38,871 nucleotides of DNA from assembly GCF_030537745.1 (NCBI RefSeq), contig NZ_JAUNVI010000029.1, forward strand, positions 1 through 38,871, given 5' to 3'. Below, one piece after another: positions 1 to 38,871 of this stretch. Numbering within the stretch: the stretch's first letter is position 1; every line of letters begins with the position of its first letter. A program made the position numbers and the translations under genes. The notes under the pieces were generated by a model that was not told where the DNA came from, ran no database searches, and saw only the letters and a program-made list of their open reading frames with translations. Source of the stretch: Ornithinimicrobium sp. (lineage in GTDB: Bacteria > Actinomycetota > Actinomycetes > Actinomycetales > Dermatophilaceae).

Positions 1-19
1 CGGGCGGTCGTTCTTGCCG

Positions 20-631
20 TCAACGGCCGAATCGACGCATCCAGTGCCGCCAGGAGCGTCCAGTTGCCGATACCTGGTCATGGGGTTCTGCGACGGACCG
101 TTCAGACGCCGAGGCAGAAGCGCGCAGCTCACGCCATACCTGCACCAACTGGTCCACGTCGACACGTCCGACGACCGGTGGTGACTGGGACCCAGCGTGC
201 GGTCGGCGCCGGTCGTCCAAGACTCGCTGGTTGAAGTCCATCAGGTGCACGCGAACGGCGGTCTCGTCGGGAAGTTCGAGCAGAGACTGCGGAAAGCCTG
301 CCTTCTCCCTCCGGAGTTGCATCACGCCCGGCATCGCGCCGGAGAGATCGAGGTGTTCCCGCTCTATCAGTCCTTTGATCCACCAGTCTGGGTCGGTGCG
401 CGTGTCCACCTCACGCAACGGCTTGCCGGCGCCTGGCAGGTCGTCGAAGGCACCCTGGCGTTCGGCCTGCTGGATCGACTGGTCTACCCACGACTGGATG
501 GCCTGGGGTGACATTCGGCGGCGCGGAACATCGGAAACCCCCTGCTCACGCAGTTGATCCTCTGAGCGTGGGGCACCCGGACGCTGGCCAGCGCTGCCCC
601 ACTGGGGGTGACCGTCCTCCTGCTCGTCCAT
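20..631 (-). CDS. DUF1992 (DnaJ-homologue subfamily C member 28-like) protein
   Basis: This is a 203-residue soluble protein. The conserved block runs from about residue 40 to 115 and starts MSPQAIQSWVDQSIQQA. It contains GAFDDLPGAGKPL at about residues 60-72 and an Asp-Trp-Trp-Ile-Lys segment, which is the signature of DUF1992. That domain also occurs in eukaryotic DNAJC28, but no J domain is present here and the biochemical role is not known. The N-terminal 39 residues are polar and low in complexity. The ATG at 631 is supported by a TAGGTT -10 box exactly six bases upstream and an AAGACA -35 with a 17-base spacer, so the mRNA looks leaderless. It lies downstream of, and on the same strand as, the glycosyltransferase at 711-1907, but with its own promoter. 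The family call is firm; no function is claimed. Confidence 0.85.
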   Translation of the reverse strand: MDEQEDGHPQWGSAGQRPGAPRSEDQLREQGVSDVPRRRMSPQAIQSWVDQSIQQAERQGAFDDLPGAGKPLREVDTRTDPDWWIKGLIEREHLDLSGAMPGVMQLRREKAGFPQSLLELPDETAVRVHLMDFNQRVLDDRRRPHAGSQSPPVVGRVDVDQLVQVWRELRASASASERSVAEPHDQVSATGRSWRHWMRRFGR

Positions 632-637
632 GGTTTC

Positions 638-666
638 AACCTAAGAGATTGGCTCATCCCTGTCTT
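638..666 (-). promoter_or_regulatory. Promoter for leaderless DUF1992 gene
   Basis: On the minus strand, AAGACA (661-666) and TAGGTT (638-643) are separated by 17 bases, and the ATG at 631 follows after six more. The predicted transcription start coincides with the A of the start codon. This is the best-formed example of the leaderless pattern in this window. Confidence 0.6.
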
Positions 667-668
667 GC

Positions 669-712
669 TGGCAAGAGCGACCGCCTGGTGTGGCAAGGGC
701 GACCGCCCGGTC
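669..712. repeat. 22-bp imperfect tandem duplication upstream of DUF1992 promoter
   Basis: Two adjacent 22-base units (669-690 and 691-712) differ at three positions. Each carries an inverted core; the second contains GACCGCCCGGTC, a near palindrome. The pair sits just upstream of the -35 box of the DUF1992 gene and reaches the last codon of the glycosyltransferase that ends at 711. It could be an operator pair or part of a terminator; nothing in the sequence decides between them. Confidence 0.5.
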
Positions 713-1907
713 AGAGGAGGGTGTCGGCCAGGACCCGGGCGCTGCGCCGGCCGTCATGATGGCGGCGGGCCCAGGCCGGTCCGCGAGCGGCGGTGTCCTG
801 GAAGGACGACGGGTCCGCCACGATCTCGCGCAGGACCTCCTCGAGTGTCCCGGCGTCGGCCTCAACCACCGGGGCAGCTTGCCCGTCGGGGTCGGCCTGC
901 GCCATCCGGGACCGGACCGACTCTGGCAGGTGCGAGACCACCAACCGCCCGGCAGCCCAGGACTCGGCCATGAGGACACCGGGGTTTCCCAGCACCACTT
1001 GGTCCACGACGATGTCGGCGTCCGCGACGAAGGCGGGCATCTGGGCGTGCGGGACACCGGAGAGCTGGCGGTACTCCACCAGGCCCTCCTCTCCCATCCG
1101 GCTCAGCACGTCCTCCACCACCGCAGTCCCCTTGAGGCGTGGGTTGGACGGCGCGTGCAGCACGACGGGGACCGACCGTTCCAGGGCTGGGGCGTCCGTG
1201 GTGAAGCGGTCCACGTCGATCACCAGCGGCAGCCAGGTCGCGTCCGGCAGCACGTCCAGGAGGTCGGGGGTGGGCACGAACACCGTCCCGTCGAAATCAG
1301 CCAACTCTGCTCGGTTCTTCTCCACAATCGACTGCAGGGTCGTGAAGTAGTCGTCCCACTCCTGCCGGAAGGGGGAGTGCGGGTAGCGCTCCGCATGCTC
1401 ACGCAGATCCCGAATGTCAGACCCGTGATAGAGCACGGCATACCCGATCCTGGCCGCGCGCAGGGCGGGCACGTCCTCAAGCATCGAGCCGGCGTGAAAG
1501 TTGGCCAGCACGGGGCGTCCCGACTCGAAGATGACGTGCGTCGCCTCGCGCAGCACCCGTTCTCCGTGGATCCGGCGCACGTGGCCACGTTGCGCGACGA
1601 TCGACAGCTTGTGGTCGGCGGCGTAGGCGAAGTGCGCCTGCGTGGACGTGCGCTGGGCCCACAGATTCTGCGCAGCCGTGTTCGGGAGGTGTTCCTGGGC
1701 TGCCTGTGCCCACCCGCGAGCAGCGCCGGCGGTGTTCCACGGCCCGAGGTAGAGGCGGCGCTGCGCTGCCGGCATCGGGGTCAGCGCACGCAGCTGCGCA
1801 TCTCCCGTGCGGCGCACCGGCAGATAGGCGAGCTCGCGGACCGGGCGGGGCAGTCGCGCCAAGCCCTTCCAGGCCAGTCGTCGCAGGTCACTCACAGATT
1901 CGGCCAT
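711..1907 (-). CDS. Glycosyltransferase, GT4-like
   Basis: This 398-residue protein resembles family 4 (GT-B fold) glycosyltransferases. Visible features are HGSDIR at residues 161-166 in the acceptor-side domain, a strand-loop HAPSNPRLKG at 251-260 typical of the start of the nucleotide-sugar-binding domain, and VLGNPGVLMAESWAAGR at 305-321, where Glu315 matches the conserved Glu that contacts the donor ribose. It probably adds a sugar to a surface glycopolymer on the cytoplasmic side of the membrane, in keeping with the exporter and glycosyltransferases read divergently from 1948. The start is set by a TAGGCT -10 box (1914-1919) six bases before the ATG, so the transcript is probably leaderless. 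Donor and acceptor cannot be read from the sequence. Confidence 0.8.
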   Translation of the reverse strand: MAESVSDLRRLAWKGLARLPRPVRELAYLPVRRTGDAQLRALTPMPAAQRRLYLGPWNTAGAARGWAQAAQEHLPNTAAQNLWAQRTSTQAHFAYAADHKLSIVAQRGHVRRIHGERVLREATHVIFESGRPVLANFHAGSMLEDVPALRAARIGYAVLYHGSDIRDLREHAERYPHSPFRQEWDDYFTTLQSIVEKNRAELADFDGTVFVPTPDLLDVLPDATWLPLVIDVDRFTTDAPALERSVPVVLHAPSNPRLKGTAVVEDVLSRMGEEGLVEYRQLSGVPHAQMPAFVADADIVVDQVVLGNPGVLMAESWAAGRLVVSHLPESVRSRMAQADPDGQAAPVVEADAGTLEEVLREIVADPSSFQDTAARGPAWARRHHDGRRSARVLADTLL

Positions 1908-1913
1908 CTGCGC

Positions 1914-1919
1914 AGCCTA
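1914..1919 (-). promoter_or_regulatory. -10 box (TAGGCT) of leaderless glycosyltransferase gene
   Basis: TAGGCT on the minus strand is followed by six bases and the ATG at 1907. No convincing -35 hexamer is visible. It sits in the 40-base gap between this gene and the divergent ABC exporter. Confidence 0.5.
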
Positions 1920-1947
1920 CGATGGAGCCCATGACCAGGATGGCGCA

Positions 1948-3723
1948 GTGATCAGGCTGCTGCGGGCTCTGCGCCAGCTCCTACCGTTGCTGCCGCCATC
2001 AACTCGGTGGTTCTTGATCGGCTTCGCCGTCGTCTCCAGCCTGCTGGCGATCATCGATATTGCCGCGCTGGCGATGCTCGCGCTGACGCTCGCCCCGATG
2101 ATCCAGGGCCAACCGGTCAACCTTCCGGTGTTCGGCACCGTGCCATCGGAGCGCTACGCCTGGTTGCTCAGCGGCATTTGCCTCCTGGTCATCGCCAAGG
2201 GGCTGGCGACCCTCATCCTGCAGTGGGTGGTCGCGAAACGGTTGACGACCTACGACCTCGTCATCGGCGACCGGCTCTTTGGCGCCTACATCCGGGCCCC
2301 GTGGACCGAGCGGCTCAAGCGCAACACCTCCGAGCTGGTGAGGTTGGCCGACGTCGGCATCGCCAACACCACCACCGGCCTGCTGCTGCCGGCCGCCTCG
2401 CTCCCCGCCGAGATGGCGACCTTCGCCGCGGTCCTGGTGGTGCTGCTCGTCGCCCAGCCGCTCACCGCACTCATCACCTTCGCCTACCTCGGCGGCCTCG
2501 CCGTCCTGATGTATGTCGTGATCTCACCACGGGCGGTCGTCGCCGGCCGGGTGGGGCGCGACTACTCCTTCAAGGTCGCCGGGCTGATGACCGAGATGAT
2601 GGGAGCCTTGAAGGAGGTCACCCTGCGCGGAAAGGCCGACGAACTCGTCAAGGAGGTCTACCGCAACCGGCTGCACGCGACCCGGGCACGCAGCCACCTC
2701 ATGTTTCTCAATGCGGTGCCCAAGTTCGTCACCGACACCGGCCTGGTCGTCGGGTTCGCGCTCGTCGGGGCGGTCGCCTACCTCTTCGGTGGCCCGGACC
2801 AGGCGTTCGAGGCGATCGCGCTCTTCGCCGTGGCCGGCATGCGGATGATCCCCAGCGTGAACCGTTTTCAGTCGATCATCACCCAGACCGCGTCGACGCT
2901 GCCGCACGCGGAGGCGGTCATCCGCGACATCGTCTCGGCCCGGAGCTACGTCGAGTCGGCCGAGCAGCTCGGCCAGGACCCCCTGCCCGCCGACCCCCAG
3001 CACCTCGTGCTCCGCGACGTCGCCTTCACCTACCCAGGCTCCGCGGAGCCCGCGCTGCACGACGTGGACCTCGACATACCGCTGGGGACCTCCCTGGCGC
3101 TGGTCGGCGCATCCGGGGCCGGCAAGTCGACCCTCGTCGACGTCCTGCTCGGGCTGCTCGTCCCCCAGACGGGGGAGTTGGCGATCGACGGTCAGCCGCT
3201 GGCGGACGTGCTCGCTGCCTGGCGCTCCCGCGTCGGTTATGTGCCGCAGGAGGTCAACCTCTTTGACGGGACCGTCGCCCAGAATGTCGCCCTGACCTGG
3301 GGCGATGACGTGGACGAGGACCGGGTGATGCGAGCGTTGGAGCGCGCCCAGCTCACCGAGGTCGTCGCTGGACGGGGCGGACTGCAGACGCGCATCGCCG
3401 AGCGGGGACTGGCGCTCTCGGGTGGGCAGCGGCAACGGCTGGGGATCGCCAGGGCACTGTATGGCGATCCGCTGGTGCTCGTGCTCGACGAGGCCACCTC
3501 GGCGCTCGACACCGCGACCGAGGATGCCGTCTCCCGCGCCATCCGTGAGCTGCGCGGATCGGTCACCGTCATCGCGGTCGCGCACCGTCTCTCCACCGTG
3601 CGGCACTCCGACCAGGTGTGCTTCATGACGGGCGGCACGATCGCCGCCCGGGGCACCTTCGAGGAGGTCGTCGCCGCGCAGCCAGAGTTTGCGGTGCAGG
3701 CCAGGCTGTCAGGGCTGACATGA
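1948..3723 (+). CDS. ABC exporter, fused membrane and ATPase domains
   Basis: This 591-residue protein has an N-terminal membrane domain (about residues 1-320, five to six hydrophobic spans) and a C-terminal nucleotide-binding domain. The ATPase motifs are complete: Walker A GASGAGKST near residue 390, signature LSGGQRQRL near 490, Walker B LVLVLDEATSALD near 509, and switch histidine in AVAHRLST near 544. The half-transporter layout (one TMD plus one NBD, acting as a homodimer) matches lipid-linked oligosaccharide flippases such as PglK and MsbA. Given its glycosyltransferase neighbours it is inferred to move a lipid-linked glycan or glycopolymer precursor across the membrane. GTG at 1948 was chosen because AGGA lies seven bases upstream and the nearby ATGs are out of frame. 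Its stop overlaps the next start in an ATGA. Confidence 0.9.
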   Translation: MIRLLRALRQLLPLLPPSTRWFLIGFAVVSSLLAIIDIAALAMLALTLAPMIQGQPVNLPVFGTVPSERYAWLLSGICLLVIAKGLATLILQWVVAKRLTTYDLVIGDRLFGAYIRAPWTERLKRNTSELVRLADVGIANTTTGLLLPAASLPAEMATFAAVLVVLLVAQPLTALITFAYLGGLAVLMYVVISPRAVVAGRVGRDYSFKVAGLMTEMMGALKEVTLRGKADELVKEVYRNRLHATRARSHLMFLNAVPKFVTDTGLVVGFALVGAVAYLFGGPDQAFEAIALFAVAGMRMIPSVNRFQSIITQTASTLPHAEAVIRDIVSARSYVESAEQLGQDPLPADPQHLVLRDVAFTYPGSAEPALHDVDLDIPLGTSLALVGASGAGKSTLVDVLLGLLVPQTGELAIDGQPLADVLAAWRSRVGYVPQEVNLFDGTVAQNVALTWGDDVDEDRVMRALERAQLTEVVAGRGGLQTRIAERGLALSGGQRQRLGIARALYGDPLVLVLDEATSALDTATEDAVSRAIRELRGSVTVIAVAHRLSTVRHSDQVCFMTGGTIAARGTFEEVVAAQPEFAVQARLSGLT

Positions 3724-6083
3724 GCCACCTGCCCGCGGTAGACGTCGACGTCGTGGTGGCCACGCACGACCTGTCCCGCCCCGTCCACCGGGTCGTGACC
3801 TCCGCGCTGCGAGGAGCCGACCTGCGCGGTGTCCTGCCCAGCGGTCATCGGGTCCGGGTCACGGTGGTCTGCCACGGGGTGGACGCCGGCGAGGTCCGCC
3901 GTGCCGTCGAGGCGGAGCTGGAGGAGTTGGCCCAGTGCGAGCCCGGCCTGGAGGAGCTCACCTCACACGTCCGTTACCTCGAGATCCACGACGGCCTGCG
4001 CTCGCCGGCCGGCCCGTTCAACGTCGGCTTCGGCTCGGCCGATGGCCGCTACATCGCCATCATCGGGTCCGACGACTGGTTTGCCGAAGGGGCGCTGGGC
4101 GCCTGGGCCAGCCTGGCCGACGAGCTCGGCTCCGCCTGGCTGATGCCGCGCCTGGACACCGGCACTGGCGAGCACATCGCCACACCACGGACCCGGCCCG
4201 GCCGGACCCGCGACCTCGACCTCGTGCTCGACCGGCTCGCCTACCGCACCGCACCGCTGGGCCTGCTGCGACGCACGGCGCTGCACGACCTGGGCCTGAT
4301 GCCAGAGCCCCTCACTTCCGGCCTGGCCACGGGCGAGGACGTGGAGCTGACCCTGCGGCTGGCGGCCTCGGGGGAACGCATCGACTACGCACCGCAGCTG
4401 CCCCCCTATGTCATCGGCACCGACGGTGGCACCCGCACCACCAGCCTCCGTCGCCCCGTCGCGGAGGAGCTCGCCGCTCATGCTCGGCTGCTGGACCAAC
4501 GGTGGGTCCTCGCGCTGCCTTCGGCGGCCAGGCGGGCGATCGTCGTCAAGACCCTGCGCATCCATGTCCTGGGGGCGATCCGGCGCCGCACTTCAGCGCT
4601 GGACTGGGGGCCCGGAGAGGGGCGCTGGGTCCAGACCCTGACCCGCGACCTGCTCACCATGGCCCCCGAGGCCGAAAACGCCCTGCACAAGTCCGACCGT
4701 GAGCTGCTCACTGCCGTGCTCACGGCCACCGATACCGACTCCCTCGCCGCGGCGGCCGCCCGTCGGGCGCAGGCGTCGCGGTGGGAGATCCTGCTGACCC
4801 CAGACCTCCGGGCCAACCTTGACCGGGAGTCGACGGTCCGTGCCCACCTGGACCACTCGGTGGACTCCACCTGGACCCGAGGTCGAGAGTGGGGGGCTCG
4901 TCGACGGCGGGCTCGCCATACCCCGTCGCGGTTGCACTCGCCAGCGCGGCCACGCGTCCTCATCCTCTCCTTCAGCCCGATCGCCTCGGACGCACGCGTC
5001 CTGAAGCAGGTCCGTCACCTCGAGGTGGACTTCGACGTCGTGACGTGTGGCTACGGACCTGCGCCGGAGGGAGTCGCGGCCCACCTGCAGATCCCCGAAG
5101 GGGTCCAGAACCACCTCGATGGTCGTCTCATCACGCTGCGCAACTACCGCGCCGCCTATCTCGCCCAGGTCGGGGTGCGCTGGGTCCTGCGCCACCTGCG
5201 CCCCGGCCAGGCCGACGTGATCCTGGCCAACGACCTCGACGCCGTCCCGATCGCGCTCTGGCTGCGTCCCCGCGCCGGGGTCCACGCCGACCTGCACGAA
5301 TACTTCCCGCGTCTGCACGAGGAGCACGACGCCTGGATGCGGCGCATCTCGCCCTACCAGGCGTGGCTGTGCCGCCGCTTCCTGCCCAGGTGCGCGGCGA
5401 TCACCACGGTCAGCGCGCGCCTCGCGGCCGAGTATGCCGAACAGTTCGGCGTCGAGGTCGGCGTGGTCACCAACGCCACCCCGTATGCCGAGCTGTCGCC
5501 TCGCCCGGTCGGCTCCCCTTTGCGGCTGGTCCATTCGGGTGCGTGCCTGCGCAACCGGGCCCTGCACGTGATGGTCGACGCCGTGGTGGCCGCCGCTGCA
5601 GACGGGACGGACGTCACCCTCGACCTCTACCTGACTCCCAACGACCCCCCTTATCTGACCGAGCTCAAGGATCGCGCGGAGTTCACCGCGGGAATCGTGC
5701 GGGTCCACGATCCCGTCCCCTACGAGGCCCTGCTGGCGACCCTCCACCATTACGACCTCGGCATTCACGTGCTGCCGCCGGTCTCCTTCAACAATGCCAA
5801 TGCACTGCCCAACAAGATCTTCGACTACGTCCAGGCGAGGATCGGGCTGCTCGTCGGCCCGAGCCCGGAGATGGCCAGGATGGTGCGAGAGCACGGGCTC
5901 GGACTGGTCGCCGCAGGCTTCGACATGCAGTCGGTAGCTACCGCCGTCAGCCAGCTCGATGTCGAGCAGGTTACCGCCTTCAAGGGGGCCTCGGACGCAG
6001 CCGCCCACGAACTTTGCGACGCCGAGCAGTCGAGGCGCTGGGTCGAGTCCGTCCGGGCCATCGCCGCACAGGTGCACGGATGA
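3720..6083 (+). CDS. Bimodular glycosyltransferase, GT2-GT4 order
   Basis: This 787-residue protein carries two complete glycosyltransferases. Residues 1-330 form a GT2 (GT-A fold) module: VVVATHD near the start, a metal/nucleotide-binding GSDDWF near 114-119, and GEDVELTLRL near 204. Residues 408-787 form a GT4 (GT-B) module starting RPRVLILSFSP and containing DLHEYFPR and PPVSFNNANALPNKIFDY, the latter at the usual donor-binding site. A polar linker of about 75 residues joins them. The GT4 half is a paralogue of the next gene, and the GT2 half is a paralogue of the C-terminal module of the gene at 8392-10761. The ATG at 3720 overlaps the exporter stop (ATGA), so the two are translationally coupled. 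A longer in-frame reading to 3618 lies inside the exporter gene and was discarded. It probably adds two successive sugars to one glycan. Confidence 0.88.
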   Translation: MSHLPAVDVDVVVATHDLSRPVHRVVTSALRGADLRGVLPSGHRVRVTVVCHGVDAGEVRRAVEAELEELAQCEPGLEELTSHVRYLEIHDGLRSPAGPFNVGFGSADGRYIAIIGSDDWFAEGALGAWASLADELGSAWLMPRLDTGTGEHIATPRTRPGRTRDLDLVLDRLAYRTAPLGLLRRTALHDLGLMPEPLTSGLATGEDVELTLRLAASGERIDYAPQLPPYVIGTDGGTRTTSLRRPVAEELAAHARLLDQRWVLALPSAARRAIVVKTLRIHVLGAIRRRTSALDWGPGEGRWVQTLTRDLLTMAPEAENALHKSDRELLTAVLTATDTDSLAAAAARRAQASRWEILLTPDLRANLDRESTVRAHLDHSVDSTWTRGREWGARRRRARHTPSRLHSPARPRVLILSFSPIASDARVLKQVRHLEVDFDVVTCGYGPAPEGVAAHLQIPEGVQNHLDGRLITLRNYRAAYLAQVGVRWVLRHLRPGQADVILANDLDAVPIALWLRPRAGVHADLHEYFPRLHEEHDAWMRRISPYQAWLCRRFLPRCAAITTVSARLAAEYAEQFGVEVGVVTNATPYAELSPRPVGSPLRLVHSGACLRNRALHVMVDAVVAAAADGTDVTLDLYLTPNDPPYLTELKDRAEFTAGIVRVHDPVPYEALLATLHHYDLGIHVLPPVSFNNANALPNKIFDYVQARIGLLVGPSPEMARMVREHGLGLVAAGFDMQSVATAVSQLDVEQVTAFKGASDAAAHELCDAEQSRRWVESVRAIAAQVHG

Positions 6084-7231
6084 GGGCTGACCCGCGTCCC
6101 CGCCTGCTCATCATGAGTTTCAGTCCCCTGCGCTCCGACGCTCGGGTGCTGCGACAGGTCCAGCTGTTCGCTCAGCGTTACGCCGTCACGACCCTGGGGT
6201 ATGGCGAGGCGCCCGAGGGAGTCGTGGAGCACCTCCAGCTGCCCGACGACGTCGTCGCTTGGCACAAAGACCGTCGGCTCCTGGCTGCTAGGAGGTTCGA
6301 GTCGGCCTACCGCAACGCACCCGTCGTCCACGCGGCGCAGCGGCTCCTGGCCGGGCGCCGTGGGACCTTCGACGTGGTGCTCGCCGACGACATCGACACT
6401 GTGCCGTTGGCCCTTGACCTGCACGCCCCGGGCGGAGTGCACGCCGACCTGCACGAATACCATCCTCGCCAGTCCGAGGAGTCGCTGCGGTGGCGCGTCT
6501 TCGTCGCGCCCTACTACCGCTGGCTCGTCCGCACCTACGGCATCCAGGCAGACTCGGTCACCACGGTCGGGCAGGGCATCGCGCGGGAGTACCGGATCCG
6601 TTTCGGCATCCGCGCCGGTGTCGTGGTCAACGCCCCGCACTATGTCGACCTCGAACCCACGCCGATGCTGGCCGGTGCGCCGCTGCGGCTGGTGCACTCC
6701 GGCAACGCACAGCGACACCGGCTCGACGTGATCCTCGCGGCGATGGACCTGGTGGAGCGGCCCATGACGCTGGATCTCTACCTGATGCCCAACGATCCGC
6801 CGTACCTGGACGAGTTGCGGGCCAGATATGCCGACTCCGACCGGGTGCGCATCCACCCGCCCGTGCGACCGGCGGAGCTGCCCGCCCTCCTCAACGCGCA
6901 CGATGTCGGTGTCTATGTGCTGCCGCCGGTGTCGTTCAACCATTTGTGGGCGCTGCCCAACAAGATCTTCGACTTTGTGCAGGGCCGGCTCGCCCTCGCC
7001 GTCGGTCCGAGCCCGGAGATGGCGGCGCTCGTGCGGCGCCATGGCCTCGGCGTCGTGACCGACGACTTCTCGGCCGAGACGCTGGCTGCGGCCCTGGACT
7101 CGCTGACCACTGAAGGCGTCGCCGCCTACAAGCGCGCGTCCGCGGTGGCTGCGCGCGAGTTGTCAGCCGAGCAGCAGGTGATCGGCTGGGCAAAGGCGAT
7201 CGACACCTTGGCCACTCGTCTCAATGGGTGA
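6080..7231 (+). CDS. Glycosyltransferase, GT4 family (paralogue of upstream GT4 module)
   Basis: This 383-residue single-domain GT-B enzyme is closely related over its whole length to residues 408-787 of the preceding protein. Shared blocks include RLLIMSFSPLRSDARVLRQV, HADLHEY, LYLMPNDPPYLDEL, and PPVSFNHLWALPNKIFDF followed by GPSPEMAALV. This points to a tandem duplication, with one copy fused to a GT2 module and one left free. The start ATG overlaps the previous stop as ATGA (6080-6083), making a three-gene coupled set with the exporter. It is the last gene of this plus-strand run and converges with wecB nine bases downstream, with no obvious terminator between them. Sugar specificity cannot be read from the sequence. 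Confidence 0.88.
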   Translation: MRADPRPRLLIMSFSPLRSDARVLRQVQLFAQRYAVTTLGYGEAPEGVVEHLQLPDDVVAWHKDRRLLAARRFESAYRNAPVVHAAQRLLAGRRGTFDVVLADDIDTVPLALDLHAPGGVHADLHEYHPRQSEESLRWRVFVAPYYRWLVRTYGIQADSVTTVGQGIAREYRIRFGIRAGVVVNAPHYVDLEPTPMLAGAPLRLVHSGNAQRHRLDVILAAMDLVERPMTLDLYLMPNDPPYLDELRARYADSDRVRIHPPVRPAELPALLNAHDVGVYVLPPVSFNHLWALPNKIFDFVQGRLALAVGPSPEMAALVRRHGLGVVTDDFSAETLAAALDSLTTEGVAAYKRASAVAARELSAEQQVIGWAKAIDTLATRLNG

Positions 7232-7240
7232 GGCGTGAGC

Positions 7241-8296
7241 TCAGCGCAGCAACGCGTCGAGCACCGCGGCCGCGGCGTGACCGTCGCCGTAGGGCGCGGC
7301 ATCGGTGGGCTTGGGTGCAGGGCGGGACGCCGCTTCGCGGACATGGGGACCTGGCTCGACGAGCACATTCCAGCCCAGCTGCACCGTTTCCACCCACTCG
7401 GTCTCGGTCCGCACCGTCGTGCAGGGGGTCCGCAGCGCGAAAGCCTCCTTCTGCAGGCCGCCAGAGTCGGTGATCACGCCACGGGCTTGGCTGACGGCGC
7501 CAACCAGCGCCGGGTAGGGGAGCGGGTCGTGAGTGTGCAGGGAGCCACCGTCGAGGTCGAGACCCTGCTCGGCGGCTCTGGCCCGCAGGCGGGGATGAGC
7601 GAGCAGGACGACGGCGTGGTCGACCTCCTGAAGCGCGGTGACGACCGCGGCGAGCCGCTGTGGATCGTCGGTGTTCTCGGCGCGGTGGATGGTGGCGACC
7701 GAGAAGCCGCCTGCGGACTGCCCCAGCTCGGCCAGCACCCCCGCCGGGTCGACCAGTTCGTCGCGCACCCGGTGCAACACGTCGATCATCACGTCCCCGA
7801 CGACGACAGTGCGCTCCGCGAGCCCCTCGCGGGTCAGGTGCTCCAGCGCGACCTGGGTCGGGGCGAGCAGCAGGTCGGCCGCGTGGTCGGTCAGCACCCG
7901 GTTGTGCTCTTCGGGCATCCGCCGGTTGAAGGACCGCAGACCGGCTTCCAGGTGCGCGACCCGAAGGTGCAACTTCACTGCGGAGAGGGTGGCCGCGAGG
8001 GTGGAGTTGGTGTCGCCATACACCAGCACCCAGTCGGGGCGGTGGGTCGTGAGCACCTCGTCCATTGCCGCGAGCATCGCCCCGGTCTGCACGCCGTGCG
8101 AGCCGGACCCGACACCCAGGTGCACGTCCGGGTCAGGGATGCCCAGGTCGCGGAAGAAGACGTCCGAGAGCATCGGGTCGTAGTGCTGGCCGGTGTGCAC
8201 AATCACGTGCTCGACCCCACGGGAGGCGCACTCCCGTGCTACGGGAGCGAGCTTGACAAACTGCGGGCGGGCGCCGACGACGCTGAGGACCTTCAC
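7241..8296 (-). CDS. wecB: UDP-N-acetylglucosamine 2-epimerase (non-hydrolysing)
   Basis: This 351-residue enzyme interconverts UDP-GlcNAc and UDP-ManNAc in the cytoplasm. The family's catalytic residues are in place: Arg in VVGARPQFVKLAP at the N terminus, Asp in VYGDTNSTLA, Glu in HLEAGLRS, Glu in PEEHNR, and His in TIHRAENTD. The length is slightly short of the usual 360-380. With the dehydrogenase at 10818 it would form the two-step route to UDP-ManNAcA, the likely monomer donor for this locus. The GTG start at 8296 follows a TAGCCT -10 box by seven bases, indicating a leaderless mRNA. The gene is divergent from the GT4-GT2 fusion at 8392. Confidence 0.93.
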   Translation of the reverse strand: MKVLSVVGARPQFVKLAPVARECASRGVEHVIVHTGQHYDPMLSDVFFRDLGIPDPDVHLGVGSGSHGVQTGAMLAAMDEVLTTHRPDWVLVYGDTNSTLAATLSAVKLHLRVAHLEAGLRSFNRRMPEEHNRVLTDHAADLLLAPTQVALEHLTREGLAERTVVVGDVMIDVLHRVRDELVDPAGVLAELGQSAGGFSVATIHRAENTDDPQRLAAVVTALQEVDHAVVLLAHPRLRARAAEQGLDLDGGSLHTHDPLPYPALVGAVSQARGVITDSGGLQKEAFALRTPCTTVRTETEWVETVQLGWNVLVEPGPHVREAASRPAPKPTDAAPYGDGHAAAAVLDALLR

Positions 8297-8303
8297 GCCC
8301 CAC

Positions 8304-8309
8304 AGGCTA
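8304..8309 (-). promoter_or_regulatory. -10 box (TAGCCT) of leaderless wecB
   Basis: TAGCCT on the minus strand lies seven bases before the GTG at 8296. It forms one side of the 95-base divergent promoter region shared with the GT4-GT2 gene. Confidence 0.45.
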
Positions 8310-8356
8310 TGTCGTCTCCCCCTGCACAGGATCGCAAGGGGCAGCCACCGGGGTGA

Positions 8357-8385
8357 GCGACACGGTCTTGATGCTCGGTTACGTT
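8357..8385 (+). promoter_or_regulatory. Promoter of leaderless GT4-GT2 fusion gene
   Basis: GCGACA (8357-8362) and TACGTT (8380-8385) are spaced by 17 bases. The ATG at 8392 follows after six more, so the predicted +1 is the A of the start codon. This is the reason for choosing 8392 over an in-frame GTG at 8353. Confidence 0.5.
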
Positions 8386-8391
8386 GGGGCC

Positions 8392-10761
8392 ATGCGCGTG
8401 CTGGTGGTGACGACCTGGTATCCGACGCCGTCGTCTCCCGCGACTGGCATCTTCGTGGCTCGTGACGTTGCCGCTATCGCTACCCGCCACGAGGTGCGTG
8501 TCCTTCACCTGTGCCACCCGTCGCTGCTCGGACCGGCTGGGGGGCACGACGGCCCGGCACGAGGCTCCGGGAGCGTCCCGGTCGAGGTGCTCGCGATGGA
8601 TCCGAAGCGACCCGACCATCTCCTGCGCGCCGCACGGCGGATCCGGGCGATGTCCAGCTATGCCGACGTGCTGCACACGATGGCCGTCTCGGCATTGCTG
8701 CCGCTCACGGGCTGGCGGCCGGACGTGCCGTGGATCCACACCGAGCACTGGTCGGGGTTGATGGCTCCTGAGACGCTCACGCCAACTCTGCGGCTGGCGC
8801 GGAGCGGTATCACGCATCTGCTGCGTCGGCCGGACGTGGTCGCGGTCGTCGGCGAGGACCTCGCTGCCGGTGTGCGCGCCCTGCGTGAAGGGCCGGTGGT
8901 GGTGGTGCCCAACATCGTCCAACCCCCCGCGATCCAGACACCCAGACGGCTGCCTGACCGGCCGCTCACCCAGCGGGGGTCGTTCGACCTGGTCGGCGTC
9001 GGGGGCCTCATCGACCGGAAGGACCCGCTGTCCGCCGTCGACACCACTGCCGTGTTGCGCAGCCGGGGCGTCGACGCCTGGCTGACCTGGGTCGGTGAGG
9101 GCCCGCTGCGCGAGGCGGTCGAGCAGCGTGCCCGGTCTGCCGGGGTCCCCCTCCACGTCACCGGCACGGTCCCTCCCGAGGCAGTCCGGGACACCCTCAA
9201 TTCCTCTGACGTGTTCTTGTTGCCGACCCGAGCCGAGACCTTCTGCGTCGCCGCGGCGGAAGCACTCGCCGCTGGACGCCCCGTCGTAGTGGGGGACAGC
9301 GGCGGGCCGCGCGACTTCGTCAGGCCACCCACCGGCCTCCTGGTCCCTCCCGGAGCTCCTCCGGAGGTCTGGGCAGACGCCGTCGAAGAGGTGTGGCGAG
9401 CCACCGCGGCACTCTCGGCTCGTCAGATCAGTGCAAACGTCACGACCATCTACAGCGCCGCGCACTACGCCGAGCGCGTGGACGCGGTCTACCAGGACCT
9501 CGTTCGCGCAGCCAGACGTGACATTGCCCCGCCCCACCGGGGCAGCCATTCCTTTGCCCCGCGGGCGCGGGCACGTGGTGGCGCTGCCCCGCCCAACCGG
9601 GGCACCCAGTCCTTTGCCCCGCGGGCGCGGGCAATGTCACGTCCAGGGCGGGCAGGGTCTCACTTCGAGCCGCTGGTCGATCTGGTCATCGCGACCCATT
9701 CCGCGACGCGGGCCACTGAGCAGGCGGTCCGGTCGGTGCTGGACGGTTCGGGGGACCTCGCCGTGCGGGTGACCGTCGTCTGCCACAACGTGCCGCCTGC
9801 AGACATCACGGTGAGCCTGAGCCAGGAGACGCTCAGGGACCCGCGCGTGCGGATCCTGGACCACCACGATGGCTTGGCGAGCCCGGCTGGTCCGTTCACG
9901 CTCGGGATCGAATCTGCCACGGCGCCCTGGGTGAGCATCATGGGCAGCGATGACCGCCTTTCTCCCGGTGCGCTCGAGCACTGGCTTGACACCGCGGAGC
10001 GGACGGGCGCGGAGGTCGTCCTGGCTCAGGTCGAGCTCGATGGTGTCGCCGTCGCCACCCCACCTACCCGTGTCAGCGCCCGCCGGCAACTGGGTCGACG
10101 CCGCAGCGATCTGGATCTGGTGCGTGACCGCCTGAGCTATCGCTCCGCGCCGCTGGGCCTTCTGTCCAGGGCAGCGATCCACCGCACGGGGGCACGTCTG
10201 TTGGCTGGTGCCGAAGTGGGGGAGGATGTCCAGTTCGCGCTCAAGCTCTGGTCTGGTGCTCGGGTGGCACTCGCCGATCGGTCGCCCTACCTGATCGGCA
10301 CCGACGCCGGGGACCGGATGACCTACGTGCCGCGCCCGATCCGCAAGCAGCTCGTCGCGGTCACCCACCTCCTCGATGACGAGTGGCTGGCGACGCTTAC
10401 CCAGCGTGAGCGCTCCGCGATCGCGATCAAGCTGCTCCGGGTCCACGTCTTCGGCGCGATCCTGACCCGGCCCGACCCTGCCTGGTGGACGGCCGAGGAA
10501 CGAGGTGCACTGGCAGAGACCACCCAACGTCTCCTCGACGCCGCTCCCGGCAGCGCAGGTCCGCTCAGCCTGGCCGATCACGACCTGCTCCGTGCTGTCC
10601 TGGACCCATCGCTCCCGGCTGGCGCCCTCCTCGATCGAGCGCGGGCTCGGCGTCACTTTGGCCACCCACGCACCCTGGTGCCGCACGACTGGCGCCGGAT
10701 GCTCGACCAGGAGGCACCCCTGCGCTTCATGGCGTCGTCCCTGGTCGCGCGTCGAGGATGA
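8392..10761 (+). CDS. Bimodular glycosyltransferase, GT4-GT2 order
   Basis: This 789-residue protein has the reverse module order of the gene at 3720. Residues 1-375 are a GT4 enzyme (MRVLVVTTWYPTPSSP at the start; EALAAGRPVVVGDSGGPRDF near 295 at the donor site). Residues 418-789 are a GT2 enzyme with VDLVIATHS, MGSDDRLSPGALE near 516, GEDVQFALKL and PYLIGTDAGDR. The GT2 part clearly matches the N-terminal half of the 3720 product (shared HDGL.SPAGPF, SDLDLV.DRL.YR.APLGLL and IK.LR.HV.GAI). The 42-residue linker is encoded by a repeat element and reads as two copies of an APP.RG..SFAPRARA unit with a 20-residue period. Each half is full length by itself, so this looks like a fusion of two intact genes. 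The start is fixed by the leaderless promoter. Confidence 0.87.
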   Translation: MRVLVVTTWYPTPSSPATGIFVARDVAAIATRHEVRVLHLCHPSLLGPAGGHDGPARGSGSVPVEVLAMDPKRPDHLLRAARRIRAMSSYADVLHTMAVSALLPLTGWRPDVPWIHTEHWSGLMAPETLTPTLRLARSGITHLLRRPDVVAVVGEDLAAGVRALREGPVVVVPNIVQPPAIQTPRRLPDRPLTQRGSFDLVGVGGLIDRKDPLSAVDTTAVLRSRGVDAWLTWVGEGPLREAVEQRARSAGVPLHVTGTVPPEAVRDTLNSSDVFLLPTRAETFCVAAAEALAAGRPVVVGDSGGPRDFVRPPTGLLVPPGAPPEVWADAVEEVWRATAALSARQISANVTTIYSAAHYAERVDAVYQDLVRAARRDIAPPHRGSHSFAPRARARGGAAPPNRGTQSFAPRARAMSRPGRAGSHFEPLVDLVIATHSATRATEQAVRSVLDGSGDLAVRVTVVCHNVPPADITVSLSQETLRDPRVRILDHHDGLASPAGPFTLGIESATAPWVSIMGSDDRLSPGALEHWLDTAERTGAEVVLAQVELDGVAVATPPTRVSARRQLGRRRSDLDLVRDRLSYRSAPLGLLSRAAIHRTGARLLAGAEVGEDVQFALKLWSGARVALADRSPYLIGTDAGDRMTYVPRPIRKQLVAVTHLLDDEWLATLTQRERSAIAIKLLRVHVFGAILTRPDPAWWTAEERGALAETTQRLLDAAPGSAGPLSLADHDLLRAVLDPSLPAGALLDRARARRHFGHPRTLVPHDWRRMLDQEAPLRFMASSLVARRG
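9515..9643. repeat. 129-bp repeat element with 15-bp inverted ends inside a coding region
   Basis: The ends are perfect inverted repeats: gacgtgacattgccc at 9515-9529 and its exact complement at 9629-9643. Inside are two 49-base direct repeats exactly 60 bases apart (9525-9573 and 9585-9633) with three mismatches. Each direct repeat begins with a hairpin of stem tgccccg/cggggca and a six-base loop. The element is 43 codons long, keeps the frame open, and forms the linker of the GT4-GT2 protein. It looks like an intergenic palindromic repeat or MITE-like element, but no other copy is present in this window and no clear target-site duplication flanks it. Confidence 0.8.
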
Positions 10762-10774
10762 GGCCCTTCTGACC

Positions 10775-10780
10775 TATCCT
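10775..10780 (+). promoter_or_regulatory. Possible -10 box (TATCCT) upstream of wecC-like gene
   Basis: TATCCT lies in the 56-base gap before the dehydrogenase gene. The -35 position is not convincing. AGGA near 10804 could serve as the ribosome binding site, so this transcript would have a short leader of about 30 bases. Confidence 0.3.
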
Positions 10781-10817
10781 GAGCGGGCACGCTTCCCCCT
10801 TTCAGGACGGACCCCCC

Positions 10818-12161
10818 ATGAAGATCGCGGTCGTCGCGCTCGGCAAGATCGGCCTCCCGCTGGCGGTGCAGTTCGCTGACGCTCACCCCTCGCACGAGGT
10901 CGTCGGCGTCGACGTGAACCAGCGGGTCGTGGACCTGGTCAATGCAGGAGAGGAACCGTTCCCGGGGGAGGCGCACCTGGCCGAAAAACTCGCTGAGCTC
11001 GTCCCGGCAGGGCGATTGCGAGCGACGACCGACTACGGCGATGCCATCCCGGGAGCGGACACAGTCGTCCTGGTCGTCCCGTTGTTTGTCGACGAGGCCA
11101 CAGGGCAGCCCGACTTCGACTGGATGGACGAGGCGACCCGCAGCCTGGCGCAGCACCTGACCCCCGGCACGCTCGTCTCCTACGAGACCACGCTGCCGGT
11201 CGGCACCACCAGGGGCCGGTGGAAGCCGATGATCGAGGAGATCTCCGGCCTCCGGGAGTCTGCTGGGGACCCGGCCATGTCCTTCCACCTGGTTTTCAGC
11301 CCTGAGCGCGTGCTCACGGGTCGCGTCTTCGCTGACCTGCGACGCTATCCCAAGCTGGTCGGAGGCCTCAGCGAGGAGGGCACCGCCCGGGCTGTCGACT
11401 TCTACGAGTCCGTGCTGGAGTTCGAGACCCGGCTGGACCTGAAGAGCCCCAACGGGGTCTGGGACCTGGGCAGCGCAGAAGCAGCCGAGATGGCCAAGCT
11501 GGCAGAGACGACATACCGAGACGTCAATATCGGCCTGGCCAACCAGTTCGCCCGCTTTGCCGACCGCGTGGGCATCGACGTCCACCGGGTGATCGAGGCC
11601 TGCAACTCCCAGCCATACAGTCACATTCACCAGCCCGGCATCGCGGTCGGCGGCCACTGCATCCCCGTCTACCCCCGCCTCTACCTGTCCACCGACCAAG
11701 ACGCCAGCGTGGTGCGCACGGCGCGCGCGGCCAACGCTGCCATGCCGGAGTATGCGGTCTCCCGCACCGAATCTGTGCTCGGCTCCCTTCGCGGCCTTAG
11801 GGTCCTGGTGCTCGGTGCCTCCTACCGTGGCAAAGTCAAGGAGACCGCCTTCTCCGGCGTCTTCGCTACCGTTGAGGCACTGCATTCCCGTGGCGCCGAG
11901 GTCCTGGTCCACGACCCGATGTACACCGCCGCAGAGCTGACCGCCTTCGGCTGGACGCCCTACCACTGGGCCCCGGGTGAGGTCGGCAACTCCGTCGACG
12001 TAGCCATCGTCCAGGCCGACCACCCCGAGTACGCCCAGCTCTCCTCCGACGACCTCCCCGGCCTGCGGCTCCTCCTCGATGGCCGCCGCATCACCGACCC
12101 CGCGCGCTTCGTCGGCGTGCCACGCCTGACCATCGGCGGGGGTGAGTCCTTCACCGCATGA
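10818..12161 (+). CDS. wecC: UDP-N-acetyl-D-mannosamine dehydrogenase (nucleotide-sugar dehydrogenase)
   Basis: This 447-residue enzyme belongs to the UDP-glucose/GDP-mannose dehydrogenase family. It would oxidise UDP-ManNAc twice with NAD+ to give UDP-ManNAcA. The N-terminal Rossmann motif is ALGKIGLPLAVQFA, the middle domain has the helix block AEMAKLAETTYRDVNI, and the catalytic cysteine is Cys281 in GGHCIPVYP. The C-terminal domain ends at LGASYRGKVKETAFSG and following residues. Assignment as ManNAc rather than Glc dehydrogenase rests on overall WecC-likeness and on the wecB gene 2.5 kb away; a UDP-GlcNAc or UDP-GalNAc substrate is possible. Its stop overlaps the start of the next gene as ATGA (12158-12161), so it is coupled to the membrane protein. 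Confidence 0.88.
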   Translation: MKIAVVALGKIGLPLAVQFADAHPSHEVVGVDVNQRVVDLVNAGEEPFPGEAHLAEKLAELVPAGRLRATTDYGDAIPGADTVVLVVPLFVDEATGQPDFDWMDEATRSLAQHLTPGTLVSYETTLPVGTTRGRWKPMIEEISGLRESAGDPAMSFHLVFSPERVLTGRVFADLRRYPKLVGGLSEEGTARAVDFYESVLEFETRLDLKSPNGVWDLGSAEAAEMAKLAETTYRDVNIGLANQFARFADRVGIDVHRVIEACNSQPYSHIHQPGIAVGGHCIPVYPRLYLSTDQDASVVRTARAANAAMPEYAVSRTESVLGSLRGLRVLVLGASYRGKVKETAFSGVFATVEALHSRGAEVLVHDPMYTAAELTAFGWTPYHWAPGEVGNSVDVAIVQADHPEYAQLSSDDLPGLRLLLDGRRITDPARFVGVPRLTIGGGESFTA

Positions 12162-14134
12162 GCTGGGGGGAGGTGATACCTGCGATCGTCGTGCTCGCAC
12201 TGCTCTGGGTGCTCCCGGGGTATGCCGTGCTGCGCCTCCTCGGCGTCCGGGGGCTGCTCGCGCTCGGAGGAGGTGCTGCCGTCACGTCCGGGCTGTCCGC
12301 CACGCTGGCGATCGTCTATGGCATGGCCGGGATCACGTGGTCGTTGTTCTCCCTGCTCGCGGGACTGGCCCTCGCGGTGTGCATCGCTGCGGCGCTCGGC
12401 ATGGCGCTGGGCACCACGAATGCCCCGATCGGCGTCACCGTCGCGGGGGAGCGAAGTCTGCACCGCACCGAGCGCGCCTGGCTCACCCTGACCTGGCTGC
12501 TGGGCGGCGGCGCGATGGCAGCCGCGATGATGCGCGGCATGGGGCGCGCCGATCAGCCGCCGCAGGCCTGGGACGCGGTCTTCCACCTCAATGCGCTCTG
12601 GTTTGTCCGGGAGACCGGCGAGGCGTCCTCCCTGGGAGGGCTCGCGCCGATGTATGCGGACACCGTCGCCCCGTTCTATCCCGCCACCTGGCACGGCATC
12701 GTGGCAGTGGCCCCCTTCTTTCCTCGGGTCACCGAGGCAGCCAATTCCTCGTCGATCGTCATTGGGTCTGTCATCTGGATTGCCGGGCTGGTGGCGCTGT
12801 CCCGGGTCGTGTGGCCGGCCAGAGCTTTGCCGACGGTCCTGGTCCCGGTGCTGGCTGCCACCTACGTGACCTTCCCCGCGATCGCGGTCTCGATGCTGGC
12901 AGTGTGGCCGTTCGCGCTTTCGGTGGCCTGCCTGCCCGGCACCATCGCTTTGCTCATCGCGACCCTGCGCGGGGTGCTGTCCTGGCAGATGCACGTCGCA
13001 CTCGGGCTCGGTGTGCTCTGGGCCGTCATCGGCGTCGTGCTCGCCCACCCCTCCGGTCTCTTCTCCTTGATGCTTCTGGCCCTGCCGCTGCTGACCATCC
13101 TCCTGGCCAGGCAGTTGCGGCGTCAGGCCGCGCAGGGATCGCGCGTCTTCGCGATCACGGCGATGGTCGCCTGGCTGGTGGCTGTCGTCGGTGGCCTGAT
13201 CTTCCTTCTCACCTTCGGGCCAGTGCGCTCGATCATGGAGTACAGCCGGGGCGGGCAGGACTCCTACTGGCCAGCCATCGGCTCGATAATCATCGACAAC
13301 CCGTTGATCTACGTCTACAAGATCACCTCGGTCAATGTCATCGGCTCCGCGCTCGTCCTGCTCGGGATCATCCTCGCGGTGTGGTGGCGGCACGCCCGCT
13401 GGCTCGTCGTCTCCCTGCTGGCCGCTGCTGCGCTGACGCTGCTCGCCGCCGGCCCGCCGGAGCAGCCGCTGCGCATCCTGGCCGGCTTCTGGTATACCCA
13501 GGCGTCCCGCATCAACCAGATCATGCTCATCCCGGCGATCATGCTCGCCGCCGGCGCCGGCTCATGGCTGGCACGGTCGGCCTCCCGGCGGCTCGGCTGC
13601 CCGCTGTGGGCGCCAGCGGCGATGCTTGTCGTCGCGGTGGTGACCCTGACCAGCGGGCTGCGCTGGACCAGCCAGACACAGGTGATGGCCTCCACCTACA
13701 CGACCTACCCGATCGCCTGGGGCACGATCCTGGAGCCGGAGGAGATCGCGATGATCGACCGGGCGCGACAGACCCTGCCCCCCGGCGCGATGGTGCTGGG
13801 CGAGGCGGTCGCCGGATCGCCATACCTGCTCAACCGAGCCGACGTCTCGGTGGTCTTCCCCCAACTCAGCCCTATCCCGGACTCCCCGGAGCGGACCCTG
13901 CTCGAGCAGGACTTCCGCAACTGGCGCACGGACCCAGCGGTGTGCGAGGCGGTCCGGTCCCTGGGGGTGACGCACGTGTATGCCGACACGCTCACCTTCG
14001 ACGACGCGTTCAACGCCAAATGGGAGGAGACGACGCCCGGTCTGCGCAACCTCAAACCGCAGGGCGAGGGCTGGCGGAAGGTGGACGAGGGCGGTCACGC
14101 CTCGCTGTGGGAGTTCACCGGCTGCGATCCGTGA
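12158..14134 (+). CDS. Large multispanning membrane protein, DUF6541-like
   Basis: This 658-residue protein has roughly 11-13 hydrophobic segments across residues 1-500 followed by a soluble C-terminal domain of about 150 residues. It resembles the actinobacterial DUF6541 family found in cell-wall polysaccharide loci. The layout (long transmembrane part, extracytoplasmic tail, and a short charged stretch AWDAVFHLNALWFV after the third to fourth span) is reminiscent of GT-C-type glycosyltransferases, which use lipid-phosphate sugars on the outer face, but no catalytic motif can be proven. Coupling to the UDP-ManNAc dehydrogenase by an ATGA overlap argues for a role in assembling or modifying the ManNAcA-containing polymer. 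It converges with the phosphodiesterase gene ten bases downstream. Confidence 0.8.
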   Translation: MSWGEVIPAIVVLALLWVLPGYAVLRLLGVRGLLALGGGAAVTSGLSATLAIVYGMAGITWSLFSLLAGLALAVCIAAALGMALGTTNAPIGVTVAGERSLHRTERAWLTLTWLLGGGAMAAAMMRGMGRADQPPQAWDAVFHLNALWFVRETGEASSLGGLAPMYADTVAPFYPATWHGIVAVAPFFPRVTEAANSSSIVIGSVIWIAGLVALSRVVWPARALPTVLVPVLAATYVTFPAIAVSMLAVWPFALSVACLPGTIALLIATLRGVLSWQMHVALGLGVLWAVIGVVLAHPSGLFSLMLLALPLLTILLARQLRRQAAQGSRVFAITAMVAWLVAVVGGLIFLLTFGPVRSIMEYSRGGQDSYWPAIGSIIIDNPLIYVYKITSVNVIGSALVLLGIILAVWWRHARWLVVSLLAAAALTLLAAGPPEQPLRILAGFWYTQASRINQIMLIPAIMLAAGAGSWLARSASRRLGCPLWAPAAMLVVAVVTLTSGLRWTSQTQVMASTYTTYPIAWGTILEPEEIAMIDRARQTLPPGAMVLGEAVAGSPYLLNRADVSVVFPQLSPIPDSPERTLLEQDFRNWRTDPAVCEAVRSLGVTHVYADTLTFDDAFNAKWEETTPGLRNLKPQGEGWRKVDEGGHASLWEFTGCDP

Positions 14135-14143
14135 GCGATCCAC

Positions 14144-14950
14144 TCACTGAAACCACTGCCCCCGCGCTTCCAGCACGCCCTTGAGCAGGTCGGCCCGGTC
14201 GGAGACGATGCCGTCGACCCCCATGTCCAGCAGCCGCTCCATCTCGGCCACCTCATTGATGGTCCACACGTGCACATAGGCACCGACCTCGTGTGCCGCG
14301 GCCACCGTCGCGGCCGTCACGACCTCTACTCCGGAGTGGCGCACGGGCACCTGGAGCCCGTCCACGCCTGCGAGGACCCGTGCGACGACGGCAGGTCTCA
14401 CCAGCGGTGGCAACTCGGCCGCCGCCCGGAAGCGGGTGACCGTGCCCTGGCCGGCGGAGGTGGTGACTGGCTTGCTCAGCCGCATCACCGCCGCTCGACG
14501 ACGTTGGTCGGAGAAGGAGGTCACGCACACCCGGTCATGCGCACGGGCCCGTTCGATGACACGGGCAAGCGGCAGGATCGCGCTCCTGCTCTTGACGTCG
14601 ATGTTGACCCGCAGGTCCGGCCAGGCCTCCAGCAGGTCCTCCAGCCGTGGCACCCCCTCGTTGCTCCCCAGGATCCTGGCCCGAGAGACCTCTCGCCACG
14701 ACAACTCGGGGATCCGACCCAGGCGGTCGGTGACGCGGTCCAGGGTCTCGTCGTGGAAGGCCACCAGCACACCGTCGCGGGTGGCGTGCACATCTGTCTC
14801 GACGTAGCGGTAGCCCAGCGCGACGGCGGCGCCGAAGGCGGCCATCGAATTCTCGAGCCCGTCGAGGGAGAAACCACGGTGCGCCAGCGGCAGTGGCCCC
14901 GGGTGGTCAAGATAGGCCGGGCGCCTCCGCCGACGGGTGTCTTTCTCCAC
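14144..14950 (-). CDS. Glycerophosphodiester phosphodiesterase family protein
   Basis: This enzyme of about 268 residues has the TIM-barrel GDPD fold. It shows LAHRGFSLDGLENSMAAF (catalytic His-Arg and the metal-binding Glu of the E-N pair), ETDVHATRDGVLVAFHDETL (metal-binding Glu and Asp, second catalytic His), INIDVKS-type Asp/Lys (here RVNIDVKS), and a C-terminal VHVWTINEVAEMERLLDMGVD. It hydrolyses glycerophosphodiesters to glycerol 3-phosphate plus an alcohol. No signal peptide is visible, so it is likely cytoplasmic. The GTG at 14950 is preferred because GGTGA lies five bases upstream; an in-frame GTG at 14959, one base after the response-regulator stop, is the alternative. The tight junction suggests co-transcription with the two-component genes. 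Confidence 0.88.
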   Translation of the reverse strand: MEKDTRRRRRPAYLDHPGPLPLAHRGFSLDGLENSMAAFGAAVALGYRYVETDVHATRDGVLVAFHDETLDRVTDRLGRIPELSWREVSRARILGSNEGVPRLEDLLEAWPDLRVNIDVKSRSAILPLARVIERARAHDRVCVTSFSDQRRRAAVMRLSKPVTTSAGQGTVTRFRAAAELPPLVRPAVVARVLAGVDGLQVPVRHSGVEVVTAATVAAAHEVGAYVHVWTINEVAEMERLLDMGVDGIVSDRADLLKGVLEARGQWFQ

Positions 14951-14960
14951 GACCCTCACC

Positions 14961-15614
14961 CTAGTTGCACGTGTCCGTCAAACCTGCGCGGTAGGCGTAG
15001 ACGACCGCCTGGAGACGGTCACGGGCAGCGAGTTTGTGGAGGACATGCGCCACATGGCTCTTGACCGTCGCGACCTCCACTACGAGTTGCTGAGCGATCT
15101 CGAGGTTGGACTGGCCCCGGCACATCAGGACCAGCACCTCCAGTTCCCGTTCGGTGAGCCGTTCTAAGCCCGGTCGTCGAGCGTCCCTGTGGTGCTGGAC
15201 GAAATGGGTGACCACCCGATGCAGAACCTCGGTGGCGAGCACCGTTTCCCCTGCGGCACACGCGTGCACCGCGGCGATGAGCTCCTCGGCGTCGGCGGTC
15301 TTGAGGATGAAGCCGCAGGCGCCAGCCTGCATGGCGTCCGCGACGTAGTCGTCGAGGTCAAACATCGTCAGGATGAGGACACGGGTTTCGGGCACCAACC
15401 GCAGGAGGGCATCGGTCGCGGTGATTCCATCACCCCCGGGCATCTCCACATCCATCAGGACGAGGTCGGGTCTGCTGCGGACGGCGCGTGCCACCGCCTC
15501 GGGTCCGCTCCCGGCCTCATCGACCACCTCTATCCCAGGGTCGCTGGCCAGCACCAGGGCCAGCCCCGCGCGCATGGAGTTGTGATCGTCCACCAGCATG
15601 ACCCGGATCGTCAT
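14961..15614 (-). CDS. NarL/FixJ-type response regulator
   Basis: This 217-residue regulator has an N-terminal receiver domain (residues 1-120) with the acidic pair Asp9-Asp10, phosphoacceptor Asp55 in VLMDVEMPGG, and Lys in ILKTADAEEL. The C-terminal LuxR-type helix-turn-helix contains LTERELEVLVLMCRGQSNLE and VKSHVAHVLHKL. The start ATG overlaps the histidine-kinase stop as ATGA (15611-15614), so kinase and regulator are translationally coupled and form a cognate pair. Targets are unknown; the small secreted-protein gene upstream, which has a palindrome in its leader region, is one candidate. Confidence 0.93.
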   Translation of the reverse strand: MTIRVMLVDDHNSMRAGLALVLASDPGIEVVDEAGSGPEAVARAVRSRPDLVLMDVEMPGGDGITATDALLRLVPETRVLILTMFDLDDYVADAMQAGACGFILKTADAEELIAAVHACAAGETVLATEVLHRVVTHFVQHHRDARRPGLERLTERELEVLVLMCRGQSNLEIAQQLVVEVATVKSHVAHVLHKLAARDRLQAVVYAYRAGLTDTCN

Positions 15615-17350
15615 CTCCGGCTCACCTGGTCCACCCCGTGCTGAAGGTCACCATGGTTCACTGTGGCACCCGGGGTCGGTCCCGGTTGCGTCGGGAGGAA
15701 GGCGTCGACGATGAAGCCTCCGCCGGGACCGACAGTCCGAGCCTGCAGCCGGCCACCCGCGAGAGCGATGCGTTCGCGCAGCCCCACCAGACCGAAGCGG
15801 TGCGGGGAGCTTGTCCGAGGACCGGGGCCGTCGTCCTGGATGGTGAGGTGCACGCCGTCTGCTTGTTGTGCGAGCCGCACCCGGACTGATGCTCCGGGCG
15901 CATGTTGCATGGCGTTGGTCAGCGACTCCTGCAGAATTCGGTAGATGACGGGAATCGGCTCCGGTGCGGGCTCGCCCACGATGAGGAGGTCGACATGGCC
16001 CCCGGTGGCGCGCACTCGATCGACCAGCGCTTCGATCTGGGTCAGGTCCCGCGGGAGAGGAGATCCGGCCGAGTCCGGGAAGGTGTTCAGGTCACGTAGC
16101 TCGGTGAGGGCGTTCTCGCTGGTCTCCTGGATGTTAAGGAGCGCTTCACGTCGGTCGCCAGGGCTCCTCGCCACCTCAAGCACGTTGAGCTGCATGGCGA
16201 TGAGGCCAACACTGTGCGCGATGACGTCGTGCAACTCCCTCGCCAGCCGGACGCGCTCGCTCTGGATGGCACGCTCCACCTGACTCTGCGCCTCCTGCCG
16301 AAACGCCTCCTCCTGGGCCAGGGCCGCCCACTCGCGTTGTCCTGTCCAGGCAGTGATCAGGCCACCTGCCACTGAGCCGACGACCACCGCCGCGGTGGCG
16401 CCGGCTCCCACGGTCGACTCGTTCGCGCGGGTGGCGAGGACTGTCGCGCTGAGGAGCACCGTGGCAGCCAGGCCCGTCGTCCGAGGGGTGTACAAGGCGT
16501 TGCGCCACAGCACCGCGCCGACACCGCGCACGAGCCATACCCCGGACATGACTGGCGCCCCGACCCAGAACCCGATGGCGAAGATGAGTGACTGGGCCAC
16601 GGACGTCAGGACCGGAGCCGTGGTCCGTCCCGCGAAGCACGCTGCGACCAGCACGGTCGTGAAGACCACGCCCGGATCGATGAGGCTCGCGTGCGTCGAC
16701 CGGTTGACCCAGCACTCGAGCGCTGCCAGAGCCATCAGAACGATCGACTGCACGACGTCCGAGCTCGGTGGACGGTGCGGAAGGGAGGTCGCCACCTGCT
16801 GGTGATCGGGGCCAACTGCACCCGGGTGGGCCGGAGGAGAGAGGTGCAGTGATGGCTCCGTCTCCGCCGCGCGCAGGATGCCCAGCAGCCGTCGCAGCTC
16901 GCTGGTGGCCAGTTGCGTCCGCGCCCTCAGCAGGCGCTGCTCACGCTTGAGCTCAGCAGGGTCCACCTCGCTCCGCAGAAGCCCCGCGGAGCTGGAACGG
17001 ACCGCGCCGAGAGTCTCCTGCAGCACCGCCCGGATGTCGAGCGCGAGACGACGTCGCTCATCCAGGACCGCCGTCTCGACCCTGACCAGGTCAGGCGCCG
17101 CCCGGCTGGTCAGCAACCTGCGCTCCAGGGCGCGGGCGGTTCGGCGCGCCCGGGCGGCGGTGCGGACCAGGAGGCCAGCTGCGGTGTAGACGTAGGCGGC
17201 AGCGAGCCACAGCACAGTGTCGTTGGGGGAAGGGACCAGGATCGTGGTGAGCGTGGCCAGGAGAAGACCGACCGCCAGGGCCACAACGTCTCCGCGGGTC
17301 GGCCGACGGCGTAGCAGCGCTGACACGACCGTCCTACTCAGCTGGCGCAC
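15611..17350 (-). CDS. Sensor histidine kinase with tandem (degenerate plus active) phosphoacceptor domains
   Basis: This 579-residue membrane kinase has two similar halves. The first has PTRGDVVALAVGLLLA and a second span (residues 20-65), then a HisKA_3-like block from DERRRLALDIR (97-107) to LATSELRRLLGILR (147-160). The residue at the phosphoacceptor position is Arg107, not His, and no ATPase domain follows. The second half starts PPSSDVVQSIVLM near 194, has about five spans to residue 335, then ERVRLARELHDVIAHS with phosphoacceptor His374. An HATPase domain follows, with N box ILQESLTNAMQHA, DDGPGP and GLVGLRERI. GTG at 17350 was chosen because GAGGTGA lies five bases upstream; upstream readings would overlap the secreted-protein gene. 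It is coupled to the response regulator. The ligand is unknown. Confidence 0.87.
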   Translation of the reverse strand: MRQLSRTVVSALLRRRPTRGDVVALAVGLLLATLTTILVPSPNDTVLWLAAAYVYTAAGLLVRTAARARRTARALERRLLTSRAAPDLVRVETAVLDERRRLALDIRAVLQETLGAVRSSSAGLLRSEVDPAELKREQRLLRARTQLATSELRRLLGILRAAETEPSLHLSPPAHPGAVGPDHQQVATSLPHRPPSSDVVQSIVLMALAALECWVNRSTHASLIDPGVVFTTVLVAACFAGRTTAPVLTSVAQSLIFAIGFWVGAPVMSGVWLVRGVGAVLWRNALYTPRTTGLAATVLLSATVLATRANESTVGAGATAAVVVGSVAGGLITAWTGQREWAALAQEEAFRQEAQSQVERAIQSERVRLARELHDVIAHSVGLIAMQLNVLEVARSPGDRREALLNIQETSENALTELRDLNTFPDSAGSPLPRDLTQIEALVDRVRATGGHVDLLIVGEPAPEPIPVIYRILQESLTNAMQHAPGASVRVRLAQQADGVHLTIQDDGPGPRTSSPHRFGLVGLRERIALAGGRLQARTVGPGGGFIVDAFLPTQPGPTPGATVNHGDLQHGVDQVSRR

Positions 17351-17432
17351 CTCGCTCACCTCACTCTGGCGACAAGCACAGGATTGCCCAGGTGCGAGGC
17401 CCAGGGCAACCCTGCGTGCGCTGGCGACCCGA

Positions 17433-17864
17433 TTAGGTGCCGGAGCAGGCGTAGGATTCGGCGCCCCCGATCCAGACCTCGACCATCTGGTCGGCCAGGC
17501 TTGACCCTGCACCGAAGTACTCCAAGCCGACCCCGTTGGCGCCGTTGGGGTTCATCCGCCCGGTCTCCTTGGGATCGCCGATCATCATCTTCGCGAAGAT
17601 CTTGATGCCGACCGGCAGTCCCTCCGCCCGCAGTGCGGCATAGCCCGCGTCGACGGCTCCTGCGCACTCCGGGGTATATCCGGCGATCTCGACGGCTCCG
17701 TCCTGTGCCGAGAAGACCATCCAGTTGGGCGATGAGGGTCCGTTGAGGCTGTACATCGGGATATAGCAGTCGTGGGCAGACGCGGTCCCGGCGGCCAGTG
17801 CCACGGAGGCGATCCCGGCGGCGGTGGCCAGGGAAGCGCGCCGGAGCGTGCGGTGGGCTGACAT
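17433..17864 (-). CDS. Small secreted protein of unknown function
   Basis: This 143-residue protein has a clear Sec signal peptide: a basic N terminus (HRTLRR), the hydrophobic core SLATAAGIASVALAAG, and cleavage predicted after ASA at residue 30. The mature part of about 113 residues has three cysteines (33, 67, 140), one of which would remain unpaired if a disulfide forms. It also contains a Gly/Asn-rich stretch near residues 105-120. I recognise no family. The start is supported by GAGAGGA a few bases upstream. It lies 82 bases upstream of the histidine-kinase start on the same strand, so it may be co-transcribed with, sensed by, or controlled by that system; this is inference from position. 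Confidence 0.75.
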   Translation of the reverse strand: MSAHRTLRRASLATAAGIASVALAAGTASAHDCYIPMYSLNGPSSPNWMVFSAQDGAVEIAGYTPECAGAVDAGYAALRAEGLPVGIKIFAKMMIGDPKETGRMNPNGANGVGLEYFGAGSSLADQMVEVWIGGAESYACSGT

Positions 17865-17882
17865 GACGATCCTCTCGTTGCG

Positions 17883-17903
17883 GGGGCGACCCTGCGTCGC
17901 CCC
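17883..17903 (-). other. Hairpin in the leader of the secreted-protein gene
   Basis: A perfect seven-base stem (ggggcga / tcgcccc) with a seven-base loop lies just upstream of the ribosome binding site of the secreted-protein gene. It may act as a 5' leader structure or as a terminator for the gene that ends at 18004. It has no T-run. Confidence 0.4.
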
Positions 17904-17961
17904 TCCATGTCATCTCAGCCGATGGTGGGTGCGGTGTCGTCTGCCGCAAGGAGGACGTCGA

Positions 17962-17977
17962 TCATCCTCGAGGATGA
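17962..17977. promoter_or_regulatory. 16-bp perfect palindrome between two minus-strand genes
   Basis: tcatcctcgaggatga is a perfect palindrome with no loop, which fits a dimeric-regulator operator better than a terminator. It lies 98 bases upstream of the secreted-protein start and 27 bases after the spermidine-synthase-like stop. No regulator can be assigned. Confidence 0.4.
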
Positions 17978-18003
17978 AGTTGACGCCATCCAGAGAGTCG
18001 GCC

Positions 18004-18798
18004 TCAGCGTCGCCGCAGCACGCCCAGTGGAGGCGGAGGCGGGGAAGGCTCACCCATCTCCTGGAATGGCGAAGCCCCGGCAATCAGCCGCCGGACCTGT
18101 GCGCTGCCGCGCCACATGGACGGAAAGCTCGCTCGCGCCGCTGCCCGCGTCATCCGCGCGTCGTCGAACCTCTGGTGGGAGGCCACCACCACGACATTGC
18201 CGAAGCTCTTGCCTTTCGCCACCTCGCGCAGCACCAGCTGCCCGACATGTTCGAAGCGGGTCGCGAGGGTTGCGCACAGCCTGGCGACCCAGCGCAGCGG
18301 TGGCGCGTCGGAGGCGTTGATCAGCAGCAACCCATCCCGAGCGAGGACGCGGTCCACCTCCCCCAGCCACCACGTCCCGACCAGGTCGCCGGGGACCTGG
18401 CCCTCGTCATATGCGTCGAGGACCACGACGTCGGCCGATCCGACCCTCAGCCCGCAGATGCCGACCTGTCCCGTTTGTGGCCGCACCCGGATGCGGTGGC
18501 CCCGGGGCAGCGGCAGCTCCTTGCGCACCAGGTCGGTCAGCGCGACGTCAGGCTCGAGCACGATCTGCGGGGAGCCAGGGTGGACGTGGTGCACCCATCG
18601 CGGCAACGTCATACCTGCGCCGCCGACGTGCGTGATGGCTAACGGTGCCGGGTCCGGTCGAAGGGTCTCCAGCACGAGGGCGAAGTGCTCGACGTACTCG
18701 AAGACGAGCAGCAAGGGGTCGTCCGGGTCGACATACGACTGCGGGTGCCCGTCCCGCTCGATCGTGGCGCCGCCGTGCTGGTCCCAGGAGATGCTCAT
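18004..18798 (-). CDS. Spermidine-synthase-fold (SAM-type Rossmann) protein
   Basis: This 264-residue protein resembles the spermidine/spermine synthase family. It has a glycine-rich motif ITHVGGAGMTLPRW near residue 55-68, an acidic residue closing strand 2 (VLEPDVALTD), and ADVVVLDAYDEGQVP near 123-137, where classic enzymes have the catalytic Asp of a D-x-S/T-D-P motif. The substrate loop DAYDEG differs from true polyamine synthases, so aminopropyl transfer is uncertain; an orphan methyltransferase-like role is equally possible. No decarboxylase or other polyamine gene is nearby. The C terminus has a run of five prolines followed by an Arg-rich end. It lies 72 bases downstream of the HTH-MurA gene on the same strand. 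Confidence 0.75.
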   Translation of the reverse strand: MSISWDQHGGATIERDGHPQSYVDPDDPLLLVFEYVEHFALVLETLRPDPAPLAITHVGGAGMTLPRWVHHVHPGSPQIVLEPDVALTDLVRKELPLPRGHRIRVRPQTGQVGICGLRVGSADVVVLDAYDEGQVPGDLVGTWWLGEVDRVLARDGLLLINASDAPPLRWVARLCATLATRFEHVGQLVLREVAKGKSFGNVVVVASHQRFDDARMTRAAARASFPSMWRGSAQVRRLIAGASPFQEMGEPSPPPPPLGVLRRR

Positions 18799-18870
18799 GC
18801 GCGGCTGCTCACTGCGGTTCCACTCCTGCCGACGTCGATCGTGAGGCGATCGTTGCCCCGCGGCAGCTCT

Positions 18871-20400
18871 CTAGATGTCGCGGAAGGTCTGGATGCCGGC
18901 GCCCAGGTTGTTGAGACGGGTCGCCAGGTCCTCATAGCCCCGGTTGATGACGTAGACGTTGCGGAGCACGGACACGCCCGGCGCAGCGAGCATCGCGAGC
19001 AGGATGACGACGCCGGGCCGGAGCGCGGGCGGGCACATGATCTCACCGGCGCGCCACTTGGTCGGTCCTTCGATCATCACCCGGTGCGGGTCCATGAGGT
19101 GGACCTTGGCGCCCAGCGTGGTGAGCTCGGTCAGATAGATGGCGCGATTCTCATAGACCCAGTCGTGGATCAGCGTCGAACCCTGCGCGCACGCCGCGAT
19201 GATCGCGAAGAAGGGCAGGTTGTCGATGTTGAGGCCGGGGAAGGGCAGCGGGTGGATCTTGTCCAGCGGAGCCTTGAGCGGGCCGGGCGAGGTGGTGAGG
19301 TCGACGAGCCGGGTGTGCCCGTTGGCGGAGGTGTATTCCGGCGTCAGCGTGCACTCATAACCCATGGTGTCCAGGACCGCGAGCTCGATCTCCATGAACT
19401 CGATGGGCACCCTCTTGATGGTGATCTCGCTGCCGGTGACGACGGCAGCCGCCAGCAGGCTCATCGCCTCGATCGGGTCCTCGGAGGGGGAGTATTCGAT
19501 GTCTGCGTCGATGTGTTCGACCCCGGTCACCGTCAGCGTCGTGGTCCCCAGGCCCTCGATCTGGACGCCCAGCGCCTTGAGGAAGACGCACAGGTCCTGG
19601 ACCATGTAGTTGGAGGAGGCATTACGGATCACGGTGGTTCCGGGGTTGCGGGCGGCCGCGAGAAGGACGTTTTCCGTCACAGTGTCACCGCGCTCGGTGA
19701 GCACGATCGGCCGGGTCGGGGAGGTGCTGCGGTCCACGGAGGCGCGGTAGCTGCCGGTGGTCGCCGTCACGTCCAGGCCAAAATGTCTCAGCGCGATGAG
19801 GTGCGGCTCGACGGTGCGGGTGCCCAGGTCGCAACCACCGGCGTAGGGCAGCTCGAAGTTGTCGAACTCGTGCATGAGCGGGCCCAGGAACATGATGATC
19901 GTGCGCGTGCGACGGGCCGCGGACTCGTCGATCGTGCCCAGATCGATCTTCTCCGGAGGCGTGATCTCCAGGTCGGAGGAGTCCGGTAGCCAACGGATCT
20001 TGAAGCCGATGCTGGTGAGCACCTCGGTGATCCTGTTGACCTCCTCGATGCGGGCGAGATTGCGCAGGGTGGTCTTGCCCTTGTTGAGGATCGAGGCGCA
20101 CAGCAGCGCGACGGCGGCGTTCTTGGAGGTGCGCACGTCGATCTCGCCGGACAGCTTGACGCCGCCAGTGATCCGCAGGTTCTGCGGGACGCCTGAGGAG
20201 ACATGCACGATCTCAGAGTCCAGCTTTTCCCCGATGCGCGCGATCATCTCCAGGGAGAGGTTTTGCTTGCCCTGCTCGATGCGGGCGACGGCGCTCTGAC
20301 TGGTGCCCAGCAGACCCGCCAGCTCGGCCTGCGTGAGGTCTTTGTGGCGTCGCGCGTCCCGGATGAGACTGCCGATCCGGGACAGATAGCTCTCAGTCAT
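18871..20400 (-). CDS. murA: UDP-GlcNAc 1-carboxyvinyltransferase fused to an XRE helix-turn-helix
   Basis: This 509-residue protein has an XRE-type DNA-binding domain at residues 8-62 (RRHKDLTQAELAGLLGTSQS, then AVARIEQGKQ) and a MurA domain at about 72-505. MurA transfers enolpyruvate from PEP to UDP-GlcNAc, the first committed step of peptidoglycan synthesis. Active-site residues are kept: Lys93-Asn94 in TSKNAA, catalytic Cys190 in AGGCDLGTR, Asp393 in PGLNIDNLP, and Arg419 in YENRAIYLTEL. Canonical MurA is about 420 residues and lacks the HTH. The ATG at 20400 is chosen because TACAGT lies seven bases upstream as a -10 box; GTG at 20409 is the alternative. A palindrome in the promoter spacer suggests autoregulation. 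It may be a second MurA (whether another copy exists cannot be seen here). Confidence 0.9.
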   Translation of the reverse strand: MTESYLSRIGSLIRDARRHKDLTQAELAGLLGTSQSAVARIEQGKQNLSLEMIARIGEKLDSEIVHVSSGVPQNLRITGGVKLSGEIDVRTSKNAAVALLCASILNKGKTTLRNLARIEEVNRITEVLTSIGFKIRWLPDSSDLEITPPEKIDLGTIDESAARRTRTIIMFLGPLMHEFDNFELPYAGGCDLGTRTVEPHLIALRHFGLDVTATTGSYRASVDRSTSPTRPIVLTERGDTVTENVLLAAARNPGTTVIRNASSNYMVQDLCVFLKALGVQIEGLGTTTLTVTGVEHIDADIEYSPSEDPIEAMSLLAAAVVTGSEITIKRVPIEFMEIELAVLDTMGYECTLTPEYTSANGHTRLVDLTTSPGPLKAPLDKIHPLPFPGLNIDNLPFFAIIAACAQGSTLIHDWVYENRAIYLTELTTLGAKVHLMDPHRVMIEGPTKWRAGEIMCPPALRPGVVILLAMLAAPGVSVLRNVYVINRGYEDLATRLNNLGAGIQTFRDI

Positions 20401-20407
20401 GCCGACC

Positions 20408-20437
20408 ACTGTAGATCACATATATGAGATATGCCCA
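20408..20437 (-). promoter_or_regulatory. Promoter and candidate operator of the HTH-murA gene
   Basis: On the minus strand TACAGT (20408-20413) is seven bases before the ATG, and TGGGCA (20432-20437) is a fair -35. The spacer is filled by an AT-rich 16-bp palindrome at 20415-20430, atcacatatatgagat, with one mismatched pair. Binding here would block RNA polymerase. The XRE domain of the gene product is the natural candidate ligand. Confidence 0.55.
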
Positions 20438-20457
20438 CGCGTGTCAGTCGAGGCGGA

Positions 20458-21717
20458 TCACTGGTGTGCGTTGGCAGCCTCGACCAGGAGAGGGCCGACG
20501 AGCTCGCGCTGCCAAGGACGGGCACCAAGCTCGGCCAGTGCGGCGTCGACGGCCTGCAGTGTGGTCGGCTGTGGTGGTGACCACAGCAGGCGGCGCACCG
20601 TGTCAGGCGTCATCAGATTTTCGACCGGTATGTCGAGGCGTTCCGACAGGGCGGCCAGCTCACCTTTGACGAGCAGGAGCCGTTCGGCCGCGGCAGGGTC
20701 CCGATCGGCCCAGGCCCGGGCAGGAGGTGGCTGGTGCCCGCGAGGGGGAGCCTGGGGAAGCTCCTCCGGTGGCAGGTCAGCGGCCGTGCTGATCGCGGTC
20801 AGCCAGGTGCGCTGATAGCGGAGCAGCCCCTGCTCCGCGCGCCGCTGGCGGGACCGGGAACGGTCCGGGGTCGGCGCCGCCAGGCCGGAGGGCTGCAGGG
20901 GCATCCGGGCCGCCAGGTCCACCAGGGTGCTGTCGGGGACCACTCGGGTGCTCGCGACGTCTCGCTGGCGTGCGATCGCATCGCGCGCCTGCCAGAGCTC
21001 GCGAAGGGCCGCGTTGTGTCGCGGTGTGCGCAGCCGGTGTGAGCCGGTGGTGCGGCGCCATGGCTCGGTGTCCTTGGCCCGACGAGGCCCGGAGAATTCG
21101 GTGAGGGCTTGGAACTCCTGCCGCGCCCAGTCGAGTTTGCCCTGTTCCTGCAGATCCTGCTCGAGGCGGTCGCGCAGATCGACGAGCAGCTCCACGTCGA
21201 GGGCGGCATAACGCAGCCACGGCTCGGGCAGCGGCCGCGTGGACCAGTCGACCGCAGAGTGCTCCTTGGCGAGGGTGACGCCGAGGTAGTACTCCAGCGC
21301 CGAAGACAGCCCCACCCGGTGCAGGCCGGCCAGCCTCGAGCCAAGCTCCGTGTCGAAAAGTGCTTTCGGGTGTAGGCCGAGGTCGCTCAGGCACGGAAGG
21401 TCCTGCGTAGCGGCGTGCAGGACCCACTCTGGCCCGTCGAGTGCCTGCTGGAGGGGGGTCAGGTCAGTGAGCGGGACGGGATCGATCAACCAGGTGCCGG
21501 CACCGTGGCGGCGGACCTGGACGAGGTAGGCCTGCTGCCCGTAGCGGAACCCGGACGCCCGCTCGGCATCCACCGCGATCGGTCCCTCGCCCGCGGTGAG
21601 TGCCTCCGCGCAGTGGCGCAGGGCGACGTCGGTGTCAACGATCTCCGGGAGTCCCTCCGCAGGCTCCATCCGGCGGACGTAGTCCGAGAGCGGGTCGGGG
21701 TCGAGGTCTTCGGGCAC
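20458..21717 (-). CDS. rnd: Ribonuclease D (DEDD exonuclease with HRDC domain)
   Basis: This 419-residue 3'-5' exoribonuclease acts in tRNA and stable RNA 3' processing. The DEDD residues are visible: Asp and Glu in AVDAERASGFRYGQQAYL, Asp in ATQDLPCLSDLG, and the YAALDVELLVDL motif with its Tyr and final Asp. The exonuclease domain spans about residues 25-200. The C-terminal half includes an HRDC-like helical region and a divergent tail with MTPDTVRRLL. GTG at 21717 follows the DUF3000 stop by two bases; an internal ATG at 21669 is possible. Longer readings run inside DUF3000 and are not credible. Coupling with DUF3000 is a common actinobacterial arrangement. Confidence 0.9.
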   Translation of the reverse strand: MPEDLDPDPLSDYVRRMEPAEGLPEIVDTDVALRHCAEALTAGEGPIAVDAERASGFRYGQQAYLVQVRRHGAGTWLIDPVPLTDLTPLQQALDGPEWVLHAATQDLPCLSDLGLHPKALFDTELGSRLAGLHRVGLSSALEYYLGVTLAKEHSAVDWSTRPLPEPWLRYAALDVELLVDLRDRLEQDLQEQGKLDWARQEFQALTEFSGPRRAKDTEPWRRTTGSHRLRTPRHNAALRELWQARDAIARQRDVASTRVVPDSTLVDLAARMPLQPSGLAAPTPDRSRSRQRRAEQGLLRYQRTWLTAISTAADLPPEELPQAPPRGHQPPPARAWADRDPAAAERLLLVKGELAALSERLDIPVENLMTPDTVRRLLWSPPQPTTLQAVDAALAELGARPWQRELVGPLLVEAANAHQ

Positions 21718-21719
21718 GA

Positions 21720-22364
21720 TCAGCGACGCACTCCGGACAGCGGCACGACGCCTTCTGGCAGGGGCGGGAGGCCGGCCAGGGTGCATAGCAGGTCGCCCCA
21801 GGCGCCCAGGTGCGCGGTGAGCTCCTGCGCCTCGCGGCCAGCCACCAGGACCGGCGTCCAGGAGGCCCGAATCTCCAGGTCCACGGTGGGTTGGCGCTCC
21901 GAGAGGGCACCGAAACTCTCCGAGGTCACGCAGGTGACCGTGCCGGCCGGCGCGGCCCACTGGAGACCGGCGGCCTCCAGGGCATCGGTCAACCAGGACC
22001 ACCCGGCCGCCCCGGCGAGCGGGTCATGGCCGACCTCGGGCTCCATCTGGGCCTTGGCATAACTGACCACGCGCCAGGTGCCCTCCCAGGGCTCGGGGGC
22101 GGACGGGTCGTGCAGCAGGACGAAACGGCCGGTGGCCGCGGGGTCGTCATCGTCGACCAGATGAGAGGTCATGACCTCACCGGAGAGGGCGACGGCATGA
22201 GGGGCCAGGCGGGTGGGGGCCGGCACCTCATCGAGGATGAATTCGGGACGCACCGTGACCTCGCGCAGTCCGGCGATCGCTCGACCAAAGTAGGTGGTCT
22301 CGGGCGCAACAGCCCCGCTCGCGGACCGGGACCGCGAGCGCGACCCAGAGATCCGGCTCACCAC
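21720..22364 (-). CDS. DUF3000 family protein
   Basis: This 214-residue protein is of the actinobacterial DUF3000 family. Recognisable parts are FGRAIAGLREVTVRPEF near residue 26-42, PEPWEGTWRVVSYAKAQME near 90, and HDPLAGAAGWSWLTDAL. The function is unknown. It is acidic, with no membrane segment or signal peptide, so it is cytoplasmic. The start GTG at 22364 is preceded by a TACTCT -10 box exactly six bases upstream, giving a leaderless transcript that continues into RNase D. It is divergent from hemE, 70 bases away. Confidence 0.88.
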   Translation of the reverse strand: MVSRISGSRSRSRSASGAVAPETTYFGRAIAGLREVTVRPEFILDEVPAPTRLAPHAVALSGEVMTSHLVDDDDPAATGRFVLLHDPSAPEPWEGTWRVVSYAKAQMEPEVGHDPLAGAAGWSWLTDALEAAGLQWAAPAGTVTCVTSESFGALSERQPTVDLEIRASWTPVLVAGREAQELTAHLGAWGDLLCTLAGLPPLPEGVVPLSGVRR

Positions 22365-22370
22365 CCCTCA

Positions 22371-22376
22371 AGAGTA
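22371..22376 (-). promoter_or_regulatory. -10 box (TACTCT) of leaderless DUF3000-rnd operon
   Basis: TACTCT on the minus strand is followed by six bases and two consecutive GTG codons at 22364 and 22361. The spacing points to the first GTG as the start. Confidence 0.5.
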
Positions 22377-22434
22377 GGCACATCGCGTCCGCGCGGACGG
22401 CAGCGCCACGCCATACCCGTGCAAGACTCCTCGG

Positions 22435-23493
22435 GTGCCTCTGACTGCCCCACCTGCTTCGAGCTCACCTGCCCAGAGCGCCCTCATCCGGGCTGCCCGT
22501 CAGCAGGAGGTGACGCACACCCCCGTCTGGTTCATGCGCCAGGCTGGCCGCTCGTTGCCGGAGTATCGTGCTCTCCGCGAGGGCATCGCGATGCTCCAGT
22601 CCTGCCGCACTCCCGAGCTGGTCACCGAGATCACGCTGCAGCCGGTCCGTCGCCACCAGGTGGACGCGGCGATCTTGTTCAGTGACATCGTCGTCCCCCT
22701 GATGGCGGTCGGCCTCGATCTCGACATCGTCCCCGGCATCGGCCCGGTCATTGCCGCACCCATCCGAGAGCGCGCGGACCTCGACCGACTCCCCGAGCTC
22801 ACCCGCGAGCACATCCCGGACATCACCGAGTCGGTCCGGCTCCTCGTCGCCGAGCTAGGGCCCACCCCGCTGATCGGCTTTGCCGGCGCCCCGTTCACGC
22901 TCGCGTCCTACCTCATCGAGGGCGGACCGTCGAAGAACCACGAGCGCACCAAGGCGCTCATGCACGGCGACCCCGAGCTCTGGCACGACCTGTGCGCCCG
23001 ACTTGCCCAGATCTCGGGGACCTTCCTGCGTGTCCAGGCCGAGGCGGGGGCCAGCGCGCTGCAGCTGTTCGACTCCTGGGCCGGCCATCTCTCGCGCGCC
23101 GACTACCTGCGGTATGTCGAGCCGCACAGCCGCGCGGTGCTGTCCGGGATCGCTGACCTGCACGTCCCACGGATCCACTTCGGTGTGGGGACGGGTGAGT
23201 TGCTCGCGCCGATGGCCGACGCCGGAGCGGAGGTGATCGGGGTCGACTACCGGGTCAGCCTCACCGACGCGGTGACGCGCACGGGTGGACGCTATGCGGT
23301 GCAGGGCAACCTGGATCCGGCGCTGCTCTTTGCCCCGTGGGAGGCCCTGGAGCGACGCGTGCGCGAGATCGTCGCCGAGGGGCGGGCGGCCCCCGGCCAC
23401 ATCTTCAACCTCGGGCACGGGGTGCTTCCGGCGACCGATCCGCAGGTGCTCTCTCGGGTGGTCGAGCTCGTCCATGAGGCGGGAGCGCGCTAG
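22435..23493 (+). CDS. hemE: Uroporphyrinogen decarboxylase
   Basis: This 352-residue enzyme converts uroporphyrinogen III to coproporphyrinogen III by removing four acetate carboxyls. Both family signatures are present: PVWFMRQAGRSLPEYR near residues 30-45 (with the conserved Arg pair) and GFAGAPFTLASYLIEGG near 147-163. The catalytic Asp lies in ILFSDIVVP. The length is normal. The start is a GTG; AAGACT at 22423-22428, six bases upstream, is a weak -10 candidate. The later heme genes hemY and hemQ lie 3 kb downstream after an unrelated three-gene block. Confidence 0.96.
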   Translation: MPLTAPPASSSPAQSALIRAARQQEVTHTPVWFMRQAGRSLPEYRALREGIAMLQSCRTPELVTEITLQPVRRHQVDAAILFSDIVVPLMAVGLDLDIVPGIGPVIAAPIRERADLDRLPELTREHIPDITESVRLLVAELGPTPLIGFAGAPFTLASYLIEGGPSKNHERTKALMHGDPELWHDLCARLAQISGTFLRVQAEAGASALQLFDSWAGHLSRADYLRYVEPHSRAVLSGIADLHVPRIHFGVGTGELLAPMADAGAEVIGVDYRVSLTDAVTRTGGRYAVQGNLDPALLFAPWEALERRVREIVAEGRAAPGHIFNLGHGVLPATDPQVLSRVVELVHEAGAR

Positions 23494-23523
23494 GGCACGG
23501 ATCTAGCACGCGTCCGGGCACGC

Positions 23524-23543
23524 GCCCCGGCCGAAGACGGGGC
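23524..23543 (+). terminator. Possible weak terminator after hemE
   Basis: A six-base GC stem (gccccg / cggggc) with an eight-base loop lies 30 bases after the hemE stop. It has no T-run. It may terminate hemE, since the next gene has its own -10 box, but the support is slight. Confidence 0.3.
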
Positions 23544-23587
23544 CCGCGGGTCACCAGCAGACCCTAGCCAGCGGGGGCTGGGAGGAC

Positions 23588-23593
23588 TACGGT
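23588..23593 (+). promoter_or_regulatory. -10 box (TACGGT) of leaderless SGNH hydrolase gene
   Basis: TACGGT is followed by six bases and the ATG at 23600. A GGAGGA at 23581 is too far away (13 bases) to be an ideal ribosome binding site, which also favours a leaderless start. Confidence 0.45.
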
Positions 23594-23599
23594 CCCAGG

Positions 23600-24406
23600 A
23601 TGGACTCCTTTCGCCGCACCATGTTGTCGCTCGGTTCCTGTCTGGCGCTCCTTGCCGCCCCCGCAGCGATGGCTGCCCCCGCCTCTGCTGCTGCTTCGCC
23701 CCCCGTGGTCTATGACGCGCTCGGTGACTCCTACGCTTCCGGCTTCGGGGTGCTCCCCATGATGGGCCTCTGCGGTCAGTCCGACGCCGCCTATGCCGTC
23801 CAGATCGACGGGCGGATGAAGATCGCCCTCGACGACTTCAACGCATGCGCGGGTGCCACCGTCCAGAAGATGATTGACGAGCAACTGAGTGGACTGGATG
23901 AGGAGACCAAATTGGTCACCGTCACCATCGGCGGCAACGACATCGGCTGGGTCCCGACGATCGGCGCCTGCCTGCTGTCCACAGACGTCAACTGCGCGGC
24001 GGCGATCAACGCCAGCACAGGCGCCATCTCTTATGTCCTGCCCACCCTGCTGAACCAGGCTTACGCCAGCATCGAGGCAAAGGCTCCGAATGCGCACGTG
24101 ATCGTGACCGGCTACGCGCCCTTCTTCTCCCCTGAGAGCGGGGACTATCTGAACGCCTCGGTGCAGGAGCAGCAGGCGATGAACGACGGAGCCAACCTGC
24201 TCAACGCAACCATCGCGGGGGTGGCGGCCGAGCACGGCTTCCAGTTCGTCGATGTGACCAAGCGATTCGCTGGCCACGGCGTGAACTCAAGGCGTCCCTA
24301 TATCCAAGACCTCAATGGGGTTGGCCCGTTCCATCCCACCGCAGCCGGCTACCGCGCCTACGCCGTATCACTGATCTCCTCGATCAACCCGCGCAGTTGG
24401 CGCTGA
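23600..24406 (+). CDS. Secreted SGNH/GDSL hydrolase
   Basis: This 268-residue protein has a Sec signal peptide (FRRTMLSLGSCLALLAAPAA, with AxA sites near residues 28-32) and a mature SGNH hydrolase domain. Catalytic features: Ser in YDALGDSYASGFG (block I), Gly in the ACAGATV region (block II), Asn in TIGGNDIGW (block III), and Asp/His in the C-terminal GPFHPTAAGYRAY (block V). Cysteines in the mature part (LCGQ, NACAG, GACLL, NCAAA) are placed as in secreted actinobacterial lipases that form disulfides. It likely hydrolyses an ester outside the cell; lipid, acylated glycan and cell-wall ester are all possible. It converges with nadE 16 bases downstream. Confidence 0.9.
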   Translation: MDSFRRTMLSLGSCLALLAAPAAMAAPASAAASPPVVYDALGDSYASGFGVLPMMGLCGQSDAAYAVQIDGRMKIALDDFNACAGATVQKMIDEQLSGLDEETKLVTVTIGGNDIGWVPTIGACLLSTDVNCAAAINASTGAISYVLPTLLNQAYASIEAKAPNAHVIVTGYAPFFSPESGDYLNASVQEQQAMNDGANLLNATIAGVAAEHGFQFVDVTKRFAGHGVNSRRPYIQDLNGVGPFHPTAAGYRAYAVSLISSINPRSWR

Positions 24407-24421
24407 GGCAGCGCCGCCACG

Positions 24422-25273
24422 TCACCTCCGGCGATCCTTCAGGAACCCGTCGGGGGTGATCGGTAGCGCCCGCTTGTGCGCTGTCCGGTAGTACCACCCC
24501 AGGATGGTCTGCTCATCCTCGGTGCAGATGTCCTGGCCCTCGAGGTAGTCGTCGACGACGTCATACCGCACCCCGAGGGCGATCTCGTCGGCGAGGAGCG
24601 GCTTGTCGTTCTCCAGGTCGGCCGTCGGGATCTTCTCGACGAGCTGCTCGGGGGCGCCGAGGTGGCGGGCGATCTGCTTGACCCGCCGCTTGGGCAGCCC
24701 GAACAACGGGGTGAGGTCGGCGGCGCCGTCACCGAATTTTGTGTAGAAGCCGACACACGCCTCCGCGGCCTGGTCCGTGCCCACGACGAGCAGGCCGCGC
24801 GCGCCGGCGATCGCGAACTGGGTGACCATCCGGTGCCGAGCCTTGACGTTGCCGCGGTGGTAGTCGTTGCGGGGGTCGTCGCGGGGCAGCCCCGCGGCCA
24901 GCAGCGCCTCCCAGTTGGCGTCGACGGAGGGGCCGATGTCGACGGTCCAGACCTCGTCGGGCGCGATGAAGTCGAGGGCTGCCTGCGCGTCGTGCTCATC
25001 CTTCTGCACCTGATAGGGCAGTCGCACCGCGATGAAGGTCGCTTCTCCGCCGTGCTCCCTGACCCGCTCGCACGCGCGTTGCGCCAGACGCCCGCCGACG
25101 GTTGAGTCCACGCCACCACTGATGCCCAGCACCAGCCCCTTGGTGCTCGTCTTCTCCAGGTAGGAAGCGAGGAAGCCAATGCGCCGCTCCGCCTCCGTGG
25201 TGGCGTCGAAGGTGGCGGGGTCCACCACTTCCAAGGCCGCGCGGATCTGCGCTTGCTGCTGCTTGTCGGTCAC
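24422..25273 (-). CDS. nadE: NH3-dependent NAD+ synthetase
   Basis: This 283-residue enzyme makes NAD+ from deamido-NAD+, ATP and ammonia. The PP-loop is LGISGGVDST, and other conserved blocks are NVKARHRMVTQFA, VGTDQAAEACVGFYTKFGDGAADLTPL, PLFGLPKRRVKQIA, and the C-terminal PTADLENDKPLLADE. The length matches the short ammonia-dependent form; there is no N-terminal glutaminase domain. The GTG at 25273 follows TAGAGT by six bases, so the mRNA is probably leaderless. Confidence 0.96.
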   Translation of the reverse strand: MTDKQQQAQIRAALEVVDPATFDATTEAERRIGFLASYLEKTSTKGLVLGISGGVDSTVGGRLAQRACERVREHGGEATFIAVRLPYQVQKDEHDAQAALDFIAPDEVWTVDIGPSVDANWEALLAAGLPRDDPRNDYHRGNVKARHRMVTQFAIAGARGLLVVGTDQAAEACVGFYTKFGDGAADLTPLFGLPKRRVKQIARHLGAPEQLVEKIPTADLENDKPLLADEIALGVRYDVVDDYLEGQDICTEDEQTILGWYYRTAHKRALPITPDGFLKDRRR

Positions 25274-25279
25274 ATTCAG

Positions 25280-25285
25280 ACTCTA
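25280..25285 (-). promoter_or_regulatory. -10 box (TAGAGT) of leaderless nadE
   Basis: TAGAGT on the minus strand lies six bases before the GTG start of nadE, in the 39-base gap after the DUF4349 gene. No good -35 is seen at 17 bases. Confidence 0.5.
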
Positions 25286-25312
25286 AGCCAGTCCGGGCGG
25301 TCGCTCGGTGTG

Positions 25313-26266
25313 TCAGGCGGGGTCGGTCGAGACGGGGGTGGTGGTGGGGGTGTGGCGCCGGCGGCGGAACCAGAGGAGGGCCGGGAGGCCGATCGCGGCG
25401 AACACGATCGCGAAGGGGAGCAGGGCGCCGGCAGCGGTGAGCAACACGGTGACCGAGGCCGTGAAGGCTGCCCACCCCTGCTGCAATCCCGCGACGAATC
25501 CGGTACTAGGCACTGCGGCCGCCAGCGTGGCGCCGTCCTCGGCCAGGTGCAGGGTGATCGTGGAGCGGCTGACGTCCTGAGCAAGCACCTTCATCCGCGC
25601 CTTGAGCGCGTCGAGGTCGGCCTCCCGGCTGGCGAGCTCACGCTCGAGGCTGGCGATCGACTCGACCGTGCCGGCCTTCTTGACCAAATCGCGGAGTCGC
25701 TCGGCGCTGGCTTCCAGCGTGGCGACCCGGGCCTCGACGTCGCGATACTCAGTGGTCACGTCCTCGGACTGGCTGCTGCTGGCGGTGACCGTGCCCAAGT
25801 CGCTCAGCCCGGTGACGACGGTGTCGAGGTCCTTCGAAGGGACTCGCAGGACCATGGTCGCCCAACCCGCTCGCTCCTCCTGCCCCGGCGTGACCTCCTC
25901 GGAGGACACCCATCCGCCCGAGGTGGTCGCTGCGGCTCGAGCTCGACTGACGGCAGCGGCGACGTCGTCGACGATCATCTCGATCTGCACCCGTCGGACC
26001 ATCATGACGTCGGCGGGGTCACCGGCTACCGCGCCCACGTCAACCACGTCCGCCACCGCGGAGTCTGCAGACGCCGCCTCACGCCGCCCGTCGGGAACGT
26101 CGGCGCCGCCGTCGGCAGCGGCTTCGTCATAGGCAGCCGCGTTGTCGGCGGCAGCCTCGCCCGCAGGACCCGCATCAGAGCCCGATGAGCAGGAGGTGAT
26201 CAACAACAGCGCCAGGACGACGCACAGCGTGGCCCAGGCTCGGTGCAAACTAGTGGTGACGGACAT
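25313..26266 (-). CDS. DUF4349 lipoprotein
   Basis: This 317-residue protein has a lipoprotein signal with lipobox LLITSC (Cys26), an Ala/Gly/Asp-rich spacer to about residue 75, then the DUF4349 domain. That domain contains VMMVRRVQIEMIVDDVAAAV, GGWVSSEEV, a VLRVPSKDLDTVVTGLSDLG block and a coiled-coil (about residues 170-220, VEARVATLEASAERLRDLV). A hydrophobic span near residue 260-300 and a basic C terminus (RRRRHTP) follow. It is thus lipid-anchored outside with a second membrane anchor at the C terminus. The function is unknown. GGAGG six bases before the ATG makes it a leadered gene, unlike most neighbours. Confidence 0.88.
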   Translation of the reverse strand: MSVTTSLHRAWATLCVVLALLLITSCSSGSDAGPAGEAAADNAAAYDEAAADGGADVPDGRREAASADSAVADVVDVGAVAGDPADVMMVRRVQIEMIVDDVAAAVSRARAAATTSGGWVSSEEVTPGQEERAGWATMVLRVPSKDLDTVVTGLSDLGTVTASSSQSEDVTTEYRDVEARVATLEASAERLRDLVKKAGTVESIASLERELASREADLDALKARMKVLAQDVSRSTITLHLAEDGATLAAAVPSTGFVAGLQQGWAAFTASVTVLLTAAGALLPFAIVFAAIGLPALLWFRRRRHTPTTTPVSTDPA

Positions 26267-26287
26267 CGTGGCCTCCAGGTGACGTGC

Positions 26288-26303
26288 GATCCGAAGTCGG
26301 ATC
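26288..26303. promoter_or_regulatory. 16-bp palindrome in the DUF4349 leader
   Basis: gatccgaagtcggatc has perfect seven-base arms around a two-base centre. It lies 22 bases upstream of the DUF4349 start, so it may be an operator or a small leader hairpin before the ribosome binding site. Confidence 0.4.
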
Positions 26304-26370
26304 TGGGGATAGATGACGCTGAGCTGTCCCTCCTGTGACCTGCCAACGGGGGGCCACGTTCCGGCGACCG

Positions 26371-26392
26371 GGTCACGAACGGATCACGAACC
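26371..26392 (+). promoter_or_regulatory. Two 11-bp direct repeats upstream of hemY
   Basis: ggtcacgaacg and gatcacgaacc are adjacent 11-base units sharing TCACGAAC exactly one helical turn apart, 18 bases before the hemY ATG. The spacing and TCA core resemble direct-repeat sites of OmpR-type regulators such as actinobacterial PhoP (PHO box), but this is a resemblance only. Confidence 0.4.
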
Positions 26393-26409
26393 GGTGAGAC
26401 GCTGAGATC

Positions 26410-27852
26410 ATGCCCACTGCTCGTCCCCCCGCAGCGCCCACCTATCTTGTGGTCGGCGCCGGCATCAGCGGACTGGCCGCTGCGGAGGAGTTGCTGCGCC
26501 TCCAGCCCAGCGCCCAGGTCACGATTCTGGAGAGCACCGACCGAGTGGGAGGCAAGATCCGCGGAGCCACGGTCGCCGGGCGCTCCGTCGACGTCGGCGC
26601 AGAAGCTTTCCTCGTCCGCCGCCCGGAGGCACTCGACCTCATCGAGCGGGCAGGGTTGTCCGATCAGCTGGTGCACCCCACGGCTGCCTCGGCGCAGGTA
26701 TGGAGCAGAGGCCACCTCCATCCGTTGCCGCGGCGGACCTTCATGGGGGTGCCGGCGGAGACGGCATCCCTGCTCGGCCTGCTCACCCAGGAGGAGGTCG
26801 ACAGAGTTCGCGCCGAAACGACTCCCACCCTGGAGGCCGCCGACACCTCGGTCGCAGAGTTGGTCACGCAACGGCTCGGCCCGGCCGTCACACAGCGCCT
26901 CGTCGAGCCGCTCCTCGGCGGGGTCTACGCCGGCCACGCCGAGCTGCTCTCGGCACGTGCGTGTCTGCCCCGTCTGCTTGCCGTCGCACAACGCGGCGGG
27001 TCGCTGCTGGAGGCGGTGGCCGCGATGCTTCCACCGCCCACCGACACGGCCCACGCGTCTGCCCCAGACCCCGTCTTCGCGACCGTCCGCGGCGGCCTGC
27101 ATCAACTCCCGGGCACGTTGGCCCAACGCCTGGTCGCGCAGGGCGTCACCATCGTGACCGACACCACAGTCCGCGAGGTCCACCTCCTGCCAGCCGGTGG
27201 TTATGAGCTGGTGACGGGACCACGGCCCAGCCCCACGACATACCGCGCTGATCAGTTGGTGCTGGCAGTCCCGGCCGCCCCGGCCGCGCGACTGCTCGCG
27301 CACATCACGCCGGAAGCGAGTCGGCTCCTGGGCACGGTGGAGACCGCCTCGATGGGCGTCGTGACGCTGGCCCTGCCGAGCGCCGACCTCGGGCACATCC
27401 CCGGCTCCGGCTTTCTCGTGCCGCCGGTGGAAGGTCGCACGGTCAAGGCCGCCACCTTCAGCGCCAACAAATGGGACTGGGTGCGCGAGACCGGCCTGGG
27501 TGCTGGGCCGGACGGGACCGACCTCACCTATCTGCGTGCGTCGGTCGGCCGCCATCGGGAGGAGTCCACGCTGCAAGTCAGCGATGACGACCTCGTCGCC
27601 GCTTGCCTCACCGACCTGGGTGCCGCGATGGGCCGAAGACTGCCGTCGCCGGTCGACGTGCACGTCCACAGATGGGGAGGAGCGCTGCCGCAGTATGCCG
27701 TGGGGCATGTGGACCTGGTCGCGTCGGTGCGTGCGGCGGTCGACGCGGTCCCTGGTCTCGGTGTGTGCGGTGCCGTCTTCGAGGGGGTGGGGATCCCGGC
27801 GTGCATCGGTGCAGCCCGCCGGTCGGCTGCCCAGGTCCTCGCGAGACGATGA
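26410..27852 (+). CDS. hemY: Coproporphyrinogen III / protoporphyrinogen oxidase (HemY type)
   Basis: This 480-residue FAD enzyme oxidises coproporphyrinogen III to coproporphyrin III in the Gram-positive heme route (cgoX is the newer name). The N-terminal dinucleotide-binding motif is VVGAGISGLAAAEEL, followed by ILESTDRVGGKIR. The middle has LVEPLLGGVYAGHAELLS and PVFATVRGGLHQLP, and the C terminus has the FAD-closing segment PGLGVCGAVFEGVGIPACIG. The product is soluble. The start has no strong ribosome binding site; GACGCT six bases upstream is a poor -10. It precedes hemQ by four bases, forming an operon. Confidence 0.95.
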   Translation: MPTARPPAAPTYLVVGAGISGLAAAEELLRLQPSAQVTILESTDRVGGKIRGATVAGRSVDVGAEAFLVRRPEALDLIERAGLSDQLVHPTAASAQVWSRGHLHPLPRRTFMGVPAETASLLGLLTQEEVDRVRAETTPTLEAADTSVAELVTQRLGPAVTQRLVEPLLGGVYAGHAELLSARACLPRLLAVAQRGGSLLEAVAAMLPPPTDTAHASAPDPVFATVRGGLHQLPGTLAQRLVAQGVTIVTDTTVREVHLLPAGGYELVTGPRPSPTTYRADQLVLAVPAAPAARLLAHITPEASRLLGTVETASMGVVTLALPSADLGHIPGSGFLVPPVEGRTVKAATFSANKWDWVRETGLGAGPDGTDLTYLRASVGRHREESTLQVSDDDLVAACLTDLGAAMGRRLPSPVDVHVHRWGGALPQYAVGHVDLVASVRAAVDAVPGLGVCGAVFEGVGIPACIGAARRSAAQVLARR

Positions 27853-27856
27853 GGCC

Positions 27857-28570
27857 ATGAGCACGAATACCCATCACGAGCCTTCGCCAGAACTCGTCGA
27901 ACAGGTCAACACCGCTGTTCGCTACGCCGCCTACTCCGTCTTCCGTTCCACGCTCGCTCTGCCACCGGACCGGGGCGGGTTGGCCGACCAGGTGCGGGAG
28001 CTGTTCACCGAGCTGCAGGAGGAGGGCCTGGTCATCCGCGGCCTGTATGACGTGGCCGGTTTCCGTGCCGACGCGGACCTGCTCATCTGGTGGCACTCCG
28101 ACGATGTTGAGCTGATCCAGAAGGCCTACCAGAAGTTCCGTCAGACGCGCCTGGGTCACCACCTCGAGCCGGTCTGGAGCAACATCGGGCTGCACCGCCC
28201 CAGCGAGTTCAACCGTGGGCACATCCCGGCCTTCCTGGCCGGGACCGAGCCAAAGAAGTTCATCTGCGTCTACCCGTTCGTGCGGTCCTACGACTGGTAC
28301 GTCTTGGACCCCGCCGAGCGCAGCCGCATGCTGCGCGAGCACGGCCAGGCTGCGCACGCCTACAAGGACGTGCAGGCCAACACGATCTCCGCGTTTGCTC
28401 TGGGCGACTACGAGTGGCTGCTCGCCTTTGAGGCCGACGAGGTCCACCGCATCACCGACCTCATGCGGGAGTTGCGCGCCGTCGACGCCCGTCTGCACGT
28501 GCGCGAAGAGATCCCGTTCTTCACCGGTCCGATGCTGACCCTGGATGAGCTGGTCGAGCGACTGCCCTGA
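27857..28570 (+). CDS. hemQ: Coproheme decarboxylase (chlorite-dismutase-like HemQ)
   Basis: This 237-residue enzyme performs the last step of the coproporphyrin-dependent heme pathway, converting coproheme to heme b with peroxide (chdC). It belongs to the chlorite dismutase family. Visible blocks are AYSVFRSTLALP near the N terminus, GLYDVAGFRADADLLIWWHS, EPKKFICVYPFVRSYDWYVL (the Tyr of DWY is at the position used as radical in characterised homologues, from family knowledge), REHGQAAHAYKDVQANT and GDYEWLLAFE. The ATG at 27857 follows the hemY stop by four bases. A strong terminator follows the gene. Confidence 0.95.
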   Translation: MSTNTHHEPSPELVEQVNTAVRYAAYSVFRSTLALPPDRGGLADQVRELFTELQEEGLVIRGLYDVAGFRADADLLIWWHSDDVELIQKAYQKFRQTRLGHHLEPVWSNIGLHRPSEFNRGHIPAFLAGTEPKKFICVYPFVRSYDWYVLDPAERSRMLREHGQAAHAYKDVQANTISAFALGDYEWLLAFEADEVHRITDLMRELRAVDARLHVREEIPFFTGPMLTLDELVERLP

Positions 28571-28592
28571 GCCAGGCGCGCCGCAGACCAAG

Positions 28593-28627
28593 CAGCGACC
28601 CCCTCGACCGTGTCGAGGGGGTCGCTG
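28593..28627. terminator. Bidirectional terminator between hemQ and msrB
   Basis: A perfect 16-base stem (left arm cagcgaccccctcgac) with a three-base loop fills the 73-base gap between two convergent genes. It has no T-run on either strand, which is common in high-GC genomes. Confidence 0.85.
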
Positions 28628-28643
28628 CCATCAGCCAAGCCCC

Positions 28644-29108
28644 TCAGGAGCTGGAGTCGGCGGCCTTCGGCTGCAGCGTCATCGAAATGCTGTTCATGCA
28701 GTAGCGCAGGTCGGTGGGGGTGTCATAGCCTTCGCCCTCGAAGACGTGCCCGAGGTGTGAGCCACACGCCTTGCACCGGACCTCGGTGCGGACCCGGCCC
28801 AGGGAGGCATCCTCGATGAGCTCGACCCGGTCCTGCGCCAGCGGGGTGTAGAAGCTCGGCCAGCCGCAGTTGCTGTGAAACTTGGTCTCGCTCGTGAACA
28901 GCTCGGCTCCGCAAGCACGGCAGGCGTAGACGCCTTCGGTGGTGGCGTCGGTGTACTCGCCGACGAAGGGGCGCTCGGTGCCCGCTTCGCGCAGCACGTG
29001 ATACTCCTCCGACGTCAGCTGGTCGCGCCACTCCTGCTCGGTCTTGGTCTGCGGGTAGGAAGTGCTGGTGGATCGTGCGTCGGTCGCGGGGGTGCTGTGG
29101 TTGGCCAT
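28644..29108 (-). CDS. msrB: Peptide methionine (R)-S-oxide reductase
   Basis: This 154-residue enzyme reduces methionine-R-sulfoxide in proteins. The fold markers are KFHSNCGWPSFYTPL, two zinc CxxC pairs (CRAC and CKAC), GSHLGHVFEGEG and the catalytic Cys in LRYCMNSISM. The first 20 residues are a polar extension rich in Ser and Thr, so 29108 may not be the only start; no strong ribosome binding site is visible. It converges with hemQ across a shared terminator. Confidence 0.95.
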   Translation of the reverse strand: MANHSTPATDARSTSTSYPQTKTEQEWRDQLTSEEYHVLREAGTERPFVGEYTDATTEGVYACRACGAELFTSETKFHSNCGWPSFYTPLAQDRVELIEDASLGRVRTEVRCKACGSHLGHVFEGEGYDTPTDLRYCMNSISMTLQPKAADSSS

Positions 29109-29167
29109 GGTGAGGTCAACGATAGGACCGCCGAGATCCTTCCGTCGCCTCAGCAGCGACGAGAGGA

Positions 29168-29202
29168 CGAGGCCGCCGCACCGCTGGGGTGCGACGGCCT
29201 CG
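29168..29202 (-). terminator. Terminator of the secreted-protein gene
   Basis: A 15-base stem with one mismatch (outer arms cgaggccg... / ...cggcctcg) and a five-base loop lies 21 bases after the stop at 29223. It sits between two minus-strand genes and would separate their transcripts. Confidence 0.7.
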
Positions 29203-29222
29203 GGCCATCCTGGTCAGGACGG

Positions 29223-29864
29223 TCAGGGGAGGTTCATCCTCTGCATCCCGCGGTAGCTGCCCACGATCCCGTCGCCATCGATGCTCGATCCGTCCAGCGT
29301 GCCGGTGACGTTGGCGTTCTTGAAGGTTTGGCTCCACCGGTAGCGGTAGCTCTCACCCGTGTTGGGATCGTTAAAGCTGCTGGATTCGGTGCTCCGGATC
29401 GACTTGCCGTAGGTGGACAGGGTGGCCTGCAACGTCAGCTCGCCCAGCTCGGCGTAGTCCTCTTCCCCAGTCTCCTCGTCATAGGACGACGAGTAGGCGT
29501 TGACGACTCCCGAGACCTTCGTCGCCCCGTTCTTGCCCTTGGCCGTCGTCACCGAAAGCCCAGAGCCTTCCAGCCAGACGTCGCCCAGGTAGTCACAGCC
29601 CTCGTCCTCCCACGGGATGGCTCCGTCGGCGCACTCGAAGGTGGCCAGATAGCCCATGGCATCCTTGCCCATGACGTCCACGTTGCCTGACCAGTAGTTG
29701 CCAGGGACGGTGTCGGAGGTTTCTGGTCCTTCGATGGCGAAGGCGATGATCTTGCCAGATTGCTTGATCCGCACCGAGGTCGCGGCCGAGGACGGCAGCA
29801 CCATGCCGACCACGAGTGGGACAGCGAGGAGGGCGGCGGTCAGCGTGCGAGTCGTGTGACGCAT
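29223..29864 (-). CDS. Secreted protein of unknown function
   Basis: This 213-residue protein has a Sec signal peptide (RHTTRTLTAALLAVPLVVGM, with cleavage near SSAA at residues 25-28). The mature part is acidic and rich in Ser, Thr, Gly and Asp, with alternating polar/hydrophobic stretches that suggest beta structure. Two cysteines (78 and 90, in FECADG and EGCDYL) could form one disulfide. I recognise no family. The ATG at 29864 has AAGGGG seven bases upstream; a reading to 29966 starts before the signal peptide and was rejected. It has its own terminator and is divergent from the DNA-repair operon, 149 bases away. Confidence 0.75.
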   Translation of the reverse strand: MRHTTRTLTAALLAVPLVVGMVLPSSAATSVRIKQSGKIIAFAIEGPETSDTVPGNYWSGNVDVMGKDAMGYLATFECADGAIPWEDEGCDYLGDVWLEGSGLSVTTAKGKNGATKVSGVVNAYSSSYDEETGEEDYAELGELTLQATLSTYGKSIRSTESSSFNDPNTGESYRYRWSQTFKNANVTGTLDGSSIDGDGIVGSYRGMQRMNLP

Positions 29865-30000
29865 GTGGTTCCCCTTTGAACCGAGGCCGAGCGGCCTGGT
29901 GGACCCTCGTCGGGCGTCGACGCGGTATCTCACCAATGTCTGCGGGCCAGCAAAGGTTGCTGCCAAGGAGAGTGACGCACCTCACATCGGCGCACGCGGC

Positions 30001-30006
30001 TAGATT
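30001..30006 (+). promoter_or_regulatory. -10 box (TAGATT) of leaderless LigD-polymerase operon
   Basis: TAGATT ends seven bases before the ATG at 30014, so that codon rather than the in-frame ATG at 30008 is the likely leaderless start. No strong -35 is visible. Confidence 0.5.
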
Positions 30007-30013
30007 GATGGGC

Positions 30014-31102
30014 ATGCCTGATGCCGTCGTCCTTCGCGCCACGGGACCTGCTGGTGCCCGCAAGGAGGTCCGGCTCTCCAGCCCCGACAAGGTCGTCTGG
30101 CCAGCCACTGAGCGCGGCTCGGCGATCACCAAGGCCGACCTCGCGGCATACCTGAGTGCCGTCGTCACGCCCATGGTGAGAGCGTTGACCGATCGGCCCG
30201 TCACCCTCCAACGGGTGCGTGGCGGGATCGAGGGCGAGGAGTTCTACTCCAAGAACCCGCCCAAAGGGGTGCCGGAATGGTCGCGGACCACGACCCGCAC
30301 CTACCCCTCCGGCCGCAGCCACCCGCAGTTGGTCATCGACGACGAGGCGACGCTGCTGTGGACCGCGCAGATGGGCACCGTCACGTGGCACCCGTGGCCG
30401 GTACGGTCCAGCGACAACGACCATCCTGACGAGATCCGGATCGACCTGGACCCGGAGCCCGGCCTCACGTTCGCAGACATCGTGGAGACGGCCCGAGCGC
30501 TGCGTGAGGTGATGACGTCCGCGGGGCTGCGACCCTACGTCAAGACCACCGGCAGTCGCGGCGTGCACGTCTTCGCGGCGATCCGGCCCCGGCTGGAGTT
30601 CTTGGAGGTGCGGCACGCCGTGATCGGGTTGGCCCGTGAGCTCGAGCGAGGACTCCCAGACTTGGTGACCACCTCTTGGTGGAAGGAGGAAAGGGGCAAG
30701 CGGGTTTTTGTCGACTTCAACCAGGCGACCCGCGACCGGACGCTCGCGGCCGCGTGGAGCCCGCGCATCCTGCCGGGCGCGCCGGTGTCGGTGCCGATGA
30801 CCTGGGAACAGCTGGGGGACTATGCCCCTGACGAGCTGACCGTGCACGAGGTCCCGGCCTGGCTGCAGGAGCACGGTGACGCGTGGGCGGACCTGCACGA
30901 TGAGCCCGGTGACGTCGAGGGCGCTTATGCCCTGTGGGAGGCCGACCTGGAGCGTGGGCTCGGCGAGCTGAACTTCCCTCCTGACCATCCCAAGATGCCG
31001 GGCGAGCCGCCGCGGGTGCAGCCGAGCAAGAAGGTCGCGGCCAACTGGGACGAGCACGGGCAGCGCGTCGAGCAGGTCGGTCACCGGGATCAGGCAGACT
31101 GA
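30014..31102 (+). CDS. ligD: LigD-type DNA polymerase/primase domain protein
   Basis: This 362-residue protein is a stand-alone LigD polymerase domain (archaeo-eukaryotic primase fold), which adds (ribo)nucleotides during non-homologous end joining or related gap repair. Recognisable parts are LSSPDKVVWPATERG near the N terminus, FYSKNPPKGVPEW, TWHPWPVRSSDNDHPDEI, the catalytic Asp pair in RIDLDPEPG, TTGSRGVHVF, and VFVDFNQATRDRT. The C-terminal 50 residues are charged and probably flexible. No phosphoesterase or ligase domain is fused; the ligase is the next gene, four bases away. No Ku gene is in this window. Confidence 0.93.
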   Translation: MPDAVVLRATGPAGARKEVRLSSPDKVVWPATERGSAITKADLAAYLSAVVTPMVRALTDRPVTLQRVRGGIEGEEFYSKNPPKGVPEWSRTTTRTYPSGRSHPQLVIDDEATLLWTAQMGTVTWHPWPVRSSDNDHPDEIRIDLDPEPGLTFADIVETARALREVMTSAGLRPYVKTTGSRGVHVFAAIRPRLEFLEVRHAVIGLARELERGLPDLVTTSWWKEERGKRVFVDFNQATRDRTLAAAWSPRILPGAPVSVPMTWEQLGDYAPDELTVHEVPAWLQEHGDAWADLHDEPGDVEGAYALWEADLERGLGELNFPPDHPKMPGEPPRVQPSKKVAANWDEHGQRVEQVGHRDQAD

Positions 31103-31106
31103 CGAC

Positions 31107-32198
31107 GTGGACCTTCCCGTCATGCCCCCCGTCTCGCCGATGCTGGCCAAGCCGGCCACGACGCTGCCGCAGGGGTGGTTGTATGACCCGAAGTGGGATG
31201 GGTTCCGCTCCATCGTCTTCCGTGACGGCGACGAGGTCGAGCTGGGCAGCCGCAACGAGAAGGCGCTGACCCGCTACTTCCCGGAGTTGGTCGAAGCGCT
31301 CAAGGTGGCGCTCCCGCCCCGGTGCGTGGTCGACGGGGAGATCGTGCTGGCGACTCCCGACGGTCAGCGGCTCGACTTTGAGGCCCTCCAGCAGCGCATC
31401 CACCCTGCGGACTCACGGGTCCAACTCCTCGCCAAGGAGACCCCCGCAGCGTTCGTGGCCTTCGACCTGCTGGCTCTGGGCGATGAGGACCTGATGGGTA
31501 TGCCGTTCTCCGTGCGTCGAGCGCGACTCGAGGAAGCGTTGAGCGGCAGCGCGTCAGGCAGCGCGGAGGGGATCGGCGCGTCGGTGCACCTCACGCCGTT
31601 GACCGATGACCCGGCGCTGGCGATGAAATGGTTCACCGACTTCGAGGGAGCCGGTCTCGACGGGTTGATCGCCAAGGACCCCAAGGCCCTCTATCAGCCC
31701 AACAAGCGGGTGCTGACCAAGCTCAAGCATGAGCGCACGGCCGACGTCGTGGTGGCCGGCTATCGGCTGCACAAGAGCGGTGACGACGCGCTCGGCTCAC
31801 TGCTGCTGGGGCTCTACGACGAGGAGGGAAGCCTGCGCAGCGTGGGGGTGGCCGCGTCCTTCACGATGGCCCGCCGCAAGGAGCTGCTGGTGGAGCTGCA
31901 ACCGCTGGTCACTGATTTTGAGGGTCACCCCTGGGACTGGGCCAGGCAGCTGGAGGGGGAGCGCACTCCGCGCAAGGGCGAGGGTTCGCGCTGGAACGCC
32001 GGCAAGGACCTGTCGTTCGTGCCGTTGCGACCGGAGCGGGTGGTCGAGGTGCGTTACGACTACCTCGAGGGGGAGCGTTTTCGCCATACCACCCAGTTCG
32101 TGCGGTGGCGACCCGATCGGGAGCCTCGCAGCTGCACCTACGCCCAGCTCGAGCTGCCGAGCGACTTCGACCTGTCCGCAGTCCTGGGGGTGCGCTGA
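31107..32198 (+). CDS. ligC: ATP-dependent DNA ligase (LigC type)
   Basis: This 363-residue ligase seals nicks with ATP. The nucleotidyl-accepting lysine is Lys29 in YDPKWDGFR. Other motifs are the Arg in LGSRNEK, VDGEIVL, FVAFDLLAL, the GLDGLIAKDP motif IV and KLKHERTADVVV motif V. The C-terminal OB domain includes VRYDYLEGERFRHTTQFVRW. The length and lack of extra domains match mycobacterial LigC rather than LigD. The GTG start is four bases after the polymerase stop; its stop overlaps the next start by one base (TGATG). Confidence 0.94.
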   Translation: MDLPVMPPVSPMLAKPATTLPQGWLYDPKWDGFRSIVFRDGDEVELGSRNEKALTRYFPELVEALKVALPPRCVVDGEIVLATPDGQRLDFEALQQRIHPADSRVQLLAKETPAAFVAFDLLALGDEDLMGMPFSVRRARLEEALSGSASGSAEGIGASVHLTPLTDDPALAMKWFTDFEGAGLDGLIAKDPKALYQPNKRVLTKLKHERTADVVVAGYRLHKSGDDALGSLLLGLYDEEGSLRSVGVAASFTMARRKELLVELQPLVTDFEGHPWDWARQLEGERTPRKGEGSRWNAGKDLSFVPLRPERVVEVRYDYLEGERFRHTTQFVRWRPDREPRSCTYAQLELPSDFDLSAVLGVR

Positions 32199-33409
32199 TG
32201 AAGACACCAGCGTCCGCGCGGCGGGCAGTCGTCGTCAGCGCCAGCGTCGCCGGGGGAGCGGCGCTGGGTGGGGCGGTGTCGATGGGCACCGCAACCTACT
32301 TCGCGCACCGCATCATCACGCCCGAGCACGAGAAAAAGGACGACACGACCATCGTCTCCGTCGACGAGGCGGCCGGGACGGTGACGCTTCGGGCCAACGC
32401 TTGGACGACGGCCCCGGGGCGCTACGGGCTGTGGCTCGACCACGGCGCAGGTCACGCTCGCCTCGGAGCCGTCGTCCAGCAGACCCTGGCCGAGGGCGCG
32501 GCCACTCACGAGGGTGGGCGCTCCGGCCGCAAGGCAACCGTGACGCGCGAGGTGCTTGGCGTCGACGTAGGGGAGTTGGCACCCGGTAGTGCGCGGTGGA
32601 ACAAGTACTTCTATTGCGGCACCCCTGGCTCGGCCCTCGGGTTGGACTATGAGGATGTGGTCGTCACTTCTGACGTGGGTGACCTGCCCACCTGGCGTGT
32701 GCCCGGCGATCCGGAGGCGGATCGCGGGGACTGGGCGATCCTGGTGCACGGGCGCAGCGCCCAGCGGGAGGAGACCCTGCGGGCGCTGCCGGTCCTGCAC
32801 CGTCTCGGATTCACCAGTCTGGTGCCGATGTATCGCAACGACATCGGTGCGCCGCCGAGCGCCGACGGCCGCTACAGCCTGGGCCTGTCGGAATGGCGGG
32901 ACATCGACGCCGCGATGCGCTATGCGCTCGCGCACGGTGCCCGTCGGCTGGTGATCGTCGGCTGGTCGATGGGTGGCGCGGTGGTGCTCCAGGCGCTCAA
33001 CCGCTCCGACGTCGCCCATCGGGTGCACCGCGTCGTGCTCAACGGGCCGGTCATCGACTGGGGCTCGGTGTTGGCGCATCAGGCCGACCTGCACTTCATC
33101 CCCCGTCCGGTCGACCATCTGGCGCGCAGCCTGCTGCGCAGCAAGGCGTCCCGCTATCTGCTCCGGATCGCCGAACCCGTCGACGTCGCGGCGACCAACT
33201 GGGTCGATCGCGCGGATGAGGTGAGCCACCGGATCTTCATCATCCACTCAGCCACCGACGACACCGTGCCGTTCGGGCCCTCCCAGGATCTGGCCCGGCG
33301 TCGACCGGGGATGGTGCACACCTTCGTCTGGCCGCACGCGCGGCACTGCCAGGAATGGAACACCAACTCCTCCCTGTGGGAAGACCTGGTCGCCAGCTTC
33401 CTGCGCTGA
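32198..33409 (+). CDS. Membrane-anchored alpha/beta hydrolase
   Basis: This 403-residue protein has one N-terminal hydrophobic segment (AVVVSASVAGGAALGGAVSM, about residues 9-28) and a C-terminal alpha/beta-hydrolase domain. The catalytic triad appears as Ser in VIVGWSMGGAVVL, Asp in IHSATDDTVPF, and His in VWPHARHCQEW. The region from 50 to 170 is a beta-rich extension before the hydrolase core. It is inferred to face the outside of the membrane. The substrate is unknown. It is coupled to ligC by a one-base stop/start overlap, an odd partner for DNA-repair genes. Confidence 0.87.
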   Translation: MKTPASARRAVVVSASVAGGAALGGAVSMGTATYFAHRIITPEHEKKDDTTIVSVDEAAGTVTLRANAWTTAPGRYGLWLDHGAGHARLGAVVQQTLAEGAATHEGGRSGRKATVTREVLGVDVGELAPGSARWNKYFYCGTPGSALGLDYEDVVVTSDVGDLPTWRVPGDPEADRGDWAILVHGRSAQREETLRALPVLHRLGFTSLVPMYRNDIGAPPSADGRYSLGLSEWRDIDAAMRYALAHGARRLVIVGWSMGGAVVLQALNRSDVAHRVHRVVLNGPVIDWGSVLAHQADLHFIPRPVDHLARSLLRSKASRYLLRIAEPVDVAATNWVDRADEVSHRIFIIHSATDDTVPFGPSQDLARRRPGMVHTFVWPHARHCQEWNTNSSLWEDLVASFLR

Positions 33410-33442
33410 CAGCTTGTTGTGCTGACGGCTTCCTTGAGGGCA

Positions 33443-33492
33443 CGTCTGCGGTGGCTCTGGGCCGCCAGAGCGACCCAAAGTCACCGCAGACG
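33443..33492. terminator. Bidirectional two-tier hairpin terminator
   Basis: An outer perfect 11-base stem (cgtctgcggtg / caccgcagacg) encloses an adjoining perfect seven-base hairpin (gctctgg / ccagagc) with a ten-base bulge on the 3' side. It fills the 128-base gap between the convergent hydrolase and RibD-like genes. Confidence 0.7.
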
Positions 33493-33537
33493 GTCGTGGC
33501 GGTCCGTGCTGCGGAGCACTTCAGCGCAAACGGACGC

Positions 33538-34170
33538 TCAGCTCAGACGGGAACGGACCAGGAGGTCGCCGTCCCAGACCAGCACGTGGCTGGCAGCGCC
33601 GGTGAGGGCGGCCAGCCGGGTCGTGGTGGGCAGGAGCAGCGGTCCGTCTCCGCCGACGAGGACAGGGCGGATCGTCACGCACAACTCGTCAAGGAGTCCC
33701 TCCTCCACCCAGGCGCTGAACAGGCGAGGTCCACCCTCGAGCACGACATGTCGCCATCCCCGCTGCCTGAGGGCAGCCATCACCTGCTGCGGCGTGACCT
33801 CCTCCCCGTGGCCACCGATGAGCACCACTTCGCCGTCGCCGGGGCCGGTCTCACGCACCTTGTCCGGCAGGTTCCCGGAGCGGCTCACGATCGCCAGCGC
33901 CTTGCCCGGCAGAGGACCATAACCCTCCTCCCGGATGGTGCCCGCACCGACGACCACGACGTCGGCCCAATCCCGCAAGTGCTCGAAGACGGCCTTGTCG
34001 CCCGCCGACCCCTCGTTGAGCCCGCCGCTGACACCGTCCGGCCCGGTGGCCCGACCGTCGATGGAAGTGATGAAGCTAGCCCGCACCCAGGTGTCGGCGG
34101 AGCCTCCCGGCACGGCATACCACTCCTTCAGCTCGCTGCGGGAGAGGGGTCCGGTGCCGGTGCGCGTCAT
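33538..34170 (-). CDS. RibD C-terminal / dihydrofolate-reductase-like protein
   Basis: This 210-residue protein belongs to the RibD_C (pyrimidine reductase) family with a DHFR-like NADPH fold. Visible parts are RASFITSIDGRATGPDGVSGG near the N terminus (shown by RASFITSIDG and the following Gly-rich loop), WADVVVVGAGTIREEGYGPL, VVLEGGPRLFSAWVEEGLLDEL and TIRPVLVGG. It lacks the N-terminal deaminase of full RibD and lies outside any riboflavin operon, so it may reduce another substrate. The ATG at 34170 is preferred over longer readings because GATGAT lies six bases upstream, near the leaderless pattern. It is divergent from ppk2, 56 bases away. Confidence 0.88.
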   Translation of the reverse strand: MTRTGTGPLSRSELKEWYAVPGGSADTWVRASFITSIDGRATGPDGVSGGLNEGSAGDKAVFEHLRDWADVVVVGAGTIREEGYGPLPGKALAIVSRSGNLPDKVRETGPGDGEVVLIGGHGEEVTPQQVMAALRQRGWRHVVLEGGPRLFSAWVEEGLLDELCVTIRPVLVGGDGPLLLPTTTRLAALTGAASHVLVWDGDLLVRSRLS

Positions 34171-34226
34171 TGCCCCATCATCGCGCACGTCCTGCACGAG
34201 CGCCTGCCACGTGCCACGATATGCCG

Positions 34227-35162
34227 ATGGCCAAGAAGAAGGACAAGCACAAGTCCAAGGACGACCACGCCACATCGGGCAAGGGCAAGAAGGGCAAGAA
34301 GAGCAAGAAGGACGCGGTCGCGCCCATCGAGACCTCCTTCATCGACACGCTCAAGGTGGGCGCCGGCTTCGTGCTGGCGGATCGTGACCCCGGCTCCACG
34401 CCTGGCTTCACCGGGGACAAGGCGAAAGGCAAGGACGCCCTGGCTGCCGCCGACGATGAGCTGGACCTGCTCCAGGAGCAGCTCTATGCGATGAGCCGTG
34501 AGGGTGGCACCAAGCGGGTGCTGCTCGTGATCCAGGGGATGGACACCTCCGGCAAGGGAGGGATCCTGCGGCACGTCGTGGGCGCCGTCGACCCGCAGGG
34601 CATCGAGCTCACCGCCTTCAAGGCGCCGAGCCCCGAGGAACTCGAGCACCCCTTCCTGTGGCGGATCCGCAAGGCGCTGCCCGGGCCGGGGATGATCGGT
34701 GTCTTCGACCGCAGCCACTATGAGGACGTCCTCATCGTCCGCGTCCATAACCTCGTGCCTCCGCAGCAATGGGGACGCCGCTACGGCACGATCAATGGTT
34801 TCGAGCAGGGTCTCCTCGACGATGACGTCACGATCATCAAGGTCATGCTCCACGTGTCCAAGGAGGAGCAAAAGGCACGCTTGCAGGAGCGCCTCGATCG
34901 CCCCGACAAATACTGGAAGTACAACCCTGGCGACCTCGACGAGCGCGCCTACTGGGACGCTTACCAGGAGGCCTACCAGGCGCTGCTAGAGAGGTGCAGC
35001 CCGGCGCACGCGCCCTGGTATGTCGTGCCCGCCGACCACAAGTGGTATGCCCGGCTGGCCGTCCAGCGGCTGCTGCTCGAGCACCTGCGCGGCCTCGACC
35101 TGCGCTGGCCGCCGGCCGACTTCGACGTCGAAAAGGAGAAGGCGCGGCTCGCCGAGCTCTAA
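34227..35162 (+). CDS. ppk2: Polyphosphate kinase 2 family phosphotransferase
   Basis: This 311-residue enzyme transfers phosphate between polyphosphate and nucleotides. The Walker A motif is IQGMDTSGKGG, Walker B is VFDRSHYEDVLI, and the lid region contains HVSKEEQKARLQERLDRPDK. The first 33 residues are unusually rich in lysine (MAKKKDKHKSKDDH then GKGKKGKKSKK), which could bind polyphosphate or nucleic acid. It resembles the PPK2 nucleotide phosphotransferase subfamily; whether it prefers NMPs or NDPs cannot be settled here. The ATG at 34227 follows CACGAT (34215-34220) by six bases; ATG at 34221 is possible. Confidence 0.93.
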   Translation: MAKKKDKHKSKDDHATSGKGKKGKKSKKDAVAPIETSFIDTLKVGAGFVLADRDPGSTPGFTGDKAKGKDALAAADDELDLLQEQLYAMSREGGTKRVLLVIQGMDTSGKGGILRHVVGAVDPQGIELTAFKAPSPEELEHPFLWRIRKALPGPGMIGVFDRSHYEDVLIVRVHNLVPPQQWGRRYGTINGFEQGLLDDDVTIIKVMLHVSKEEQKARLQERLDRPDKYWKYNPGDLDERAYWDAYQEAYQALLERCSPAHAPWYVVPADHKWYARLAVQRLLLEHLRGLDLRWPPADFDVEKEKARLAEL

Positions 35163-35191
35163 ACGGTGCTCGCCGGCCGCCGGGGGACCGT

Positions 35192-37315
35192 TCAGCCGCG
35201 CAGCAGCTCCGGTTGAGGAGTGGCCTGGAGCACGATCACCGCGCGGCCCGGGATCTCATGGACGGAGGCTGCCTCCCACGGGGCGGCTTCGTCCAGACCG
35301 AACGTGTCGACGACGACCCGCCAGCCGGTTGCGTCGATCCCTTCGGGGACGGTGAAAGGGATCGCCTCGTGGTGGCCGTTGAAGAACAACAGAAAGTGAT
35401 CGTCACGGACGAGCCGCCCCCGCGAGTCGCGGTCGGGGATCGCTTCGCCGTTGAGGAAGACGGTGAAGGCCTGCTCGGTCTGCTCCCAGTCGTGATCGGC
35501 CATGACCTGGGCGTCGGCGGTGTACCAGACGATGTCGCCCAGGTCGCTCTGGCCACCGTGGTCCGCGTCACCGGCGAAGAAGCGGCGCCGACGGAACACC
35601 GGATGGTCACGCCGCAGCGCGATCAGGCGCGTGGTGAAGTCGAGCAGCTCGAGCTGCTCGGGGTCCAGGTCCCAGTCCATCCAGGCCAGCTCGTTGTCCT
35701 GGCAGTAGACGTTGTTGTTGCCGAGCTGTGTGCGCCCCATCTCGTCGCCGTGCGCAAGCATCGGGACGCCCTGGCTCAGCATGAGGGTCGCCAGAAAGTT
35801 CTTCTGCTGGCGGATCCGGACCGCATTGACCTCGGGGTCGTCCGTTGGGCCCTCGACCCCGTAGTTGCGGGACCGGTTGTGGGACTCGCCGTCAAGGCCG
35901 CCCTCGCCGTTGGCCTGATTGCGCTTGTCCTGGTAGGACACCAGGTCGCGCAGCGTGAAGCCGTCATGGGCGACGACGAAGTTGATCGACGCGATCGGCC
36001 GTCGAGCGCTGTGCTCGTAGAGGTCGGAGGAGCCGGTCAGCCGGCTGGCGAACTCTCCCATGGTCCGGGGTGCGCCTCGCCAGAAGTCGCGCACGGTGTC
36101 GCGGTACTTGCCATTCCACTCCGTCCACAGCGGCGGGAAGTTGCCGACCTGATAGCCGCCGGCGCCGAGGTCCCACGGCTCGGCGATCAGCTTGACCTGG
36201 GAGATGACCGGGTCCTGTTGGACGAGGTCGAAGAAGGCGGACAGCTTGTCGACCTCGTGGAACTGTCTAGCCAGGGTCGCCGCGAGGTCGAACCGGAAGC
36301 CGTCGACGTGCATGTCGGTCACCCAGTAGCGCAACGAGTCCATGATCAGCTGCAGCACGTGCGGGTTGCGCATGAGCAGACTGTTGCCAGTGCCTGTCGT
36401 GTCGTAGTAGTGCGCCTTGTCGGAGTCGACGAGCCGGTAGTAGCTGGTGTTGTCGATGCCGCGGAAGGACAGCGTCGGCCCCAGGTGGTTGCCCTCGGCG
36501 GTGTGGTTGTAGACGACGTCGAGGATCACCTCGATGTCAGCCTCGTGCAGCGACTTGACCATTGATTTGAACTCGGTGACCTGCTGGCCGCGGTGGCCAT
36601 AGGCCGAGTAGCCGTTGTGCGGTGCGAGGAAGCCGATCGTGTTGTAGCCCCAATAGTTGCTCAGTCCCTTGTCCTGCAGGTGGGGGTCGTCTACGAACTG
36701 ATGCACCGGCAGCAGTTCGACGGCGGTGACGCCAAGGGTGGTCAGGTGCTCGATTACGGCCGGGTGGGCGACGCCGGCGTAGGTGCCCCGGATCTCTGGC
36801 GGCACCTCCGGATGGTTCATGGTCAGCCCGCGGACGTGCGTCTCGTAGATGACGCTGTCCGCATACGCGTGCTTGGGCGGTCGGTCGTAGCCCCAGTCGA
36901 AGAAGGGGTTGATGACGACCGACAGCATCGTGTGGGCCGCGGAGTCGTCTTCGTTGTATGACGTGGCCTCGCCGAAGTCGTAGCCGAATAGCCCCTGGTG
37001 GTTGCGGATCTGACCACTGACCGCCTTGGCGTAGGGGTCGAGGAGGAGCTTGTTGGGGTTGAACCGATGGCCCTGAGCCAGGTCGTGGAGTCCACTGACC
37101 CGATAGCCGTAACGCTGTCCTGGCTGGCAGTTGGGCAAGTAGCCGTGCCAGACGTGGGCATCTACCTCTGTCAGCGGGACCCGCACCTCTTTGGCGCGTT
37201 CACCGATGAGGCACAGGTCGACCGCGGTCGCGTGCTCTGAGAACAGCGCGAAGTTGACGCCGCGCCCGTCGAAGGTGGCTCCGAGGGGGTAGGCGGTACC
37301 GGGCCAGAGGTCCAT
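35192..37315 (-). CDS. glgX: Glycogen debranching enzyme GlgX
   Basis: This 707-residue GH13 isoamylase-type enzyme cleaves alpha-1,6 branches in glycogen limit dextrin. It has an N-terminal CBM48-like domain (YPLGATFDGRGVNFALFSEH), a catalytic barrel with VILDVVYNHTAEGNHLGPTL, nucleophile Asp in VDGFRFDLAATLA, general acid Glu in KLIAEPWDLG, and NFVVAHDGFTLRDLVSYQ, then a C-terminal beta domain. The length is normal for GlgX. The ATG at 37315 gives the usual N terminus MDLWPGTAYPLG; the much longer upstream reading is Arg-rich, non-conserved and runs over the divergent gene. No treY/treZ genes are in the window. Confidence 0.95.
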   Translation of the reverse strand: MDLWPGTAYPLGATFDGRGVNFALFSEHATAVDLCLIGERAKEVRVPLTEVDAHVWHGYLPNCQPGQRYGYRVSGLHDLAQGHRFNPNKLLLDPYAKAVSGQIRNHQGLFGYDFGEATSYNEDDSAAHTMLSVVINPFFDWGYDRPPKHAYADSVIYETHVRGLTMNHPEVPPEIRGTYAGVAHPAVIEHLTTLGVTAVELLPVHQFVDDPHLQDKGLSNYWGYNTIGFLAPHNGYSAYGHRGQQVTEFKSMVKSLHEADIEVILDVVYNHTAEGNHLGPTLSFRGIDNTSYYRLVDSDKAHYYDTTGTGNSLLMRNPHVLQLIMDSLRYWVTDMHVDGFRFDLAATLARQFHEVDKLSAFFDLVQQDPVISQVKLIAEPWDLGAGGYQVGNFPPLWTEWNGKYRDTVRDFWRGAPRTMGEFASRLTGSSDLYEHSARRPIASINFVVAHDGFTLRDLVSYQDKRNQANGEGGLDGESHNRSRNYGVEGPTDDPEVNAVRIRQQKNFLATLMLSQGVPMLAHGDEMGRTQLGNNNVYCQDNELAWMDWDLDPEQLELLDFTTRLIALRRDHPVFRRRRFFAGDADHGGQSDLGDIVWYTADAQVMADHDWEQTEQAFTVFLNGEAIPDRDSRGRLVRDDHFLLFFNGHHEAIPFTVPEGIDATGWRVVVDTFGLDEAAPWEAASVHEIPGRAVIVLQATPQPELLRG

Positions 37316-37456
37316 GAGGGCACTTTCGAGAGGAAGGAACGGGGGAAGCGGCCACGACTCTCGTCGTCGGCCGTCCATTCTTGCCGACTCCAGCGTGCAG
37401 CGTGCTGGCAGCCTTGGACGCGCCCACGCCTGCCGGGCCCGGCGTGCTCTCCCGGT

Positions 37457-37462
37457 TACCGT
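37457..37462 (+). promoter_or_regulatory. -10 box (TACCGT) of leaderless yihY-like gene
   Basis: TACCGT is followed by six bases (GGAGGG) and the GTG at 37469. The purine run touches the start codon, too close to act as a ribosome binding site, so a leaderless start is the better reading. Confidence 0.5.
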
Positions 37463-37468
37463 GGAGGG

Positions 37469-38521
37469 GTGGCGCAGACAGTGACTCTTCGACAACGGCT
37501 GCGCCGAGTATTGGCCCCAGTGCCCGGCGCGGAGCCTTTCGTGCGCCTGGTCGTGGAGACCGTCCACGTCGCCTTCCGCTACCGGGCCACCGGCCTGGCG
37601 GCCGAAGCTGCCTTCTTCACACTGCTCTCTTTGCCGCCGTTGCTGCTCGCGCTGGTTGCGGGTGCGGGCTTCGCCTCCGAGTGGCTCGGCCCGGCGACCC
37701 TGCTCCGGATCAGTGCGGGCCTGGAGACGTGGTCGCTGCGCTTCCTCACGCCGGAGACGGTCGAGGAGGTCATCATGCCGACGTTTGTGCAGACCCTCAG
37801 CGCGGGGAGGGTTGACATCCTGTCGTTCGGCTTCGTCGTGTCCTTATGGTCCGGCTCCCGAGCCCTGCACGTCTTCATCGACACCATCTCGATCATGTAC
37901 GGCCAGGGTGGGGAACGCGGGCTGGTGATGGCTCGAATCGTCAGCCTCACGGCCTACCTGGTCTCGATGATGGTCATGGGTCTGACCCTGCCCCTGGTCC
38001 TGATCGGCCCCGGCTACCTGCAGCGGTGGCTGCCCCCGCGTCTGGACACCCTCGCCGAGGGCTACTGGCCGATCGTGGGGCTTCTCGGCATCGCCAGCCT
38101 GACGGGGCTCTACCACTTTGCGACGCCGAGCAGGTCGCCCTATTTGCGCGATCTGCCGGGGGCCTTGCTGACCGTCGCCTTCTGGGTTGTCTCATCAGCC
38201 TTGATCCGGGTCTGGGCCGAAGCTGCCGCTGGGGGCTTGTCCGTCTTCGGTCCATTGACCGCCCCCATCATCCTTATGGTCTGGCTCTACTTCATCGCCT
38301 TCGCCGTCCTCGTCGGGGCCGCTCTCAACGCGGCCATCCGTAGGCTCTGGCCACCGCCGGAGTACAGGGGTCCGCGCGTCAGGGCGAGCGAGTGGTGGGA
38401 GGAGCGGCGCGCCTCTCACCAGGCAAAGCTGGATGAGAGGACGTCCGCTCGCGCCCCCAAGACTGACGTTGAGGAAGCCGAGGAGTTGGCCGCTCTGGAC
38501 GGCATACCGGGCCCGCGGTGA
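37469..38521 (+). CDS. YihY/BrkB family membrane protein
   Basis: This 350-residue inner-membrane protein has about six spans: AAEAAFFTLLSLPPLLLALVAG near residue 46, then spans near 115, 150-180, 205, 235-255 and 270-290. Hallmarks of the family are the N-terminal RATGLAAEAAFF, LWSGSRALHVFIDTIS, and the WLYFIAFAVLVGAALNA region near the last span. The C-terminal 60 residues are charged and cytoplasmic. The function of the family is not settled (the RNase BN label is a known misannotation). It is divergent from glgX and lies upstream of the tRNA cluster. Confidence 0.92.
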   Translation: MAQTVTLRQRLRRVLAPVPGAEPFVRLVVETVHVAFRYRATGLAAEAAFFTLLSLPPLLLALVAGAGFASEWLGPATLLRISAGLETWSLRFLTPETVEEVIMPTFVQTLSAGRVDILSFGFVVSLWSGSRALHVFIDTISIMYGQGGERGLVMARIVSLTAYLVSMMVMGLTLPLVLIGPGYLQRWLPPRLDTLAEGYWPIVGLLGIASLTGLYHFATPSRSPYLRDLPGALLTVAFWVVSSALIRVWAEAAAGGLSVFGPLTAPIILMVWLYFIAFAVLVGAALNAAIRRLWPPPEYRGPRVRASEWWEERRASHQAKLDERTSARAPKTDVEEAEELAALDGIPGPR

Positions 38522-38540
38522 CACGGTGAGCCAGCCGGAT

Positions 38541-38569
38541 TTGTCCTCCGCCAGTCCGTCGGCTAATGT
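38541..38569 (+). promoter_or_regulatory. Promoter of the tRNA cluster
   Basis: TTGTCC (38541-38546) and TAATGT (38564-38569) are separated by 17 bases, close to the sigma-70 consensus. The predicted start near 38576 leaves a short leader before the first tRNA at 38603. Confidence 0.6.
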
Positions 38570-38602
38570 TTTCTTTCGCCCCACCAGACACGGTGCGGGC
38601 AC

Positions 38603-38675
38603 GCGGACGTAGCTCAGTTGGTAGAGCGCAACCTTGCCAAGGTTGAGGTCGCCGGTTCGAGCCCGGTCGTCCGCT
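38603..38675 (+). tRNA. tRNA-Gly (GCC)
   Basis: All arms pair: acceptor gcggacg/cgtccgc, D stem gctc/gagc, anticodon stem caacc/ggttg with loop ttGCCaa, and T stem gccgg/ccggt with loop ttcgagc. It is 73 bases long with U as discriminator; CCA is not encoded. Confidence 0.97.
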
Positions 38676-38706
38676 CGGAGGCACTGAAAGCGAGTGATGC
38701 CTCTAC

Positions 38707-38777
38707 GGTGGCGTGGCCGAGAGGCGAGGCAACGGCCTGCAAAGCCGTCTACACGGGTTCAAATCCCGTCGCCACCT
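38707..38777 (+). tRNA. tRNA-Cys (GCA)
   Basis: Acceptor ggtggcg/cgccacc, anticodon stem acggc/gccgt with loop ctGCAaa, and T loop ttcaaat are all present. It is 71 bases long with U as discriminator, as expected for tRNA-Cys; CCA is not encoded. It lies 31 bases after tRNA-Gly. Confidence 0.97.
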
Positions 38778-38798
38778 CGCATCTCGACAGCACAGCAC

Positions 38799-38870
38799 GG
38801 GCGATTGGCGCAGCGGTAGCGCGCTTCCCTGACACGGAAGAGGTCACTGGTTCGATCCCAGTATCGCCCA
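38799..38870 (+). tRNA. tRNA-Val (GAC)
   Basis: Acceptor gggcgat/atcgccc, anticodon stem cttcc/ggaag with loop ctGACac, and T loop ttcgatc are all present. It is 72 bases long with A as discriminator. It ends one base before the window edge, so anything inserted at its 3' end would be out of sight. Confidence 0.97.
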
Positions 38871-38871
38871 C

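Follow-up and report, generated by a model that had tools for sequence, protein, structure and literature searches.

A MurA enzyme with an N-terminal helix-turn-helix domain and a candidate operator in its own promoter in Ornithinimicrobium and other actinomycetes

MurA, which fosfomycin targets, is the gateway enzyme of peptidoglycan synthesis. In Ornithinimicrobium sp., a murA-like gene lies within a stretch of 38,871 nt (contig NZ_JAUNVI010000029.1), referred to here as the window. The gene is a minus-strand open reading frame (ORF) of 509 amino acids, with its ATG at 20400 and its stop codon at 18871–18873. A preliminary description had read it as a MurA fused to a complete XRE-type helix-turn-helix (HTH), and domain searches bore this out: within the one ORF, Pfam HTH_3 matched residues 13–62 (E 1.6e-11, 44.5 bits versus a gathering score of 23) and EPSP_synthase matched residues 78–494 (E 5.8e-44). 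A short linker joins the intact HTH to a divergent MurA domain. The features of the locus are:

18871..20400, minus strand: fusion gene xre-murA (509 codons and a stop); no other MurA-type gene was found in the genome
20215..20379, minus strand: Cro/C1-type (XRE) HTH domain, residues 8–62 (Pfam HTH_3 and HTH_31; NCBIfam TIGR03070 below its cut-off)
20269..20301, minus strand: predicted recognition helix, residues 34–44 (SQSAVARIEQG), in which residue 39 changes together with half-site base 3
18886..20181, minus strand: MurA enzyme domain, residues 74–505, with Lys93, Cys190, Asp393, Arg419 and Arg461
20412..20431, minus strand: candidate operator TATCTCATATATGTGATCTA, the only site in the genome at ≤3 mismatches
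20408..20413, minus strand: −10 element TACAGT, its TA being the outer TA of the candidate operator, 7 nt from the ATG

Two genes of the same orientation flank the fusion gene: 57 bp upstream lies one that resembles an RNase D/HRDC exonuclease (20458–22002, minus), and 72 bp downstream one that resembles a spermidine synthase (18004–18798, minus). Read-through from the RNase D-like gene could bypass the candidate operator.

The enzyme part scores above the cut-off of the NCBIfam MurA subfamily NF006873 (323.7 versus 297 bits) but below the stricter one of the murA equivalog TIGR01072 (310.3 versus 392.7), and is therefore a MurA of a divergent branch. Lys93, Cys190, Asp393 and Arg461 aligned with catalytic residues of solved MurAs, and these four plus Arg419 were invariant in alignments of 13 and of 20 orthologues. 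In E. coli numbering, we take the catalytic set to be Lys22, Cys115, Asp305 and Arg397, the last of which has its counterpart here in Arg461 of the ‘LR’ motif. The active site had initially been listed as Lys93, Cys190, Asp393 and Arg419; the first three stand, but Arg419 is the conserved arginine of an ‘ENR’ motif, and Arg461 is the arginine of the LR motif. Judged against solved structures and 19 canonical sequences, the columns of Lys93, Asn94, Arg166, Arg195, Asp393, Arg419 and Arg461 are conserved in fusion and canonical MurAs alike. The Cys190 column holds Cys in 220/220 fusion-branch proteins and Asp in 9/19 canonical ones, and the fusion branch also differs from these 19 by fixed substitutions, among them Asn264 in place of Glu and Pro458 in place of Asp. 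The fusion protein probably has MurA activity. Since its branch retains the Cys of the active site, these proteins would be expected to react with fosfomycin. One orthologue (L069) lacks the SKN motif, seemingly through a local frame disturbance.

A second, HTH-free murA was looked for in this and other genomes. The window's genome (3.03 Mb, 93.9% complete) contains two PF00275 genes, the fusion and one that reads as AroA, so that no second murA was found at this level of completeness. Among 58 genomes (this one and its relatives), AroA plus the fusion was also the set in most of those of the same genus. A canonical-type MurA match accompanied the fusion in G006, G010, G015, G019, G020 and G024 (judged by score, with the sequence read for G006), the fusion was seen in pieces in G003 and G009, and it was not seen in G005, which is 84% complete. 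As anticipated, XRE-MurA fusions occur elsewhere, in several actinomycete families; at least 583 relatives were confirmed, of which 80 were kept. Three larger samples, in which part of the candidates was scored in many genomes, gave the following picture. In the family sample, 138/149 genomes had a fusion-branch gene, one of them (G343) without the HTH, and the remaining 11/149 all belonged to one genus, g28; a second MurA-like match was present in 32 of the 138 and absent from 106, the two matches of G188 being two pieces of one gene. In the class sample (345 genomes), the fusion was found in 36/36 genomes of a Nocardioidaceae group (f24), and in 33 of the 36 it was the single match. In the phylum sample, it was found in 12/246 genomes, all of the same class; the other listed matches either start no earlier than query residue 32, mostly within 54–81, or represent the second part of a gene that is split, and therefore lack the HTH.

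We searched 27 genomes again in full, scoring all PF00275 candidates (20 of f24, two of f105 and five of f1, the window's family). In all 27, the complete set was one gene of the AroA type plus one of the fusion branch, with the latter in two pieces in G188. Since nothing else was found, the fusion branch presumably performs the MurA reaction in these lineages. Across Ornithinimicrobium, its family and one Nocardioidaceae group, most sampled genomes yielded no MurA other than the fusion.

Some genomes departed from this pattern. The 11 g28 genomes (e.g. G137) gave two matches each, with best E values of 8e-31 to 5e-50, and the three listed start at query residue 68–70. A frame change interrupts the fusion gene in G188 (L195), G003 (L070) and G645; no MurA besides the split gene was found in G188 and G003, and a sequencing error or a frameshift event are candidate causes. 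G006 carries, downstream of its intact gene, a degraded second fusion-type piece (L045, about 3223–3684) that covers query residues 328–490 at 76% identity and has one internal stop. In the canonical HTH-free MurA of the same genome (L072), Asp replaces the catalytic Cys (GGDPIGRR), and fosfomycin is not expected to inhibit a MurA of this kind.

Purifying selection acts on the HTH no less strongly than on the enzyme part. Across 27 sequences of the genus, dN/dS was 0.123 for the HTH, 0.072 for residues 33–47, 0.171 for MurA and 0.535 for the linker, and on these values we rejected a dead HTH. Among 39 orthologues, 17/55 HTH residues were invariant, including Thr33–Ala37, Arg40, Glu42 and Gly44. 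The length of the linker is nearly constant, with 28–30 residues between two landmarks in 213/220 proteins (one deviates and six were unmeasured). The closest NCBIfam HTH model is TIGR03070 (HipB/Y4mF-like antitoxin), at 52 bits against a cut-off of 71.65.

Inspection by eye revealed a palindrome directly before the start in 39/40 upstream stretches, the exception being L038. Its consensus is TATCTCA-N4-TGAGATA, and TATCTCA-N6-TGATCTA in the window's subclade. We scored the 14 positions of TATCTCA-N(2–6)-TGAGATA and obtained ≥11/14 matches in 213/220 distinct fusion loci with 13 family labels, which were assigned by hand from search tables; these loci are not independent, as 63 are labeled f21 (Streptomyces and kin) and some genomes enter twice under different names, with stretches that differ. 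When these upstream stretches were simply shuffled, 11/2200 shuffles reached this score, and a chance palindrome was rejected. Loci with <60 bases upstream, with <300 bits or with duplicate −60 to +200 stretches had been excluded before the count, as had L070 with its frame change, and the start of L193 was set by hand to the GTG at locus position 1260. No strong palindrome preceded the 19 canonical murA genes (best 7–11/14 within 300 bp, with one reaching 11), for which 300 bp upstream of the matched part was searched rather than 80.

The palindrome is built into a predicted promoter. A TANNNT −10 element uses the outer TA of the right half-site in 211/214 loci, and the start codon follows 6–8 nt further on in 200 of these 211; the −35 position shows a weak base preference. 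The palindrome therefore appears to occupy the spacer of the gene's own promoter. Given this distance, and the 7 nt between −10 element and ATG in the window, the transcript is probably near-leaderless. A sigma-70 scan and a terminator scan gave nothing at the gene start, and Rfam gave no match at gathering score in 18000–22100.

How many such sites does a genome contain? The genus-derived pattern ATCTCAN{2,4}TGNGATNTA matched 30 times in 58 genomes, once per genome, and 29 of the 30 matches lie before the fusion gene (the exception is in G021); the reversed pattern, used as a control, matched nowhere. The 28 genomes without a match include fusion-bearing ones whose site differs. In 29 chosen genomes (25 with and four without the fusion) searched at ≤1 mismatch, an exact site was present in 19, in all 19 only at the fusion promoter, and a one-mismatch site lay at the fusion promoter of G310, G443, G453 and G488. 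Two fusion-bearing genomes, G393 and G227, had no site at this threshold; both half-sites of G393 read TAACTCA. The four fusion-free genomes had no exact site, and two of them had a one-mismatch site. Further one-mismatch sites occurred in G443, G647, G208 and G237, and the control matched once overall. When up to three mismatches were allowed in five genomes of the genus, each had one site, always at the fusion promoter. Given this near-single site in the genomes searched, we rejected a wall-wide regulon. The proposed link to transcription seems narrower than implied: what the candidate sites suggest is self-regulation of murA rather than control of many wall genes.

Orthologues with an altered recognition helix had been named in the preliminary description as an observation that would speak against DNA binding. 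Such orthologues exist, and they have lost the palindrome as well. In G343 the HTH is gone, the gene starts MMGSSAPTDSEIVTV, Pfam detects the enzyme only, and the palindrome is missing; in G303, of the same genus, HTH and palindrome are both present. In three genomes of genus g29 (G188, G356 and G372), MTEQDIEQIESG, MTGTDIEQIEAG or MTETDIDRIEAG replaces TSQSAVARIEQG, and all three lack the palindrome. The rewritten HTH of g29 still passes the Pfam cut-off (L200: HTH_31, 35 bits) and may bind a different site. Changed or deleted, the HTH is accompanied by absence of the palindrome in both lineages, which supports the idea that it binds DNA.

Helix and palindrome also vary together where both are kept. 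We tabulated 214 loci, leaving out six that scored <10. Where residue 39 is Thr or Gly, base 3 of both half-sites is A in 9/10 loci, compared with 1/204 loci with other residues (Fisher p 5e-14, with kinship ignored); in 45 of these 204, a single half-site has A at base 3. Among the 66 HTH columns, mutual information with the base-3 class peaks at residue 39, in a calculation that makes no correction for kinship. This residue probably corresponds to Gln33 of the 434 repressor, a base-contacting residue. Kinship was addressed on a tree of the enzyme part (166 rows, keeping about every sixth f21 locus and leaving out proteins of <440 residues, L195 included). It yielded five supported independent pairs, of which four agreed while, on average, 0.2 disagreed and 0.8 showed no difference (sign test p 0.125); for losses of the HTH, 2/2 pairs agreed with loss of the palindrome. 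The matched changes of helix and palindrome thus rest on few independent events.

A further variation concerns the spacing. In 17 loci of the genus, among them the window and L113–L115, the half-sites are six apart rather than four, which an unchanged dimer should not tolerate easily. In the C-terminal part of the HTH, these loci share Ile53, Lys59 and, at position 66, either Gln or His, and the 6-bp spacing together with these residues may reflect a changed dimer. The spacer trait changes only twice on the tree.

Taken together, the promoter palindrome, its loss along with the HTH and the matched changes of helix and palindrome lend good support to the suggestion that this MurA would also be a sequence-specific DNA-binding protein. 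We consider it very probable, from this comparative evidence, that the bifunctional MurA is an autorepressor with a single target, whose HTH on the own-promoter palindrome holds the amount of MurA steady. The N-terminal Cro/C1-type HTH, presumably as a dimer, would bind TATCTCA-N4-TGAGATA (TATCTCA-N6-TGATCTA in the subclade). As the palindrome lies in the promoter spacer and overlaps the −10 element, its occupation would be expected to exclude RNA polymerase, which favors repression over activation. MurA would then repress murA, and murA transcription would be tied to the amount of MurA. This reading predicts an operator, a recognition residue at position 39 and a near-leaderless promoter. Counting against it, L038 and L139 keep the HTH with the usual recognition helix beside a degenerate palindrome (8/14 and 9/14), and the palindrome of L291 is weak at 10/14. 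Also on this side are the 6-bp spacing of the window's subclade, the few independent events behind the covariation, the frequent A in a single half-site with other residues at 39, the possible other site of the g29 helix and the lack of a site at ≤1 mismatch in fusion-bearing G227.

A stronger form of autorepression, in which the protein is a ligand-gated trigger enzyme, has nearly an even chance in our view. MurA closes upon substrate binding, and whether its active site is open or closed could alter the dimer geometry and DNA binding, with murA being derepressed when precursor flow drops or the enzyme is blocked. All evidence for autorepression applies here too, and the near-constant linker length suggests a fixed geometry; the linker sequence, as the least constrained part of the protein, fits a plain tether instead. 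UDP-GlcNAc or PEP, as had been proposed, and also fosfomycin might plausibly control DNA binding; speculatively, it might be tuned by active-site states that UDP-GlcNAc, PEP, UDP-MurNAc or a fosfomycin adduct set. MurA could even be a gauge of its own precursors, the occupancy by substrate, product or inhibitor deciding promoter occupancy, an idea that we hold tentatively and at slightly less than even chance. If it were true, wall-precursor flow and MurA-targeting antibiotics such as fosfomycin would be read out as murA transcription by the target enzyme itself, in a one-protein feedback loop at the entry to peptidoglycan synthesis that is conserved in several actinomycete families.

It is unlikely that a different XRE regulator binds the palindrome, or that the palindrome is a plain promoter element, with the HTH of MurA serving another role or none. 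Promoter palindromes are common targets of unrelated repressors, and other regulators have been placed upstream of Streptomyces murA2, in the form of BldM-WhiI footprints (PMC4125116, available text) and a predicted DmdR1 site (PMC12161575, available text). Against such a regulator stand the loss of the palindrome in the two lineages in which the HTH was deleted or rewritten, the covariation with residue 39, the near-single site per genome and the lack of a strong site before the 19 canonical murA genes. Activation of murA by the HTH, for example by aiding RNA polymerase, seems less probable still: the site accompanies a good −10 element, and steady expression would matter for a gene that is probably essential where it is the sole murA, but a site that, as here, sits within the spacer of the promoter and overlaps its −10 is typically that of a repressor. 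That the HTH is a decayed, antitoxin-like passenger of the enzyme with no DNA-binding function, a captured remnant being conceivable from its nearest NCBIfam model, is highly improbable given the low dN/dS of its recognition segment, the invariance of Thr33–Ala37, Arg40, Glu42 and Gly44, and the palindrome.

Autorepression of murA by MurA would, if true, control wall synthesis through a very short loop. It would operate where the fusion is the sole MurA found and, in Streptomyces, probably in the form of MurA2 (SCO5998/SVEN_5810). We identify the Streptomyces fusion most probably with MurA2 because an aconitase gene lies upstream of it, in opposite direction and 0.5–2.3 kb away, in 3/3 loci (L183, L172 and L155, one ORF tested each), just as SCO5999, which adjoins SCO5998, is given as an aconitase in the available text of PMC12161575. 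No aconitase was found among the ORFs tested at a further locus (L140). As far as the available texts of the respective papers go, MurA2 is described as a second MurA with BldM-WhiI footprints upstream of its gene (PMC4125116), murA2 is SigB-dependent (PMC8346170) and a predicted DmdR1 target (PMC12161575), and overexpression of MurA2 does not mimic the whiI-overexpression phenotype (PMC11005364). We considered whether the SigB-type promoter of SCO5998 is the palindrome promoter and rejected this: in 500 bp upstream of 60 loci (L133–L192), counted over the 53 with an exact palindrome pattern, GGGTAT occurred in 11, ten times at −166 to −239 and once at −8. The fusion differs from MurA2 as published in that the available accounts mention neither an HTH nor autoregulation. 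Our search of the open-access literature, with subscription papers and preprints outside its scope, returned no paper on an HTH in MurA or DNA binding by MurA, and neither is described in the available text of PMC12161575, PMC8346170, PMC4125116, PMC11005364, PMC3376134 and PMC4255298.

Compared with known systems, the fusion resembles canonical MurA (TIGR01072/NF006873) in that the catalytic residues are kept and its best solved relatives are MurAs; it differs by its N-terminal HTH, its score below the TIGR01072 cut-off and its fixed substitutions, such as Asn264 and Pro458. With HipB/Y4mF antitoxins it shares the Cro/C1-type HTH and, judging from the available text on HipB, which autoregulates via TATCCN8GGATA (PMC3376134), the 5 + 8 + 5 site layout, here TATCT-N8-AGATA. 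Here, however, the HTH is attached to an enzyme and stays below the TIGR03070 cut-off. Both adjacent genes, RNase D-like and spermidine synthase-like, are not toxin-like, and the fusion is thus not a member of this antitoxin group. The trigger enzymes PutA, BirA and NadR carry an HTH of their own and regulate their own pathway. Like them, the fusion combines an enzyme and a predicted DNA-binding regulator in one polypeptide; unlike them, it is built on MurA, and the only target found is its own gene. Enzymes that control their own pathway through an HTH are therefore known already, and what is new is the probable target of the HTH of MurA, a palindrome in its own promoter, and with it the place of the proposed self-control, at a central enzyme of wall synthesis.
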